Shown here: piece after piece, positions 1-64,000 of the stretch
Layout: each line of letters begins with the position of its first letter
Position numbering within the stretch: position 1 is the stretch's first letter
Assembly: GCF_000379765.1 (NCBI RefSeq)
Contig: NZ_KB903498.1
Location: forward strand, 128,778-192,777
Source of the DNA: Flexithrix dorotheae DSM 6795
GTDB lineage: Bacteria > Bacteroidota > Bacteroidia > Cytophagales > Flammeovirgaceae
DNA: 64,000 nt
Reading direction: 5' to 3'
Notes under the pieces: model-generated
What the model was told of the DNA's origin: nothing
The model's input: only the letters and a program-made list of their open reading frames with translations
Database searches by the model: none
Program-made: the position numbers and the translations under genes

Positions 1-846
1 GGAGCAGCCATGGGGTTGCATGCTTCCTTTGAGTTAAGGGTTCGCGATGGAATTCCCAAATCAGGTAATATTGAGCCCAAATTGGCCAGAAAACTGAAAC
101 ATGCTTATTTGGCCAGTGTAAGCTATGTAGATGCTCAAATTGGACGCATGATTACCGCTTTGGAAGAGGCAGGATTAAGAGAAAATACCATTATCATCGT
201 TTGGAGCGACCATGGCTGGCATCTTGGTGATATGGGAGTTTGGGGAAAAGCTACAAATTATGAAATAGCGACCAGAGTTCCTTTAATGATATGGACACCT
301 GATATGCCTGACAAAAACCGGGGAAAATCGACTGAAGCTTTGGTAGAACTAGTGGATATTTTCCCTACCCTGTGTGAATTAACAGGATTAGCATCTCCCA
401 AGAAACTGGAAGGACAAAGTTTTGCGCCACTTTTAGAAAATCCAAATCAAAAATGGAAGAAAGCTGCTTTTAGTCAGTTCCCAACTCCGGCTTTAAGAGA
501 ATGGGCAGCTAATCCACTTTCCCAGGGAATGCGGGAAATTTATTTCGGCCCTTTAATTGAAGAAGTGGAAGGCAGAATTATAGCCCAGCAAAAGGAGAAA
601 TGGGATAGAGCACTATTCGAAAATAACCTGATGGGCTATGCCATGAGGACGGACCGTTACCGTTTGGTAGTTTGGAAGGATAGGAGGGAGAAAGATGCAA
701 AACCTGTATTTATAGAATTATTCGATCATCAATCTGACCCGAATGAAACTACCAATATTTCGGAAAAGCATCCAAATGTTGTAGCTAAACTGATGAAGCA
801 ATTTCAGGAAGGCTGGAAGGGAAACCAAATTGATGTGGGAAATTAA
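1..846 (+). CDS. Sulfatase, C-terminal part (gene enters the window from the left)
   Basis: This is the C-terminal part of a secreted or periplasmic sulfatase of the iduronate-2-sulfatase-like group, which hydrolyses sulfate esters on glycans. The frame is open from base 1, so the gene starts outside the window and the ATG at 10 is internal. The segment SDHGWHLGDMGVWGKATNYE carries the Asp-His pair and Lys of the sulfatase metal and substrate site. It is followed by the conserved RVPLMIWTP and VDIFPTLCELTGL stretches and by the usual small C-terminal subdomain ending in LFDHQSDPNETTN. The N-terminal Cys/Ser-x-Pro-x-Arg site that matures to formylglycine lies upstream and cannot be seen. The SusC/SusD pair follows on the same strand after 670 bases, the common arrangement in sulfated-polysaccharide loci. 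Family assignment is firm; the substrate is unknown. Confidence 0.9.
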   Translation, partial: GAAMGLHASFELRVRDGIPKSGNIEPKLARKLKHAYLASVSYVDAQIGRMITALEEAGLRENTIIIVWSDHGWHLGDMGVWGKATNYEIATRVPLMIWTPDMPDKNRGKSTEALVELVDIFPTLCELTGLASPKKLEGQSFAPLLENPNQKWKKAAFSQFPTPALREWAANPLSQGMREIYFGPLIEEVEGRIIAQQKEKWDRALFENNLMGYAMRTDRYRLVVWKDRREKDAKPVFIELFDHQSDPNETTNISEKHPNVVAKLMKQFQEGWKGNQIDVGN

Positions 847-1080
847 TCCTAACTGCCAAACATGGATTTTTGCCGGAATATCCTATGGCTGGATTACAAT
901 TCAAATTGCGGTTATAAAGGGGTAAAAATTGGTAAAAAAGAAGGTAAAATAATGTAATTATAGGGTAAATGTTGAGAATTTAATTAATGTAAAATTTGCC
1001 TAATTTGTAAAGTGGAAATATTGATACTTAAATGATTACCAGCAGTTTAAGGTTCAATAAACGCTTTGTAAAGCAATTCC

Positions 1081-1301
1081 TAATTCGATAAAACCCAATG
1101 TGATAGATAAGATGGACCGGCAGGGTGAGTATTTTACCGATCCTGCCTCATTAAAGCTCCTGAATCCCGATTTACAAAAGGTCTCTATTGAAGACCTTAC
1201 TAAGAAAAAGTGGTTTTTATGGTACATTGGAAATTACGGCTCTTTCCACTATTGAGCTCATTAAAAGGAAAGAGGGAATTAAATTTTACCTAAATAAATG
1301 A
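1081..1301 (+). pseudogene. Decayed coding remnant, end possibly FecR-like (DUF4974)
   Basis: The 670-base gap between the sulfatase and susC contains short protein-like stretches in two frames but no intact gene. One frame (about 1081-1255) reads well as protein (KMDRQGEYFTDPASLKLLNP) until a stop. A second frame, open from about 1198 to the TGA at 1299-1301, reads GFYGTLEITALSTIELIKRK then EGIKFYLNK. This resembles the last strand-helix-strand of the DUF4974 domain at the end of FecR anti-sigma factors (compare the intact gene at 32153-33205). A FecR gene is often found just upstream of susC, so a dead regulator remnant is plausible. The rest of 847-1515 shows no gene and no clear terminator or promoter. 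The assignment is tentative. Confidence 0.3.
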
Positions 1302-1515
1302 TTAAATCAAATATCTAAACTAAGCTATTATTCACATTTTTCAACTTGGATCATTATGCTAATAATTCTTTAAACCAGCCAGCTTATAACAAGTTGCACA
1401 TTATAAGTTTATAGAGATTACCTGCTGAGATCCACATTCCATCAAGAGACAAACCAGTATCCCAAGCCCTTTACCAAAAAGGGGAATGTTAAACTATTGT
1501 TTTTAATTTAAAATA

Positions 1516-4500
1516 ATGAAAATGAAAAGGTTACAACTCAAAAGCCGTATGGGCTATCTTTTTAAGTGGTTAGGCCATACCAATCTAACTTTCTTGTTAA
1601 TTCTGGCATTTCAAATTAATGTAAATGCAGCACCGCCTCAACAAAATACGGTTTCTGGAACAGTATCAGATGAAACCGGGCCATTACCTGGTGTTTCCAT
1701 CCTCATTAAAGGGACAAATAGCGGAACAACTACAGATCCAATGGGAAATTTTAAAATTCAGGTAGATGACGAGGCCATACTTGTATTTTCATTTATAGGT
1801 TATGTTTCCTTAGAGCAACCCGTAGACGGAAGGTCGGTAATAGACGTGATTATGGAAGAAGATATGCAAAACCTGGATGAAGTGGTTGTATTAGGTTATA
1901 CAACCAGAAAAAGAGGAGAACTTACCGGATCAGTAAGTACGGTAGAATCCAAAGATATTGCGAGTTCTTCCAGCACCAATATTGCTAAATCCCTTTCAGG
2001 AAGAGTTCCCGGACTGATTGTGGCTGACAGAGGGGGATATCCCGGAACCAATGATATTACTTTTCTGGTTAGGGGTCAGTCTACATTAAATAACAACTCC
2101 CCTCTAATTGTTTTGGATGGTGTACCCACCAACAGTTTTGCTTATCTGGCACCCAGCGATATTGAAAGTATTACGGTATTAAAGGATGCATCAGCTGCGA
2201 TTTATGGAGCAAGGGCAGCCAATGGCGTTATCCTTGTGACCACTAAAAGGGGTAGCAGTGGAAAACCGACAATTAACTTCAACACTACCAATAAATTCGC
2301 CACCTTTACCCGGGTGCCTTCCATGATGAATTCCTATCAATATACTACTTATCAAAATGAGATAGATGAGCGATATGGAAACCCTATCAAATATTCTCCG
2401 GAAGAAATTCAAAAATATCAGGCAGGGAATGACCCTATCAATTACCCAAGTACAGACTGGTATGATTTAACAATGGCAGATCATTCTTTCGAAACCAGAA
2501 ATAGTTTGACCATTTCCGGAGGTACTGATGCAGTAAAATATTTTGTAAGTGGAAATGCCCTGAATCAGGGAGGCATGTATGAATCTGGTGATTTGAGATT
2601 TAAACAATATCAAATTAGATCTAATCTGGATGTAAAAGTAAATGACTTTATCAAACTGGGCGTAGATTTATCAGGAATTAATGGCAAAAGAACTGAGCCT
2701 GGCGTAGACGTAGGATTTATCCACAAACATTTACAGGTCACATTACCTACGGAAGTGGGGCAATACCCGAATGGATTATTTGGAGTAGCTGCAGAAAATG
2801 GGGCAAATCCCAGAGTAATGGCCAGTAGTCTGTCAGGATTTAATGAATTCAGCAACAGTGAATTACGATCGAGATTTACAGTTGATTTAGACCTTAGTAA
2901 AATTACAGACGGATTAAGCCTAAGGGGTGTTGGAACCTTTACTCAGAATAATAATGACAGCAAGCTGTTTAATGACACCTGGACAGTATATGATTATAAT
3001 GCAACTTTAGATGAATATATCCCCATTAATGGATTTAACTTTAATACGGGGAATTACCTCAGCCTTACGGAAAGTCATCATAAACTAAATGAGGAATATT
3101 ATAATGTTCAACTGGGTTACGAAAAAACTTTAGGGGCACACAGTATAAAGGGTTTTGTAGCCTACGAGCAAATAACCGGAAGACAAAAAGAATTTGAGGC
3201 TTATAAAAGAGATTTGATTTCCAAGGAACATCCTTCACTTTTTGCCGGTGGTGCTGATGGTCAGACCAGTGACGGGGTTTCATCGGAGTGGGGAAGACTC
3301 AATTTTTTCGGTTCAATCGCTTACGATTATAAAAAGAAATACCTGGTTGATTTTACCTTGAGAAGGGATGGTTCCAGTAATTTTGCTGAAGGTAAACAGT
3401 TTGGTACTTTTCCCGGAGTTTCGGCTGGTTGGGTAATTTCTGAAGAAAGTTTTCTGCAAGGGGCAGGCAATTGGTTAGACTTTTTGAAAATAAGAGCTTC
3501 ATGGGCCCAAATGGGTAATGACAGGGTTCCTCCATTTCAATATTTAACTCAGTATAACTATGGTGGGGGAAATGCCGCCAACAGAAACTATTACATTTTT
3601 GGGGAAAGTCCTATACAGTATAATTCCTTCTTTAATTCCAATGTTCCCAATCCTAATATAACCTGGGAAAGGGCAGATTCTAAAAATATAGGAATAAGCT
3701 TTTCATTCCTGGATGATAAAATTTCTGGTGATGTCAATTATTTCTACCAGAAAAGAACTGATATCCTGGTGACAAGAAATGCTTCAGTTCCGGATTATAC
3801 GGCTCTTCAGTTGCCACAGGAAAATATTGGAAAGGTGGACAATTTCGGGTATGAACTGGAACTGTATCATAAAAATACGGTAGGCAATCTTTCTTATGTT
3901 ATTGGGGGAAATTTCACCATGGCGAAAAATAAAATAGTCTATATGGATGAGGCGGAAAATATTCCTGAATACAGAAAGCAGGAAGGTCACCCGATGAGCT
4001 CCTACCTCATTTATCCATCGGATGGATTATTTAAAAGTCAGGAAGAAATTGATAATACCCCTGCCAAACTGGATGGTACACTTCCCGGTGATGTGAAATA
4101 CATTGATCAGAATGGAGATGGCAGAATAACCGGAGAGGATGTGGTGAGGAAATATACTTCTCCAATACCTGAATTACAATATGGAATATCCGGTTCCCTG
4201 CAGTATAAAGGCTTTGAATTCAATATTTTATTCCAGGGACAGGGTAGGGCTGAAATTGAAATTTTGCATGATAATGAGGGCAATAGACCTGAATTTCAGT
4301 TCACAGAACGATGGACAGAAACAAATATAGATGCAAGATACCCGAGAGCTTTCCAGCTGGAAGATATTTATAATGCCAAGCTTTCAAATGTCTGGTTACA
4401 TAATGCCGCTTTTGTGAGGTTAAAAGATATGGAAATTGCATATACCATTCCATCCAGTACATTAGGTTTTGCCAATATCAGAGTATTTGCCAGGGGTTCT

Positions 4501-4632
4501 AACCTGATCACATTCGATCATCTCAAACATTTGAAAGGATTTGACCCGGAAATGTCAAGGTACCGAAATTTCACTGATGGAATATACGGTCCGTTGAAAT
4601 CGATCACTTTTGGAGCGAACATTCAGTTTTAA
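1516..4632 (+). CDS. SusC/RagA-family TonB-linked outer membrane protein
   Basis: Outer-membrane TonB-dependent transporter of the SusC/RagA family, importing oligomers bound by its SusD partner. The 1038-residue product has an N-terminal signal segment (about 17-38, ending NVNAA), a carboxypeptidase-regulatory-like domain (about 45-120: VSGTVSDETGPLPGVSILIKG), then the plug domain with the SusC signature region around LDGVPTNSFAYLAPSDIESI and AAIYGARAANGVILVTTKRG. A long beta-barrel follows and ends in an aromatic residue (FGANIQF), as outer-membrane proteins do. No STN domain is present, so this copy is unlikely to signal to an anti-sigma factor, unlike the SusC at 28589-31987. The susD gene follows 104 bases downstream. 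Family assignment is secure; the transported compound is probably a glycan, judging only from the neighbouring sulfatase. Confidence 0.96.
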   Translation: MKMKRLQLKSRMGYLFKWLGHTNLTFLLILAFQINVNAAPPQQNTVSGTVSDETGPLPGVSILIKGTNSGTTTDPMGNFKIQVDDEAILVFSFIGYVSLEQPVDGRSVIDVIMEEDMQNLDEVVVLGYTTRKRGELTGSVSTVESKDIASSSSTNIAKSLSGRVPGLIVADRGGYPGTNDITFLVRGQSTLNNNSPLIVLDGVPTNSFAYLAPSDIESITVLKDASAAIYGARAANGVILVTTKRGSSGKPTINFNTTNKFATFTRVPSMMNSYQYTTYQNEIDERYGNPIKYSPEEIQKYQAGNDPINYPSTDWYDLTMADHSFETRNSLTISGGTDAVKYFVSGNALNQGGMYESGDLRFKQYQIRSNLDVKVNDFIKLGVDLSGINGKRTEPGVDVGFIHKHLQVTLPTEVGQYPNGLFGVAAENGANPRVMASSLSGFNEFSNSELRSRFTVDLDLSKITDGLSLRGVGTFTQNNNDSKLFNDTWTVYDYNATLDEYIPINGFNFNTGNYLSLTESHHKLNEEYYNVQLGYEKTLGAHSIKGFVAYEQITGRQKEFEAYKRDLISKEHPSLFAGGADGQTSDGVSSEWGRLNFFGSIAYDYKKKYLVDFTLRRDGSSNFAEGKQFGTFPGVSAGWVISEESFLQGAGNWLDFLKIRASWAQMGNDRVPPFQYLTQYNYGGGNAANRNYYIFGESPIQYNSFFNSNVPNPNITWERADSKNIGISFSFLDDKISGDVNYFYQKRTDILVTRNASVPDYTALQLPQENIGKVDNFGYELELYHKNTVGNLSYVIGGNFTMAKNKIVYMDEAENIPEYRKQEGHPMSSYLIYPSDGLFKSQEEIDNTPAKLDGTLPGDVKYIDQNGDGRITGEDVVRKYTSPIPELQYGISGSLQYKGFEFNILFQGQGRAEIEILHDNEGNRPEFQFTERWTETNIDARYPRAFQLEDIYNAKLSNVWLHNAAFVRLKDMEIAYTIPSSTLGFANIRVFARGSNLITFDHLKHLKGFDPEMSRYRNFTDGIYGPLKSITFGANIQF

Positions 4633-4736
4633 AGTGCAATGTCTGAGTGGGTAAAAAGCACACTCTCCATGATTGAAGTGAATTGAAAATATTTAATCGA
4701 ATACTTTTTAGTACCCATATTAATTAAAATGTGATC

Positions 4737-6449
4737 ATGAAAAATATACGAATAACCATTATATTTTTAATTGGAATTTTTATTTCCATAGGCTGTGAAG
4801 AGGATGTACTGGATACCAAACCAGGAAATGCTTATTCAGAAGCTGATATTTACAGCAATATAGATTTGACCGAAAGACTAGTATTTTATACCTACAATAT
4901 TACCGAAAACTGGGGACTTAATTTGAATAACTGGTGGACCAGGAGAATAGGAATCGAAAATGCTTCAGATGAAGCCTGGTTCCATTTTGTTCCTCATCAA
5001 TATAGAATTACCAGAGCTGAAATTAGCCCGAATAACATGGGTTTTTTCCTGCACAAATGGGAACAGTACTATAGATTTATAGGCTCAGCAAATGATTTTT
5101 TAAGCAGGATAGATGGAAGTCCTGTAAGCCAGACCAACCCGGAGGAAGTGGCGGTTTTAAAAGCTGAAATGAAATACCTGAGAGCCAACGGTTATGCCAG
5201 ATTGATTAATTATTTTGGAGGTGTGCCCATCATTGATGAGCCTTTCCAACTTACGGATAATTTCAGTGTTCCCAGAGATTCCTATGAAGATTGTGTGGAT
5301 TTTATTGTAAAGGAATTGGATGAAGCCATTGCACTTTTTCCTCCGGAAAAGGTGACCAGAACAGGGGCTGAATTTGGCAGGGTTTCAATTAGTGCCTGCA
5401 TGGCTTTAAAATCGAGAGTATTGTTATATGCAGCCAGCAAATTACATGATCCTTCTACTACTCCCAATGGCCCGCTTTACGATTATACCAAGGCTACCAA
5501 ATGGCAGGATGCCGCAGATGCAGCTAAAGCATTAATTGATTTGAATGCTTATTCTCTGGTCCCGGTAACCAATGCGATTGATTATCAGAATATGTTTTTG
5601 AGCCCGAATTCGGAGCTGATATTTGCCCGGCCCTTCCATCCAGATTTCCCGAATGTACCCGATGATTTCAATACTTTGCCAGATAAAGCGCAATCGCCAG
5701 TAGGTTCTGGAGGATGGGGGCTCAGTAACCCTACACATAATTTTGTTCAGGATTTTAAAATGGCCAATGGATTAAGAATAAATGAAGCGGGGAGCAATTA
5801 CGACCCAAAAGACATGTATACCAACAGGGAATTGAGGTTCTATGCCAATATCAATTATCAGGGGGCAACTTTTAAAGATAGAGAATTGGAATATTGGTTG
5901 CCAGGCGGAGCGGATAGTAAAGATGCTCCTGGGCCAGATCACTTTGCAGCCACAGGTTATAACCTGCGTAAATTTTTAGACGAATCTATTGTAATAGATG
6001 AAGAGCAATCTGCTAACAGACCATTTCCATTAGCCAGATTACCGGAAATTTATTTGAATTATGCCGAGGCTCAATACCATTTGGGAAATGAAACAGAAGC
6101 CAGGAAATATGTGAATATGGTGGCCGGAAGAGTTGGTTTACCAGAAATAACTTCTTCAGGAGTGGATTTACTAGAGGACATTAAATATGAAAGGCAGATG
6201 GAATTATTCTTTGAAGGCCATCGGTTTTACGATCTGAGGAGATGGATGGATGCAGAAAAATTGGGAGAAGATATTGTAGGAGTAAACTGGGAAAAGCAGG
6301 ATGCTAATGGGAACCTGGACCCTGAGGGAGAACTGGTGATGATCGATGTGGAAGTGGAAGATCGGTCATTTACAGAAGCCAATTATTATTTACCAATTCC
6401 CCTGGAAGAAATTGAAAAATCGGGAATGCAGCAAAATTTTGGTTATTAG
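4737..6449 (+). CDS. RagB/SusD-family nutrient-binding outer membrane lipoprotein
   Basis: SusD-type surface lipoprotein that caps the SusC barrel and binds the nutrient. The chosen start at 4737 gives MKNIRITIIFLIGIFISIGC, a short lipoprotein signal with the lipidated Cys at residue 20; a GTG two codons earlier (4731) is possible but unnecessary. The first mature part (LDTKPGNAYSEADIY) and the TPR-like stretch ALKSRVLLYAASKLHD are typical of SusD. So is the C-terminal RLPEIYLNYAEAQYHLGN followed by ERQMELFFEGHRFYDLRRW. At 570 residues it is in the usual range. It is co-oriented with susC and followed by a strong terminator at 6467-6500, so the pair probably forms one transcript. Confidence 0.96.
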   Translation: MKNIRITIIFLIGIFISIGCEEDVLDTKPGNAYSEADIYSNIDLTERLVFYTYNITENWGLNLNNWWTRRIGIENASDEAWFHFVPHQYRITRAEISPNNMGFFLHKWEQYYRFIGSANDFLSRIDGSPVSQTNPEEVAVLKAEMKYLRANGYARLINYFGGVPIIDEPFQLTDNFSVPRDSYEDCVDFIVKELDEAIALFPPEKVTRTGAEFGRVSISACMALKSRVLLYAASKLHDPSTTPNGPLYDYTKATKWQDAADAAKALIDLNAYSLVPVTNAIDYQNMFLSPNSELIFARPFHPDFPNVPDDFNTLPDKAQSPVGSGGWGLSNPTHNFVQDFKMANGLRINEAGSNYDPKDMYTNRELRFYANINYQGATFKDRELEYWLPGGADSKDAPGPDHFAATGYNLRKFLDESIVIDEEQSANRPFPLARLPEIYLNYAEAQYHLGNETEARKYVNMVAGRVGLPEITSSGVDLLEDIKYERQMELFFEGHRFYDLRRWMDAEKLGEDIVGVNWEKQDANGNLDPEGELVMIDVEVEDRSFTEANYYLPIPLEEIEKSGMQQNFGY

Positions 6450-6466
6450 ATATTTCAAACCCTAGA

Positions 6467-6500
6467 AAACAGAGGCCTTGAAATAAGGCCCTGTTTTTTT
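6467..6500 (+). terminator. Intrinsic terminator after susCD
   Basis: AACAG-A-GGCCTT pairs with AAGGCC-CTGTT across a five-base loop, leaving one bulged A, and is followed by seven T residues. It lies 18 bases after the susD stop and closes the susCD transcript. The remaining gap to 6762 shows no gene. Confidence 0.85.
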
Positions 6501-6762
6501 GTCCATTAAGTACCAGAGTTCCGCTCCGGGGATTCCATTCTGGAAATACTATTCCGGGAATTATAATACAAGATTTTTAATTCTATCCAGGCACTTACTT
6601 TAAAGTCCCCATTTCAATTATGGGAATGCCTCATTTCATACCCCAACATATTTTCTGTATCAGTATTTTCGTACAGCAAATGAAAAGCACATTTAAACTT
6701 TTCAAATGGGTTTTATTATTTCATTTTTGACTAACTTTCCTTGGAATTTAAATTTATAAGGA

Positions 6763-7431
6763 ATGAGTAAAATAGAAATATTTGAAGGAGATAGAGCTGG
6801 GAATTACGAAAATTTTGTGGATACCTGGATTCCGAATTACCGATATTTTATGAGTATTGTCCCTCAATTACTCAATGATGTGGATGAAAAAAATTTATTG
6901 GTGGCAGGATGTGGTACAGGCAATGAAATCCTGGAATTCGGGGAAGAACTTTCAAGCTGGAATATTACAGGAGTGGACCCTTCAATTGAAATGCTGAATC
7001 AGGCTAAAGAGAAATTGAAAGCATATCCGAATGTTAAACTGATCAATAGCAGGATAGACCAATTACCTGAAGACGTTTATTTTAGTGCCGCAACCTTGCT
7101 TTTGGTTTTACACTTTTTACCAGATAATGGTAACAAATTATCTTTATTAAAAGATATCCAAAAAAGGTTAAAACCTAATGCGACCTTTGTTATCCTTGAT
7201 ATTACGGGTGAAAGGCAGCCATTGGAAAATAATCTTAAAATACTTAAAAAATTACTTCCAGACTCAGTGGATGAAGCCCAAAAACAAATGAGAGTAAACA
7301 GAATTTTAACTGAACTCGAAATTATTTCGGAAAATCGTTTGTCTGAATTGCTTAGGGAAGCCGGATTTGAAGAACCTACCAGGTTTTTTCAGTCATCTAT
7401 TTATGTTGGCTGGATTACCAGGAAAAAATGA
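6763..7431 (+). CDS. Class I SAM-dependent methyltransferase
   Basis: A 222-residue cytosolic methyltransferase of the Rossmann-fold class I type. Motif I, VAGCGTGNE at residues 47-55, forms the S-adenosylmethionine-binding loop. The acidic residue after strand 2 is in TGVDPSIEML, and motif-IV-like SAATLLLVLHFLPDN and post-motif KRLKPNATFVILDITGE follow in the expected order. The C-terminal RLSELLREAGFEEPTRFFQSS matches the substrate-side end of the Methyltransf_25/UbiE-like group. The substrate cannot be deduced. The gene stands alone, with the susCD terminator behind it and minus-strand genes ahead. Confidence 0.85.
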   Translation: MSKIEIFEGDRAGNYENFVDTWIPNYRYFMSIVPQLLNDVDEKNLLVAGCGTGNEILEFGEELSSWNITGVDPSIEMLNQAKEKLKAYPNVKLINSRIDQLPEDVYFSAATLLLVLHFLPDNGNKLSLLKDIQKRLKPNATFVILDITGERQPLENNLKILKKLLPDSVDEAQKQMRVNRILTELEIISENRLSELLREAGFEEPTRFFQSSIYVGWITRKK

Positions 7432-7540
7432 TTTCACTTTAAAGTATCTAAATCTGGGGATATAGTTCCTAAGAATATTCAATCATCATTAAACTTTCTG
7501 ATCTTTTTCTTTAAATAGGGGCATATTGTCTGTCGATGGA

Positions 7541-7758
7541 CTTGCTGTAAAATCCGATAATCTGAGGAGTATGGTCATTGAAATTATTATTTTTTCACAA
7601 CGGGTATTTCTGTATTCCCATCTTTCTGAAGGCAATTGGCTCTACATATAATAGTACTTTTTTTGGGAAGTCTTATTTCTGCTGGTTTAACCTTGACCGG
7701 ATTATTCATTTGGCTTGGCAGAGTTCAGAAGAAGAAAAACGTTGATGCCTATCCATAA
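7541..7758 (+). pseudogene. Remnant of a PepSY transmembrane protein (C-terminus, frameshifted)
   Basis: The 350-base gap between two converging genes holds a decayed protein fragment. One frame reads LAVKSDNLRSMVIEIIIFSQ then RVFLYSHLSEGNWLYI and stops. A neighbouring frame, open from 7642 to the TAA at 7756-7758, reads HIIVLFLGSLISAGLTLTGL then FIWLGRVQKKKN. Joined, they match the end of PepSY-associated membrane proteins (short LH.G..  motif, then a membrane helix ending in TGL.IWL.R). The intact homologue at 11408-13045 has LLYRLHFGDFGGAGLRIIYF and SGVLIWL in the same order. The rest of the gene is absent. Decay is inferred from the frame break and missing N-terminus. Confidence 0.45.
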
Positions 7759-7785
7759 AGAAAGGAATAAAAGAAACCATTGATA

Positions 7786-8187
7786 CTAAGCATTTCCGAA
7801 GTGTTTATCCACAGCAATTGGTTTTTTGTTTTTATCTATAGCTACAAGGGAAAATTCTCCACTCACAGCCTTTTCTCTATGTTCCGCATACATCTGTTCT
7901 ATAAAAATATCTACCCTTACCTTTAAACTGGTTTTTCCGATATGAGAAATCCTTCCAACCAACTCGATAATAGTACCTGAAGGAATGGGTTTTTTAAAAT
8001 CAATCCTGTCACTACTCACCGTTACCATCCGTTGGCGACTAAATCGAGTGGCAGCAATAAAGGCAACTTCATCCATCATGGACATAGCCATTCCTCCAAA
8101 TAAAGTATCATAATGATTGGTAGTGTTAGGAAAAACGGCTTTAAAAATTCGGGTTTCCGATTGATCTATTCTTTCCTCAATTGTCAT
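7786..8187 (-). CDS. Acyl-CoA thioesterase, hotdog fold (YciA-like)
   Basis: A 133-residue single-hotdog acyl-CoA hydrolase that cleaves acyl-CoA to free acid and CoA in the cytosol. The family signature is clear: FPNTTNHYDTLFGGMAMSMM followed by DEVAFIAATRF, giving the conserved N...LFGG...MDE helix, and later SSDRIDFKKPIPSGTIIELV. The length is typical for YciA or cytosolic acyl-CoA hydrolase relatives. It lies 25 bases downstream of the small CWC gene and on the same strand as metE, so it may be the last gene of a metE transcript. Its acyl-chain preference is unknown. Confidence 0.9.
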   Translation of the reverse strand: MTIEERIDQSETRIFKAVFPNTTNHYDTLFGGMAMSMMDEVAFIAATRFSRQRMVTVSSDRIDFKKPIPSGTIIELVGRISHIGKTSLKVRVDIFIEQMYAEHREKAVSGEFSLVAIDKNKKPIAVDKHFGNA

Positions 8188-8212
8188 AATTTTTCAAAAA
8201 AAGTTTATGATT

Positions 8213-8455
8213 TCATTTTTCAGGATCAATTCGCAGGAAGGATTTTAGTTTATCCTCCTGCAATTGATTTTGGTATTCTGCTTTTAATTCAAGCAAACAA
8301 TTTATGCAAAGGCAATCATTGTATTTCCCACGAATATAATCCCTTTGTGCTTCATTTAATCTGGCACTAATACACTGGCAAATAGAAATAGAGCCGACTT
8401 TACATTCAAATGGTTTGTCACATCTGGGGCAATTTTTCACTTCGTGTTTATACAT
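8213..8455 (-). CDS. Cysteine-rich CWC family small zinc-ribbon protein
   Basis: An 80-residue protein with three Cys clusters: NCPRCDKPFECKVGSISICQC and, nearer the C-terminus, NDCLCINCLLEL. This is the pattern of the cysteine-rich CWC family, named for its Cys motif. The Cys pairs suggest a structural metal, probably zinc. The biochemical role of the family is not established. It sits between metE (47 bases upstream) and the thioesterase gene, all minus strand with short gaps. It is a genuine gene because the Cys spacing is too regular for chance and the frame is compact with its own ATG. Confidence 0.8.
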   Translation of the reverse strand: MYKHEVKNCPRCDKPFECKVGSISICQCISARLNEAQRDYIRGKYNDCLCINCLLELKAEYQNQLQEDKLKSFLRIDPEK

Positions 8456-8502
8456 TTGAATAGCAGTTTAATAGTCGGTCTATTTCTAATTTAATTTAAG
8501 GT

Positions 8503-10836
8503 CTATACAACGGTTTGATCATCCTTTGCCAGAAAGGCTGCTTTCATTTCTGCCGATGCAGCTACCATTTCCTCCAAAGCTTTCTTAGTTTCTTCCCAAT
8601 GCCTGGTTTTTAAACCACAATCCGGATTAACCCAGAGGTTTTCAGCAGGAATAACTTTGGCAGCTTTCTTCAAAAGTTCAACCATTTCTTTTTTGGATGG
8701 AACTCTTGGAGAATGAATATCATAAACACCAGGTCCAATTTCGTTTGGATAATTGAATTCTGCAAAAGCATCCAGCAATTCCATCTGCGATCTTGAACAT
8801 TCAATAGTAATCACATCTGCATCCATTGCGGCAATGTGATTTATGATATCATTAAATTCAGAATAACACATGTGAGTGTGAATCTGAGTAGCATCTTTTA
8901 CTCCAGACGAGGCTAACCGGAAAGCGTTAATAGCCCATTTCAGATAGTTTTCCCGATCAGCTTTACGAAGTGGCAAGCCCTCCCGTATAGCCGGTTCATC
9001 TATCTGGATGATTTGAATCCCCGCCTGTTCCAAATCGCTTACTTCATCCCGGATGGCCAGCGCAATCTGATTACATGTCTGAGACCTGGGTTGGTCGTTT
9101 CGCACAAAGGACCATTGCAAAATGGTCACAGGTCCGGTAAGCATACCTTTTACATATTGCTGAGTTAATGACTGGGCAAATGAGGACCATTCAACTGTCA
9201 TTGGCGATAAGCGCTCTATATCCCCATAGATAATTGGAGGTTTTACACATCGGCTTCCATAGCTTTGTACCCAGCCATTTTTGGTAAAAGCAAATCCTTT
9301 CAACTGCTCACCAAAATATTCAACCATATCATTTCGCTCAAATTCTCCATGTACAAGGACATCAATCCCTATTTCTTCCTGCCAGCGAATACTTTCCTCT
9401 GTTTCTTTTTTCAGTTTTGCTTCATATTCCGTTGCGGTCAACTCCCCTTTTTTAAATTTTGCCCTCCAACTTCTAACTTCGGGGGTTTGGGGGAATGAGC
9501 CAATAGTGGTTGTTGGAAAAATGGGAAGCTGCAGGGAGTTTTGTTGCTTAATTTTTCTTACAGGGAAAGTATTTTCTCTTTTGGCCATCGAATCGGTAAT
9601 TGCATTCATTCGCTTAATTACCTTATCATTATGGATCAAAAGAGATTTTTTCCTATTTTCTATGGCGCCCTTATTTTCGAGGTATTGGGTTGATAGTTTT
9701 CCAGAGACGTTTTCAGTTGCCAGTTTTTTTAAGATGACTACCTCATCCAATTTTTGTTTTGCGAAAGCCAGCCAGTTTTTAATCTCCTTGCTAAGATTTT
9801 TTTCATTGGTTTCTAAATCCAAATCACATGGTGAATGAAGCAGAGAACAGGAAGGCGCAACCATTACACTTGCTTCACCCAGTTTTTCAGTGGCCTTATT
9901 GATAAATTGCAATGACTTCTGAAAATCATTTTTCCAGATATTTCTGCCATCGACTACTCCCAAAGATAGCGTCATATTTTCTGGTAAAGCACTCAGGGTT
10001 TCCTCCAACTGTTCAGGGCACCTTACCAAATCTATATGTAAGGCACATACCGGAAGTGATGTGGCCAGCTGAAGGTTATCTCTCAGACTTTCAAAGTAAG
10101 TGGTAATTATCGTTTTAAGAGAAGGAAATTTCTTCTTAATTTCGTAATAGGCTGCTTTGAAAGCTTGTTGAGCTTTCTCCCCAAGATCCATCGCTAAAAA
10201 TGGTTCATCGAATTGTATCCATTCTACCCCATATTTGCTTAGTTTATCCAGGATATCAATATAAACTGGTAGAAGATTTTTGATTAAATCCAGTTTATCA
10301 AACCCTTCCTCTTTTTCTTTACCCAAGAGCAGATAAGATACAGGACCAAGAATTACGGGTTTGGCCTTTATTCCCTGTTGTTTAGCATCGGCAAACTCAT
10401 CGATAATTTTGGTTGAAAATAATTTGAATGATTGGTTTTTATTGAACTCTGGAACAATATAATGATAATTGGTATCAAACCATTTGGTCATTTCCATGGC
10501 GGTAATATCCAACCCTTCTTTTTGGTATCCTCTTGCCATGGCAAAGTACAAATCCAATTCCTCCTTACCATGATTTTCAAGAATTTGATGGTAACGTTGA
10601 GGAATTGCTCCAACCATCAGTGACATATCCAGTACCTGATCATAATAAGAAAAATCGTTGACAGGAATAAGATCAATTCCGGCATCCTGCTGTAATTTCC
10701 AGTTTTGAAGACAGATTTCCCTCCCTTTCAGTTTAAGTTCTGCCAATGAAATTTTGCCTGACCAATAATTCTCGCAGGCCTTTTTGAGTTCCCTTTTGCT
10801 ACCAATCCGCGGATAGCCAAGATTATGCGTTTGCAT
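8503..10836 (-). CDS. metE: Cobalamin-independent methionine synthase
   Basis: 5-methyltetrahydropteroyltriglutamate-homocysteine methyltransferase, the B12-independent last step of methionine synthesis. The 777-residue product has both (beta/alpha)8 barrels: an N-terminal half beginning HNLGYPRIGSKRELKKACE and a catalytic C-terminal half beginning PTTTIGSFPQTPEVRSWRA. The zinc ligands are all present: His655 and Cys657 in HTHMCYSEF, Glu679 in TIECSRS, Cys740 in NPDCGLKTR, with the same spacing as in the E. coli enzyme. The gene is preceded by a cobalamin riboswitch at 11028-11200, which explains its likely control: it is made when B12 is scarce. That implies a B12-dependent enzyme (MetH) elsewhere in the genome. 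Confidence 0.98.
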   Translation of the reverse strand: MQTHNLGYPRIGSKRELKKACENYWSGKISLAELKLKGREICLQNWKLQQDAGIDLIPVNDFSYYDQVLDMSLMVGAIPQRYHQILENHGKEELDLYFAMARGYQKEGLDITAMEMTKWFDTNYHYIVPEFNKNQSFKLFSTKIIDEFADAKQQGIKAKPVILGPVSYLLLGKEKEEGFDKLDLIKNLLPVYIDILDKLSKYGVEWIQFDEPFLAMDLGEKAQQAFKAAYYEIKKKFPSLKTIITTYFESLRDNLQLATSLPVCALHIDLVRCPEQLEETLSALPENMTLSLGVVDGRNIWKNDFQKSLQFINKATEKLGEASVMVAPSCSLLHSPCDLDLETNEKNLSKEIKNWLAFAKQKLDEVVILKKLATENVSGKLSTQYLENKGAIENRKKSLLIHNDKVIKRMNAITDSMAKRENTFPVRKIKQQNSLQLPIFPTTTIGSFPQTPEVRSWRAKFKKGELTATEYEAKLKKETEESIRWQEEIGIDVLVHGEFERNDMVEYFGEQLKGFAFTKNGWVQSYGSRCVKPPIIYGDIERLSPMTVEWSSFAQSLTQQYVKGMLTGPVTILQWSFVRNDQPRSQTCNQIALAIRDEVSDLEQAGIQIIQIDEPAIREGLPLRKADRENYLKWAINAFRLASSGVKDATQIHTHMCYSEFNDIINHIAAMDADVITIECSRSQMELLDAFAEFNYPNEIGPGVYDIHSPRVPSKKEMVELLKKAAKVIPAENLWVNPDCGLKTRHWEETKKALEEMVAASAEMKAAFLAKDDQTVV

Positions 10837-11027
10837 TTTCTTTTAACTTTTAAATGATTGAAAATAATTTAAAAGCTCTTAGAAGACTTCGCAATGCTCT
10901 GCAAGAAGGAATGTTTAGGAAAAGAAGCGTACCAAAAAAGCTATATACCTGTTTTGCTCAAAAAGGCTTATATTTTTTTGTACATCATACCAGACATAAA
11001 GCTTTATTCCGCGAAAGCATTGTCAAT

Positions 11028-11200
11028 TCGGAACAGGCAGGTCTCCTGACTTATAACAGTTTTTATCGTCCTTCCCGCCATCGGCAGTGGACATTATTCT
11101 GATAAAAACCTTTAAACGTTACTTACAGTTGCGCGACAGTTCGTGATTTTCACACGATTCCCTTTTCATACACAGCTAAGTATAACCTTTTCCGGTTGAT
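11028..11200 (-). promoter_or_regulatory. Cobalamin riboswitch upstream of metE
   Basis: On the minus strand the region reads AAAAGGGAAT, then CGTGTGAAAATCACG, then TGTCGCGCAACTGTAAG, then after a variable arm AAGTCAGGAGACCTGCC. These are the conserved blocks of the B12-sensing aptamer in the right order, including the GCAACTGTAA element and the B12 box. It lies about 190 bases upstream of the metE ATG. In this family ligand binding lowers expression of the downstream gene. The expression platform is not obvious: there is no T-run terminator before metE, so control may be of translation initiation. The remainder of 10837-11407 shows no gene; the plus-strand reading frame at 10854-11102 overlaps the riboswitch and is not coding. 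Confidence 0.95.
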
Positions 11201-11224
11201 GAAGAAACAAAGAACTTGTTGCGG

Positions 11225-11257
11225 TAAAAGTACTTAAACTTTAAGTTAATTTTGCAA
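11225..11257 (-). promoter_or_regulatory. Candidate promoter of the metE riboswitch transcript
   Basis: On the minus strand TTG (11257-11255), a 22-base spacer and TACTTTTA (11232-11225) approximate the Bacteroidota promoter TTTG/TAnnTTTG with one mismatch in the -7 element. The spacer is slightly long. It would place the transcript start about 20 bases before the riboswitch. Confidence 0.4.
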
Positions 11258-11407
11258 TGATGATCAACTTTTATTTTTAAACCACATCAATTTAAGTGTT
11301 CTTCCAATCCAACTTTAGAATAAATAGACATACCAGAGACTGAAATGTACACGATGTTGTAAGCTTTGTAACAAGGATTATTATTTTTCTTTGTCCTAAA
11401 ACTACCT

Positions 11408-13045
11408 CTACTGAACAGGCGCGTTAATTTTTTGCCTTTTTGAAAGGGGTTTTGCTTTTGTTCTACTTTTTTCCTGTACGCTTCTTTTTAGGTTGATGGC
11501 AATAGTGAACGTAAGTATTGAAACTATCAACCAAAATACATCTATGAATAAAATATCATATTGTTGTTTTGAATAGGTAATCCATATCCAGTTGCCGGAG
11601 ATAATTCCATTGGCAATGGGGATCAGCAAACCAAATACAGCTCCTATAATCAGACAATATTTGTTAGTGAAAAAATTGTCTCGTTTAGCAGAAAAAAGGA
11701 TAATAAAAACTAACCAGGAATAAAAGAAAATATGGTAGATTGATGTCATGCGGGATGCATCAAATTCATGAATAAAGGTTTTTACAGCTAAGAAGGTGAA
11801 AGCGGTTGTGGGAAACATACTTAGGCACATTGCCAGATAAATCCATCCCACCCACCTGTTAAACTTACGCTTTTTCTCTTCCACATTCCTTTTGTCTCTG
11901 GCCACCAACCAGATCAATACACCAGAAATAATAACAAAACAGGAGGCTATTCCTAAAATAAAATATATTATTCTTAATCCTGCTCCACCGAAGTCCCCAA
12001 AATGTAATCTATACAAAAGTCCTGATGCCCCGTCTATGTAAGAGGTATTTTCAAACGGATTTTTTTCATCGATTATCTCTCCGCTTTTGGCATTAAAAAC
12101 CAACTCTCCTTCTCCAATAAACCTGCTGGTATATTCCGGATGTCCACTTATTTCGATGTGCATATTGGCATCACCGTAGTTATAAATTTTTACAGTTTTT
12201 ATGTAGAAGTTTGACCATTTTGATGTGGTGACTTCGACAAAACTGTTAATATCCACTTCATTTTCAAGGTTGGCCATTGCCATAGGAAATTCTTTTTGAC
12301 CAAAACCCATATCATCATACATTTTCTTTGAGTCGCCTTCGTAAAGGAAAGACAAAACAGGAGGAGACATCACAGTAGTACTGATAATAAGAAATACGCC
12401 AGTTACTGCATAAACAAATTGATAGGGGAGACCTAAAATACCTAAAGCTGTATGTGCATCCGTCCAAACATTTTTCAAACTTGCTTTTGGTCTAAAAACA
12501 TAAAAATTTGAAATGATTTTTTTCCAATGTACTAACACTCCAGTAATTACAGCAAAAAGAAAAAAGAAGGAAACTATTCCAGCTATTAAATAACCTGATC
12601 TTCCATATAGATTGAGCTGTGCTAAAAAATGTAACCGATATAAAAACTCACCTATGGAGTAGTTACTGGCATAATTATATGTTTTATAGTCATCAATATT
12701 CATATAAAAGAAATTCCCTCTTCTTCCTTTCTTTTTTTCTTTTGATGCGTTTTTAGGGGCGGAAAGATTAACAGACAATCTTCTATTTTCCAGAAATCTC
12801 GTAAAAGATATATCTCTGCCGTATAACTCATGCCTGTGGTTAAGGGTATCCAACATCACATTGAGATCGAGCTTTGGAATGCTACTTTCCATTACAGGTT
12901 CGTTTCTTTCCCAGCTAATTATTTCATCTCTAAAAAAGGAAAATGACCCGGCAAAAAATATCACATAAAGTATCGCACTAATTATAATCCCACTCACCGT
13001 ATGAGTGTGGAATAATATATTGTAAACTCTATTACTCATCTTCAT
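11408..13045 (-). CDS. PepSY-associated transmembrane protein (XusC-type siderophore/iron reductase)
   Basis: Inner-membrane PepSY_TM protein of 545 residues, the family that includes periplasm-facing reductases releasing iron from imported siderophores (for example XusC and FsrB-like proteins). The first helix region is HTHTVSGIIISAILYVIFFA; later helices include GYLIAGIVSFFFLFAVITGV with HWKK, DAHTALGILGLPYQFVYAVT, and LRIIYFILGIASCFVIISGV. Conserved His residues (HTHT, YRLHF, DAHTALG, LLYRLHFGD) fit a heme- or metal-binding role. Three additional C-terminal helices follow. The start overlaps the stop of the upstream 100-residue gene by four bases, implying coupled translation. It is the last gene of a four-gene operon opposite the xusA/xusB-like pair, so an iron-reduction role is a good inference. 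Confidence 0.85.
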   Translation of the reverse strand: MKMSNRVYNILFHTHTVSGIIISAILYVIFFAGSFSFFRDEIISWERNEPVMESSIPKLDLNVMLDTLNHRHELYGRDISFTRFLENRRLSVNLSAPKNASKEKKKGRRGNFFYMNIDDYKTYNYASNYSIGEFLYRLHFLAQLNLYGRSGYLIAGIVSFFFLFAVITGVLVHWKKIISNFYVFRPKASLKNVWTDAHTALGILGLPYQFVYAVTGVFLIISTTVMSPPVLSFLYEGDSKKMYDDMGFGQKEFPMAMANLENEVDINSFVEVTTSKWSNFYIKTVKIYNYGDANMHIEISGHPEYTSRFIGEGELVFNAKSGEIIDEKNPFENTSYIDGASGLLYRLHFGDFGGAGLRIIYFILGIASCFVIISGVLIWLVARDKRNVEEKKRKFNRWVGWIYLAMCLSMFPTTAFTFLAVKTFIHEFDASRMTSIYHIFFYSWLVFIILFSAKRDNFFTNKYCLIIGAVFGLLIPIANGIISGNWIWITYSKQQYDILFIDVFWLIVSILTFTIAINLKRSVQEKSRTKAKPLSKRQKINAPVQ

Positions 13046-13344
13046 AATGGGAGCGGATTATAGATTTTTTCGAAATAGGAAATTATTGAAAAAAAGAATG
13101 TAATGAGGAGATAAATGCCCCAAACTTTCCAGCCATTTTTTGCAAGGAAAGCGACAATTAACAGCGTTACCCAAACGATAAACCCTCCAAACCTAAGTGT
13201 AAAAATGACATTGGCATGATGGGACCAAAAAGCCAGTGCCAGGTGAAGTGAAATGGTTACCAGGTAACCCCCTAATAAACCAGCAGAGATTTTAGCAAAT
13301 CGTTGGCTAAAAGATTTGGTTAAGTATTTTTTATTTGCAGGCAT
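13042..13344 (-). CDS. DUF3649-like small membrane protein of iron-uptake cluster
   Basis: A 100-residue membrane protein with about three helices. The N-terminal pattern SQRFAKISAGLLGGYLVTIS followed by LHLALAFW, and later FGGFIVWVTLLIVAFLAKNG then WKVWG, resembles DUF3649, an iron-uptake-associated family usually encoded beside a PepSY protein and a DUF3325 protein. Its role there is unknown; it may be an accessory subunit of the PepSY reductase. It overlaps the PepSY gene by four bases and follows the 108-residue gene by five bases, so all belong to one operon. The assignment rests on pattern and context. Confidence 0.65.
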   Translation of the reverse strand: MPANKKYLTKSFSQRFAKISAGLLGGYLVTISLHLALAFWSHHANVIFTLRFGGFIVWVTLLIVAFLAKNGWKVWGIYLLITFFFSIISYFEKIYNPLPL

Positions 13345-13349
13345 TTTAA

Positions 13350-13676
13350 TTAAATAATTTCCAAGAGTATAGAGAGCAAAAAGACAACTATGGCAATTCT
13401 AAAGTTGATATAATGAAGAGGAGCCAGCAATATTATCAGGCTCCCGACTGTCATAAGTGTTACTGAAAAAGCAAATATTCCGGACCCAAAACCAAAATAT
13501 ATAATACTTAAAACCAAGGCTGCAATAAACAAGATATTACCTACCCATTTACTGTACAAATGATGGTTTTGTACCCAAACAAGGAGTTTCCCGGAACGAT
13601 TGAGTTCTGCTTTTTTGGAAGTATTGTAAAAAACATAAAACCCAAAAAAAGTAATAAAGAAAATTATAGTAACCAT
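13350..13676 (-). CDS. DUF3325-like small membrane protein of iron-uptake cluster
   Basis: A 108-residue membrane protein with an N-terminal helix (VTIIFFITFFGFYVFYN), a charged hinge KKAELNRSGKLLVWVQNHHL, and two further helices. The order, in which a helix, an Arg/His-rich hinge and a helix pair are encoded next to DUF3649 and PepSY genes, matches DUF3325, though the sequence is divergent. The function of that family is unknown. It lies 28 bases after the DUF4198 gene. If it is not DUF3325, it is still best described as a small membrane component of the siderophore-processing operon. Confidence 0.55.
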   Translation of the reverse strand: MVTIIFFITFFGFYVFYNTSKKAELNRSGKLLVWVQNHHLYSKWVGNILFIAALVLSIIYFGFGSGIFAFSVTLMTVGSLIILLAPLHYINFRIAIVVFLLSILLEII

Positions 13677-13704
13677 GGAATAAGTTTGCTATAAAGCTAT
13701 TAGT

Positions 13705-14424
13705 TTAAATATTCAGTTTTTGAGTGGCACATCTCCACATAGACTTGTAAGCAGTCGTTTTAGTCTTTCCTGCTTCGTCTTTATTGTAGGTAGTAGCCTC
13801 AATAAAGTAAGTACCTGTCTCATCGAAATTAATTTTCAATTCACCATTACTGTCACTTTTCAGCTCTTGTTTCTCACCAGAGGGTAAAAAGAGGGTTACT
13901 TTTACATTTCCTTTGATATTCCCATTCAGATAAGTTTTGAATATTTTGTTTGTTTGATGCTCCATAGAAGAAGCTTCTTCTATTAATGCCAATCCATTAG
14001 TTTTGGAAACTACTGGTGTGGAAGTATGCTTACCTATAAGTACTTGTGCATAAGCATTAAATTGATAGGCTGTGCCTTCACCCGGATCTTTAGCGGTATG
14101 ATTGATTTCTAACCGATATATGCCTTCTTTTTTAGGTTTAAATTTAGCGGTAAAATGATCCACATTAGCCTTTGTTTTAAGTTGAGTTCTTTTGCCATTG
14201 GGTGATACAAGCCATAATGCAAATTCAGGCACATCCGAATACCAATCGCTGATCTGTTCATTTTTTCTGTCCTCGAACTCGCTATAATAAATTTTCACCT
14301 GATGTTCAGTTCCTATTTTTCCTGAAACTTCGGTGTCTATGTAGAGTGCATGAGCCAGCGCATTTGCTACAGTAACTATGGAAAAGAATAAAAATAAATA
14401 GATTTGTTTGAAGTTGTTTTTCAT
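13705..14424 (-). CDS. DUF4198-type periplasmic metal-uptake protein
   Basis: Secreted protein of 239 residues with a signal peptide ending at NALAHA and an N-terminal Ig-like DUF4198 domain. The mature protein begins ALYIDTEVSGKIGTEHQVKI, placing a His right after the cleavage region as in NikK/NikM-like and DUF4198 proteins. A DUF4198-type extracellular fold is seen in KEGIYRLEINHTAKDPGEG, and a second beta domain covers about 150-225 (KGNVKVTLFLPSGEKQELKS). The family is linked to nickel, cobalt and iron import as an extracytoplasmic accessory. Here it heads the PepSY operon. It is preceded by a 350-base leader whose promoter region contains Fur-type palindromes. Confidence 0.75.
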   Translation of the reverse strand: MKNNFKQIYLFLFFSIVTVANALAHALYIDTEVSGKIGTEHQVKIYYSEFEDRKNEQISDWYSDVPEFALWLVSPNGKRTQLKTKANVDHFTAKFKPKKEGIYRLEINHTAKDPGEGTAYQFNAYAQVLIGKHTSTPVVSKTNGLALIEEASSMEHQTNKIFKTYLNGNIKGNVKVTLFLPSGEKQELKSDSNGELKINFDETGTYFIEATTYNKDEAGKTKTTAYKSMWRCATQKLNI

Positions 14425-14499
14425 GATTTTTAGTCCTTTGATTAAGAAAATTAAGTTTGTTTATATATTATGAACATACCGGATTAAACTATTTTCAAT

Positions 14500-14620
14500 A
14501 GATAATACGGTCTTCATTAGGCAAATTAAACCTGTAATCTTGCGCCTGCAATACTAATTGTATACACTGTTATTAAGCACTGCTTTCTCACTGCTCTCAC
14601 ACCAAGTTTCCTTTGTATAG
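14500..14620 (-). ncRNA. Candidate structured leader RNA, weakly cobalamin-riboswitch-like
   Basis: Between the promoter at 14782-14812 and the DUF4198 start at 14424 the transcript would have about 350 untranslated bases. On the minus strand this stretch reads CAAAGGAAACTTGGTGTGAG, then GCAGTGAGAAAGCAGTGC, and ends GCCTAATGAAGACCG. The order (AAAGGnAA, GGTGTGA, paired GCAGT repeats, then TGAAGACC) recalls the cobalamin aptamer blocks of 11028-11200, but the GCAACTGTAA core is not intact. It may be a diverged or decayed B12-type element or a different RNA. Only a covariance-model search would decide. Confidence 0.3.
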
Positions 14621-14753
14621 AGGATGTTAATGAGCCACAAATTAAGTATAAGTCACTGCTGCTACTTTATGAGCAAAGAGTTTGACTATGTCAAATTCCA
14701 ATTCAACAGAATCAACTTTACAGACAATTGGCATCGAAAAATTATAAGGCTAT

Positions 14754-14776
14754 CTGTTTATAATCATTCTAAATAA
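14754..14776. promoter_or_regulatory. Fur-type box A
   Basis: A 23-base site whose right half ATTCTAAATAA is identical to that of the box at 14814, while the left half matches the pattern at 8 of 11 positions. It lies just downstream of the -7 element of the DUF4198-PepSY operon promoter, where a repressor would block initiation. Assignment to Fur is by similarity of the repeated TTAGA/TCTAA core and by iron context. Confidence 0.5.
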
Positions 14777-14781
14777 CAGCA

Positions 14782-14812
14782 CAAACATAATAGGTGTAAA
14801 TTATTAAAACAA
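14782..14812 (-). promoter_or_regulatory. Promoter of the DUF4198-PepSY operon
   Basis: On the minus strand TTG (14812-14810), a 20-base spacer and TATGTTTG (14789-14782), an exact match to the Bacteroidota -7 consensus TAnnTTTG. It is bracketed by two Fur-type palindromes at 14754-14776 and 14814-14836. Confidence 0.6.
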
Positions 14813-14813
14813 T

Positions 14814-14836
14814 TTATTTTGAATAATTCTAAATAA
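14814..14836. promoter_or_regulatory. Fur-type box B
   Basis: A 23-base palindrome with centre at 14825; ten of eleven base pairs are symmetric (TTATTT-t-GAAT and ATTC-t-AAATAA around a central A). It directly abuts the -33 element of the DUF4198-PepSY promoter. Symmetry and position make it a convincing operator; Fur as the regulator is inferred. Confidence 0.6.
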
Positions 14837-15032
14837 TATTTTTTCAAATAGATCTTTCCACAAATTCAATTGATTTGTGAAATTGTTTAAATCTAGAAAG
14901 TCAATTTTTTGCTATTATTTCTTAGTAGAGATGAATTACATTGCTATTGCTAGCATTGATTTAATCACTAATTCAGATTCTTGTAGAGTGACATAATGAA
15001 TACTTTTTGGGGCTATTATTTGCTTACTATGG

Positions 15033-15233
15033 CTAGATAAATTCAATATGATCAGTTTTTTTTAAATTAGAATACAACCGAGAAAATTGCACGGAACCAA
15101 ATCCTAAAAGGGTAAATTTCAACAGTAACCTCTTTAACCATTTTCCTATTCTAATTATCCTTTTTTTCATGACTAGAATTGCATCCCTTTTTTTGAAAAT
15201 TGCTGTGGATATTATTCCATTTCTATTCAGCAA
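15033..15233 (-). other. Gene-free stretch of the DUF4198/xusA intergenic region
   Basis: The 1.6 kb between the divergent operons (14425-16044) is very AT-rich. A 66-codon reading frame here has no recognisable family, no neighbouring ribosome-binding sequence and a composition expected by chance in AT-rich DNA, so I do not call it a gene. The regulatory elements I can support in the region are listed separately. Confidence 0.4.
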
Positions 15234-15579
15234 ATCTTCATGGCAACTTATTTTATTTCACTTAAACTTTTCACGCTTTTCAAAAGCTATTACAATACTT
15301 GAAAAAGCAGGGGAGAAAATTGAATTTTTATAATTTAATTAGAAAATAATCAGATTACAATTACATATATATCTGAAATATAAATAGCTTATTATCAAGT
15401 AGTTAATTAAAATTTTACCTATGCTTTAAAATTATATTTTTATTATCTTTCGACTATTTTGATGCCCAAATTTCTTGAAGCAAATACCATCACTAGTGCT
15501 AGTTATTTTCCTACTTATTGCTAGGGTTTTTTAAATGGAACTGTTGTTTTTTAGTATTGCCCTTTTTACCTTCGCTCCA

Positions 15580-15604
15580 GTTATTTAGAATTGTTATAAA
15601 TAAC
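15580..15604. promoter_or_regulatory. Fur-type box C, xusA side
   Basis: A 25-base palindrome centred on 15592: GTTATTTA-g-AA on the left and TT-a-TAAATAAC on the right, ten of twelve pairs symmetric. It shares the TTATTTAGAAT half-site with the boxes near 14754-14836. It lies 440 bases before the xusA-like start, so a long leader would follow. No clean TAnnTTTG element is visible beside it. Confidence 0.5.
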
Positions 15605-15672
15605 AAAGATTAATCAATTCAATATCTTTCAGAATGCTTAACAGCCATTTTTCAAAATAAAATTTAATTTAA

Positions 15673-15730
15673 GGTCTGTTTCTAGCATGAAAAGACCTCT
15701 GAAACCGTACTAGGTGCGGTTTCAAGAGGC
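15673..15730 (+). other. Two mutually exclusive hairpins in the xusA leader
   Basis: AGGTCT (15673-15678) can pair with AGACCT (15694-15699). Alternatively CCTCTGAAACCG (15697-15708) pairs with CGGTTTC-A-AGAGG (15718-15730) around a nine-base loop. The two stems share bases 15697-15699, so they cannot form together. No T-run follows on the plus strand. It may be an RNA switch or processing site; no known family is recognised. Confidence 0.4.
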
Positions 15731-15930
15731 ACAAATACTTATAATTGAATTTATATATTACCAGAAAATACAAACTTTAAATTACGTTTATCATGCTTGT
15801 TTAGAATTAGGTGGAGCAAAAATCCACAATTAGCCTATCTCGAATTACTTAGATTGATATATCATCCAACTTGGGGATTCAGAGATAAAAATTAGATTTT
15901 ACGCATTATATAACAATATACAAACGTACG

Positions 15931-15973
15931 GTACCTACGAGTTAAACACCAGAAATGTACCTGGAAAGTTAAC
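15931..15973 (+). repeat. Imperfect direct repeat before the xusA-like gene
   Basis: GTACCTACGAGTTAAAC (15931-15947) and GTACCTGGAAAGTTAAC (15957-15973) are imperfect copies with a 26-base period, 72 bases before the start codon. Direct repeats of this kind often bind AraC-type activators; no protein can be named. Confidence 0.45.
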
Positions 15974-16044
15974 GTCCTTACCAAAAGGAATGCGACCTGA
16001 TTATTCCATAAGCCAAAAAGAGAATTTAACTGAACACAACAAAT

Positions 16045-18414
16045 ATGACTAAGTTGAGCATTATCATTATATCATTTTTGATATATCTATCCGACCCTAC
16101 AGGGCTAATTGCACAAACCATAACGGTTTCCGGTTCGGTAACAGATGGAGGAAAGGAGCCTATCCCCGGGGCAACTATCCAAATTGTAAGTGCTAGTACA
16201 GGGGCAGTTGCTGATCAGAATGGATTATACACCATTTCGGGATTACCAATAGGGCCTGCTAAGATACGGGTATCCTGTTTGGGTTACCTCACTATAGAAC
16301 AGGATTTAGCACTCGGTGAAAATAAAAAGGTTACCCAAAACTTTGTGTTACAGGAATCTTCAGTAGATCTTGAAGAAGTGACGGTGACTGGAAAAACCAT
16401 GGTGCGGGAGGTAAAAGAAAAAGCCTTTAATGTAGGTGTGATTGATGCTAAGGTTTTACACCAAACATCTCTGGATTTGGCGCATGCCCTGGACCGTACT
16501 TCTGGTGTAAAGGTTAGGGAGAGTGGGGGAGTTGGGTCTCAAATGAATTTCTCGATTAACGGTTTTAGAGGCAATCAGGTAAGGATTTTTATTGATGGTA
16601 TTCCCATGGACAACCTTGGCTCGGCTTTTCAACTCAACAATATTCCAGTGGGCATGGCGGAGCGTATTGAGGTTTATAAAGGTGTTGTGCCCATCAGCTT
16701 GGGTTCTGATGCACTTGGAGGAGCTGTGAATATCATCACAAATTCCTATGCCAAAAATCATCTTGACATTTCTTATTCCTATGGGTCATTTAACACTCAC
16801 CGAACTATTGTCAATGCTATTTATGTAGCTCCAAAGTCTGGCTTTACCGTTCAGTTGAATGCATTTCAGAATTATTCGGACAACAATTACAAAATGAACG
16901 ATATTGATGTTGCCGATATAAATACCGGAGCATATTATCGCGATCAGACTGTAGAACGCTTCCATGATACTTATCACAATGAGACTGCCATAATTAATAT
17001 GGGGGTAGTGAACAAACCTTATGCGGATCAATTGCTGATAGGAGCGACTTTGGGACAAAACTATAAAGAAATACAAACGGGAGCACGGGTTTCGGCAGTA
17101 TTTGGCGAATGGAACCGCAAAGGAAACATCATCATGCCAAGCCTGAAATATATAAAAAATGATCTGTTTACAAAAGGATTGAATGTGAGGGTAAATGCCA
17201 ATTATAATGCAGGTTACGAGCAAAATATAGACACAGTGAATCGCAGATATAACTGGTTCGGGCAATACAAGGAGTATCCAAATCCTGGAGGGGAAAATTC
17301 CTATTCGCTTTATAAATACAGAAATAATATCGGGGTAACCATTGCAAATTTTGAGTATAAGTTCAAAGACAGGCATACCGTTGCCCTGACCAATACCTTG
17401 AATTCTTTTGATCGAAAAGGAGAGGATGAACTCAATCCAGACAACGATGAATTTAATGAACCTAGAAAAAATTTAAAGAACATTACTGGCTTTGGCTATA
17501 CTTATGAAGGTGAATCCTGGAACGCCTCGGTTTTTGTGAAGAATTACTTTCAGGAAAATAAGTTCACCAAGGTTACTGAACTGGAAGGATACAATCAGTA
17601 TGAGTATACAAATACAGTAAATACATTTAGTAGTTTGGGCTACGGTACTGCTCTCAGTTGGTTTCTGAACGATAATTTACAGTTAAAAGCATCTTACGAA
17701 TCTAGTTACCGATTACCTGAATCATACGAATTGTTTGGTGACCTTATCAATTTGGATGGCAATATTAATTTAAAGCCTGAAAATAGTAATAATTATAATC
17801 TGGGATCTAGTTTTTGGATTTACCCAAACAAGAATAACCGTATTAACATCAATATAAATGGTTTTTACAGACATGCCAAGGATTTTATCCGCCCCAGGTT
17901 AAACAACAACCAAGTTAAGATTGTGATGGATAACCTCGGTAGTGTTACCAATTTGGGAATAGATGGGGAAGTATGGTATCAATACAAAGAAGCGCTTAGT
18001 ATAGGAGCGAATATTTCTTATCAGGATTTACGCAACAATACCCAGTATGAACCAGGGCAAACAGTAGAAAGTGCTGTTTACCGGGATCGCATACCCAATG
18101 AACCATATTTATTTGGTAATGGAAATATTGCCTACACATTTAAAAATTTGTGGAGAAAAGGGCATCGTATGAATATTGAATATAACCTTCGCTACGTACA
18201 TGCTTTTTACCTGTACTGGCCTAGCCAGGGAAGCGATAAGTTCGATATTCCAGAACAATTGTCCCACGACCTGACACTCACCTATTTCTTAAATGATAAG
18301 TTTCAGTTTACGGTGGAGGGCAGAAACCTGACCGACAAAAATCTTTATGACAATTTTAGTCTTCAAAAGCCCGGAAGAAGTTTTACCGGTAAAATCAGAT
18401 ACAACATTTTCTAA
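16045..18414 (+). CDS. TonB-dependent siderophore receptor, XusA-like
   Basis: Outer-membrane receptor of 789 residues that imports a ferric siderophore by TonB energy. It has a signal peptide ending IAQ at about residue 24, a carboxypeptidase-regulatory-like domain (about 27-105: VSGSVTDGGKEPIPGATIQI), and a plug with SGVKVRESGGVGSQMNFSIN and RIEVYKGVVPISLGSDALGG. The barrel ends DNFSLQKPGRSFTGKIRYNIF, with C-terminal Phe. A DUF4374 lipoprotein gene follows 21 bases later and a PepSY operon is divergent. This is the XusA-XusB-XusC combination shown in Bacteroides thetaiotaomicron to use xenosiderophores. Paralog of the receptor at 55424-57778. The specific ligand is unknown. Confidence 0.9.
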   Translation: MTKLSIIIISFLIYLSDPTGLIAQTITVSGSVTDGGKEPIPGATIQIVSASTGAVADQNGLYTISGLPIGPAKIRVSCLGYLTIEQDLALGENKKVTQNFVLQESSVDLEEVTVTGKTMVREVKEKAFNVGVIDAKVLHQTSLDLAHALDRTSGVKVRESGGVGSQMNFSINGFRGNQVRIFIDGIPMDNLGSAFQLNNIPVGMAERIEVYKGVVPISLGSDALGGAVNIITNSYAKNHLDISYSYGSFNTHRTIVNAIYVAPKSGFTVQLNAFQNYSDNNYKMNDIDVADINTGAYYRDQTVERFHDTYHNETAIINMGVVNKPYADQLLIGATLGQNYKEIQTGARVSAVFGEWNRKGNIIMPSLKYIKNDLFTKGLNVRVNANYNAGYEQNIDTVNRRYNWFGQYKEYPNPGGENSYSLYKYRNNIGVTIANFEYKFKDRHTVALTNTLNSFDRKGEDELNPDNDEFNEPRKNLKNITGFGYTYEGESWNASVFVKNYFQENKFTKVTELEGYNQYEYTNTVNTFSSLGYGTALSWFLNDNLQLKASYESSYRLPESYELFGDLINLDGNINLKPENSNNYNLGSSFWIYPNKNNRINININGFYRHAKDFIRPRLNNNQVKIVMDNLGSVTNLGIDGEVWYQYKEALSIGANISYQDLRNNTQYEPGQTVESAVYRDRIPNEPYLFGNGNIAYTFKNLWRKGHRMNIEYNLRYVHAFYLYWPSQGSDKFDIPEQLSHDLTLTYFLNDKFQFTVEGRNLTDKNLYDNFSLQKPGRSFTGKIRYNIF

Positions 18415-18435
18415 CATTTTTAATAACATACAAAC

Positions 18436-19704
18436 ATGAAAAAAATACATTTATTAATTATTCTCAGCGGAGCTTTGCTATTTGGGAGTTGCAGTGATGA
18501 TGAAGGAGATAATCCAACTCCAGAAGAACCAGTTGAAGAATCGGTCTCTAAATATATCATTACAGCCAGACCTATCGCCTCAGAGGGAGTGGCCGATTAT
18601 ATTCTTACAGTTGATGATTTGAAAACTGGAAGTATTTCTACTGAAGGTAATGGAATTGAACAAGATGGTACTTATCGCTATTATGTTACCGGAAATAACA
18701 AATTCTTCAGTATGCTGTACGGACAGGGAAATCCTGGTGCCGTAACTACTTATCAATTGAATGGAGAAGGAGAATTGGAATTGTTATCGGATTTTCAATC
18801 TGAAACTGTGAGAGCATTTGCTCCGGTGAAGGAGGATATTCTGACTATAAAAATTACGCCTAGCGCGGATAATCCATATGCTTATTGGTATAGCATAAAC
18901 ACCAATTCACTGACTATAGTAAAAGAAGGTCAGATCAATGTTCAGGAATTGGCCGATAAAGAAAATGGTGAACTAGCCTTCTTTTCGTGGATTACCCCAA
19001 AAGATGACAAGGTTTATTTACCATATTTCACCATTAAAGGAACCTCAGAAGGAGGATGGGGAACGGATTACCCAAATGAAGCAAACATTGCGGTATATTC
19101 CTATCCTGAAATGGAATACCTGGAAACACTTACTGACGATAGAACCAGTTTTATCGGTCGTTATTTCACAGTTGGATTATCCTTTGATGAAAAAGGAGAT
19201 GGCTACGCCTTTTCTTCTGCAGTTCCTCAAAACTCAAATTGGGAGGTTATTCCAACTTTACCTTCGGCTATAACCAGAATTTCCAACTCTACTGGTGACT
19301 TTGATGATTTTTATTTTGATTTGGAAGAAGCCTCAGGAGGATATGTTATTGATTCCCATATATATGCAGGTAATGGTAAATTTGTAGGAGTTATGCAGAA
19401 AAAATCTGAATTATCCACAGCCTGGGGTGGTGGGACTGAATATGCCATCATCGATGTTTACAACAAAACTTTCAAATGGATAAGTGGTTTGCCTGATCCG
19501 ACCACCATCACGAATATTACCGGAAGTTATAACAATTTTGTTTCTGAAGACGGCAGCACCGTGTATGCAGGAATTACAACCGAAACAGGAAGTAATGTTT
19601 ATAGTATTGATATTGCCACAGCCGCTGCTACTAAGGGGCTATCAGTTGAAGGTGGTCAAATCACAGCAATTAATCACCTGGAAACCCCTGCTTCAGACGA
19701 ATAA
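18436..19704 (+). CDS. DUF4374 surface lipoprotein, XusB-like siderophore binder
   Basis: Lipoprotein of 422 residues with lipidated Cys19 (ALLFGSC) and an acidic linker DDEGDNPTPEEPVEESV, the usual signal for surface export in Bacteroidota (acidic residues just after the Cys). The body is a DUF4374 beta-propeller: repeated short strands such as YIITARPIASEGVADYILTV, NPYAYWYSINTNSL, and AIIDVYNKTFKWISGLPDP. In Bacteroides XusB, of this family, captures ferric enterobactin-type siderophores and hands them to XusA. The gene follows the receptor by 21 bases and has no promoter of its own that I can see. A paralog lies at 54216-55421. Confidence 0.88.
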   Translation: MKKIHLLIILSGALLFGSCSDDEGDNPTPEEPVEESVSKYIITARPIASEGVADYILTVDDLKTGSISTEGNGIEQDGTYRYYVTGNNKFFSMLYGQGNPGAVTTYQLNGEGELELLSDFQSETVRAFAPVKEDILTIKITPSADNPYAYWYSINTNSLTIVKEGQINVQELADKENGELAFFSWITPKDDKVYLPYFTIKGTSEGGWGTDYPNEANIAVYSYPEMEYLETLTDDRTSFIGRYFTVGLSFDEKGDGYAFSSAVPQNSNWEVIPTLPSAITRISNSTGDFDDFYFDLEEASGGYVIDSHIYAGNGKFVGVMQKKSELSTAWGGGTEYAIIDVYNKTFKWISGLPDPTTITNITGSYNNFVSEDGSTVYAGITTETGSNVYSIDIATAAATKGLSVEGGQITAINHLETPASDE

Positions 19705-20055
19705 TTTAAGCCTTCAGAATTGTATTATACATGATACAGTACTGGAAAACTGAAAACCCAAATCAACATTTGGTTTAATAGTTTAGGTGAGGGAATCATA
19801 AAAATTGTAAGACATAAAAAAGCTTGATCTGATCATTCATTAAAAAATTGAACTAACTAACTAAAAGCATCAACCGAATGAATTTGCTCAAGTTTTTTAT
19901 GGTTCCCCCAAAAATCGAAGCTATGGATTAATGCTCCCTTTTCATTAGGTGACTTCATAATTCTTATACTGAATTAGGAACAATGTTATTTGTGTAATTT
20001 ACACGTTGATATTAGTTTTAAAATTCTTGTAAGAAATCATTTTAACAATGATTAA

Positions 20056-20088
20056 ATGCACCAGGTATTACCCGGTGCATTTTTTATT
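20056..20088 (+). terminator. Intrinsic terminator
   Basis: ATGCACC-a-GGT pairs with ACC-c-GGTGCAT across a four-base loop, followed by TTTTTTATTTT. It faces plus-strand transcription 350 bases after the xusB-like stop and protects the converging unit. Nothing else is recognisable between 19705 and 20250. Confidence 0.8.
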
Positions 20089-20250
20089 TTCCCTGTTGGG
20101 TAAAACACTTTAAAAACGGGTGAATTTTGGTAAATTATAAATATGATTTTTAGCCCATTAATATTTCCAGTACAAACACTTTACAAGATATTGCACCTTA
20201 CTTGTGAGTCAAAAGATAATCCAACTGCAGCATTATTTTTTTACCAACTT

Positions 20251-21147
20251 TTACTTTTCTAAAATTCCATACTCTAACTTTAAGTAATTGAAAATGGCTT
20301 CCATTTCCTGAGATGAAACTGGTCGGTCATAAATTAAAATCCTGGCTAATTCGCCATCAAATGATTCTCCTCCCTGATGGTTTATGGCATTCCTCTCTGT
20401 GCCAATAGCCATACGGGAAGGCTCCCAGCTACTCACGGGATATTTTCCTGTGGCAATAGGTTTAGAAGGATCATCTACAAATAATTCCAGATCGACAGTA
20501 GTCCCCGGGCCTCCTGCGGCTTGTCTTCCTGAAACAATGTACCATTTATTGATTGGCAGGTAGGGCCCGACTACTTCTGGGGTAGTGTAACCCCCTCTTG
20601 AAAACTCTCCTTCACCACTCCTGGAACTCATCCAAACTTTTCCATCAATATAAAAAGATCCCCAAAATCCTGCAAATTGTCCCTCTTCGTTCTGAGGAGG
20701 AGCAGAATTGCGTAGGCACCCAAAAAAGGCCTGAGGATAATTTCCACCTCCTCTTTCCTGCTTATAAGGCTTGATTATCACCATCCAGGTATAACCTTTT
20801 CCTGTAATTAAGCCGTGGAATGCATTATCATTATCGTTTATTAATTCATCCTCTCTAAATATGATACTGCTATGTCCATTAAGGCCCTCAGCATTTTTAT
20901 TGAGCAAGGGTCTCCCTGAACCAGGAATAGTTCTGCCTGCATCCGTGTAAATATAATCTTTGGATGCAGCATTTGAAACCTGGTTCCTCCATGAAATTAC
21001 CAAACTATCTGAAACCACTTTGACCTCTGCATCTGCATTTAAATCTAACAAAAGTCCTTCTGTTATATCCAGGCGGTGCTCTTGCCATTGTTTACATCCA
21101 TATAAATGGAATAAAATAATTAAAATGTAAAGGATGTTACTTTTCAT
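20251..21147 (-). CDS. LamG/concanavalin A-like lectin-domain lipoprotein
   Basis: Lipoprotein of 298 residues from the ATG at 21147, which gives MKSNILYILIILFHLYGC with Cys18 as the lipid site; an upstream ATG at 21171 would only add residues overlapping the preceding stop region. The rest is one LamG-like jelly-roll: LLLDLNADAEVKVVSDSLVI, the middle GHSSIIFREDE and TWMVIIKPYKQERGGGNYPQ, and the diagnostic end ESFDGELARILIYDRPVSSQ then EMEAIFNYLKLEYG. Such domains bind carbohydrate or glycoprotein. It is the last gene of the sigma-FecR-SusCD unit, 25 bases after the second FG-GAP gene, and probably sits at the surface as an accessory binding protein. Confidence 0.85.
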   Translation of the reverse strand: MKSNILYILIILFHLYGCKQWQEHRLDITEGLLLDLNADAEVKVVSDSLVISWRNQVSNAASKDYIYTDAGRTIPGSGRPLLNKNAEGLNGHSSIIFREDELINDNDNAFHGLITGKGYTWMVIIKPYKQERGGGNYPQAFFGCLRNSAPPQNEEGQFAGFWGSFYIDGKVWMSSRSGEGEFSRGGYTTPEVVGPYLPINKWYIVSGRQAAGGPGTTVDLELFVDDPSKPIATGKYPVSSWEPSRMAIGTERNAINHQGGESFDGELARILIYDRPVSSQEMEAIFNYLKLEYGILEK

Positions 21148-21172
21148 TTGTAATATTTTTTTGTTCTTCAAA

Positions 21173-23410
21173 TCATTGAAATACAGGTTTTTTGACCATT
21201 ATATTTGCCTGACCTTCTATTATTTTTATAAATTGATTGACGTCTACATTTTTAAACTCCTGAACATTTCCCGACCCATGCCAGAAAATTTTTAAGGATT
21301 TAATGATGGTGGCTTTTCCCAAGCCCACTTCTAATCTCATGGGTGAGCAACCAAAACTGGCCCCAGAGTTTACTTCCCTATGGATTTCCCGGTTTTTTCC
21401 CTCTTCTTCAATTATTATCTTTACTCTTGAGCCTACCGCTTGTTTATTTGACTCCATGCCCTCTAAATGAATATTTATCCAATTATTTGATGATTCATTT
21501 TGACTGTATGGATTTTCGAATAATAAATTCTGATAAATATCACCCGAATAGGCACCACCCATTACGATATAAATATCCTGATCCCCATCATTATCAAAAT
21601 CAGCAAAGGACACTCCATGCCCTTTTTGTATATTTCCAAAGCCACCTGCAGTAGTTACATCCTGAAATTTGATTCCTTTGTCATTCCTATACATTTTATT
21701 AGGGAGAATTGACCGAAGATCCGGATCACCCGTCCCAAGGTACATGTCCAGATAACCATCGTTTTCCAGGTCACCGTAGTTACAACCCATCGAAAACAAT
21801 ATTTTGTAAAGTCCGGCTTCCCTGGTGACATCTGTGAAACTAACTTTACCGTCTTTGTTTTCGCCATTGTTAAGATAAAGCCTGGGCATATTGGCTTTAA
21901 AAGGGATGTCTAAATGTTCAGCAGCAATATTATAGGCCATTGGTCTGGACCCCTTCCAGTTATATCCCGAGACAAAAATATCCAGCCAGCCATCATTATT
22001 ATAATCCCAAAACCAGGTAGGAAAAGTTGAAATATTTTCTGCTAACCCTGTTTCTTTTGATACTTCGGTAAAAGTGGGAATTTCGTTTGGTGTTTCTCCA
22101 TTATTTCTAAAAAGCAAATTAGGACTTTCTAATGTAGAAATATAGATATCCATCCAACCATCATTATTGTAATCGCCCGTAGTCACTCCTTTAACAAATT
22201 CCTGAATATTGACTCCCGAAATTTTAGCCACTTCTTTAAATGTCCCATCCTGATTATTTATAAATAGTTCTGAAAAGTGATTTTGCAATTTGCTGGAAGA
22301 TTCATTTCCAATAAAAATATCAAGCCAGCCATCATTATTAAAATCAGCCCAGGAAGCCGTCTGGGTTGGGAAAAAGGAAAGAATTCCAGCTTCAATGGTC
22401 ACGTCCTTAAATAAAGGAATACCTTCTGCATTAGTACCGGTATTTTTGAGCAAAGAATTGGGGTGTCTGCCGTGTTCATCCAACCAGGCCCCTCTTAACA
22501 CAAATACATCTGCATTTCCATCATTGTCATAATCGGCATGAACCATATTTAATCCACCTACAATTCCAGTTAAACCTGCTTCCTGAGTTTTTTCAGAAAA
22601 TGTATTGTCCCCATTATTTTGAAAATATTGCATTTGATCACTGACACCCCAGGAGGTAACCATAATGTCTAAAAATCCATCTCCATTAAAATCTTCCATT
22701 ACACTTCCTCCTGACAAACCTTTTGCATCTACTCCGGCTTTTCCAGCAATATCAGTAAAGTGTTTTAAGGGATAATCCGATTCAAATTTTTCAAAAGGGA
22801 TTAACCATTTTTCAGGAACACTTTCGGGATATTCACCGATGGTCATATAAGCAATATTTAATAACCAGATAGCATCCAGTGAACCAGGATTTTGATTAAG
22901 AATATTTGTATATATTTTGATAGCTTCCTTAGAACCATTTTGTTTATGATGAATGCCTGAACCTTCAATAGGAATAATACAAGAAGCGACATTATGGTGG
23001 TGAATACAATTTTCCTGTTCTCCAATTCTCATATAACTAATGCCAGTATAGGAGTCAATTTTCTCTATAATCTCCCAGACATTTCCCGGAAAAACCTGTT
23101 TGTTTTCCAAAAGTTCTTTCCGCAGGTTTTCAAATAGCTTTGCAGCCTCATTTGATTGCCCTGCATTAAGTAGCCCAAGTCCTTTGAAATATTGATATTT
23201 GAGTTTATCCTCCAGTTTTTCGGAAGAAGCCATCATTGAATCGTAATGGGCAATACTTAATTCCTGCATGTAGGGATTTCTCCAGGTAGAAGCTTCTTTT
23301 CCCATTTGCTTTAGCAAGGCTTTCATATCCGGATTTAAATTCTCCTGTTTGGGATTTTGGCAGCCAATTAATACTAAAACTATGAAGGGGAAAAACCTGA
23401 ATAAATTCAT
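21173..23410 (-). CDS. CRTAC-type lipoprotein: FG-GAP/VCBS repeats with ASPIC/UnbV domain
   Basis: Lipoprotein of 745 residues starting at 23410, giving MNLFRFFPFIVLVLIGC with Cys17; longer starts would run back into the upstream gene. After a helical TPR-like segment (about 60-130) comes an unusual C-x-H-H-H-N-x3-C motif (Cys135-Cys144, NCIHHHNVASC), seen in CRTAC-like proteins. FG-GAP/VCBS repeats follow, each with a Ca-binding loop (EDFNGDGFLDIMVTSW, ADYDNDGNADVFVLRG, GDYNNDGWMDIYIST, ADFDNDGDQDIYIVMG), forming a seven-bladed propeller. An ASPIC/UnbV domain closes (NSGASFGCSPMRLEVGLGKA). The role of such proteins is not established; here, in a SusCD operon, surface binding of a polymer or glycoconjugate is likely. 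Confidence 0.88.
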   Translation of the reverse strand: MNLFRFFPFIVLVLIGCQNPKQENLNPDMKALLKQMGKEASTWRNPYMQELSIAHYDSMMASSEKLEDKLKYQYFKGLGLLNAGQSNEAAKLFENLRKELLENKQVFPGNVWEIIEKIDSYTGISYMRIGEQENCIHHHNVASCIIPIEGSGIHHKQNGSKEAIKIYTNILNQNPGSLDAIWLLNIAYMTIGEYPESVPEKWLIPFEKFESDYPLKHFTDIAGKAGVDAKGLSGGSVMEDFNGDGFLDIMVTSWGVSDQMQYFQNNGDNTFSEKTQEAGLTGIVGGLNMVHADYDNDGNADVFVLRGAWLDEHGRHPNSLLKNTGTNAEGIPLFKDVTIEAGILSFFPTQTASWADFNNDGWLDIFIGNESSSKLQNHFSELFINNQDGTFKEVAKISGVNIQEFVKGVTTGDYNNDGWMDIYISTLESPNLLFRNNGETPNEIPTFTEVSKETGLAENISTFPTWFWDYNNDGWLDIFVSGYNWKGSRPMAYNIAAEHLDIPFKANMPRLYLNNGENKDGKVSFTDVTREAGLYKILFSMGCNYGDLENDGYLDMYLGTGDPDLRSILPNKMYRNDKGIKFQDVTTAGGFGNIQKGHGVSFADFDNDGDQDIYIVMGGAYSGDIYQNLLFENPYSQNESSNNWINIHLEGMESNKQAVGSRVKIIIEEEGKNREIHREVNSGASFGCSPMRLEVGLGKATIIKSLKIFWHGSGNVQEFKNVDVNQFIKIIEGQANIMVKKPVFQ

Positions 23411-23432
23411 TGACAGACAATATCTCATGAGA

Positions 23433-26400
23433 TTAGGGATTAAATGCCAATTCTTTTTTAAGTGGAAATTTGATTTTTCTACTTTCACCTTTGTAGGTGT
23501 GAAAAATGATTTCATCAAAGGAATCTTCAATCTCCAGGCTCCTTGAAGATTGGGATAAATAAGTAGAGCCATAGTAAAATTCTTTAACCACGGACCTTCC
23601 ATCCTTCAACTTAATTTCGGCCCAGGCATCATGAGCAGATAAAGGCATCAATTTCGTACTTTTATTTTTAAATCTAAAAGTTTTTAGTTCATCTGAATTT
23701 TGGGTAACTACCAAAAGAGGGCCGTTTGATCCCATTAATTTTGCCATTCCCTTTCCTTCTCCTTTTACCAGAAATCCACTTTTTTGAAATGGCAAAACTT
23801 CAAAATTTCCTTTTCCATTTCCTTTAAGAAACGTTCCTAAGGAAGCATCATATCGGCCTGTTTTTACATCCGGGGAATATGAATTGCCAGTAAGCACCAC
23901 ATCTAAATGTCCGTCATGATCAAAATCTTCGGCCAGCATTCCATAAACCGGGGCATATTGCACCTCTTCAGGTAAGGATTGAAAATGAAATTTTCCATTA
24001 CCCTCATTGACCATCAGGCTGGAAACAAAGGTTTTGGCTTGTAAAGTGTATGCATCCTTCAATTCACTTTTGGTGAAAACCCTGTCAATTGTGGCTTTAG
24101 AAAAATTTTCATGGTTAGGAAACCGTTTTTTCAAACTGGCAATCTGAATAGCGAGTTCATCTCTATTATGATAGGGAAAGTTTAGTTGCGTATTTTTTGC
24201 ATTCCACTGGAAACAGGATAAAATTGGATCAACAGTTCCGTTTTCATCAAAATCCTTTGTAAAAAGCGTAACAGGTTTTTCAGGATTACAATCAAATTGG
24301 GAATTTAAACCAAGGTTACCCAACAGATAATCCATATCTCCATCCTCATCAAAATCCCCAGTGGCAATGCTATTCCACCAGCCAGAAGAATTTGGAATGG
24401 GGTTTTCTTGTTTAAAATGATTGCCATCATTATGGAAAAAAGTGATCGGCATCCACTCACCCACAACCAGCAAATCCATTTTCTGATCCTGGTCATAGTC
24501 TGTCCAGATGGCATCTGAAACAATCCCAATACTTTGTAAACCCGGAGCAATCTTTTCAGTTACATCCTGAAATTTTCCATCCACATTTTCCAGAATAAAA
24601 CTCCTGTCGGCAAAGGGATAACTAAAAGGAAGAGCATTTCCTCCAACAAATAAATCAAGATCATTATCCCCATCATAATCAGCAGCTATTATACAAGATC
24701 CGTTATTTTTAATTTCGGGTAATCTTGACGCATCAAGTTCAAAATTTCCGTATCCGTCATTCATATAAATTCTATCCTGATAGGCGTCATCACCCGGAGG
24801 TAAATGAGTTCCGCCACTCACTATATACAAATCCAGGTCCTGATCATTATCCAAATCAAAAAACAATACACCTAAATCTTCATAAGCTGAGGTATTCAAT
24901 TCTCTTTTATTGAAATTTCCATTGGATGTTTGTAGAAAAAAGACAGCATTTTCCCCATAAGCTCCACCCACAAAAAAATCTTCCAGACCATTCTGATCAA
25001 TATCTCCAACAGCAATTCCAGGGCCTTTCCGGGATAGCTTGTGGGGTAGCAAAGGTTGATTCTTAAAATCTACGAAGTGATTTTCCTGATGTCTATAGTT
25101 TAAATTTTCAATTTCCTTCGAAGGGTAAAAAAGTTGGTCAGGTTTTCTAGTCTGTTTTTTATTATACTTTATTTTAGCAGCCTCCTCAAATTTAATTTCA
25201 AGCACCCGATTTACAGTTACATTGCTTAATCTGGTCACCAGATTTTCCCTGTCAGGCCAGATTATTTCTATTTCAGAAACGATAGAATCATCTTTTAAAC
25301 CAAAGTGGATATAATCCTCCATGGTAGATTGATAACCCCGAACAATTTGCTTTTCAACAATCTGTTGTCCTTCCGCAGTTTTTAGGATTACTTTAGCCCC
25401 AATGCTGTGTAGGTTTCCATTGGGGCCAGTTAGTTTTAATCTTAAAAAATTTGCCCCTGTATTTACCTGATTATTAATGATTTGATTCTCAAAAATAAAT
25501 GCGGGTTCATCGATATTATTTACAATTAAATCGAGATCTCCATCATTATCAAGGTCTCCATAAGCCGCACCATTCGATAATGATGGTAATTTAGGGAAAC
25601 TCTTTCCTGTATGGTTATTAAAATGGTTATTCCCTGTATTTTTGTAATAATAATTTGCTCTTTTGAGTTGCGGCAATTCCGCATAAATTTTGGCAATTTC
25701 CTTTTCCCTTTCTGCAGAATTGAAAATTTTTCCTATATCATTCATGGAATAGGTCACAAAATCGAAGTTTGTAATATCCTTTGAATAGCCATTGGTGATA
25801 AAAAGATCCTTGAAGCCGTCATTATCAAAATCAGCAAGAAGCGGTCCCCAACTCCAGTCTGTTTGATGTATCCCTGAGAATTGCCCTAATTCACTAAAAA
25901 GGGGATTCCCAAATTCATCTTCACCGCGATTAACAAATAACATATTTCGCATATACTGCGGAGTGTAGCCGCTATTCAAAGTTTTTTGAAATCGCTCATA
26001 ATTCATACTCCCGGCCATCATTTTCTTCCCTTCGCTATGTTCCGGAAGCATATCCAGAGTGATGATATCCAACAATCCATCATTATTCATATCTGCGATA
26101 TCATTCCCCATGGAAAAATGACTTTGATGCAACAGATAGTTTTTGGAGCACTCAAGAAAACCCTGATGTACGCCATTACTGTCTCCCTTATTGAGATAAA
26201 GTAAATCATTTGAAATATAATCATTACTTACAAAAATATCAGGCCAGCCATCAGCATTTATATCTGAAACATTTAAACCAAGACCAAAACCCTCTTTTGT
26301 TATTCCGGCAGAATTTGACACTTCCCTGAATACGATATTTTGCCCATTAATACCCTCATTTCTCAACAGCTTATCCGTGGTAATTCCAGTACCATCATCT

Positions 26401-27044
26401 ACCTGTTGCCTGATATCATGTCCATAAAAATCAGAGTTTGCGGCATTGAGCAGGTAAACATCAAGATCTCCGTCCTTGTCATAATCAAAGAAAGCCGCCT
26501 GATTGGTATATCCGGTATCATCCAAACCGAAGGCTGCAGCTTTTTCCTGAAAAGTTGGAATGCCTTCTTTATTTATTCCCTGATTGATGAACAATAAATT
26601 GGCCCTATCCCTTTTTTTTGAATTACCAGAAACGGAAAAATAAATATCCAATAAACCATCCTGGTTGATATCCACCAGAGAAACCCCCGTGCACCATTTA
26701 TTTGTTTGTAGGTTCGATAAATGAGTTATATTCTCAAAATTTAACTTTTGGGTTTTTGCAGTTCTATTTAGGTACAATTGTGAAGGAACCATATTTCCAG
26801 AAAAAACAATATCTGAATAACCATCATTATTTAGGTCACCGATAGCGGCACCTCCTCCATTATAAAAATATCTGAAATCAATTATATTGAAAGAATCATT
26901 TGGGGAAAGTGCATTGATAAAATGCACGCCTACTTCTTCTGGGTCGTGCAATTTAAATTGGAAATTTTCCTTTGGAGAGGAACACGAGCCCAAAAGGATA
27001 AGTGATAATAAAAACCATTTAAAAAAGAAAAGAATGCTTTTCAT
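23433..27044 (-). CDS. Large FG-GAP/ASPIC-UnbV (VCBS) surface lipoprotein
   Basis: Lipoprotein of 1203 residues, start 27044 (MKSILFFFKWFLLSLILLGS then Cys21); the ATG at 27062 only adds six residues. Two propeller-like sets of FG-GAP repeats with D-x-N/D-x-D-G loops are separated by an ASPIC/UnbV-like stretch at about 560-630 (SIGAKVILKTAEGQQIVEKQ). Examples are IGDLNNDGYSDIVFSGN, ADFDNDGFKDLFITNG, GDIDQNGLEDFFVGGAY and GDFDEDGDMDYLLGNLG. The loops should bind calcium. It lies 48 bases downstream of susD and 22 upstream of the smaller FG-GAP gene, so all are one unit. Proteins of this design accompany SusCD pairs widely in Cytophagales, but no enzymatic activity is known. Confidence 0.88.
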   Translation of the reverse strand: MKSILFFFKWFLLSLILLGSCSSPKENFQFKLHDPEEVGVHFINALSPNDSFNIIDFRYFYNGGGAAIGDLNNDGYSDIVFSGNMVPSQLYLNRTAKTQKLNFENITHLSNLQTNKWCTGVSLVDINQDGLLDIYFSVSGNSKKRDRANLLFINQGINKEGIPTFQEKAAAFGLDDTGYTNQAAFFDYDKDGDLDVYLLNAANSDFYGHDIRQQVDDGTGITTDKLLRNEGINGQNIVFREVSNSAGITKEGFGLGLNVSDINADGWPDIFVSNDYISNDLLYLNKGDSNGVHQGFLECSKNYLLHQSHFSMGNDIADMNNDGLLDIITLDMLPEHSEGKKMMAGSMNYERFQKTLNSGYTPQYMRNMLFVNRGEDEFGNPLFSELGQFSGIHQTDWSWGPLLADFDNDGFKDLFITNGYSKDITNFDFVTYSMNDIGKIFNSAEREKEIAKIYAELPQLKRANYYYKNTGNNHFNNHTGKSFPKLPSLSNGAAYGDLDNDGDLDLIVNNIDEPAFIFENQIINNQVNTGANFLRLKLTGPNGNLHSIGAKVILKTAEGQQIVEKQIVRGYQSTMEDYIHFGLKDDSIVSEIEIIWPDRENLVTRLSNVTVNRVLEIKFEEAAKIKYNKKQTRKPDQLFYPSKEIENLNYRHQENHFVDFKNQPLLPHKLSRKGPGIAVGDIDQNGLEDFFVGGAYGENAVFFLQTSNGNFNKRELNTSAYEDLGVLFFDLDNDQDLDLYIVSGGTHLPPGDDAYQDRIYMNDGYGNFELDASRLPEIKNNGSCIIAADYDGDNDLDLFVGGNALPFSYPFADRSFILENVDGKFQDVTEKIAPGLQSIGIVSDAIWTDYDQDQKMDLLVVGEWMPITFFHNDGNHFKQENPIPNSSGWWNSIATGDFDEDGDMDYLLGNLGLNSQFDCNPEKPVTLFTKDFDENGTVDPILSCFQWNAKNTQLNFPYHNRDELAIQIASLKKRFPNHENFSKATIDRVFTKSELKDAYTLQAKTFVSSLMVNEGNGKFHFQSLPEEVQYAPVYGMLAEDFDHDGHLDVVLTGNSYSPDVKTGRYDASLGTFLKGNGKGNFEVLPFQKSGFLVKGEGKGMAKLMGSNGPLLVVTQNSDELKTFRFKNKSTKLMPLSAHDAWAEIKLKDGRSVVKEFYYGSTYLSQSSRSLEIEDSFDEIIFHTYKGESRKIKFPLKKELAFNP

Positions 27045-27092
27045 AAAAAAAATAAAGAGCAAGAAAGTAACTTCTTGCTCTTCAATATAAAT

Positions 27093-28544
27093 TTATTGAT
27101 AATTGGGATTTTGTACTAACAAAGAGTTTGCATCAATTTCAGATTGAGGAATGGGTAACGTTTCATGTTTTCCAGCTACAAAACCATTAAATTCTCCAAG
27201 TTCCTGCTCTGCCAACCCCCATCTGATAAGATCCCAGGTCCTGTGATTTTCCAAAAATAACTCAATCCTTCTTTCTTTAACAATAGCCTCGAAAAATGCT
27301 TCTTTTGACAAACCAGTTGGTAACTCTTTCAGTTCAGCTCTTTCCCGCACAAGGTTTATAGCAGCCTCAGCATCTCCAGTGGGTCCGTTGTTCACCTCAT
27401 TCAAGGCTTCTGCATACATTAACAACACATCCGCAAATCGAATCAAATGAAAGTTAATTCCTGAATCTCCGGCACCCCCTGCTTCCAATTCAGCAGGAAT
27501 TACGTACTTCCTCAATCCATAATCTGTAATGGAATTGGCACTATTGAAAGGTACACCAAAATAGTCTTCTCCTTCTTCCACAATGATATAATCCTTGCGT
27601 TTATCTCCATCTTCAAATGCACTCACAAAACTTTCATTAGGCTGAATATTCATTCCAAACCCAAAATTGATGCCTTGCTGAGTCGAGCTATTCCAACCAC
27701 TCATCCAGCTTCCTTCGCTATCATTGGCCCAACCTCCGGCATTAGTCACATGTTGCACTTCAAATATAGACTCTGATGTGTTATCTCCTCCAGCCATAAA
27801 TTGAGGTGCATATTCTTCATTAAGTACGTATTCCTTAGAGTCTATTACTTGTTTAAAATAATTGGCAGCTTCAGAAAAATTGTTTTGATAAAGTTCCACT
27901 TTCCCTAATAAGGCTAGGGCTGCGCCCTTTGTAGCTCTTCCTAAGTCAGAACTTTCCTGAGCAGATCGTTCTGGTAATACATCAATAGCTGCTTTCAACT
28001 CATTTCTTACGAAATCTATAACCTCACTTTTAGGAGACTTGGCCATTTCCAGATTACTAATTGTCGTGGACTCAGTTCTAATAATTACATCACCAAAGTG
28101 TGTAGCTAAGGTAAAATAATATAAACCTCTTAAAAAGTTTACCTCTCCAAGTAACCTGGCTTTTAGACTTTCATCCATTTCTATCGCAGGAATTTTTTCC
28201 AGTGCGAGATTTGCCCTATTTACTCCTGTATAAATATAGGACCACATGCTTAGCCTTCTTTCATTGGTAGGTTGGAAATCTGCCTGGAATTGATTTGGTC
28301 TGGGGATACCGAGGTCGGTATTATATTGATTCCCAATGACAGTAATTTCATATTTCCAAAGCCTAATCCACTGCAAAACATCATAAACAGAGTTTACCGC
28401 TGCAATTGCATCACTTTCTTTTGTATAAAAAGAAGCGTCTGATGCTTCATTCAAAGGAACCTTCTCAAGGAAGCTATCATTACAGGAGGAATATATAAAA
28501 CTCAGTCCAATTATAATTGAAAAAATTATTATTAGTTTTTTCAT
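27093..28544 (-). CDS. RagB/SusD-family outer membrane lipoprotein
   Basis: SusD homologue of 483 residues. The chosen ATG at 28544 gives MKKLIIIFSIIIGLSFIYSS then Cys21; the longer frame back to 28592 overlaps the susC stop. Typical features are FLEKVPLNEASDASFYTKES at the start, TPR-like AALALLGKVELYQNNFSEAA, and the end RFADVLLMYAEALNEVNN, ERRIELFLENHRTWDLIRWG and HETLPIPQSEIDAN. It pairs with the STN-type SusC immediately upstream and should form the lid of that transporter. It follows susC by 44 bases. Confidence 0.96.
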   Translation of the reverse strand: MKKLIIIFSIIIGLSFIYSSCNDSFLEKVPLNEASDASFYTKESDAIAAVNSVYDVLQWIRLWKYEITVIGNQYNTDLGIPRPNQFQADFQPTNERRLSMWSYIYTGVNRANLALEKIPAIEMDESLKARLLGEVNFLRGLYYFTLATHFGDVIIRTESTTISNLEMAKSPKSEVIDFVRNELKAAIDVLPERSAQESSDLGRATKGAALALLGKVELYQNNFSEAANYFKQVIDSKEYVLNEEYAPQFMAGGDNTSESIFEVQHVTNAGGWANDSEGSWMSGWNSSTQQGINFGFGMNIQPNESFVSAFEDGDKRKDYIIVEEGEDYFGVPFNSANSITDYGLRKYVIPAELEAGGAGDSGINFHLIRFADVLLMYAEALNEVNNGPTGDAEAAINLVRERAELKELPTGLSKEAFFEAIVKERRIELFLENHRTWDLIRWGLAEQELGEFNGFVAGKHETLPIPQSEIDANSLLVQNPNYQ

Positions 28545-28588
28545 ATTTTTAAAGTTTATTTTTTTGAAAAATTTTAATTGACTTGGTA

Positions 28589-31500
28589 TCAAAAGTCAAT
28601 ATTTAACCCTAATAAATAGGTTTTAGGCTGAGGGGTGGTGGTCATATTATATTTTCCAAATCCCGCACCTTCTCTTCCTAATTCCGGATCATTTATCAAA
28701 TTATAATCATCATTATTCCAAATCGTAAACAGGTTCTTACTACTCACATAAACCCTAAATCTTGAGATTCCCAGTTTATCGGTAATAGTTTCGGGTAGGG
28801 TATATCCAATCTGAATATTCTTACTTCTAAAATATGATCCATCAAAAACCTGGTAACTTCCTGTCCGACCATCTCTACCACCACTGGCATTGTTAAATCC
28901 TTTCACCCCCCATAACATGGGATCGTTTGTATCTCCCTCCTTGAACCATCGATCCAGATTATACCTCAATCTTCCTCCGGGTTGAATCATGTAATTATCA
29001 TTATTTGCCAATAAGATATCATTACCCTGCTGGCCTTGAAAAAACAATGTAAAATCAAACCCTTTATAACTTGCATTAAAATTAAGTCCATACATTAGAT
29101 CAGGATAAGGAGAACCTATCACCTCTCTGTCTGCGTCTGTAATCAATCCATCCCCATCTATATCTTTAAAACGCACTGCCCCCGGCTCAACCCCCGGATC
29201 ATAATCACGTTCAGAATTTAGCGCATTAACTTCATCAATTTCAGCCTGGTTTTGGTAAATACCATCAGCCACATAACCAAAGAAAGCAAAAACTTCTGTT
29301 CCTTTATCCGCGATAATATCCCCGGTATTCGCCCCGGAAATTATTCGCTTCCCATTGCCTAATGAGGTAACCTCATTTTTGATTCCTGAAAGATTGAGGG
29401 TAATATTGTATTGGAACTCCCCATTACTTTTTCTATAAATAGAAGAAAACTCCCATCCCTTATTTTCCACACTACCGGCATTTACAAAAGGAGAGGAACT
29501 AAATCCAGATGACGAGGGTATAGGTACCTGAAGCAACATATCATCTGTATTTTTCACAAAATAATCTAAGGTAAATAAAAGTTTATTGTCCATTACTCCA
29601 AGATCAAGCCCAAAATTGGTTTGGGTTGTTTCTTCCCATTTTATATCCTGGTTGGCCAACGATAAGGGAGCCGCACCTCCCTGCGGAGTTTGTGAATCGC
29701 CAAAAGTATATCTTTGATTAAGATTTACAGTGGCAGCAAAAGCATATAATCCAATTTGATCATTTCCTAGTTTCCCCCAGCTTCCTCTTAATTTCAAATT
29801 GCTTATACCAGCCAAGCCATCCATAAATGCTTCTTCAGACAACCTCCATCCTGCAGAAAAAGAAGGGAATACTCCCCATCTGTTACTTTCTCCAAACCTG
29901 GATGACCCATCTCTTCTCACATTGGCCTGCAATAAATATTTATCTTTAAAAGAATAAGTAAGCCGACCAATATAAGAATTTAGTGACCATTCATTTATAC
30001 CACCACTGGTTTGTCTTGATCCATTATCACTTCCATTAATTACCCTTACATTTTCATCCAAAAAGTTCATTCCTGAAGAATTCAGAAATTCATACTTATC
30101 TTCCTGAGCCGTAATTCCTCCCAATACAGCTATTTTGTGTGAACCAAACGATTTTTCATAGGTCAAAATATTATCCCATTGCCAGTTGGTAACGGTATTC
30201 GTATTTCTGCTTAAAGAGGTGGCTCTACCTAAACCACCAGCGTTTTCCAATAGTGGACTCCAACTTGTGTTATCATTGTAATTGAATAATCCACTGTAAG
30301 TTGACCTAAACTTCAGTCCATCAATAATTTCAAGTTCGGCATAAATATTTCCTAAAGCCTGCCAGCTTTTTCTTTGGTCATCCCATTCTTCAATATATTG
30401 GTTGGGGCTGAAAGTACTAAAATCAAATGGTTCCCCTGGTCTGGTTGGTCCATTCCAGGAGCCATCTGGAAATCTTTCCGGATTAATGGTAGGTACCATC
30501 CGCCAGCCTCCCTGAAATACAGTATTAAATGATCCGGTTCCTCCAATCGCCATTTCATTTCCACGGCTTATTTGCAGACTTTCACCTACTTTGAGTCTTT
30601 TCCCAATTTTATGATCAGAATTTATCCTTACGGTGTATCTTTCAAAGTCCTGCCCTATCATTACTCCTTCATTCTTTAAGTATCCAAAAGCTACGAGAAA
30701 TTGAGAATTAGCATTTCCACCCGAAAAATTAAAGTTATGGTCTGTAATCATTCCTGATCGCCAGAGTTTATCCCAGTAATTTACTCCCTCACCAAATTGA
30801 GAAGGATCCCCTGCGTCTTCCCAGGGGGAGACTGTATCACCAGCTCTTGCCACGTCAATAGCATTTTGTACATATTCACTGGCCGACATAAATACCTGTC
30901 GGTCATTATCCTGTTGCACACCAAAATAGCCATTGTAACTTAACCTCGTCTTACCATCTACACCTCTTTTTGTGGTTACAAGCACTACTCCATTAGCTGC
31001 CCTTGCTCCATAAATCGCTGAAGCAGAAGCATCTTTTAATACTTCAATGGACTGGATATCATTTGGATTAATACTTCCTAATCCTACCCCATCATTTAAT
31101 ATTTGTCCATCAACCACATAAAGCGGATTACTATTTCCTACTGTTCCTGTTCCTCTAATTACTACTGTTGAACCTGCTCCTGGTCGTCCTGAATTTTCAG
31201 TAACAGTTACACCAGCAGCCCTTCCCTGTAATGCTGAGGATACATTTACAGTTGGAAGTTGAGTAATTTCTTCAGAGGAAACAGAAGAAATAGCCCCAGT
31301 TAAATCTTTTTTCTCCTGCGTACCATAACCAATAACCACAACTTCTTCCAGTTGCTCTAAATCGGGGCTTAGGGTTACATTTAGCACTGATTGATTCCCC
31401 ACTTCTATGTCCTGGGTTTCATACCCGATATAGCTAAATTTTAAAGTTGCACCTTCAGGAACATTAAGAGAATATTCACCCTGGGCATCACTGGTGGTTC

Positions 31501-31987
31501 CTGTAGTAGTACCCAGAATTAAAATACTTACACCTGGTAAAACCTCTCCATCTTCAGAAGAGGTGATTTTACCAGATACCTTATTCTGTTGTAAATTATA
31601 ATCTATTATAGCAGGATTATCTTTTAAATTCCTGCTCACAAATATATTCCCGTTTATTCTTTTAAAGGCCAGTTGATTATCCTTGGACAAACTCCGGAGA
31701 ATATTACCCAGTGTTTCTTTCCTCGTAATGACCTTAACCTTTTGCCGGTCATTTACAACAGCGTGGTCATAAGAAAACTCAAATTTAGTCTGAGCGCTTA
31801 TCTCATAAAAAATTGTTTTTAGATCTACATGGCTCCGCTTGAGGTTTACATATACTTCCTCCAGGCTTTTTTTCTGGGCATTTACGTCCTTGGCAATAAG
31901 GAACCCAAAGCAAAAGCTCTGAATAAGAAAACCGAACATTGTTATTTTAGACATAAATTTAATTTGCCGTAATAATTTCAATTTCAT
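28589..31987 (-). CDS. SusC/RagA-family TonB-linked outer membrane protein with STN signalling domain
   Basis: TonB-dependent transporter of 1132 residues with an N-terminal STN (secretin/TonB N-terminus) domain at about 40-120 (YVNLKRSHVDLKTIFYEISA, then NILRSLSKDNQLAFKRINGN). The STN domain talks to the FecR anti-sigma factor in the inner membrane. A regulatory-like domain (VSGKITSSEDGEVLPGVSIL), the plug (DASASAIYGARAANGVVLVT then TKRG) and a barrel ending LLGLNIDF follow. The gene lies directly downstream of ECF sigma and fecR genes, so substrate binding probably turns on its own operon. The 165-base gap before it holds a stable hairpin (32089-32122). Transported compound unknown. Confidence 0.95.
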   Translation of the reverse strand: MKLKLLRQIKFMSKITMFGFLIQSFCFGFLIAKDVNAQKKSLEEVYVNLKRSHVDLKTIFYEISAQTKFEFSYDHAVVNDRQKVKVITRKETLGNILRSLSKDNQLAFKRINGNIFVSRNLKDNPAIIDYNLQQNKVSGKITSSEDGEVLPGVSILILGTTTGTTSDAQGEYSLNVPEGATLKFSYIGYETQDIEVGNQSVLNVTLSPDLEQLEEVVVIGYGTQEKKDLTGAISSVSSEEITQLPTVNVSSALQGRAAGVTVTENSGRPGAGSTVVIRGTGTVGNSNPLYVVDGQILNDGVGLGSINPNDIQSIEVLKDASASAIYGARAANGVVLVTTKRGVDGKTRLSYNGYFGVQQDNDRQVFMSASEYVQNAIDVARAGDTVSPWEDAGDPSQFGEGVNYWDKLWRSGMITDHNFNFSGGNANSQFLVAFGYLKNEGVMIGQDFERYTVRINSDHKIGKRLKVGESLQISRGNEMAIGGTGSFNTVFQGGWRMVPTINPERFPDGSWNGPTRPGEPFDFSTFSPNQYIEEWDDQRKSWQALGNIYAELEIIDGLKFRSTYSGLFNYNDNTSWSPLLENAGGLGRATSLSRNTNTVTNWQWDNILTYEKSFGSHKIAVLGGITAQEDKYEFLNSSGMNFLDENVRVINGSDNGSRQTSGGINEWSLNSYIGRLTYSFKDKYLLQANVRRDGSSRFGESNRWGVFPSFSAGWRLSEEAFMDGLAGISNLKLRGSWGKLGNDQIGLYAFAATVNLNQRYTFGDSQTPQGGAAPLSLANQDIKWEETTQTNFGLDLGVMDNKLLFTLDYFVKNTDDMLLQVPIPSSSGFSSSPFVNAGSVENKGWEFSSIYRKSNGEFQYNITLNLSGIKNEVTSLGNGKRIISGANTGDIIADKGTEVFAFFGYVADGIYQNQAEIDEVNALNSERDYDPGVEPGAVRFKDIDGDGLITDADREVIGSPYPDLMYGLNFNASYKGFDFTLFFQGQQGNDILLANNDNYMIQPGGRLRYNLDRWFKEGDTNDPMLWGVKGFNNASGGRDGRTGSYQVFDGSYFRSKNIQIGYTLPETITDKLGISRFRVYVSSKNLFTIWNNDDYNLINDPELGREGAGFGKYNMTTTPQPKTYLLGLNIDF

Positions 31988-32088
31988 ATTTTTATGAAGG
32001 TTTGGTGGTTAAAAAATCATCAATCAACCAAAACATACTTAAGTTGTCATCCGCCAAGAAGCCTGCTTAAGTGTTTCGGTAATCAAGC

Positions 32089-32122
32089 GCCAGTTTTTCT
32101 TTCCGAGAAACTGGCTTTTTTT
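32089..32122 (+). terminator. Hairpin with T-run between fecR and susC (terminator only on the plus strand)
   Basis: GCCAGTTT (32089-32096) pairs with AAACTGGC (32108-32115) around eleven bases, followed by seven T on the plus strand. Read on the plus strand it is a classical terminator, yet the genes here run on the minus strand. In the fecR-susC mRNA the same stem lacks a U-run and could act as a processing or stability element, while stopping antisense transcription. Confidence 0.55.
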
Positions 32123-32152
32123 AGGTAGAATTCATTTTGCTCATATTTACAT

Positions 32153-33205
32153 TTAAAGATTAATTATTACTTTGTTGCTATCAATTTTATAAGAAAATTT
32201 GGAAGAAAAACTCAACCCATTCATTACCATTTCAAGGCTGGGATTGGAAAACCTACCACCGCTGTAGTATACCTTCTTTGTTCCTTTTATCTCAAACTCA
32301 ACCCCATACCATTCCTGCAATTGGGTAAGCACTTCTTTAAGACTCCCTTTTTTTAAAATCAAAATATTATCTTTCCATCCAAAAATCTGCTCATATTCCA
32401 AATTTTTTATTATCATTTCCTTATTTTCCTTATTATAACTTACCATTTCATTCTTATGTAAAATAACACTACTGTCCACATCAGAGTTCTCTGCTGGAAT
32501 TACTTCTACTTTCCCTTCCTCCACAGCAACATGTACGTTGTTATTTTCCGTTCTGCTATTCACATTAAATGAAGTGCCTAAAACCTTGGTCGTCACAAAT
32601 CCGGACTTTACCAGAAATGGTAAGGATTTATTAGGGGTTACTTTAAAATATGCTTCTCCTTCCAATATAACTTCTCGGGTATTTCCAGAAAATTTTTCGG
32701 GAAATTTGATGTAACTATCTGAATTAACCTTTATCTCACTACCATCAGAGAGTCTAAAGGTCTTTTTCGCCCCTTTTGGAATATTGGCTTCAATAAACTT
32801 TATATGGTCACTCGATGTACCATTTTTTTGATTATATAAGAGAATAAAACCCAGAAGAGCTGCAATAAAAAATGTAATAACCGCTGCAAATCGTCCAAAT
32901 CTAATTTTAAATTGATTCAAATTAGATAAATTTGTTTTTGAGCTGATAATGTTTGCATGTCTCGATTTTTTTCCATTTAATATATTTGAATGAACTGCTT
33001 GTATTTCTGAATCAGAAATTTCTTCTGTGTCAAATTTAAAAGACAACAGTATTTCTTTAGCTTCCTTTACCTCGTGTACTTTTGCAATGTGATTGGAAAT
33101 AAATGAATTCCAAAAAATATTGGATTCCTCATTGGGATTTTTAACCCAATTTTGGAAATATTCGTCCTCTACAAAATCTAATACCTTATAACTACTGTAT
33201 TTCAT
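32153..33205 (-). CDS. FecR-family anti-sigma factor
   Basis: Inner-membrane anti-sigma regulator of 350 residues. The N-terminal cytoplasmic part (about 1-100) should hold the ECF sigma factor. One membrane helix (about 107-125, FAAVITFFIAALLGFILLYN) follows. Then comes the periplasmic FecR domain, with KTFRLSDGSEIKVNSDSYIK, EVILEGEAYFKVTPN and VLGTSFNVNSR, and a C-terminal DUF4974 domain (LTQLQEWYGVEFEIKGTKKV to the end). This is the partner of the STN domain of the downstream SusC. The sigma gene lies 114 bases upstream. Together they form the usual trans-envelope signalling relay of Bacteroidota. Confidence 0.95.
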   Translation of the reverse strand: MKYSSYKVLDFVEDEYFQNWVKNPNEESNIFWNSFISNHIAKVHEVKEAKEILLSFKFDTEEISDSEIQAVHSNILNGKKSRHANIISSKTNLSNLNQFKIRFGRFAAVITFFIAALLGFILLYNQKNGTSSDHIKFIEANIPKGAKKTFRLSDGSEIKVNSDSYIKFPEKFSGNTREVILEGEAYFKVTPNKSLPFLVKSGFVTTKVLGTSFNVNSRTENNNVHVAVEEGKVEVIPAENSDVDSSVILHKNEMVSYNKENKEMIIKNLEYEQIFGWKDNILILKKGSLKEVLTQLQEWYGVEFEIKGTKKVYYSGGRFSNPSLEMVMNGLSFSSKFSYKIDSNKVIINL

Positions 33206-33319
33206 ATCTTTAAATATGTTTTTATATCTTGGTAAACACCTGGTTCTGACATCTGATGCAAATATTTTTGAACCAAATTATTTCCCCCAAAAAAATTGTG
33301 GTTAAGCAATCTTCAATGC

Positions 33320-33982
33320 TTACAAAAAGCAAAATAGAATTTTATCATATTTATTTGATTGCACTCTCATTACATTTAAAGAGCGATAAATTAAGTTTCT
33401 TACCGATTTTACATTTGAAATATCCATAATTAAAGCAATTTCTTCATATCCAAGGTTTTCATAGAAATAATAAAAGATAGCCTCCCTCTGCCTTTTAGTA
33501 AGTAAATTTAGTGCCTCCTGGAGCACCTTTTTCTTTTCCTCATTCAATGCCTGGTTTACCATTTGGCGTTCCTGTGAAATGGATATTCTAAATTCATGAA
33601 ATTCTTTTTTTTCTTTTGCAGACAAACGATTTTTTTGTTTTATGTAAGCCTGAACTCTTCTTCTCATGGATTTAAAAAGATAAGCTTTCAGATAAGTAAT
33701 TTCCCCAAGATTTTTACAGTTTTCCCTTAGATAAATAAAAAAATCCTGGATTAAATCCTTTACTGTTTCCTTATCATTATAAAACTGGCTGCAATAATTG
33801 TATAAAGAGGTAAAAAATGTGAAATAAATATAATTAAATGCCCCTTCGTTTCCTGCCTGAAAAGCATTCCAAATTTCCTGGTCTGTTTTTCTGGAAAAAA
33901 CATGGTAAAGACTATTTGTATTTTTTAGTTTAAATACCTTTTGATCTTCTAGATTTTCAATTTTGGTACTTTCCATTTTCAT
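33320..33982 (-). CDS. ECF RNA polymerase sigma factor (FecI-like)
   Basis: ECF sigma-70 factor of 220 residues. Region 2 is seen at about 35-105 (WNAFQAGNEGAFNYIYFTFF, KDLIQDFFIYLRENCKN, then YLKAYLFKSMRRRVQAYIKQ). Region 4 is at about 155-210 (LTKRQREAIFYYFYENLGYE with the helix-turn-helix EEIALIMDISNVKSVRNLIY). It directs polymerase to the promoters of the downstream SusCD unit once released by FecR. The N-terminal 30 residues are outside the family core; a start at the second Met is equally possible. It heads the 13 kb minus-strand unit ending at 20251. Confidence 0.93.
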   Translation of the reverse strand: MKMESTKIENLEDQKVFKLKNTNSLYHVFSRKTDQEIWNAFQAGNEGAFNYIYFTFFTSLYNYCSQFYNDKETVKDLIQDFFIYLRENCKNLGEITYLKAYLFKSMRRRVQAYIKQKNRLSAKEKKEFHEFRISISQERQMVNQALNEEKKKVLQEALNLLTKRQREAIFYYFYENLGYEEIALIMDISNVKSVRNLIYRSLNVMRVQSNKYDKILFCFL

Positions 33983-34461
33983 ATATTAAACCAATGAGTG
34001 CAAAATAAAAAATATTGGTTTATATAAAGGATAACAAAATCTTTGGAATAACATCAAAAAAAATACTTTTTTTTCAAAAAACTTTTCGTTAAAAAATTTT
34101 AAATTATAAAATTTCTATTTTTTATAATAATATTTCTATTTTATGAACAAAATCTCCAAATTCACTAAGTCAATAAGAAATGCTTAAATCATTATATTCA
34201 GCCTTTTGATAAGATTATTCTGAATATGATTCCCCGAAAAATCCAATTTTTTCTCTCCGGTTTTTGGGGTTCATTAAAGCCCCAAAATACCCATGAAATT
34301 AAGCCTTTCAATAGAAGAAATCTGATAGTCTTAAAGCCACCAAAATAGCAAATTGCCAGGAATTTGGCATAATAAATAATCTGCTAGTTTCTGTATCTTA
34401 GCAGTGAAATCTGTGGAAAATCCGACTTTATTTTACACGTAAGATTACTTAACTTAGATTA
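33983..34461. other. AT-rich intergenic region between divergent sigma and AraC genes
   Basis: The 479-base gap separates the divergently transcribed ECF sigma gene and AraC-type regulator and must hold both promoters. It is rich in A and T tracts (around 34060-34145). I see no gene, no convincing palindrome and no clear TAnnTTTG element. Confidence 0.5.
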
Positions 34462-35325
34462 TTGAACAACATCCCCACGATATCCTTTAAAAGTAGTGAA
34501 GGCGCTACAGATATAGAATTTCTGCATTTGTCTGAGCTCTTTTCGAGAATAATTAATTCTCCAAATCATAATCCCAGAAGGCCGCATAGGCTCACTTTTT
34601 TTGCCTTATTAATTGTGACTGAGGGTTCAGGAGTACATCAGATTGATTTAAAAAAATATGCTATCCACAAAGGCTCAGTACTAAAAATTGCCAAGGGACA
34701 GGTACACGCTTTTCAAGAGGATTTGCAATACGATGGGTACCTTGTTGTATTTACAGAAGACTTTGTGTTAAAGTATTTTTCCAAATCTACCATCAAATTT
34801 ATCTCCCATCTTTATAATTATCACATTTCAGACCCAATGGTTGAAGACAGCCCGTTTAATGACTCTTTTCTGGAACAGGTAACCCGGGAACTAAAAGGCA
34901 ATAGTAAATATGCCCAAAAGGAAATAATAGCTAAAATGTTAGAGCTTTATTTACTGAGATTAGAACGGCAGGCCCACAGCACACGTGTTGAAAAATTCAA
35001 CAATAATTACCACTCGATTTTCATAAAATTTAAGAATTTGGTAGAACACAACTTTGCCAAAACCAGAAATGTAAAGGATTATGCCAAACATCTGTCTATT
35101 TCTGCCAAGCACTTAAATGTGGTGGTACGAGATGTTACACTAAATACCGCCAAATCTTTTATTGACCAATATGTGATTTTGGAAATTAAAAGGGCCATCC
35201 TTAGCAGTGATACCAGCTTAAAGGAAATTGCTTACCAAATAGGCTTTGATGAAGTGACCAATTTCACTAAGTTTTTTAAAAAACATACCGGTTTTTCCCC
35301 TAAAGAATTCAAATCTACGCTTTAA
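34462..35325 (+). CDS. AraC-family transcriptional regulator
   Basis: DNA-binding regulator of 287 residues with an N-terminal cupin-like sensor domain (GSGVHQIDLKKYAIHKGSVL then KIAKGQVHAFQED) and a C-terminal AraC double helix-turn-helix (about 190-287: NVKDYAKHLSISAKHLNVVV and SLKEIAYQIGFDEVTNFTKF ending FKKHTGFSPKEF). The start is TTG at 34462: an in-frame TAA lies only four codons upstream and no ATG is available before the conserved IPTISFKS sequence. It probably activates the next two genes, a reductase and a siderophore-interacting protein, which begin 178 bases downstream on the same strand. Confidence 0.9.
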   Translation: MNNIPTISFKSSEGATDIEFLHLSELFSRIINSPNHNPRRPHRLTFFALLIVTEGSGVHQIDLKKYAIHKGSVLKIAKGQVHAFQEDLQYDGYLVVFTEDFVLKYFSKSTIKFISHLYNYHISDPMVEDSPFNDSFLEQVTRELKGNSKYAQKEIIAKMLELYLLRLERQAHSTRVEKFNNNYHSIFIKFKNLVEHNFAKTRNVKDYAKHLSISAKHLNVVVRDVTLNTAKSFIDQYVILEIKRAILSSDTSLKEIAYQIGFDEVTNFTKFFKKHTGFSPKEFKSTL

Positions 35326-35503
35326 ACACTGGTTTCATATTTACCATTTTTTACTATTGATTTACCTTTATAGCTCTGACTACAACTCCTACTTTTGTAA
35401 TGTGAATTAGTGAAATTTAACCATTTTAAAGCACCCCAATTTTTATGTCTAAAGCTTTCAGGTAATGGTATTTATTAAGTTTTAAACACAAAACAATAAA
35501 AAA

Positions 35504-36358
35504 ATGAAAATAGCAGTCACTTCAGCCAGCGGACAATTGGGTTCCGCTATTGTCAAAGCGCTTATCCCGGAAATTGGTAAAGAAAATGTAATTGCCATTG
35601 CCCGGACTCCTGAGAAAGCCCGGCATTTGGATGTGGAAGTGAGAAAGGGTGATTATAACAATCGAGAAGATTATAATGAAGCTCTAAAAGGTGTAAATAA
35701 AGTATTATTGGTCTCAGGGATGGATGATCCTCAAAAACGCATCCAGCAACACCGAAATGTAATTGAAGCTTCAAAACAAAATGGTGTGCAAAAAATAGTG
35801 TATACCAGTATTATAGGAGATGAAGAAAAAACGGCATTTAAGCCAATTGTAAAAAGTAATCGAAAAACAGAGGATGACATCCGAAACTCAGGTTTGCAGT
35901 ATGTAATTGGCAGAAACGGGATTTACATTGAACCCGATTTGGAATATATTGATACTTATGTAAAGACAGGTGGAATCACCAATTGTGCTGCAGAAGGGAA
36001 ATGCACCTACACCAGTCGGGAAGAATTGGGTTTTGCATATGCACAAATGTTACTGAATGAGGCTCTCAACGGACAAACTTTGAATCTTGTAGGAGAAGCA
36101 ATCACTCAGGCTCAATTGGCGACATATATCAATCAGGTATATCAAACTCATTTAAAATACACTGCCATTTCTGTGGAGGCATACCAAAAAGAAAGACAGG
36201 CAGCCTTAGGAGAATTTCTCGGAACCATCATTGCCGGAATTTATGAAGGCATTAGAAACGGAGCCAATAATGTACCTTCCGACTTTGAAAAGGCGGCAGG
36301 AAGAGCTCATCAGTCTCCTTTGACCATGATTGAAAATTATCATCAAAAGCACTCATAA
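35504..36358 (+). CDS. NmrA/QOR2-like NAD(P)-dependent oxidoreductase
   Basis: Atypical short-chain dehydrogenase of 284 residues. The Rossmann nucleotide loop is TSASGQLGSAIVKAL (about 6-20), followed by basic residues (IARTPEKARHLDVEVRKGDY) that favour NADPH. The middle VQKIVYTSIIGDEEKTAFKP, with its SDR-like Ser, and GLQYVIGRNGIYIEPDLEYI match quinone oxidoreductase 2 (QorB) and NmrA-like proteins. The usual Tyr-x3-Lys of classical SDRs is absent, as in that subfamily. The downstream flavoprotein gene starts 15 bases later, so the two are probably co-transcribed. The substrate may be a quinone or another small electrophile. Confidence 0.85.
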   Translation: MKIAVTSASGQLGSAIVKALIPEIGKENVIAIARTPEKARHLDVEVRKGDYNNREDYNEALKGVNKVLLVSGMDDPQKRIQQHRNVIEASKQNGVQKIVYTSIIGDEEKTAFKPIVKSNRKTEDDIRNSGLQYVIGRNGIYIEPDLEYIDTYVKTGGITNCAAEGKCTYTSREELGFAYAQMLLNEALNGQTLNLVGEAITQAQLATYINQVYQTHLKYTAISVEAYQKERQAALGEFLGTIIAGIYEGIRNGANNVPSDFEKAAGRAHQSPLTMIENYHQKHS

Positions 36359-36373
36359 AACATTCTACCAGTT

Positions 36374-37102
36374 ATGCGTATCATTGAAAACCTGCTAAAA
36401 TCAGTCGTTTTAGAGGAAGGTATAATAACCGAAAAAATAAAACTTTCTGAGGCTGCATTTAAAATTCGCTTAGAAAACAAAAACATTAGCAAAACCAATT
36501 TTGTTCCTGGTTCATTCTTAAGAATGGGTATCGGTATTGGCAATGACGAATTGTCTATGAAAGACAAAATCAGGAGCTACAGTGTATGGGATATCAATAA
36601 AGATGAAGGGTATTTGGATGTGGCTATTGCTACTCATAGTAATGGAATTGGGTCGCAATGGGTAAAAGATTGCCAGGTGGGTGATTCCGTTCATTTCAAA
36701 TGGAAAAAAGGAAAATTTCTTGCCGATGATTCCGCAGATAGCTATTTATTGATAGGGGATCTGTCTGCACTTTCACATTTGTATATGATACACCGAAATA
36801 TTGGCTATGGCAAACAGGTAGAAAGTATTTTATACAGTCAGGGAAAAAATGAATTGTTTGCCGATGTTGATGGGACTTTGCCCTTCAATTTTTACGAATT
36901 ATCCCCAAACCCTGTAAAAGCCCTCACAGATAAGGTTAAGGAAATAGTCCCTGCTTTTAAGGGTAAGAAAATAGCATATATAGCCGGTGACAGTAGGATT
37001 TGTGTAGCCTTAAACCAATTTTTCAGAAAGGAATTACAATGGGAAACCAGGCAAATTAAAACTAAACCCTTCTGGAATCCTGAAAAGAAAGGACTGGAAT
37101 AA
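36374..37102 (+). CDS. Siderophore-interacting protein (FAD-binding ferric-siderophore reductase)
   Basis: Flavoprotein of 242 residues of the ViuB/siderophore-interacting family, which reduces ferric siderophores in the cytosol. The FAD-binding R-S-Y-S motif lies in KIRSYSVWDI (about 61-70). It is followed by LDVAIATHSNGIGSQWVKDC, the nucleotide-side region LLIGDLSALSHLYMI, and the family C-terminus IAYIAGDSRICVALNQFFRK ending TKPFWNPEKKGLE. The expected last motif (GYW.G) is replaced by PFWNPEKKG. It follows the oxidoreductase by 15 bases and an AraC regulator. No Fur-type box is visible before this group. A hairpin terminator follows at 37117. Confidence 0.85.
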   Translation: MRIIENLLKSVVLEEGIITEKIKLSEAAFKIRLENKNISKTNFVPGSFLRMGIGIGNDELSMKDKIRSYSVWDINKDEGYLDVAIATHSNGIGSQWVKDCQVGDSVHFKWKKGKFLADDSADSYLLIGDLSALSHLYMIHRNIGYGKQVESILYSQGKNELFADVDGTLPFNFYELSPNPVKALTDKVKEIVPAFKGKKIAYIAGDSRICVALNQFFRKELQWETRQIKTKPFWNPEKKGLE

Positions 37103-37116
37103 AAATTAATTATCAT

Positions 37117-37166
37117 CGGGGAAAAGAATGTCTCACTAAATGAGGCATGCTTTCCCGATATTTTTT
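37117..37166 (+). terminator. Probable intrinsic terminator
   Basis: CGGGgAAAagAATGtCTC pairs imperfectly with GAGgCATgcTTTCCCG across a short loop, followed by ATATTTTTT. It ends the reductase/flavoprotein transcript 15 bases after the stop. Confidence 0.65.
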
Positions 37167-37293
37167 CCAAAGGATACCACCATTAATATTGGTTTTGATT
37201 TTTCACAATACCATAAGACTTTCTTTTTAGAAAAGACTGGAAATGTTGAATGGGTTCCTGCCGTGCCTTTAGTTTTTATCTTAAAATATAGAT

Positions 37294-38196
37294 TTAAGGC
37301 TCTGATATAAATTCATATTTAGCATTTGCCCGGATGTAAATAAGGCTTTCCTTTTCCCCCGGATTTGATACTCTATGTACTGCATTTCCTTTTGAACTGA
37401 AACTACTCCCGGTCTCTAAAGTCTTACTTTCAGATTCAACATTACTTGAATGATACACTGGGCTGCCCTGAATCACCACAGCTCGGAAAGATGCTGCATT
37501 ACTTAATATTTTTCCTTTAAATCCAGCTGGTAGCTTCACCAGTGTCCCAAATAGCTCGTTTTCCTGCGGTTCCCCCCATAAAAAAGCAACCTTTGGCCCA
37601 AGAATAGTTTTTTTATCTGCATCCACCCAATTGAGGTTGGCCGCATCCAACCAGACAATATTTGATTGTTCTACATTAACTGGCTTTTCTCCATTGTCGA
37701 AAGCCTCTTCGGTAGGATGAACAAGATACGGCCCACTTTCAATCTCAATGTAGGCCATATTGATGTTACCCCTGGCTGATGTAATATGTCCTTCTCCTGC
37801 AGGCTGCGTCCAGAAAGAACCTGCAGGCATCCACATTTCTGCAGCCTCAGGATCATCATTATGAATTTGGCCGCTTATCACTACCCCCCTATAGGTGACA
37901 TTATGAATATGTGGGGGAGATGAAAAGCCATCTGCAAACTTTACCAGAAAGCCAGTTGGTCCACTACCATTCCGATCTCCCCAGATTGTACCGGCTTGTG
38001 GGCTTTTATCGCCACGTGCTGGATTGAGCGGGCTCCACTCAATATCAGAGGCCAATACTATTTCTGTTTGCGAATCGGTAGTCGCTTCTTCTGGGGAAGT
38101 GTTTTCGTTTTTGCCCATAGGATAGCCACAAGCTGTTAAGAGGCCTATCCAGGTGATGATTACCAACTTATTTATTTTTGTTAATTCAGATTTCAT
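37294..38196 (-). CDS. DUF4437 (double cupin) lipoprotein
   Basis: Lipoprotein of 300 residues with Cys23 (WIGLLTAC). Two cupin-like halves are visible: [20 protein letters not shown] with [18 protein letters not shown], and a second half [20 protein letters not shown] with [16 protein letters not shown]. The His pair in PPHIHN and the Glu/His positions that follow resemble a metal-binding cupin site in the first half; the second half lacks the first His motif. DUF4437 proteins have no settled function. The gene stands alone, converging on the terminator at 37117-37166. Confidence 0.8.
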
Positions 38197-38668
38197 TATA
38201 TTTTTCCTTTGGATAAAAATGAGACATTACAAATCTGGCCTTTACACTTTAAAATTGGTAGTATCTATATTGGTAATGATTGTACCTGAATTGGTTTTTC
38301 TTTTTAAATTAATCCGATTTACCGGTTTTCTATTTGTTTTTGATATCCCTTATCCCTATGGTTGAATATTTAACCCCCCAAAAATACAATACGAGAACTC
38401 AAATCCCTGCCTGAACTATTTGAATTACAGAGAATTTGGGTGTTGAAAAACTGCTTAAAGGGCTATTAGGTCGGAAAGTTTTAAAAACACAAAAATAATA
38501 AGCAAACAACTCGTTTTATTAATTAAACCGCTGTAAATGAGTTAGTTATTAAAAATTCATAACTTTGTTTATGTTAAGTAGAGATGGTTTTCCAATTCCT
38601 TCGAGAATTTTCCTATTGGCCTGCAAAAATTAAATTTTTCTATTTGGGAGTTTCTCAATTTTAGTCTT
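38197..38668. other. Intergenic region without recognisable gene
   Basis: The 472 bases between the DUF4437 gene and the nucleotide cyclase are AT-rich. A plus-strand frame at 38153-38365 overlaps the DUF4437 start region and has no family resemblance. I see no terminator or operator that I can support. Confidence 0.5.
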
Positions 38669-39760
38669 CTAAGATTTGGTTAAGGTAAACAATTCAATGG
38701 ACTTTCTTTTTCCTTTTAATTCGTTTATTCCTAAGGATTTTACCGCAAAAGCTTTATCCAATTCCAGTTCTTGTAGTAAATCTTTGGAAATCAAATTATC
38801 TACCTGGAAATCGTTACACAAACTCTGAATCCGTGAAGTCGTATTTAGTACGTCTCCGGTAAAGATTATTTCTTTTTTAATTGCTCCGATTTCCCCAGTA
38901 GTTACACGGCCAATATGGAATCCGGCTTTAAATGCAGGCAACAAACCAAACTTTTGAAAATATTTTTCCTCCTGTTTTTTCAGGTCAGCCTTCATATTAT
39001 AAAAACATTGTACACAGTTATTGTTTTTTATCCCTTTTCCCAATTTCCAGGATACAATGATTTCATCCCCCACATATTGATAAATTTCACCCGAACAATT
39101 AATTATGGCCTCTGACAAATCCGCATAATAGGTTTTTAGCAATTCAAAATATTGAATATGTCCGATTTTTTCTGCAATACTGGTGGAAGATTTCATGTCC
39201 AAAAACATAAATATTCTTTTTTCCTCAATCGGTTGATGATATTTTCCAGTGAAAAAATTCAATAAAATGCCATGTCCGATATTTTCACTTATTTCCGCAT
39301 AAAATAAGGAAATTACCAAAGCTGAAGCCAATTGGATATCAGTACTGATATGAGTATAACTCGTTAAATAAGCTAACAATTTCTCCCATACCCTGATATC
39401 TAACAAATTTGATTGAAGCTCCATACTTACTGCAATGGGAAAGGTAATGATGGTGATCAGGAATAGTAATAACGAATAAAATAAACTCTTGTAGATGATC
39501 TTTTTCAGAAAGCTTTTGTTTTCAAATATCCTGTTGATAAAAAGTAACTCAATAGTTCCTACAAGTAATCCAACAATCGTGATGGCCAGGCTGGAAAATA
39601 CAAAAATTTCGAAATTCATTTCAATTACCGAAGTATTCTGCAAATCCATGTCTTGAAGTGCACCCCTTTCTACAACTAAGAAAACTAATCCCGATACTAA
39701 CCAAATCAATCCAAAAGGAAGGATGCGGGAGGCGTTTCTTTTAAATTTAGGTGATAACAT
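38669..39760 (-). CDS. Membrane-anchored adenylate/guanylate cyclase
   Basis: Class III nucleotide cyclase of 363 residues. Four hydrophobic helices (about 14-30, 51-72, 89-112, 142-158) anchor it in the inner membrane; the catalytic domain fills 180-363. The two metal-binding Asp residues are visible: Asp188 in FMFLDMKSSTSIAEKIG and Asp232 in YQYVGDEIIVSW. The later part keeps AGFHIGRVTTGEIGAIKKEI and FTGDVLNTTSRIQSLC, with the transition-state Asn/Arg region. Substrate (ATP or GTP) cannot be judged. It is divergent, with 89 bases between, from a TolB-TPR-AraC regulator. In some rhizobial proteins these domains form one polypeptide, so the two products may work together. Confidence 0.9.
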   Translation of the reverse strand: MLSPKFKRNASRILPFGLIWLVSGLVFLVVERGALQDMDLQNTSVIEMNFEIFVFSSLAITIVGLLVGTIELLFINRIFENKSFLKKIIYKSLFYSLLLFLITIITFPIAVSMELQSNLLDIRVWEKLLAYLTSYTHISTDIQLASALVISLFYAEISENIGHGILLNFFTGKYHQPIEEKRIFMFLDMKSSTSIAEKIGHIQYFELLKTYYADLSEAIINCSGEIYQYVGDEIIVSWKLGKGIKNNNCVQCFYNMKADLKKQEEKYFQKFGLLPAFKAGFHIGRVTTGEIGAIKKEIIFTGDVLNTTSRIQSLCNDFQVDNLISKDLLQELELDKAFAVKSLGINELKGKRKSIELFTLTKS

Positions 39761-39849
39761 CCTTAAGAAAAACTTGTGTGTTAATTTAATAAATTAAAGA
39801 TTTGTGTTTTTTAACTTAAATCTTTCGATTTTTAAAGATAAAACATTTG

Positions 39850-41640
39850 ATGGAACAAAAGTCCATTGCCGTACTCCCTTTTGAAAATATAAGTTCTGAC
39901 CCGGAAAATGAATATTTCTCTGATGGTATGACAGAAGAACTTATCAATGCATTGGGGAAAATAGGAGGCTTAAAAGTAACTGCACGGACCTCTTCTTTTG
40001 CCTTTAAGCATAAAAAAGAGGATGTTCGCATTATTGGCAATGAATTGGGTGTTTCCACAGTGCTGGAAGGCAGTATTCGGAAAGCCGGGAATAGAGTCAG
40101 AATCACCACACAACTTATCCGGACAGATAATGGCTTTCATATCTGGTCTGAAAATTTTGATCGAGAGTTGAATGATATTTTTGCCTTGCAAGATGAAATC
40201 AGTCTCTTAATTGCCGATAAAATCAGGGAGAATTTTGGGCATATGGATATCGATGAACATCTGATAGAACCTCCTACTCAAAACATTGAAGCATACACTT
40301 TGTTTTTGAAAGCCAGATACCATCATTTAAAATGGAATACTGAAGGTATAACCACTGCTATTCAAATCTATGGAGATTGTATCAGTAAAGAACCAAAATT
40401 TTCCCTTCCATATTTTGGATTAGGATACTGTTATTCTATGTCAGGTTCCTGGGGTGAAGATAAAAGTGAATTGCTGGAGGTAGCTGAAAATTATCTGAAT
40501 GAAGGTTTATTGCTGGATCAGCAATCGTATCATGGTTTTTTTGGTTTGGCCACATTATATTTTTGGGGTAAATGGGATTTTGAAAAAGGACTGTTTTATT
40601 TTAAAAAAGCCTTGCAACTAAATCCCTCCTACACAGAAGCTGAAGAAGGTCTTGCTGAATTATATACCGCCATAGGAGATTTTAACAAAGGATTGGTGCA
40701 TACTCAAAATATACTTAAAATCAATCCCTTATCCCCCAATCACTATTTTACAAAAGGTAATATATTGTTCCTCTCCAATAACTTTCAAGGAGCCTTGGAA
40801 TGTATGGAATCAGCCCTGCGAATTGATCAGAATTTTTCTCATGCCATTGAATTAAAGCAATTGTGTTATATTAAATTAAAGGAGTATGAGAAATTAAATG
40901 ATTTTTTATTAAAAAATCATCATCTGGCTGAACATCCCAATGCCTGCAGAGCCCTTTATCAACTGATCCATCAGGATGAAAATATTGATTTTGACCTTGC
41001 TTTAATTGGGCCTGTTTTTAATGAGAAAAAGGGTGTTACCTTGTTTCCCTGGCCTCTGTTTTTGCATGTGTATTTGGGAAATATAGAATTGGCATTGGAT
41101 CTTTTGGAAGAAGCAATAAGAAAAAAGAGAGGTCAATACATTAATTTTATGAATTCCCCTCTTCTGACACCATTACACGGTCACGAACGGTTTAAATCAC
41201 TAATTAAAGAGACCTTCAAGCCTGATATTCAACCAAAAGAAAAAGTGCAGATTCCGGCAGTGCAAAAAGAAGCAAACAGCTTGTTATCAGAAAGTGAAAC
41301 AAGGCAATTTTCAGCACTATTACAGGAAATAATGGATAATGAAAAACCCTACTATAATTCCACTTTATCCTTGAGAAATTTGGCTGAACTAATAAATATT
41401 CATCCGAATAAATTATCCTGGCTACTCAATAAACAATTGGGGAAAAGTTTTAATGAATATATTAATTCCTATAGAATTGAAAGTTTTAAAACAATGGCCT
41501 TATCACCTGAAAACAACCACATGACCTTATTGGGATTGGCCTATGAATGTGGATTTAATTCAAAATCAGTTTTTAACGATTCTTTTAAAAAATCTACAGG
41601 GAAAACCCCTAAATTATGGTTAAAACAAAACCGAAAATAA
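39850..41640 (+). CDS. TolB-like/TPR regulator with C-terminal AraC-type HTH
   Basis: Regulator of 596 residues from the ATG at 39850 (a TTG just before it is less likely). The N-terminal FlgO/TolB-like domain (about 4-135) starts KSIAVLPFENISSDPENEYF and continues SDGMTEELINAL. Tetratricopeptide repeats fill about 170-340 (DFEKGLFYFKKALQLNPSYT, ALECMESALRIDQNFSHAIE). An AraC-family HTH ends the protein (about 485-596: SLRNLAELINIHPNKLSWLL, and MTLLGLAYECGFNSKSVFND). No signal or membrane segment is present, so it is cytosolic. The first two domains are those usually fused to class III cyclases; here the cyclase is the divergent neighbour. Confidence 0.88.
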   Translation: MEQKSIAVLPFENISSDPENEYFSDGMTEELINALGKIGGLKVTARTSSFAFKHKKEDVRIIGNELGVSTVLEGSIRKAGNRVRITTQLIRTDNGFHIWSENFDRELNDIFALQDEISLLIADKIRENFGHMDIDEHLIEPPTQNIEAYTLFLKARYHHLKWNTEGITTAIQIYGDCISKEPKFSLPYFGLGYCYSMSGSWGEDKSELLEVAENYLNEGLLLDQQSYHGFFGLATLYFWGKWDFEKGLFYFKKALQLNPSYTEAEEGLAELYTAIGDFNKGLVHTQNILKINPLSPNHYFTKGNILFLSNNFQGALECMESALRIDQNFSHAIELKQLCYIKLKEYEKLNDFLLKNHHLAEHPNACRALYQLIHQDENIDFDLALIGPVFNEKKGVTLFPWPLFLHVYLGNIELALDLLEEAIRKKRGQYINFMNSPLLTPLHGHERFKSLIKETFKPDIQPKEKVQIPAVQKEANSLLSESETRQFSALLQEIMDNEKPYYNSTLSLRNLAELINIHPNKLSWLLNKQLGKSFNEYINSYRIESFKTMALSPENNHMTLLGLAYECGFNSKSVFNDSFKKSTGKTPKLWLKQNRK

Positions 41641-41828
41641 GCACCTGGGCTCCACACCGGGTACAGAAAAGGCAATCTCTCTATCAGCCTTTTATGGCAA
41701 AATAATACACGGTTAATTCTGAATTACTACTTAAAAAATTGTCCTACTCCAAACCTGCAGAATAGCACTATTTTTTGAATTGGCAATTACCATTTTTTTG
41801 ATAATGTGATTTCATATTCCAGAAAACC

Positions 41829-44459
41829 TCACTCACTTCTTAAAGATTTTACCGGGTTAGCAAAAGCCGCTTTTAATGATTGCCAGCTTATGGTCAATAA
41901 AGCAATTACCAAAGCCATAAAACCAGCCACAAAGTATATTTCTACACCTACTCCTACCTGATAGGCAAAACCTTCCAACCAACGATTCATGACATACCAG
42001 GAAACCGGAATGGAGATAAGCAAGGCAATAATAAAGAGTTTTATAAAACCTGCGGAAAGAAGCGTTACAATACTGCCTACGGAAGCGCCCAATACTTTTC
42101 TCACACCAATTTCCTTTGTCCGCTGACTCGTGGTGTAGGCTGTTAGGCCAAATAACCCTAAACAGGCAATAAGTATTGCAATTCCGGCAAAAACACTAAA
42201 TAACTGACCAAAACGAACATCTGCTTTGTACTGTTTATTAAAAGTTTCGTCCAGAAAACTGTAAATGAAAGGACGATGCGGAACCAGAGCTGCCCAGGTT
42301 TTTTCCAAATCACTAAGTGTGGCCGGAATATTTTCCGATTTCACACGAATAGAAAACTTCCTCATACTGTATGGTTCGAAACGGAGAGACAAAGGTTCCA
42401 CTTTGTTATGAAGGGACTGGTAATTGAAGTTTTTGACTACACCTATCACCATTCCCGATTTTCCCCATTGATCAAAGCGTTTCCCAATCATATCTTCAGG
42501 ATTGTGATAACCCCACATTTTAGCTGCGGCTTCATTGAGGATTAGCGATTGTGCCGTATCATTTGGGAAATCTCTGGAAAATGCCCTTCCTGCAGCCATT
42601 TCAATCTTATAGTTGGGTATAAAATCCTGATCAATTTCATAAATTGTAGGTCCGTAGCTCACCATTTCCCCATCAGGACCTTCTATGGTGGTTCCTGCAT
42701 TGGGTAAAAAATTCCCAGGAACTGCCCTTGAAGCAGCAATAGAAAGTACATTAGGATGATCGAGTATGGTGTTTTTAATGGTTTCAATTTGTTCCTGCAC
42801 TCTTCCATCCCAGCCAAAATCCACAATTAGCATTTGTTCCTGATCAAAACCTAAATCGTGATTGCGGAGGTATTGTAATTGGGAGAAAACCACTGCGGTT
42901 CCTACCATAAGGGCAATGGAAAGACTAAATTGAAAAATCACCAAACCTTTTCTCAGGGCAGCACCACTTCCAGACGATTTGAAAGTACCTTTAAGTACTT
43001 TTGCCGGTTGAAAACCGACCAATAAAGTTGCAGGATAAATTCCAGCCAAAATACCAATAATCACTATCCCTGATAATAAATATACAATGGTCTCCCATTC
43101 CAATAAATTCTGATAAGAAATGGGTTTCCCGGTAAGGTCCTGGAGAATTGGAGAAAATAAAACTACCAATAGCACAGCCAAAACCGCAGCGAAAAGGGCA
43201 AGTAAAATGAACTCGGATAAGAACTGGCCCATTAAAGTCTGGCGATAAGCCCCAACCACTTTTCTAATTCCAACTTCTTTTGCCCTCTCCAATGAACGCG
43301 AAGTGGAAAGGTTGATAAAATTTATACAGGCAATTAATAAAATGAAAACAGCTATAGAAGAGAAAATGTAAAGGTTTTGTAAACTTCCGGTTTCCCCAGG
43401 TTGCCGGCCGGCCACCGAATGCAAATAGGCATCTGCCATGGGTTCGAAGGCTATGTCATAACCGGAATCTTCCCAATTTCCGGTATACTTTTCTACGAAC
43501 TCCGGAACTTTACTTTTTAAGGAAACAATACTGGCATTGTCATTTAAAGTAAAGTAAGTATAGAAATCAACATAACCCCACCAGTCAAAAATTTCAGGTC
43601 TAAATCGCTTAAAAGTACTCATGGAAATCAACCCCTCAAATGTAAAATGGGAATTGGCCGGTACATTTTCCATTACACCAGTCACTTTCAAAACTTCGTT
43701 TTCCTCAATCTTTATCAATTTTCCGATTGGATCCTCTGCTCCAAAATATTTTTGAGCAATTTTCTCTGTAAGCACTATGGTAAATGGCTCATCCAGGGCT
43801 GTTTGCGGATCGCCTGCCAAAAATTTCCAGCTAAACATGTCAAATGCATTGGAATCGGCAAATACCATATTGTCCTCCTGAAAACGCTTATCCTCATATT
43901 CAAAAAGCATATTACTGGGGCTGGTAAACCTGAAATAACTCTTTACCTCAGGAAAATCATTTAAAAGTGCCGGCCCCGCAGGTGCGCAACCCCAAACCTG
44001 AAATTCTTCAGGAGAAGTAGGTTTACCTTTTTCCTCAAATGATTTGTAAGCATGCAACACCCGATAAATATTATCCAAATTCTGGTGGTATTTGTCGTAG
44101 GACAATTCATGTTTTACATACATGATAATCAACATGCAGCAGGCCATTCCCACACCAAGCCCCGAAATGTTAATAAACGAGTATAGTTTTTTATTAAAAA
44201 TATGCCTCCAGGCTACTTTAAAATGATTTTGAAACATGGCTCTATTGATTAAGTTGTTCTCTGAAGTGATTGGTTTTATAAATTCAGGATGCAAGTGCCG
44301 AATGACCTGATAGTTAAAATTCCGCCTGGCTCTACCTGGAGAAGTTTCCCATTGCATTTCAAAAACTTCAATTAAATCACCTTCCAGTTCTTCCAGGTAA
44401 TCTTCACGGCAAAACCACCGCAGGAAATTCAATGCGTATTTAGGAGGAGAGGGTTTCAT
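41829..44459 (-). CDS. MacB/FtsX-type ABC transporter permease, PadR-associated
   Basis: ABC permease of 876 residues. A soluble N-terminal prefix (1-75, WFCREDYLEELEGDLIEVFE) typical of PadR-linked Bacteroidota permeases is followed by a MacB-like half: first helix INISGLGVGMACCMLIIMYV, periplasmic domain with VLTEKIAQKYFGAEDPIGKL, and three helices containing RSLERAKEVGIRKVVGAYRQ. The second half repeats this plan (FSLSIALMVGTAVVFSQLQY, then TSQRTKEIGVRKVLGAS). No ATPase is encoded beside it. The start overlaps the PadR stop by one base, so the two are co-translated. Substrate unknown; relatives export peptides, drugs or lipoproteins. Confidence 0.92.
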   Translation of the reverse strand: MKPSPPKYALNFLRWFCREDYLEELEGDLIEVFEMQWETSPGRARRNFNYQVIRHLHPEFIKPITSENNLINRAMFQNHFKVAWRHIFNKKLYSFINISGLGVGMACCMLIIMYVKHELSYDKYHQNLDNIYRVLHAYKSFEEKGKPTSPEEFQVWGCAPAGPALLNDFPEVKSYFRFTSPSNMLFEYEDKRFQEDNMVFADSNAFDMFSWKFLAGDPQTALDEPFTIVLTEKIAQKYFGAEDPIGKLIKIEENEVLKVTGVMENVPANSHFTFEGLISMSTFKRFRPEIFDWWGYVDFYTYFTLNDNASIVSLKSKVPEFVEKYTGNWEDSGYDIAFEPMADAYLHSVAGRQPGETGSLQNLYIFSSIAVFILLIACINFINLSTSRSLERAKEVGIRKVVGAYRQTLMGQFLSEFILLALFAAVLAVLLVVLFSPILQDLTGKPISYQNLLEWETIVYLLSGIVIIGILAGIYPATLLVGFQPAKVLKGTFKSSGSGAALRKGLVIFQFSLSIALMVGTAVVFSQLQYLRNHDLGFDQEQMLIVDFGWDGRVQEQIETIKNTILDHPNVLSIAASRAVPGNFLPNAGTTIEGPDGEMVSYGPTIYEIDQDFIPNYKIEMAAGRAFSRDFPNDTAQSLILNEAAAKMWGYHNPEDMIGKRFDQWGKSGMVIGVVKNFNYQSLHNKVEPLSLRFEPYSMRKFSIRVKSENIPATLSDLEKTWAALVPHRPFIYSFLDETFNKQYKADVRFGQLFSVFAGIAILIACLGLFGLTAYTTSQRTKEIGVRKVLGASVGSIVTLLSAGFIKLFIIALLISIPVSWYVMNRWLEGFAYQVGVGVEIYFVAGFMALVIALLTISWQSLKAAFANPVKSLRSE

Positions 44460-44785
44460 TAGCTAAAAGAGATTTTGGGAATTTGCTGGTAAATTCGCGT
44501 TCTTAAGGCATATTGCTCATCCAACATACTTTTCCCCATGGCTGTAATGACATAAAACTTTTTCCTCCTGCCCCCTCTGTCTTTGGTAATGCCACCAAAC
44601 CGGGATTTTACAAAACCCTTTTCATCCATGCGTTTTAAAGCTACATGCACCGCACTAATACTGATTTTTCTATCCAGTTGCTCCTCCAGGCTTTCCAAAA
44701 TTGAAACACCATATGCCTGGTCATGTTGAGCTGCTACTGTGAGCAAGACTAATTCTTCAAACTCACCCAGTGTTGCACTTTTCAT
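44459..44785 (-). CDS. PadR-family transcriptional regulator
   Basis: A 108-residue winged-helix repressor of the small PadR group. The DNA-binding domain is clear: FEELVLLTVAAQHDQAYGVS, ILESLEEQLDRKISISAVHV, ALKRMDEKGFVKSRFGGITK and RGGRRKKFYVITAMG. The stop shares one base with the permease start (TAATG). A large inverted repeat at 44794-44849 lies 8 bases before its ATG and is the likely operator, giving autorepression of the pair. Confidence 0.95.
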   Translation of the reverse strand: MKSATLGEFEELVLLTVAAQHDQAYGVSILESLEEQLDRKISISAVHVALKRMDEKGFVKSRFGGITKDRGGRRKKFYVITAMGKSMLDEQYALRTRIYQQIPKISFS

Positions 44786-44793
44786 TCAATTTT

Positions 44794-44849
44794 TATTTAC
44801 TTAACAAAAGTAAATGTAATGCATTATTTTCACTTTTGTTAAGTAAATA
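44794..44849. promoter_or_regulatory. Inverted-repeat operator of the PadR-permease operon
   Basis: TATTTACTTAACAAAAGT (44794-44811) and ACTTTTGTTAAGTAAATA (44832-44849) are perfect inverted 18-base arms around 20 bases. The left arm itself contains the palindrome TTTACTT-AACAA-AAGTAAA. It sits directly upstream of padR. Confidence 0.8.
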
Positions 44850-45054
44850 TTTAAACCCCTATAATTTTTAGTTGACAGGTATTTTTAAAGGATTAGAGGC
44901 AGGCAATGATTTCCATGAAAATCCTGGTAATTCTAATAAAAGACTTCATTGGTACTTTACTGAACCATGATTGCAATTTTCAAAAATGAATAAAATTGAT
45001 GTATTCAGGAAAAGATCAACCTATGCCTGTCTGCTTCCGTCAAATCCAATTTTC

Positions 45055-45501
45055 TCATGTTTTGATTAAAATAACTCCTGAAATGATGATAACTACCCCT
45101 AAAACCTTCTTCACTGTAATTGGCTCCAGTGGCATATTAAACCAGCCAAAATGTCCTGCGATTGCCGCAAAAATGAGCTGTCCGGACAAACCTAAAGTAA
45201 CTGCAGTAGAAATTCCTAATTGGGGAATGATGTAATAAAATAAAGATACCGCCAGGAAACTTAATAACCCTCCTGTGAAATACATATACAATGGTATCTC
45301 CTTTAGCTGGTGCATACTTGGAAACTCTTTTACCGTGAGCAGTAAGGCAATAAATGTAAAGCTTGCACTCATGGTCAGTGCCGTGGTGGTGGCCAACAGG
45401 GAGTTGTCCAGTAAAATACCCAGTCGGGCATTTACTCCCCCCTGAATAACTACCATAATTCCTACCGAAAAGGAAAGGAGAAGCAATATAGGATGATTCA
45501 T
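45055..45501 (-). CDS. DMT-superfamily membrane protein (DUF606/YdcZ-like)
   Basis: Inner-membrane protein of 148 residues with about five helices. The beginning HPILLLLSFSVGIMVVIQGG then VNARLG, and the end GQLIFAAIAGHFGWFNMPLE then KKVLGVVIIISGVILI, match the half-size DUF606 branch of the drug/metabolite transporters, which act as dimers. The gene follows the cyclase-family gene by seven bases, so the two are co-transcribed. The substrate may be the product of that hydrolase, but this is only inferred. Confidence 0.85.
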   Translation of the reverse strand: MNHPILLLLSFSVGIMVVIQGGVNARLGILLDNSLLATTTALTMSASFTFIALLLTVKEFPSMHQLKEIPLYMYFTGGLLSFLAVSLFYYIIPQLGISTAVTLGLSGQLIFAAIAGHFGWFNMPLEPITVKKVLGVVIIISGVILIKT

Positions 45502-45508
45502 TGTCTTT

Positions 45509-46486
45509 TTATTTTACATTGATAGGAATAGCCAACGGACGCATGGGTGAGCCACTGGCGCCTTTCAATTTAAGCGAAGCGGCAATAAATGCAAACTCAA
45601 AAACTTTGTCTCGAGACAACTCCTCAAGAAACATTTGCTCCATAAACATCACTCCTTTTTCAGCGAGTAAATAGGTATGTACAGGTACCCAGTTATCTTC
45701 CCTTTCCGGGGGAAATGCTTCAAAACTGAGGTTATCTGCTCCCAAAAGCATAATGCCTTTTTCTTCCACCAGCCAATTAACTGCATCCAGACTAATTCCG
45801 GGAAAATTGTGGAGATATTCGGCTGCATTTTCATAATGACGCGCCTGGCCGGTCCGGATCAAAACCACATCTCCTTTATTCAATGTAGTACCCTGCTCAT
45901 TCAGTGTCTGTTTTAAATCCTGAGCCGATATGCGGTAGTTCTCAGGGAGGGTCCCCTTGTAAGCTTCCACATCAATAAGTATACCCCTGGCAATAATTGG
46001 GGGTATTGTTTCAGCACCTGTTTTTTTCCATCCCTTGTCACCGAGATGCTTTTCGGGGGTGAAGCCATTCCATATTTTTCCATTTAATCCAAAATGATTG
46101 AGTGCATCTATATGCGTACCCATGTGGGTGTACATGGAAATGGCATCTCCTGTATAACTTACTTTTCGGTTCATCTCCTCTCCCAGCCCGTTGGGGTTGT
46201 CTACCACAGTTCCGTGAGGGGTATGGGTAAGCCAATATTGATAACCCGGATCTCCCAGGGAATGAAAACTTGGCATCCCCACAAAATACTCAACACTAAG
46301 GTCATAAGTTTTGCCTGTACTGATTTGGGACAATATTTGAAAACGGGTGTCCTCAGTCATCATATTCAAGGTGCCAATTTCATCTTGCGGACCCCAGGGA
46401 CTTTTACCAACACTTTCCTTTTGTTGGGCCACTGTTGTTATTTGTATAGATAACAGTATCCAAAATAAAATCTTTAATTTTTTCAT
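45509..46486 (-). CDS. Cyclase-family (kynurenine formamidase-like) secreted metal-dependent hydrolase
   Basis: Protein of 325 residues with a signal peptide ending TTVAQ at about 21. The cyclase family (Pfam Cyclase) metal motif H-x-G-T-H-x-D is HMGTHIDALNHF (about 119-130). The conserved SPWGPQDEIGTLNMMTED near the start and DVVLIRTGQARHYENAAEYL later are also typical. Members hydrolyse N-formylkynurenine, isatin or similar amides. The signal peptide suggests a periplasmic location, unusual for the true kynurenine formamidases. A Crp-type regulator gene lies 63 bases upstream and a transporter gene 7 bases downstream. Confidence 0.88.
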   Translation of the reverse strand: MKKLKILFWILLSIQITTVAQQKESVGKSPWGPQDEIGTLNMMTEDTRFQILSQISTGKTYDLSVEYFVGMPSFHSLGDPGYQYWLTHTPHGTVVDNPNGLGEEMNRKVSYTGDAISMYTHMGTHIDALNHFGLNGKIWNGFTPEKHLGDKGWKKTGAETIPPIIARGILIDVEAYKGTLPENYRISAQDLKQTLNEQGTTLNKGDVVLIRTGQARHYENAAEYLHNFPGISLDAVNWLVEEKGIMLLGADNLSFEAFPPEREDNWVPVHTYLLAEKGVMFMEQMFLEELSRDKVFEFAFIAASLKLKGASGSPMRPLAIPINVK

Positions 46487-46549
46487 GATTTAGATATTTT
46501 AGTTTTGAGCAAATATCCAATCCATGATTACTGATTTCCTTAAGGTATC

Positions 46550-47134
46550 TTAAGAAAGGCTATGGCCAATATTTTTTCGAATAGTACTTAAGTGCTCGGG
46601 AGTGATTCCCAAATATGAAGCGATCATATACTGTGGGATCTGCTGTTCCATTGTTCTATACCGCTTCCTAAAATCAAAGTAACGTTCTTCAGCCGATAAA
46701 CTCATCGCATGAATTGTGCGCTCCTGAAGTGCTACATATCCATGCTGCGTTTTTATTCTGAAAAACCGATCCATCATGTGAATTTCGTTAAATAACACAT
46801 CTAGACGATCTCTGTGAATTTGTAGCACAACACTATCGGTTATCGCCTGCATAAAATAAGTAGCAGGTTTCCCGGTGAGGTAGGCATATAAATCATTCAT
46901 CCACCATCCCTGAATACCAAATTGAAGAATATGTTCTTTCCCCGATTCATCAATATTAAAGAGCTTCAGGCAGCCTTTCACAATAAACCGCATATGATTG
47001 GAATATTCTCCTTTTTGAAGCAAAAACTGTTTTTTCCCGAGCGTAACTGGTTTGAAGGCATCCTTTATTAAATTCAACTCGCTTTCTTTTAGAGGAACCT
47101 GTTCTTTAATGTGTTGGATTAATATTTCATGCAT
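46550..47134 (-). CDS. Crp/Fnr-family transcriptional regulator
   Basis: Regulator of 194 residues with a cyclic-nucleotide-binding-like beta-barrel (about 20-120: LGKKQFLLQKGEYSNHMRFI then VKGCLKLFNIDESGKEHILQ) and a short C-terminal helix-turn-helix (QQIPQYMIASYLGITPEHLS then TIRKNI). The phosphate-binding Arg-Ser/Thr pair of true cAMP sensors is not evident, as in many Bacteroidota members. It is likely the local regulator of the hydrolase/transporter pair downstream. Confidence 0.9.
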   Translation of the reverse strand: MHEILIQHIKEQVPLKESELNLIKDAFKPVTLGKKQFLLQKGEYSNHMRFIVKGCLKLFNIDESGKEHILQFGIQGWWMNDLYAYLTGKPATYFMQAITDSVVLQIHRDRLDVLFNEIHMMDRFFRIKTQHGYVALQERTIHAMSLSAEERYFDFRKRYRTMEQQIPQYMIASYLGITPEHLSTIRKNIGHSLS

Positions 47135-47299
47135 CTTTACTTCATTAATTCAGCCAATAAGCCAAAAATTCACCAGAATTTCATCAAACAAAATATTTAC
47201 GACAACAATTTACCTCCACCAGTGAATTTAGTTTATGGATTGGGGTTATCCAAAGGAAGAAAGATGCATTGAAACTGCCTTGCAAGCGGAAAAGGCGTT

Positions 47300-47344
47300 T
47301 TCCCGGGCTGAAGAATTTAATAGGTATGAATTGTGACCCGGGAA
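47300..47344. repeat. Short GC-rich inverted repeat
   Basis: TTCCCGGG (47300-47307) and CCCGGGAA (47337-47344) flank 29 bases in the gap between the second CobW gene and the Crp gene. There is no T-run, so it is not a typical terminator. It stands out only by its GC content in an AT-rich gap. Confidence 0.35.
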
Positions 47345-47397
47345 TACGCTTTATTTATATTTCTACTCAGGTAAATACTGAAAATTGTATGTAACAC

Positions 47398-48600
47398 TTA
47401 AACAGGCCATTCATCATGATATCCATTCTTCCACTTCCCGGCTTCCAGTTCTTCATCAGTGGCCAGGCATTGATCTAATTCTTTTGTAATTTGGGCTACA
47501 TTCATTTCCTGACCAATGAAAACTAATTCATTTTTCCGATCTCCAAATGTTTTGTCCCAGTCCGATTCTATCATTTGCTGATTTTCAATGTAAGCTGTAT
47601 ATTCCATTCGTTGATTAAAATTCATACTGCTCCACCATACTCCTGCACTATTGGCTCGAAGTGAACCTCCGGCCTGGCTCCAGAGTAAGGCCTGGGCTGG
47701 TCGGGAAGCCAGCCAGAAAAGCCCTTTGCTTCGAATGATCGTAGCAGGAAAATTCCTTTGAATGTATTCCCAAAAACGGATTGGATCGAATGGTTTTTTG
47801 CTACGGTAAACAAAGGAAGAAATGCCATATTCTTCCGTTTCGGGTGTGTGGGCATCTTTTTCTAATTCCTCCTGCCAGCTTTCAGATTGCTCGGCTTCTT
47901 CAAAATTGAAAAGCCCGGTTTGAAGGATTTCGCCTGGTTTGATCTGCCCAAATGATGATTCAATGATTCTGGCTTTTGGATTGAGTTTCTGAAGTGTCGC
48001 TTTTAAGATTCCCAAAGAGGCTTTGTCCACCAAATCTGTCTTATTTAAAATAATTACATTGGCAAACTCAATTTGGTCGGTAAGCAGGTTTACAATAGTC
48101 CGGTAATCTCCTTCCATGTCGGTCAGGTTTCTGTCCATTAGCATATCCGGGCTTCCAAAGTCTTTAAAAAAGTTGAAAGCATCCACTACTGTGACCATAC
48201 AATCCACATAACTGAACCTGGATAAGTCAATCCCATTTTCTTCATCCACAAAACTGAAGGTTTGGGCTACGGGAACTGGTTCACTAATTCCAGTACTTTC
48301 GATGAGCAGGTAATCGAAGCGATTTTCCTTTGCCAGGCGTTCTACTTCCAGCATCAAATCCTCCCGAAGGGTACAACAGATACAGCCATTACTCATTTCC
48401 ACTAGTTTTTCTTCAGTTCGGGAAAGGGTATTTTCACTTTTTACCAGGTTTGCATCCACATTCACTTCACTCATATCATTCACAATCACAGCTACTTTCA
48501 ACCCTTCCTTATTGTGTAAAATATGATTGAGCAGGGTAGTCTTTCCCGCTCCTAAAAAGCCACTCAATACCGTTACAGGCAGTTTTTTGATATTTACCAT
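47398..48600 (-). CDS. COG0523/CobW-family GTP-dependent zinc chaperone (ZigA/YeiR-like)
   Basis: Cytosolic GTPase of 400 residues that should deliver metal to a client protein under metal scarcity. Walker A is [15 protein letters not shown] (Gly14-Thr22), the metal-binding C-x-C-C is Cys73-Cys76 ([11 protein letters not shown]), Walker B region [12 protein letters not shown], and the guanine motif NKTD at 186-189. The sequence [12 protein letters not shown] after strand 2 is the form found in Zur-regulated ZigA/ZagA-type proteins rather than in CobW of B12 synthesis. A full CobW C-terminal domain follows ([20 protein letters not shown]). It is the last gene of the nine-gene operon under TGCAA-N5-TTGCA operators. 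Confidence 0.92.
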
Positions 48601-48641
48601 CTATTTCTATTCAAATAAAGTTTTTAATTGATTATTTTCAG

Positions 48642-49148
48642 TTATTCTTCTATCAGCTCACTATTTTCCAAAATAAAATTCATGTGATTAATATCTTCTA
48701 CATTCAGCCGAAGTGTACCGATCACGGTAATTTTTTCATCTGTACCAAATCCTAAAGCTTCGTTCTCAAAAAAGATCTCGGCAACCGATTCAGGACCAGC
48801 TCCACCACAGAAATAACAACTGCTAAAAGGATATTTGGAAAGCACGATTACGGGTTCATCTCCATAGTCAAAAGGCATCACAAAACCCTTTAACTTCACT
48901 TGTTTCCCTTCCAGTTGTTTAATTTCCTCATCGAATTTCGGCACAAGCAGGTAATGTTGTTCCTTCTCCTGAAACTCCGGTTCGAATTTCACTTTGGCAA
49001 AAACCTTCCAGCCATTTGGCAGGTCATTTTTTTGAGCAGATAAAGGGGCAAGCGAAAACCCTGTAACCAACATTAAAGAAAGCATTAGGAGCCCGAATTT
49101 ACATAGAGGAAATTCCCTTTTAAAAATTGAATATTTAGTGTTAATCAT
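48642..49148 (-). CDS. DUF3299-like secreted protein
   Basis: A 168-residue secreted protein with a signal peptide ending PLSAQ at about 39. The core KQLEGKQVKLKGFVMPFDYG then IVLSKYPFSSCYFCGGAGPE, and NEALGFGTDEKITVIGTLRL near the end, follows the DUF3299 plan (an LxGKxVxLxGFVxPL start, a central Cys motif, and a final OB-like strand). Cys111 and Cys114 (CYFC) may bind metal. DUF3299 genes are repeatedly found in zinc-regulated clusters of Proteobacteria next to ABC transporters and COG0523 genes; this context fits. Molecular role unknown. Confidence 0.7.
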   Translation of the reverse strand: MINTKYSIFKREFPLCKFGLLMLSLMLVTGFSLAPLSAQKNDLPNGWKVFAKVKFEPEFQEKEQHYLLVPKFDEEIKQLEGKQVKLKGFVMPFDYGDEPVIVLSKYPFSSCYFCGGAGPESVAEIFFENEALGFGTDEKITVIGTLRLNVEDINHMNFILENSELIEE

Positions 49149-49166
49149 TTTTAAAAAAAGTTTCGG

Positions 49167-49589
49167 TTATTCATTGGTACAACATTGATCGTCAGCACAC
49201 TTACAATATTTCCGGTTATATAAATGGAATATAATCAGACTTGCGGTAGGCAGGTAAATAACTTCTTCAGCCCAATGGAAAAGTTCAAGCTTTTCATTCA
49301 TCAGGATGAAAAATAATATAAACCAACTGACGTAAAGTGCATATTTCACCCATAATTTGCTGGTTTTTTCCCCCGATTGATAAATAGCAATAAAGGATAA
49401 ACCTAAAAAGATAATATCCAGGGAACTCCACCAGGAAGGACTATTGTGGCCATGATCTGATATGGTGGCATGGGCTACAAATAAAAAAGGAGTCGCCAGG
49501 CAGTGTACAAGGCATAGTCCACTTATAAGGGAGCCAAATATATCTGGTTTTTCATTTATTTTCTTTAGAACAATGGGCAAGTTTTTCAT
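49167..49589 (-). CDS. MerC-domain inner membrane protein
   Basis: A 140-residue membrane protein with four helices, of the MerC family. The signature Gly-x4-Gly-Leu-Cys-x3-His-Cys-x3-Pro is SGLCLVHCLATP with Cys26 and Cys30 in the first helix. The C-terminus carries a second thiol cluster (KYCKCADDQCCTNE). The family was named for mercury uptake but many members sit in zinc-regulated operons. Here it lies between the two CobW genes, with 37- and 18-base gaps, so metal import or sensing across the inner membrane is likely. Confidence 0.85.
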   Translation of the reverse strand: MKNLPIVLKKINEKPDIFGSLISGLCLVHCLATPFLFVAHATISDHGHNSPSWWSSLDIIFLGLSFIAIYQSGEKTSKLWVKYALYVSWFILFFILMNEKLELFHWAEEVIYLPTASLIIFHLYNRKYCKCADDQCCTNE

Positions 49590-49626
49590 AGATTTCTATG
49601 GTTTGGAATTTCTTCTGAATTTGATT

Positions 49627-50646
49627 TTATCTTTTTTCCAAAGAGGATTGAGCAGGAAAGACTATATGCCTGTTAAATATTTTTTCAAATGCCCCTTTTT
49701 TCAATCCCCGGCCAATAAATACCAATTTACCCTCTCTTTTTTCCCCTTCTTTCCAGGGATCACCATCGGTAATCACAAAGGTGCTCCGAGCCGACTGAAG
49801 CACCACCCGGTTGGGATATTGGGGAAGGGCAATGATCCCTTTTACCCGATACACCTGATGCCGGTAAAGATTGACAATTCTGGTTAAATCCAGAGAAAGG
49901 TTGTCCAGGTTAAGCGGAAAAGGAAATGTTAGAGTGAAGGATGTTATCCCATGGGCATTATGTTTATGATCATGCTGATGGTCATGGTTGTGTTCATGTG
50001 CATGATCATGATGGAAATGATGCGGTTTGTCTTCCATCTGCCGAAGTTTTGTTGTGCCCGTTTTCATAATTTCAGGAACAGGGAACACGCCTTGTTTTCC
50101 GGTAAAAATTACAGCATGAGGGTTAATATTTTCCACAAGAGCCTGAACTTTGGGTACTGCTGTTTGAGATACCATATCAATTTTATTAATCAATATAGCA
50201 TCTGCTAAAGCAACCTGTCGCAAAGCTTCATCTGTTTCCCGAAGCCACTCTTCCAACAATCCGGCATCGGTAAGACATATTACCTGCTCAAGATGAAAAT
50301 ATTTTTCTACCCGTGGGTCTTCCAGAAAAACCTGGATTATGGAGCTGGGATCTGCAATTCCGGTAGTTTCAATTACCAATCTGTCATACTGATCCTGTCT
50401 TTTACTGGCTTCACTCAGCACATCAAGTAATCCATCGGATAGGGAACAACATAAGCATCCGGCACTAAGCTCCACAATCTCCTCCACCCCATCCATTATA
50501 AGGCCTCCATCAATGTTGGTTTCCCCACATTCATTTTCAATGACCATGATCCGTTCTGGCAATAATGCTTTAATGAAATGATTCAAAAAAGTGGTTTTTC
50601 CTGCTCCCAAAAAACCTGTGATAATATGGACTGGTGTTTGTTTCAT
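49627..50646 (-). CDS. COG0523/CobW-family GTPase with His-rich metal-binding segment
   Basis: GTPase of 339 residues. Walker A is [14 protein letters not shown] (Gly11-Thr19), strand 2 motif IENECGETNIDGGL, the metal site Cys64-x-Cys-Cys67 (GCLCCSL), Walker B region ETTGIAD at 93-99 and NKID at 154-157. A His/Asp-rich run fills about 209-232 (His at nearly every other position). The CobW C-terminal domain is short. The His run should bind several zinc ions and is typical of zinc-related COG0523 members. The start overlaps the upstream permease stop by four bases (ATGA), so translation is coupled to the ABC transporter. Confidence 0.93.
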   Translation of the reverse strand: MKQTPVHIITGFLGAGKTTFLNHFIKALLPERIMVIENECGETNIDGGLIMDGVEEIVELSAGCLCCSLSDGLLDVLSEASKRQDQYDRLVIETTGIADPSSIIQVFLEDPRVEKYFHLEQVICLTDAGLLEEWLRETDEALRQVALADAILINKIDMVSQTAVPKVQALVENINPHAVIFTGKQGVFPVPEIMKTGTTKLRQMEDKPHHFHHDHAHEHNHDHQHDHKHNAHGITSFTLTFPFPLNLDNLSLDLTRIVNLYRHQVYRVKGIIALPQYPNRVVLQSARSTFVITDGDPWKEGEKREGKLVFIGRGLKKGAFEKIFNRHIVFPAQSSLEKR

Positions 50647-52082
50647 CTGCTGATACCTTTATTTATATTTATAAATCCTAGAAAAAATACTACTCCCGCA
50701 CCCAGGGCAATCTTCCCCAGACCCAACCAAAGCGCAGCCCATTGTATTTCTTTTTTAGGCATTTCGAAAGTAGGCAGGTTGGAATAATCCTCCTGCAAAA
50801 TAGGTTTGTCCCAGAACAACCTGGTAAAGTAAAAATCTGTTATTTTACCATGAAAATCAGCCAAAGCATCCTGAAAGTAAAGAAAGGTTTTCAGGTCTGT
50901 TTGGGCGATTTGGGTAAGAATATGCTGCATATTTACAGCGGGATTCAGCCAGTGAAACCTGTACGTCCAAACATTTCTATTGAGCACCTGAGCATTATAG
51001 TGATCAACCTCTTGTTGGCTGTTCATGTCTTTGAGAGTGGTGAAAGCCGCATAAGCTTTGGGAAGCATATTGCTTTTTATCAGACTATCGCTTCCAGCCA
51101 GTTCGGGTTTATGGGCAAGAAACTCCATAATTACCTCACGGGACTCTTCCTCCACATCCTCATTTTCCAGCCCTGTCCTGCGTGTAAGGCTGGCCAGAGA
51201 AGTACTGCTCATTGGATATTTCGTGGTGACTATTACATTGAGAATAGCTGGAACCACAATCAGGATTAAAAGCCAGCAACCAACAGCCGTAATTGCATTG
51301 AAAGAAGAACTTTTACGGAAACTGACAATTAAAAATATGAGCCCAAACCAAAATGCATTGTACACCACTACCCCAAAAAGCCAGGAAATGGCCGGAAGCA
51401 AATTCTCAGGTTTAAAGGGATTACCAGCAGAAAATAAACCGATTAAGGAAATCAGTAAGGCTAATCCGGTTATCAAAACAAAATAAAAACCCAGCCTGGT
51501 CAAAATAATCCTGCGGATACCTATGGGTTGGATTTGCAATAAAGGTAAAGTGCCATTCTCCTTGTCGGAGGAAAATAAGCCATAACAAAACGCAATAATG
51601 AGTAATGGAAAAAGATATACCATCACGAAAGAAAGATCGAAGTTACCAGCCATTAGATTAACCGGGTTTGCCAGTTCATTTTCAAAAAGCTGGTAGTGCA
51701 GACTCATGCCGGTAAGGCGGTAGTAATAACGAAACAGGTCTCGCTGACCAATAGCAAGAGAAGCATAATCATGCGGAAGTAAAATGGCATGGTAGCCATG
51801 CCGATACCAGGCGTAGGCGGGACGGGAGGCAATATCATGGGCACGCTCCTGTTCAAGTGTCTTCATTTCCTCAGTGAAGCTGGCCTGATAAGCAGAAAAC
51901 TCGTTATGTTCTAAAGCTTTCACGGCCTGGATGGTCTGCCTTTGTTCATTGATCTCCGATTTTCCATAATAAATGGCATATAAACCAAACAAAAAAATTA
52001 CAGCAAGCATGAGAAGCTGAAATCTGTTGCGGTAAAAAGTTTTCCACTCATAGCGGATGAGGGTTCGTGTTGATCTATCCAT
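50643..52082 (-). CDS. ABC-2-type permease, DUF3526 family (second copy)
   Basis: Permease of 479 residues. A first helix (RFQLLMLAVIFLFGLYAIYY), a large extracytoplasmic domain (about 40-150), then a block of five helices (FVMVYLFPLLIIAFCYGLFS with SSDKENGTLPLLQIQPIGIR, and FYFVLITGLALLISLIGLFS) and a second loop plus a final helix. This matches the DUF3526 permeases that occur in pairs with one CcmA-type ATPase. It overlaps the upstream paralog by eight bases and the CobW gene by four. The role of this ABC family is undefined; export of a metallophore or release of the metal from it are possible. Confidence 0.85.
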   Translation of the reverse strand: MDRSTRTLIRYEWKTFYRNRFQLLMLAVIFLFGLYAIYYGKSEINEQRQTIQAVKALEHNEFSAYQASFTEEMKTLEQERAHDIASRPAYAWYRHGYHAILLPHDYASLAIGQRDLFRYYYRLTGMSLHYQLFENELANPVNLMAGNFDLSFVMVYLFPLLIIAFCYGLFSSDKENGTLPLLQIQPIGIRRIILTRLGFYFVLITGLALLISLIGLFSAGNPFKPENLLPAISWLFGVVVYNAFWFGLIFLIVSFRKSSSFNAITAVGCWLLILIVVPAILNVIVTTKYPMSSTSLASLTRRTGLENEDVEEESREVIMEFLAHKPELAGSDSLIKSNMLPKAYAAFTTLKDMNSQQEVDHYNAQVLNRNVWTYRFHWLNPAVNMQHILTQIAQTDLKTFLYFQDALADFHGKITDFYFTRLFWDKPILQEDYSNLPTFEMPKKEIQWAALWLGLGKIALGAGVVFFLGFININKGISR

Positions 52083-53511
52083 AAAGTGGTTTTAATTTTC
52101 TGTTGGTATAAAAAATAAGTAATAGTATAATTCCCAGCCAAAAGGCAAGTGAAATCACTTCTATCCAATAGTGCTTTAATAGCGCAAGGGCTGTAGGAGT
52201 TTGGTAAGAAAAATCTTCAACTTCAGCCCACAATTCACTTCCTGCCTTATATCCGTAAAACTCCCCATAATGAGAATTCTCAGCCATATCGTTATTCATT
52301 TTTCGCACCAGCTCTCTTCGGTAATCCTCCACCTCATCCTCAAAATGGATGAAAGTATGTGGATCTGTACCTGAGAGTGCCATGGAAAGATGTTGGACCG
52401 ACAGAAAAGGATTGAAAAGGCTCGCCATGCTTCCCAATCTGTTTTGCTGCTGGAAAATCTTTCGAAGCTTCCCAAGGTGATAATCATATATCTTATTATT
52501 ATATTCCTCTCCGGCCTGCATACTCACTCCTTCAAAATTAAAAGGAAGTTGTTGTACAGAATCCATCCCATATTTTTCCAGGTATTCCTTTTCAAGTCTG
52601 GCCATACGGATGGAACGGGTTGATTTTCCATCCAGACCGTTAGCCTTATCTTCCTCTATTGCAGCCTTGAATTCCCGCATAGAGGGAAGCTGGTACACAT
52701 TCTCACTCAGGTTAACTACTGTTTTAGGCATCAGAATAGCCAGGAATATCCAACTTGAGAGTAAGGTCAAAAGCGCATTTCGTCCTGTTGATGAACATAA
52801 GGAAACCCACACTGAAAATGCAATAAAAAGAAACAGGTATACCCCATAAAGTAAAGCAAAGAGCAGTAGCCTGATAGCCACATCCGGAATAGCATCCTGC
52901 TGAAATTCACCTACAGAGATAAGCATTATGCCCATCAAAAAAGGAAAAAGAAAAACCGCCAGAATAGCTCCGTAAGCTAAGATTTTCCCCCATGTAAGGG
53001 TCTGAAAAGAAACCCCCTGACTCATCAGCAATTTGAGTGTACCACTTTCTCTTTCCCGGGTAAAGGACGCAAATGCCAAAAAAATTATCAGTAACGGCAT
53101 TAAAATCTGCAAAACCAGTGCAGCACTAAGTTCACCAAACCGAATCATGCTACTGTGATCCTGGGCAGGACGGAACATAAATTCGTGCTGGTGATGTGCT
53201 TCCAGGTAAACTGAAGTTCCGGTGTAAGTATCCAAACCAAAGTCAAACAGGCTCAACACAGTTTTTGGCTTGAATACAAATGTTCCATAATGAGCGGCAA
53301 TATGGGGATGCTTATCCCCCTGATTCAACCATTCCTGCCGTTTCACTTCCTGTGTTTGAGTGATGATCGTTTGTTGTTGCTCGTAATTGAGATACCCGGC
53401 AAATAGAGACAATCCCAGTAAAAGTACAATAATCCCCCCTAATGCCAGTACCAGCTTTTCGCGGAGGGCTGTTTTTATCTCTTTCCAGGCAATTAGTGAA
53501 ATCAGACGCAT
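52075..53511 (-). CDS. ABC-2-type permease, DUF3526 family (first copy)
   Basis: Permease of 478 residues with the same plan as its neighbour at 50643-52082: start helix LVLALGGIIVLLLGLSLFAG, an extracytoplasmic domain with HHQHEFMFRPAQDHSSMIRF, a multi-helix block (LMPLLIIFLAFASFTRERES then GTLKLLMSQGVSFQTLTWGK), a second soluble loop and a last helix (WIEVISLAFWLGIILLLIFY). The ERESGTLKLL motif is common to ABC-2 permeases. The His-containing loop may matter for metals. It begins in the stop of the ATPase gene and overlaps the second permease. The two presumably form a heterodimer with the ATPase. Confidence 0.85.
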   Translation of the reverse strand: MRLISLIAWKEIKTALREKLVLALGGIIVLLLGLSLFAGYLNYEQQQTIITQTQEVKRQEWLNQGDKHPHIAAHYGTFVFKPKTVLSLFDFGLDTYTGTSVYLEAHHQHEFMFRPAQDHSSMIRFGELSAALVLQILMPLLIIFLAFASFTRERESGTLKLLMSQGVSFQTLTWGKILAYGAILAVFLFPFLMGIMLISVGEFQQDAIPDVAIRLLLFALLYGVYLFLFIAFSVWVSLCSSTGRNALLTLLSSWIFLAILMPKTVVNLSENVYQLPSMREFKAAIEEDKANGLDGKSTRSIRMARLEKEYLEKYGMDSVQQLPFNFEGVSMQAGEEYNNKIYDYHLGKLRKIFQQQNRLGSMASLFNPFLSVQHLSMALSGTDPHTFIHFEDEVEDYRRELVRKMNNDMAENSHYGEFYGYKAGSELWAEVEDFSYQTPTALALLKHYWIEVISLAFWLGIILLLIFYTNRKLKPLYG

Positions 53512-54212
53512 TAGTTATACATGTGTTTTAGGTATAATTTTTCCAAATCCTGAAAGCTCACTTCATCCGATGCAAACCGCTCTATAAGTACACCCTCCTT
53601 CATTATTCCAATGTGGGTCCCGGTAACTTTGGCACGAAAAAGATCATGTGTAGCCATTAAAGTGGCTACACCTTTTTCCTTCATATCCAACAATAATTCT
53701 GAAAACTCATTACTTGCTTTTGGGTCCAGACCTGAGGTAGGTTCATCCAGCAACAAAACGCTGGCTTCCCGTGCCCGTGCCAGGGCTATACCAACCTTTT
53801 GTCGCATCCCTTTTGAATAGCTGCTTACCCTTTTATGGATAAAGTCAGGCTGTAATCCAGACTGATACAGCAAAGTTTCCAACTGCTCTTTATCATACTT
53901 TTTGTTGCCTACTCCGCAAAAGAAATCAAGGTTTTCCAATCCGGTCAGGTTAGGATACAACATCAAATTTTCAGGGATGTAGGAAAGTAATTGCTTGGTT
54001 TCCTTCCCATACTGCGTTACATCCAGTGAATTAATGCTGGCTTCACCCTCAGTCGGTTCTATAAAGTTGAGAAACAGGTTAATAGTAGTGGATTTCCCTG
54101 CACCATTCGCCCCCAGCAGACAGAAAATCTCTCCATCTTTCACTAATAGATCCAGTCCATTGAGGGCAGTAAATGAACCGTATTTCTTGGTAAGGTTTGT
54201 GGCTTTTAGCAT
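53511..54212 (-). CDS. ABC transporter ATP-binding protein (CcmA-like)
   Basis: ATPase subunit of 233 residues. Walker A is LLGANGAGKSTTINLFLNF (about 33-51), the Q-loop region LLSYIPENLMLYPNLTGLEN, the signature SYSKGMRQKVGIALARA, Walker B with catalytic Glu LLLDEPTSGLDPKA, and the switch His in MATHDLFRAKV. It drives the two DUF3526 permeases encoded immediately after it; the gene starts three bases after the stop of the XusB-like lipoprotein gene. Such tight packing of receptor, binder and ABC genes argues that all serve one substrate. Confidence 0.96.
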   Translation of the reverse strand: MLKATNLTKKYGSFTALNGLDLLVKDGEIFCLLGANGAGKSTTINLFLNFIEPTEGEASINSLDVTQYGKETKQLLSYIPENLMLYPNLTGLENLDFFCGVGNKKYDKEQLETLLYQSGLQPDFIHKRVSSYSKGMRQKVGIALARAREASVLLLDEPTSGLDPKASNEFSELLLDMKEKGVATLMATHDLFRAKVTGTHIGIMKEGVLIERFASDEVSFQDLEKLYLKHMYN

Positions 54213-54215
54213 ATC

Positions 54216-55421
54216 TCAATCTAATTTTTCCAAACCAGTGATGTTACCACCAGAAGAAGTGAAAGATTTACTTGAAGTATTGGAGGACACATCAAACTCA
54301 TATACAGCATTTTCATCATTGGTTGCAATGGTGAAAAACAGATTTTTATCCTCCTGTTCATGAATAATCATTTTCCTACTGCCATAGGTTGTGGGGAGAC
54401 CAGGCACATCTCCTTTGCTTGACTTATCATTCAAGTCAACCTCTACATATTTGAATTGAGGCTGATTGGTAAGGTATTCCCAAAAGTCAGTTTCGTCCTG
54501 TACATTGGCGGTAAATGTTCGTCCACCAGAAGTGTGATAAATGCCATAGCAAATATTTCCTACAACAGATTCAAGATCAAAGAAATAGTCAGGATCAAAA
54601 TCAGTTTGTCCATTTTTTATGCGGAGTATACCACTTGGGCTTTTTCCTCCGGCCTGAGTAGTACCTAAAGCCTGTACAAAAATATCTCCGCTGGCATCCT
54701 GGATCATACCGGCATTAGGGGCCTGTCCTCCAAAAACCATCCCTGTACGACCATCTGCAATGACTTTTTCAACCTGATTGGTGTTTAAATCTATTACTGC
54801 TACAAATGCTGAGTCATTAACTGGGGCAAAGTTTTGCTCATAATGAACCCCCATGAATAATTTTCCATCCCTTTCCATCATATCCAGGTAATAAGTCCGG
54901 GTAGCCTCCGGGAATCTTTGTGTCACCGTGCTTAGGGAAACTTCATCCGTAATCCGCATCGTGGTCGGATCAAAAATAATCAGCTTCGATATTCCTCCGG
55001 CAACTGTTCCATAGGCTACATGCTCACTCTTAAAATAAAGCGTTGAGAAAGTATTGGCACCAGGCACTACAATTCTTTCTTCTTCCTGCGGAATAGAATC
55101 ACTTTGAACTGTATATTTCACCAAATTAGCCGGAGCTCCAAAAGGAGTGGCAAACAAGGCTCCATCAAATGAAAAGGTATTTGAACTTCCAGTTAGCTCC
55201 ACCGCATTATCATTCCCTATGGCAGAAAAGCCAAGGTCATTAACCCATTGAATATAGGTAGTGACATCCGGCCATGCACCACTTAAAGTTGAAACCACAT
55301 AGCCTGATTTTATGGTGGGTGTATCCTCAACCGGCTCAGGATTATCATCATCAGCGCAACCTGTAAATAAGCCTATGATAGCCAACATTATTACACTGGC
55401 AAAAAGTAGTGTTTTCTTCAT
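54216..55421 (-). CDS. DUF4374-like beta-propeller surface lipoprotein, XusB paralog
   Basis: Lipoprotein of 401 residues with lipidated Cys22 (IIGLFTGC) followed by the acidic run ADDDNPEPVEDTP, which is a surface-export signal in this phylum. The propeller-like body matches the DUF4374/XusB group and the paralog at 18436-19704: YVVSTLSGAWPDVTTYIQWV, ISKLIIFDPTTMRITDEVSL, and RKMIIHEQEDKNLFFTIATN. It follows the receptor gene by two bases. If it behaves like XusB it captures a metallophore at the cell surface; the operators in front of this operon suggest the metal is zinc rather than iron. Confidence 0.78.
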   Translation of the reverse strand: MKKTLLFASVIMLAIIGLFTGCADDDNPEPVEDTPTIKSGYVVSTLSGAWPDVTTYIQWVNDLGFSAIGNDNAVELTGSSNTFSFDGALFATPFGAPANLVKYTVQSDSIPQEEERIVVPGANTFSTLYFKSEHVAYGTVAGGISKLIIFDPTTMRITDEVSLSTVTQRFPEATRTYYLDMMERDGKLFMGVHYEQNFAPVNDSAFVAVIDLNTNQVEKVIADGRTGMVFGGQAPNAGMIQDASGDIFVQALGTTQAGGKSPSGILRIKNGQTDFDPDYFFDLESVVGNICYGIYHTSGGRTFTANVQDETDFWEYLTNQPQFKYVEVDLNDKSSKGDVPGLPTTYGSRKMIIHEQEDKNLFFTIATNDENAVYEFDVSSNTSSKSFTSSGGNITGLEKLD

Positions 55422-55423
55422 TT

Positions 55424-57778
55424 TTAGTTTGTTTTTAATTTGTTTTTGAGATATGTTCTTAATGTCATATAAAATGCCCTGCCAGGACGCTGTACGCTAA
55501 AATTGTCGTAGGCTTTTTGGTCAAACAGATTAGTCGATTCCAGCGATACTGAAAAACGATTGTCTGGGAGAGCGTAGGAAATACCAATATTTTGTATAAA
55601 CTGAGCAGGTATCGTGTTCTTAAGCTCCTCTAGGCCGTCCACAGACCAATACAGAAAAAAATCGTGTACGTAATTTGCAGACCACCAGGCTGAGAAATGG
55701 TTTTTCCCATTCATGAAATTTTTCTTTTGAAACCTGATTTCCCCATGGCCAAACAGGTATGGAATATTGGGCAGACGTGCATCATAATACCTGTCATCTA
55801 CAGAACCAGTCACATTTTGTGGAGAGCGGTTCCTGATATCCTGGTAGGTAGCATTAGCTTTTACTTTCAAAAAATCAAAGGGTTTGAATTGCAATTCTGC
55901 ATCTATACCCCTGATTACAGCCTGCAAAAGATTCTGATACTGCGCAAAAAATTGTGAAGTACGCAACCAGATAATATTATCTGTGTACCGAAAAAAACCA
56001 TTCAAATCAATATCCAGCTTACTGGAATGAAATAGTCCTCCCAAGTTCGCATTATGGCTTTGTTCAGGTTTCAGATTAGGGTTTGGCTTGATGAGGGTAA
56101 AGTCACCGAATAGCTCAATCTCATCTGGTAATCTGGTAGCGTATTCATAGGAAGCTTTAGCCAGAATTTTATCTGAAAAATTATAGCGAAATGACTGCGC
56201 ATATCCTATATTGGAAACGGATTGCTGGTGAGGTTGATACTCCAGGTTTTGAATGGTATATCCATCTGCAGCATAAGCAAAATGTTTCAGGGAGGTATAA
56301 CTGATCAAGTTTCCGATGGAATGCTCATAAGCAATTCCTATGGCATTTTTCACCAGTTTGGTTGGGTTTGTATAATAATCCTCACCGTAAAAATCAGCCG
56401 CAAAAGCATCCTGCCCAGTACGCCTGAACCAGGAGCTAAATACATTAAGGGTGATACGTCCGTTTTTCCAGGGATCATAGTGGATATTCAATCGACTTAC
56501 TGCATTTTTCGAGTTCAGTTCCAATAAATTTCTTGAAGCAGATATCTCTCCTCCATCTGTTCTTCTGCGGTAAATTTCCCCATCCCAGGTATAAGCATTG
56601 AGGGTAGTATCGGTAAAGTTTCCTGTTGTCCGATTCATCCCAATATACCATTGTAAGCTGGTTTTGGGCAAAATTTGTTCTTTTTCATAATCTATGCTGC
56701 TCCCCCATGTGGATTCATTGTAAGTAACCTTTCCATAGGGTTGGGCCATAATGGCATTGTGCTGAATTTCATCATCCAGCCCAGAATAACGGACGCTAAT
56801 GATTAACCGATCAGCATAAGTTTTATCTATTACCCCTGCATAATAATTTAATAAATAATTCGAGTAGCGATCATGAAACCGCCTCACTCTTGCAGGTTCA
56901 GGGTTCCCAAAAGCATTAGGGATTTCCACATCCACTGGATAATTGTTATCGGAATAATTATAGAAGGAATTGATTCCGGAAATAAAGTTATTTTTTGGAT
57001 TTACAAACTGGCTATTGAGATTTGCTTTGTGGGTGTTAAATGAACCAACAGAATAAGAGGCATCCAGGTAGCTGGTATACTCATTTCTGGAAACAATATT
57101 GATGGCCCCGCCAAGTGCATCTGCTCCCAAATGTACAGGTACTACTCCCTTATAAACTTCAATTTGCTCCATCAAATTGACTGGAAGTACATTGAGACCC
57201 AATCCTGAGCCAAAATAATTCAGAGGTATTCCGTCCAGAAAAAACTTCACCTGTTTTCCAGACATGCCATTGATGTTGATTTCTGCCTCACTCCCAAATC
57301 CACCTGTCTGGCGCACATTAACCCCAGGAATTTGCTTGATCAATTCACTGGTATTATTGTTTTGCATGTAAAAATCCTTTGTCTCCAGCACTGCAACACT
57401 CGCCACACTTTCCCTCAATTCCTGCGCTTCTGATTTTCCAGTCACAATTACATCTTTTAACTGAGTCACACTCTCCTTTAGGGTAAGATTTAGAGTCAGG
57501 TCTTTTCCTTTCAATAAATGAAAATTTCGCTGGGCAGCCTGTAGTCCCATAAAGGAGGCCGTGAGGGTGTAGTCCCCTGGATTTAGGTTTTTAAAAGCAA
57601 ACTTCCCGGCATTATCCGATACAGCAGCTTGTTGATTACTCAGTTGTACATATGCACCAGGAATTCCCACTCCATCCTCACCGGAGATAGTTCCTGAAAC
57701 GCTGGCGTTTTGCCCATAGCAGAAGCTACAGGTAAGGATTAGTAAGGTTAGGATGGTATTTAAAAAAATCATTATCAT
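55424..57778 (-). CDS. TonB-dependent metallophore receptor, XusA paralog
   Basis: Outer-membrane receptor of 784 residues. Signal peptide to about residue 22 (CSFCYGQ), regulatory-like domain (about 25-105: VSGTISGEDGVGIPGAYVQL), plug with PGVNVRQTGGFGSEAEININ and QIEVYKGVVPVHLGADALGG, then barrel. It is a clear paralog of the receptor at 16045-18414: both share IEVYKGVVP...GALDGA-type plug ends, the SVGSFNTH / SYGSFNTH strand and the ending YDNFS-V/L-Q-R/K-PGR. ATG at 57778 is used; another at 57772 would be nearer the usual lipoprotein-free signal start. Two zinc-type palindromes overlap its promoter. It heads a nine-gene operon and probably imports a zinc-loaded metallophore or zinc complex. 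Confidence 0.88.
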   Translation of the reverse strand: MIMIFLNTILTLLILTCSFCYGQNASVSGTISGEDGVGIPGAYVQLSNQQAAVSDNAGKFAFKNLNPGDYTLTASFMGLQAAQRNFHLLKGKDLTLNLTLKESVTQLKDVIVTGKSEAQELRESVASVAVLETKDFYMQNNNTSELIKQIPGVNVRQTGGFGSEAEININGMSGKQVKFFLDGIPLNYFGSGLGLNVLPVNLMEQIEVYKGVVPVHLGADALGGAINIVSRNEYTSYLDASYSVGSFNTHKANLNSQFVNPKNNFISGINSFYNYSDNNYPVDVEIPNAFGNPEPARVRRFHDRYSNYLLNYYAGVIDKTYADRLIISVRYSGLDDEIQHNAIMAQPYGKVTYNESTWGSSIDYEKEQILPKTSLQWYIGMNRTTGNFTDTTLNAYTWDGEIYRRRTDGGEISASRNLLELNSKNAVSRLNIHYDPWKNGRITLNVFSSWFRRTGQDAFAADFYGEDYYTNPTKLVKNAIGIAYEHSIGNLISYTSLKHFAYAADGYTIQNLEYQPHQQSVSNIGYAQSFRYNFSDKILAKASYEYATRLPDEIELFGDFTLIKPNPNLKPEQSHNANLGGLFHSSKLDIDLNGFFRYTDNIIWLRTSQFFAQYQNLLQAVIRGIDAELQFKPFDFLKVKANATYQDIRNRSPQNVTGSVDDRYYDARLPNIPYLFGHGEIRFQKKNFMNGKNHFSAWWSANYVHDFFLYWSVDGLEELKNTIPAQFIQNIGISYALPDNRFSVSLESTNLFDQKAYDNFSVQRPGRAFYMTLRTYLKNKLKTN

Positions 57779-57784
57779 TTTTAG

Positions 57785-57799
57785 TGCAACAGTGTTGCA
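57785..57799. promoter_or_regulatory. Zur-type operator 1
   Basis: TGCAACAGTGTTGCA, a perfect 7-base-arm palindrome, lies 7 bases before the receptor start codon and overlaps the end of the -7 element at 57798-57805. The repeated core TGCAA-N5-TTGCA is shared with 57821-57835 and 61272-61286. Zur is inferred from the gene content, not from a known consensus for this organism. Confidence 0.7.
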
Positions 57800-57825
57800 A
57801 ATATAGGATTTAATTTCAATTGCAA
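57798..57825 (-). promoter_or_regulatory. Promoter of the nine-gene metal operon
   Basis: On the minus strand TATATTTG (57805-57798) is an exact Bacteroidota -7 element, with TTG at 57825-57823 and a 17-base spacer. The start point would fall near 57790, giving a very short leader. Both ends of the promoter are covered by zinc-type palindromes. Confidence 0.6.
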
Positions 57826-57835
57826 CACTGTTGCA
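57821..57835. promoter_or_regulatory. Zur-type operator 2
   Basis: TGCAACACTGTTGCA, palindromic except for its central bases, overlaps the -33 region of the same promoter. Its centre is 36 bases from that of operator 1, between three and four helix turns. Confidence 0.7.
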
Positions 57836-57938
57836 TTTTAAATTTTATTTTTTTTAGAAATTTTAAGGACACAGAAAGTAACAATTGCAGGCAAAGAACC
57901 CTTCCGGGTAAATTATCAGAGTGGCTTTTCCCAATTCA

Positions 57939-60140
57939 TTAAAACTGTTTTACAAGACTAATTTTTGAAATAAATTGTTGTTCTCGGAATGGATCGAGTT
58001 CATTGCTCAACTGAGAATCATTAAATACTACATAGAGGAAAGACAAAGGAAGATATTCCCAGCTGGCCCGAATATTCCACCTGCCCTGCTGATCGAAACT
58101 GTTATACTGGTAAAAAGTGGAAAGTTGTATACGAGGGTTTAGGGCAAACCTGGTTCCTATAGAGTAGAGATCTGTGGATAAATCCTCCTCTATTCCTACT
58201 TTTTGCAGGTCGTTATGTTCATAATCCAGGGTAATGGCAATGTGGGGAATGGGAACAAAACGTCCTGAAAACTCGAAAGTATTTCTTTTCCCATTATAAA
58301 ACTTTCCAAAATTAAACCGCACATCAGCGGACCATTTCTTCGATAAATCAGTATTGTAGCGAATTAAATAACGGGTATAATAATAATTCCCCTCCTCAAT
58401 TTGTATTCCCAAAGGAGCAAAATCAAAGTTTATATTTTGCCATGTGGGGGTAAACGAAAGTTCCAAAAAACTATCGTCCTTAAACCAGGTATAAACCGGA
58501 AATATGTAAAGACTGGCCTGCTGAAAAGTTTGGGGAGAAGCGGCATCCTGCTGAAAATTGACGAAAACACCAGGATCCCATCGTCTAATCCAGTCCACTT
58601 TTTTGGGACGCCAGATATAGTATCCTCCAGGGTTATGGCGAATTACATTAGTTTGCCTCACAAAACCCATGGCCGGATTGTAGTTGGCATCGGTAAATTC
58701 GGTTACCCAACCGTAGTAAATCTGATTGCTGGTATTGCCTGCAAAAATCCTCCCTGCATAACCCGTTTCACCTGTTCCTTCATCTATAGAGGTAGTCAAA
58801 AGGTATTGAATATCCAACTGGCTTTTTGGGCGAATCTGTCCATCCAGCGTAATAGTAGTGTTATTGTTCGACATCAGATCCATTCTTGAAGAAGCCTCAT
58901 CAAAACGATGTGTAACCATTATGCCCACATTGTTTTCTTTGCCATAATTTCTCAGATACCTGGCCACTGCAAAGTTTGAAGCTGCGGAATTATCTGTTTC
59001 CCTTTGTCTCACAAAAAGCCCGGCTATTGCCTGTTTATCATTTCGCTGGGTAAATCTGGTACCCACATCAATAGGTGCAGGAGCCGCATTAAAGCTCCCC
59101 TCCAATCCGATTCTTCTGCTAAAAAAAGGGCGAATGGATTGCTGTTTACCACCCGCCCATACCCCCGAGTTTTCTAAAAAAAACTGCCGTTGTTCAGGGA
59201 AAAATATGTTAAACCTTTCCAGGTTATTTACGGCCCTGTCCAGGTCAGCCTGGGCAAAGTCTGTATTAAAAGTCAAATCCAGAATTGAGTATGGGTTAAT
59301 CGCCCACTTCACATCGCCTCCCAATTTTAAGTTTCCTTCTCCTGTAGTATTATCAGCATTTTCCATATAATCATACTGATAAAGGGTGTATGGCTCTATT
59401 CGAATGTTGGCAGATGGAGCCGGGACCTCTATACCCTTAAGTTTAGCCGCATAAGTCATACGATAAGGGGTAAATGACTGGGGAATTGCGGGAAAAGTAG
59501 ATACTTCTATATCCCTTCTGGCGTACCTCACAAGGGTTACCCCCCACTCCACCGGATGATCTCCTTCTGGTTTATCATACCTCAGTGTTTTGAATGGAAT
59601 GGCAAACTCAGCCGTGTAACCCTCTTCCGTTCGCTGGGTTCTTACCCTCCACAGCGTGTTCCAGCCATTGTCATAACTATTCCCATTGAAATTCTGGAAA
59701 TCGCGCTGGGTAGCATAAGGAGTGGTTTGAAATGCCTGAGCATATTGTTTAAGGTTTTGAGGATCAAGTGCAATTCCAAAAAGGTCATTTTCCCCCCATT
59801 CAAAATCTCTTCTCAAGTCCTGCATCCGAATACCTCTCTTCCCTACAGAATCAATACAAAATGCGCCTACATACAGATATTTATCATCAAAGAGGAACTT
59901 CACTTTTGTTTTATAGCGAATAGCTCCTCCCTGACGGGGTTCTGTACGAAAAAAATCAGAAACAACTGGTGCTTTTTCCCATTGCGCTTCATTGAGTTTT
60001 CCATCTACCGAAATTTTCTTATCTGTTTTAATTGCTTTAATCTCTACCGGTACCTCAGAAGGGGGAAAATTTTGATCATCCTGAGCCAACAACCGGATAG
60101 CAAGCGTCATTCCCAAAGTAAAAATTATCAGAAGTTTCAT
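57939..60140 (-). CDS. DUF5916 outer membrane protein with CBM9-like domain
   Basis: Outer-membrane protein of 733 residues using the ATG at 60140 (MKLLIIFTLGMTLAIRLLAQ, a normal signal peptide); longer frames begin inside the neighbouring gene. The N-terminal domain (about 35-210) is CBM9-like: KKISVDGKLNEAQWEKAPVV, FLFDDKYLYVGAFCIDS and FEWGENDLFGIALDP. The remainder is the DUF5916 beta-barrel, including YSILDLTFNTDFAQADLDRA, FFPEQRQFFLENSGV, and a C-terminal Phe (KISLVKQF). The function of DUF5916 is unknown. The gene follows the His-rich lipoprotein by 43 bases and ends 160 bases before the metal-operon start, so it belongs to the first of two transcripts with zinc-type operators. Confidence 0.85.
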   Translation of the reverse strand: MKLLIIFTLGMTLAIRLLAQDDQNFPPSEVPVEIKAIKTDKKISVDGKLNEAQWEKAPVVSDFFRTEPRQGGAIRYKTKVKFLFDDKYLYVGAFCIDSVGKRGIRMQDLRRDFEWGENDLFGIALDPQNLKQYAQAFQTTPYATQRDFQNFNGNSYDNGWNTLWRVRTQRTEEGYTAEFAIPFKTLRYDKPEGDHPVEWGVTLVRYARRDIEVSTFPAIPQSFTPYRMTYAAKLKGIEVPAPSANIRIEPYTLYQYDYMENADNTTGEGNLKLGGDVKWAINPYSILDLTFNTDFAQADLDRAVNNLERFNIFFPEQRQFFLENSGVWAGGKQQSIRPFFSRRIGLEGSFNAAPAPIDVGTRFTQRNDKQAIAGLFVRQRETDNSAASNFAVARYLRNYGKENNVGIMVTHRFDEASSRMDLMSNNNTTITLDGQIRPKSQLDIQYLLTTSIDEGTGETGYAGRIFAGNTSNQIYYGWVTEFTDANYNPAMGFVRQTNVIRHNPGGYYIWRPKKVDWIRRWDPGVFVNFQQDAASPQTFQQASLYIFPVYTWFKDDSFLELSFTPTWQNINFDFAPLGIQIEEGNYYYTRYLIRYNTDLSKKWSADVRFNFGKFYNGKRNTFEFSGRFVPIPHIAITLDYEHNDLQKVGIEEDLSTDLYSIGTRFALNPRIQLSTFYQYNSFDQQGRWNIRASWEYLPLSFLYVVFNDSQLSNELDPFREQQFISKISLVKQF

Positions 60141-60183
60141 CACAACCTGAAGTTTAATTTTCGCTTGAATGGATTGATTTAAT

Positions 60184-60681
60184 TCACTCTTCCTTAAAAT
60201 CAATGATTATTTGCGCAGCCCGAACATTGAGTTTTTCAATTTCAACCAACATAAATTGTTGGATCTCAAGAACCATTTGTGGAGTAAGTTCGGGATTGGG
60301 TTCATGGTGATGGTCATGTCCTTCATGGTCGTGATGATCGTGCTCATTCCCCGGAACTTCCACAATATTGGCCTTCCAGGTTGAAAAATCCTCCTCCAAT
60401 ACCTTTACTGAATCCAGAAATGCTGATTGGAGTGAGGGATCCACGCTTTCTGAAAATTGCTGTATTTTTTGCATTTTCTGCTCCATTTCCCCTCCTTTTT
60501 TCATGGCTTTATTATGGATTTCTATACCTTGGATATTCAATTGTTCATCCTGAGAGGAGGAGCACCCCATCATAAATAAAGCAATGATCATCCAAATGAT
60601 TAAAGAGGATACTTCCTGGCTTTGGACTTTGTGGATAAAAAAAGTTTGTTGGGTTAACTTATTCATTGAATAATTCATCAT
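60184..60681 (-). CDS. His-rich lipoprotein, probably zinc-binding
   Basis: Protein of 165 residues with a late lipobox (SLIIWMIIALFMMGC, Cys40) after an unusually long N-terminal extension. The mature part is mostly helical (about 60-110) and carries a His/Asp/Glu run NEHDHHDHEGHDHHHEPNP at about 110-130, with seven or more His, a strong transition-metal chelating segment. No family is recognised. It lies upstream of the DUF5916 gene and downstream of the small Cys/His-rich gene, all minus strand, so a periplasmic or surface zinc store is likely. The true start could be one of several Met codons in the extension. Confidence 0.75.
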   Translation of the reverse strand: MMNYSMNKLTQQTFFIHKVQSQEVSSLIIWMIIALFMMGCSSSQDEQLNIQGIEIHNKAMKKGGEMEQKMQKIQQFSESVDPSLQSAFLDSVKVLEEDFSTWKANIVEVPGNEHDHHDHEGHDHHHEPNPELTPQMVLEIQQFMLVEIEKLNVRAAQIIIDFKEE

Positions 60682-60914
60682 GTTATGAAAAGTTTAATCG
60701 TATCTGGCATTTAATTAAATTTTCTCCGGGACAGGAGTTTTATTTCCCATGCTTTATGGGTTTATTTTTTTCTACTTGTCGGTTGAAAAAACAGCAAGAT
60801 TGCAGGACAGGGCAAGCAGGAAATATTTCCCTTTGTGCCGGTAGTCCATTATTTTCAGTTTCATGGAGGATTCAATGGGTTTTCATCCATTGACCTTTAT
60901 GAAGCTAATGTGTC

Positions 60915-61241
60915 CTAAATGAATAAGTAGGGAGGCGCCCGTAAAAATGGAAGGGGTTGGATGATCAGGGAAAGAACAAAGTAAGATTCTTTCTCCATGG
61001 TGATATAGCTGGTAAATTCTCCTGATAATGAGAGGTTAGAATGGTAAAGTGCCTGGTTAAAAAAAAGGTTGCAAAGTTCACAGGACGACCCTTCATCATC
61101 CTGAATTACCAAATGCTGGGAATGACAGGAACTATTCAGGTGGTGATCCTTGTGAGCAGAAGCATGGGTATAAAAAAATACAGGTAATATACCTAAGTAT
61201 AAAGTGAGAAAAGCACTCAGTATTTTTACCTTTTTTGTCAT
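60915..61241 (-). CDS. Small exported Cys/His-rich protein (DUF2946-like)
   Basis: A 108-residue protein starting at 61241; the longer frame to 61334 is excluded because it would run through the promoter and operator. Signal segment to about residue 29 (LGILPVFFYTHASA). The mature protein has His30, His33, His34, Cys39, His40 and His43 (HKDHHLNSSCHSQHL) and a Cys54-x2-Cys57 pair (SSCELC), then ends in a hydrophobic stretch with LPFLRAPPYLF. The overall plan, a Cys pair and a C-terminal RxPP, is like DUF2946 proteins, which occur in metal-related loci. Likely a metal-binding protein on the outside of the inner membrane. A zinc-type operator covers its promoter. Confidence 0.75.
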   Translation of the reverse strand: MTKKVKILSAFLTLYLGILPVFFYTHASAHKDHHLNSSCHSQHLVIQDDEGSSCELCNLFFNQALYHSNLSLSGEFTSYITMEKESYFVLSLIIQPLPFLRAPPYLFI

Positions 61242-61246
61242 AAAAA

Positions 61247-61276
61247 CAAAATTATGGAAAAAAATCACAAATGCAA
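61247..61276 (-). promoter_or_regulatory. Promoter of the Cys/His-rich gene and following genes
   Basis: On the minus strand TTG (61276-61274), exactly 19 bases, then TAATTTTG (61254-61247): an ideal Bacteroidota TTTG/TAnnTTTG promoter. The -33 TTG is part of the zinc-type palindrome at 61262-61296. The start codon at 61241 follows only 5 bases after the -7 element, implying a leaderless or near-leaderless mRNA. Confidence 0.65.
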
Positions 61277-61296
61277 CATTATTGCATTTGTGATTT
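61262..61296. promoter_or_regulatory. Zur-type operator 3, long perfect palindrome
   Basis: Arms AAATCACAAATGCAA (61262-61276) and TTGCATTTGTGATTT (61282-61296) are perfectly complementary around CATTA. The core TGCAA-N5-TTGCA is the same as in the two operators at 57785-57835. It overlaps the -33 element of the minus-strand promoter. Confidence 0.75.
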
Positions 61297-61509
61297 AAAA
61301 TATCGCTTCCCCAGGATAACTCGGAATTTTCCATTCAGGGTTTTCCTAATGCAGTTTTCCCGGATTAAAAAACTTCTCTTTTATAGAATAGCAGCTTGGA
61401 AAAATACCGATTTCCATTTGATTAATCGCTTCACAACTTTCCTTTATCACTACCATTAGCCATAGTTTTTTAGCCATTATTAGCGATTGCTTTTCTTCTT
61501 TTTTAAAGT

Positions 61510-61543
61510 GAATTTTGCACCAATTTAGAATTGGTCTAATTAA
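61510..61543 (+). promoter_or_regulatory. Promoter and Fur-type box of the siderophore receptor
   Basis: GAATTTTG (61510-61517) matches TAnnTTTG at 7 of 8 positions with a TTG 20 bases upstream. Directly after it, TTTAGAATTGGTCTAA (61524-61539), inside a wider symmetric stretch 61521-61543, has perfect TTAGA-N5-TCTAA arms and resembles the boxes at 14754-14836. The receptor start codon is 13 bases further on. Confidence 0.5.
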
Positions 61544-61556
61544 AATGTAAAATAAA

Positions 61557-63890
61557 ATGAAGAAAAATTACCTATTTACCTTTCTACTTTTAATGGTGAT
61601 CAATACCTTCCTTTTTGCCCAGGAAGGCACCATTTCCGGTACAGTAAAGAATAAAAACGGGGAACCGCTTTCCTATGTAAATGTAGGCCTTGAGGGTACT
61701 TCTAAGGGTACTACAACAACCAAAACTGGTGCTTTTCAAATTCATAAAGTTGCGCAGGGACAGTATTCACTGGCTTTTTCCATGATTGGATATGAATCTC
61801 AGAAAATAGACATCCAGGTAGTTGCTGGTGAAACTACCGAAGTTGCTCCAATCGTGCTCACTGAAAAAGAAGAAGAACTCGCAGAGGTAATTGTTTCAGA
61901 TACAAAAGCAAAATATGTGGAGTCCAATGTTTCTCCTTCACTACGGCAAAAAACCGAAGTGTTCAAGCTCCCTCAAAATATTCAGATTGTAGGCAGCCAA
62001 CTCATGGTAGACCAGCAGGTGACCAATATCATGGAAGGGGCAATCCGAAATGTGAGCGGTGTTACTATGCTGGAACATTGGGGCCATTTTGCCAGAATCA
62101 ATATGAGAGGTTTCAGATTACCTGCATTAAGAAATGGTTTTAACGTGAGTGATGCCTGGGGACCTCTTTCCGAAGATATGTCTTTTGTAGATCGGATGGA
62201 GTTTGTAAAAGGGCCTGCAGGTTTTATGTTGGCTGCGGGTGAGCCAGGAGGCTTTTATAATGTGGTAACTAAAAAACCTGTTGAAAAACCTTTAGCTCAG
62301 GTAGCTGTCACTGCTGGAAGTTTTGACTTCTATCGGGCGGAAGCAGACTTTGGAGGTGCCATTACAGAGAATAAAAAATTGTTATTCAGGTTAAATGGCA
62401 TGTATCAGACTTCTGACAGCCACAGAGGAGGTGAGGACGCTAAACGATTTATGATCTCGCCTGCTTTAACCTACAATTTATCCGAAAAAACATCTATTAC
62501 CGGTGAATTAAACTACCAGCAGGCTGAGAGTTATATTGGAGCCGCTTATGTGTTTGGCCCTGTTTCCAGCGGTTATGGAAGTGTGGATAAAAACTTCAAA
62601 ATGGTAGATACGAATTATCCGGCCACCGATATTAAGGAGCTGACTTTATTTGCAGATTTAAACCATAAATTCAATAACAACTGGGAAGCAACATTGCGAT
62701 TTTCTCATTTAAAGTTTGACCAGGAAGGTAATTCCCACTGGCTGGCAAGTATGGAGGAAAATGGAGATGCAATTAGATATGCAAATATTTGGGATGCGCT
62801 TTCTGTAGGTAATTACGCTCAGGGTTTTATTCAGGGAAAAGCTAATACTGGCAACATCAGCCATTCTATTTTAGGAGGAATTGATTATACGGACAAAGAA
62901 TACTGGTCAGACTGGAGCCAAAATGTTCCTTATACCACTCCTTTCAATATATTTAATCCTACTTATGGTTATCCTGCACCAGAATTTGACCGATCTGTGG
63001 ATTTAAAAGACAGATCTACAAGTCCATATGATGGCTACATCACCACTGCCTATTATTTACAAGATGAGATAGGATTCCTTAATGATAAATTAAGACTTAC
63101 ACTTGCCGGTAGATATACGCATGTGAACTCCAAATGGAAAGAGGAAGATGACAGCAGGTTTACACCAAGAGTTGGAGTAAGTGTCAATATATTAGAAGAT
63201 TTGACTGCTTATGCGCTTTACGATCAGTCATTTATCCCACAGGGAGGAGCCAGTTTTGATGGAAAACCATTTGACCCTGAAGAAGCCGCAGATATTGAGG
63301 GAGGACTCAAGAAGACATTTTTGGATGGAAAGTTAAGAACCTCTCTTGGTGTTTATCAAATCACTAAGCAAAACATTCTGGTGGGTGATCCTGAAAACCC
63401 CAACTTTTCAAAACAATTGGGTGAAGTACAATCCAAAGGGTTTGAATTTGATTTGCAGGGTGAAATTACCCGAGGATTGAATGTAGTACTTAACTATGCC
63501 AATACCGATGTAAAAGTTACCAAGGATACTGACCCGGAAAATGTTGGTAAAAGAGTGGCAGGACATGCCAAACATGTCACCAACGGATGGTTTACCTATT
63601 CCTTTTCAAGCCAGTCAGCACTGAAAGGTTTCGGAGCTTCACTTGGTTATCAGTATCAGATAGATCGTTCTACCTGGGCATGGAATGCTGAAAATGAAAC
63701 CGACTTACCTGATTACTTCAGGTTGGATGGCGGCCTGTTCTGGGGTAATGAAAAACTGAGGGTTCAGTTTAACATTAATAATTTATTGAATGAGTACTTG
63801 TACTCAGGAGCAAATTACGGTACGTATCTGTACTGGCAATCCGAGCCAGGTATCAACGGAAGAGTAAGGGTAACTTATAATTTCAAATAA
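61557..63890 (+). CDS. TonB-dependent siderophore receptor (FhuA-like)
   Basis: Receptor of 777 residues. Signal peptide ends LFAQ at about 21; a carboxypeptidase-regulatory-like domain follows (about 25-105: ISGTVKNKNGEPLSYVNVGL). The plug has the siderophore-receptor sequence FKLPQNIQIVGSQLMVDQQV, then INMRGFRLPALRNGFN and RMEFVKGPAGFMLAAGEPGG, then NVVTKKP. The barrel ends RVRVTYNFK, with Phe second to last. The plug type is that of the ferrichrome/hydroxamate class, distinct from the XusA-like receptors in this window. It is divergent from the zinc-type genes and has its own Fur-type box, so it likely serves iron. Confidence 0.92.
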   Translation: MKKNYLFTFLLLMVINTFLFAQEGTISGTVKNKNGEPLSYVNVGLEGTSKGTTTTKTGAFQIHKVAQGQYSLAFSMIGYESQKIDIQVVAGETTEVAPIVLTEKEEELAEVIVSDTKAKYVESNVSPSLRQKTEVFKLPQNIQIVGSQLMVDQQVTNIMEGAIRNVSGVTMLEHWGHFARINMRGFRLPALRNGFNVSDAWGPLSEDMSFVDRMEFVKGPAGFMLAAGEPGGFYNVVTKKPVEKPLAQVAVTAGSFDFYRAEADFGGAITENKKLLFRLNGMYQTSDSHRGGEDAKRFMISPALTYNLSEKTSITGELNYQQAESYIGAAYVFGPVSSGYGSVDKNFKMVDTNYPATDIKELTLFADLNHKFNNNWEATLRFSHLKFDQEGNSHWLASMEENGDAIRYANIWDALSVGNYAQGFIQGKANTGNISHSILGGIDYTDKEYWSDWSQNVPYTTPFNIFNPTYGYPAPEFDRSVDLKDRSTSPYDGYITTAYYLQDEIGFLNDKLRLTLAGRYTHVNSKWKEEDDSRFTPRVGVSVNILEDLTAYALYDQSFIPQGGASFDGKPFDPEEAADIEGGLKKTFLDGKLRTSLGVYQITKQNILVGDPENPNFSKQLGEVQSKGFEFDLQGEITRGLNVVLNYANTDVKVTKDTDPENVGKRVAGHAKHVTNGWFTYSFSSQSALKGFGASLGYQYQIDRSTWAWNAENETDLPDYFRLDGGLFWGNEKLRVQFNINNLLNEYLYSGANYGTYLYWQSEPGINGRVRVTYNFK

Positions 63891-63898
63891 TTAACCCG

Positions 63899-63937
63899 GA
63901 AAATGTACCTGTCCATTCCAAAGCAGGTACATTTTTC
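63899..63937 (+). terminator. Intrinsic terminator after the siderophore receptor
   Basis: AAATGTACCTG (63901-63911) pairs perfectly with CAGGTACATTT (63924-63934) around a twelve-base loop, followed by TTC. The rest to 64000 shows no gene. Confidence 0.85.
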
Positions 63938-64000
63938 TAATGCTTTTGAAGGAGAGAAAAATTGCATCATTCTACTGGACATTTTTAAAAATTAAGGTAA

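Follow-up and report, generated by a model that had tools for sequence, protein, structure and literature searches.

A CadC-type sensor with an AraC domain, predicted in Flexithrix dorotheae, recurs beside and fused to class III nucleotide cyclases

The window analysed here, a stretch of 64,000 nucleotides from Flexithrix dorotheae DSM 6795, holds the gene of a membrane class III nucleotide cyclase (CYC) and, transcribed away from it, the gene of a soluble protein with TolB-like, TPR and AraC parts (TOL). Does this arrangement reflect a signalling partnership, and which of the two proteins would then act on the other? The first-pass annotation of this DNA had described a membrane class III cyclase on the minus strand, a cytosolic TolB-TPR-AraC protein on the plus strand and 89 bases between them. 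This description was borne out in full by the Guanylate_cyc match and membrane helices of the first open reading frame (ORF), by the TPR and HTH_18 matches, TolB-like fold and lack of a membrane helix of the second, and by the length of the gap. The features on which the text draws are as follows, with positions counted along the window.

38669-39760, minus strand: CYC, membrane-anchored class III nucleotide cyclase, 363 aa (ORF, Pfam Guanylate_cyc and catalytic residues)
38681-39211, minus strand: cyclase catalytic domain of CYC, residues 184-360 (Pfam; residue conservation in 41 relatives)
39296-39724, minus strand: membrane region of CYC, roughly residues 13-155 (from the hydropathy of the protein and its relatives)
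39761-39849, no strand: intergenic region between the divergent starts of CYC and TOL, 89 bases
39850-41640, plus strand: TOL, soluble TolB-like, TPR and AraC protein, 596 aa (ORF, Pfam and model)
39850-40239, plus strand: alpha/beta domain of TOL with a TolB-like fold, roughly residues 1-130 (matches to FlgT and TolB)
40285-41214, plus strand: TPR helices of TOL, about residues 146-455 (Pfam and model; matched to CadC jointly with the TolB-like part)
41290-41637, plus strand: AraC-type DNA-binding domain of TOL, residues 481-596 (HTH_18 and model helices)
45055-45501, minus strand: gene of a YdcZ-type inner-membrane exporter (Pfam DMT_YdcZ, E 2.4e-29)

Residues 184-360 of CYC matched Pfam Guanylate_cyc with an E value of 1.9e-12 and 47.6 bits, as compared to a curated cut-off of 21.9, and the protein carries the cyclase homology domain that marks class III nucleotide cyclases. 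Hydropathy put the membrane helices of CYC in the range of residues 13 to 111, and its relatives have a fourth helix near 135-155. The catalytic residues D188, D232, N306 and R310 are all kept; D188 is conserved in 40 of the 41 relatives (the remaining one has a gap) and the other three in 41/41. We take D188 and D232 to be the metal-binding Asp pair, N306 and R310 to be the transition-state residues, and a further site, occupied by Gln, to be that of the base-selecting Lys of adenylyl cyclases. This site is Gln in all 41 relatives, so that the product of CYC is not predictable from its residues, and it is equally Gln in 24 of 24 fused cyclases of another subfamily. Judged from its sequence, CYC is a membrane class III nucleotide cyclase with intact catalytic residues that should make a cyclic nucleotide. 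The genome contains nine places that match PF00211, five of which are of the CYC kind, and among these five genes the window copy alone adjoins a TolB-TPR-AraC gene. When ORFs were read by eye, export systems were seen alongside three of the four other paralogues (L049, L050 and L051, on contigs C2, C24 and C18), namely ABC systems with FtsX-like permeases, RND-type efflux and ABC-2 permeases.

TOL starts either at an ATG (39850) or at a TTG (39847), which gives a length of 596-597 aa. Pfam recognized TPR repeats and a full-length HTH_18/AraC domain at residues 511-592 (E 1.7e-13), hydropathy revealed no membrane helix or hydrophobic segment, and Pfam had neither a model matching the N-terminal part nor a cyclic-nucleotide-binding domain anywhere in the protein. 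An AlphaFold2 model built with 49 relatives had a mean pLDDT of 92.6 and a pTM of 0.86, and residues 1-145 folded alone had a mean pLDDT of 86. The latter model matched FlgT (Z 16.0), the N-terminal domain of TolB (Z 11.4-13.1) and PelC (Z up to 12.7), and in view of the FlgT and TolB matches the label "TolB-like" holds at the level of the fold. Residues 1-324 of the full model aligned with the periplasmic sensor domain of CadC (Z 18.7, 296 of 318 residues, 3.7 angstrom). Many TPR proteins score like CadC against this model, and the four CadC entries were the sole ones among the matches listed that aligned from TOL residue 1 and through both subdomains. Based on the model, TOL reads as a cytosolic CadC-type sensor joined to an AraC DNA-binding domain. 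The same genome encodes two proteins in which the AraC domain stands ahead of the TolB-TPR part (L052:6306-8270, contig C14, and L012:922-2868, C57); in L052 a membrane helix lies between the two, a CadC-like layout with a different DNA-binding domain.

The annotation had presented the locus as cyclase and TolB-TPR domains split into two genes, with reference to rhizobial proteins in which cyclase, TolB-like and TPR domains form a single chain. That such rhizobial proteins exist was confirmed by plasmid records, whereas the notion of a split did not hold. CYC and TOL lie on opposite strands and do not form one ORF, but a paralogue in the same genome does (L010:940-3279, contig C14): its 779 aa comprise cyclase, TolB-like, TPR and AraC parts, and the last three are 38% identical to TOL. 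At the E value limit of 1e-15, this protein was matched by 556 of 72,556 plasmid records, mostly from Rhizobium (232) and Sinorhizobium (156), and most of the rhizobial matches listed cover approximately residues 7-638 of 779, corresponding to cyclase-TolB-TPR without the AraC end. Among 111 non-redundant TOL-type genes there were 22 fusions and 89 stand-alone genes, with one of the latter (L200) being a fusion read as two ORFs. Relatives of the fusion occur in at least G012, G013, G140 and G240 (G, C and L numbers denote genomes, contigs and loci), often just upstream of a PIG3-like quinone oxidoreductase gene. We rejected the idea that the pair is a fused gene cut in two, because the fused cyclase belongs to another subfamily than CYC. 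When 104 of the 111 TOL-type proteins were placed on a tree, the fusion label required 7 changes, at least 4 of which are forced by supported branches; as read from this tree, the cyclase is a part that has been gained or lost several times in TOL-type proteins.

Is the pair then peculiar to this genome? We rejected this possibility as well, since a CYC-type gene lies within 5 kb of a stand-alone TOL in seven genomes, i.e., that of the window and six more (G261, G391, G321, G240, G346 and G779), and the outcome that the first-pass annotation had named as its refutation, absence of the pair from other genomes, thus did not occur. Its proposed census of the divergent pair or the fusion had a mixed outcome: the pair was found in these 7 genomes and the fusion at 22 of 111 loci, but the divergent order was seen in the window genome only, and the others are tandem, interrupted or convergent. 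TOL is followed by CYC on the same strand in G261 (47 bases between) and G391 (51 bases between), and in G779 a small outer-membrane-like gene lies between TOL and CYC in tandem, on a contig of only 4.8 kb. The order is CYC, one gene, TOL in G240 and G321, and the two genes converge in G346 (17 bases between). Immediate adjacency was thus found in four genomes (window, G261, G391 and G346). A FIST-domain sensor gene (L124:6215-7348) is divergent from the paired TOL of G261.

To put a number on this recurrence, both genes were searched with fixed limits. The pair, at up to 5 kb, was present in 5 of the 18 genomes holding both genes versus 0.11 expected (p 1e-7), and, with the window genome excluded, in 4 of 17 versus 0.10 (p 4e-6), under a chance model of independent genomes and uniform gene placement, so that the excess is compatible with the alternative that both genes merely share neighbourhoods. 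This count scores G346 as unpaired, its paired cyclase being above the E limit, and omits G240 (outside the 148 genomes drawn), G388 (TOL split by a stop and below the limit, with the cyclase 100 kb off), and G012 and G614 (fusion only). In the G388 gene (L309:4944-6817), which is of the TOL type, a stop or frame change has cut the reading frame in two. A class-level set of 395 genomes drawn, which was searched after the pattern had appeared in other sets, contained the pair in 1 of 3 genomes with both genes. Within the window's own family (18 genomes), six genomes hold both genes and the window genome alone holds the pair; in G013, of the same family, the two are 238 kb apart. Of the 89 stand-alone TOLs, 82 lacked a CYC-type gene in the flanks examined (up to 5 kb per side), the best 80 of 570 confirmed TOL loci included no stand-alone gene with a CYC-type cyclase within up to 5 kb, and the relatives most like the window TOL among those first fetched (L120-L123) had no adjoining cyclase. 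Given the recurrence above chance, TOL and CYC are probably functionally linked. An alignment scan with CYC also found a single locus on a viral contig (L330), whose gene order is that of the CYC locus of G008 (L105) and which is probably host DNA.

Co-inheritance of the seven pairs was not detected, as the TOL and CYC distances were uncorrelated (Mantel r 0.34, p 0.23), and the six paired TOLs in the TOL tree occupy six separate places. These scattered TOLs and uncorrelated distances indicate that pairs formed, or broke and re-formed, repeatedly. A single clade of 25 rows, with a support of 100/100, contained six of the seven paired CYCs, as compared to one among the 48 others (Fisher p 0.006), an enrichment biased towards a positive outcome by L125 and L280, which joined the CYC tree solely via their TOL. 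The closest relatives of the window TOL (L120-L123, 58-59% identity) come from families other than its own, whose TOLs are 37-52% identical to it; these identities are compatible with either transfer or old paralogy.

The genes around TOL were analysed in the set of 111 loci. Families that recur in these neighbourhoods include beta-lactamase-like proteins (43), quinone oxidoreductases (38) and NmrA-like proteins (27). A gene of a recurring family lies downstream on the same strand at less than 600 bases in 52 of the 89 stand-alone TOLs, and a PIG3-like quinone oxidoreductase gene follows directly in 12 of these 89 and in 13 of the 22 fusions; same-strand neighbours of this kind, together with the AraC domain, make TOL look like a local regulator. 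The YdcZ exporter gene was present in 4 of 6 paired neighbourhoods versus 1 of 105 others (p 1.2e-5), which suggests a shuffled cassette of TOL, CYC and exporter with the YdcZ gene as a possible member. About 5 kb from TOL, the window also contains a Crp/Fnr-like gene with a cNMP_binding domain (46550-47134), a possible candidate for the receptor of the CYC product; members of its cluster occur in 8 of the 111 neighbourhoods. At L290:9261-11987 (G365), a gene three genes from a CYC relative encodes a protein of 908 aa with TolB-like, TPR and HD parts, the N-terminus of which is TIR-like by eye and without a Pfam match.

From the computed results, namely the domains, the intact catalytic residues, the predicted CadC-type fold and the recurrence above chance, we infer how the pair may work. 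TOL would be a one-component regulator whose CadC-type TolB-TPR half responds to a partner protein or a small molecule in the cytosol, while its AraC half would act on nearby promoters, i.e., in the region common with CYC and probably at exporter or redox genes. CYC would answer a cue from the membrane or envelope by making a cyclic nucleotide. If TOL and CYC are functionally coupled, this would account for why they keep ending up adjacent. The likeliest coupling in the window would be that TOL sets the expression of CYC; the two genes diverge from a gap of 89 bases, as is usual for a regulator and its target, and for this reason control of CYC by TOL was held likeliest. Regulation of CYC and other neighbours by TOL ranked first among four readings, with a probability of roughly 0.4. 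Also in its favour are the complete AraC domain, the CadC-type fold, the same-strand neighbours of TOL-type genes, the excess of pairs, the clade that holds six paired CYCs and the association with YdcZ. Several observations speak against it. No operator was found: inverted repeats in 39761-39849 were no longer than expected by chance (189 of 1000 shuffles), and a search for gapped 8-letter words shared by 98 TOL upstream regions returned nothing above shuffled controls. Moreover, orientation varies among the pairs, the great majority of stand-alone TOLs (82/89) have no CYC nearby, one of six family genomes with both genes has the pair, and TOL and CYC distances are uncorrelated. Unpaired CYC relatives, too, are found beside exporters, so CYC has other contexts.

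The reverse direction ranked second and is possible, if on the unlikely side: CYC would act first, and either its cyclic nucleotide or a contact between its cytosolic domain and the TolB-TPR half would switch TOL on or off, making the pair a two-protein counterpart of the fusion. The joining of cyclase, TolB-TPR and AraC in one chain at 22 of 111 loci, the window genome included, fits this idea, as do the tandem TOL-CYC genes of G261, G391 and G779. Excerpts of PMC5936718 offer a precedent, in that CadC, whose sensor fold is common with TOL, receives the lysine signal via its membrane partner LysP; yet the same excerpts have CadC, the closest fold relative, binding cadaverine, and Pfam found no cyclic-nucleotide-binding domain in TOL. 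Furthermore, the fused cyclase is of the other subfamily and most stand-alone TOLs lack an adjoining cyclase. The fusions show that a cyclase and a TOL-type regulator can form one machine without indicating the direction of the signal, and regulation of CYC by TOL fits the data at least as well as control of TOL by CYC. A narrower version, in which a cyclic nucleotide is read by the CadC-type TolB-TPR fold of TOL in a two-protein switch, appears improbable; this nucleotide would possibly not be cAMP, because the base-selecting Lys is Gln in every CYC relative. Were it true, TOL would act in transcription as a cyclic-nucleotide receptor that has none of the known cyclic-nucleotide-binding domains, and other Bacteroidota would have the same circuit in one chain. 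We consider it rather doubtful, and ranked it third, that the two proteins are not directly coupled and that their genes both frequent the same shuffled neighbourhoods of exporters, redox enzymes and regulators, coming together there at a higher rate than elsewhere in the genome. These neighbourhoods do have many families in common, YdcZ accompanies the pair, CYC relatives also lie beside ABC, RND and other genes, and there is no co-inheritance, but immediate adjacency in four genomes and the cyclase-TOL fusions exceed a loose sharing of neighbourhoods. If TOL and CYC are functionally coupled, this would account for why they keep ending up adjacent.

A very unlikely reading, ranked last, is a Pycsar-type anti-phage system with CYC as its pyrimidine cyclase and TOL as the effector acting on transcription. 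PADLOC PycC models match CYC weakly (best E 1.4e-10, 39 bits), but the general cyclase model of Pfam outscores them with its 47.6 bits, and the best solved-structure relatives of the CYC profile are photoactivated adenylyl cyclases, with no PycC entry recognized among the matches listed. According to excerpts of PMC11224242, the specificity residues of PycC differ by clade. Within the family, 10 genomes from two genera have a distant CYC relative adjoining an HD-PycTM gene (L090:1393-3800 in G004, with matching places in G003, G005-G011 and G016), an arrangement that resembles a fixed unit of the chromosome more than an island; these PycTM-linked cyclases are, however, apart from the TOL-linked ones on the tree, and TOL itself has no PADLOC match. 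The sole PycTM place in the F. dorotheae genome is an HD-PycTM gene on contig C47 (L314:664-1941), with no cyclase gene in the flanks examined, and the window is on C69. Membership of CYC in a Pycsar system was rejected, since a Pycsar cyclase would adjoin its effector gene and Pfam revealed neither PycTM nor PycTIR among the CYC and TOL neighbours scanned.

Several known systems resemble the pair in part. The rhizobial cyclase-TolB-TPR proteins, annotated as adenylate/guanylate cyclase domain-containing proteins, likewise combine a class III cyclase with TolB-like and TPR parts, but they are one chain with no AraC end, whereas the window has its cyclase, which is from another subfamily, as a membrane protein of its own. 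E. coli CadC, a ToxR-like one-component regulator, has in common with TOL a TolB-like and helical sensor fold, which TOL shows in the predicted model, together with a DNA-binding domain; CadC is integrated in the membrane, has its sensor in the periplasm and carries a winged helix-turn-helix at the N-terminus, while TOL has none of these three traits, being soluble with a C-terminal AraC domain. The NCBIfam model of HilA/EilA regulators (NF009037) covers the TolB-TPR part of TOL (residues 24-259), but TOL scores 37.1 bits versus a cut-off of 589, which places it outside this family, and the DNA-binding domain differs. Pycsar, as described in excerpts of PMC11224242, resembles the locus in that a class III-like cyclase (PycC) adjoins a dedicated partner gene (PycTM or PycTIR); the window partner is a transcription factor, and neither PycTM nor PycTIR was found in the window. 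A class III cyclase is also tied to a helix-turn-helix regulator in mycobacterial cyclase-LuxR proteins such as Rv0386, as outlined in excerpts of PMC3466318. Those proteins have a LuxR instead of an AraC domain and are one chain. Rv0386 also has an ATPase part, and it is not known to have a CadC-type sensor. A search of the open-access literature found no paper on the CYC/TOL pair or on a cyclase-TolB-TPR-AraC fusion, which is weak evidence of absence. The rhizobial fusions, the cyclase-LuxR proteins and CadC are known; a CadC-type sensor with an AraC domain that is coupled to a cyclase in two ways did not turn up in this search.

For most of the nine places in the F. dorotheae genome that have a class III cyclase, there is no obvious receptor. 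With one cyclase subfamily as a recurrent neighbour and another as a fusion partner, the TOL-type regulator is a candidate signal partner. On this evidence, the CadC-type sensor would be a mobile module that serves not just as a periplasmic pH sensor but also, combined with AraC, cyclase or HD parts, in the cytosol.
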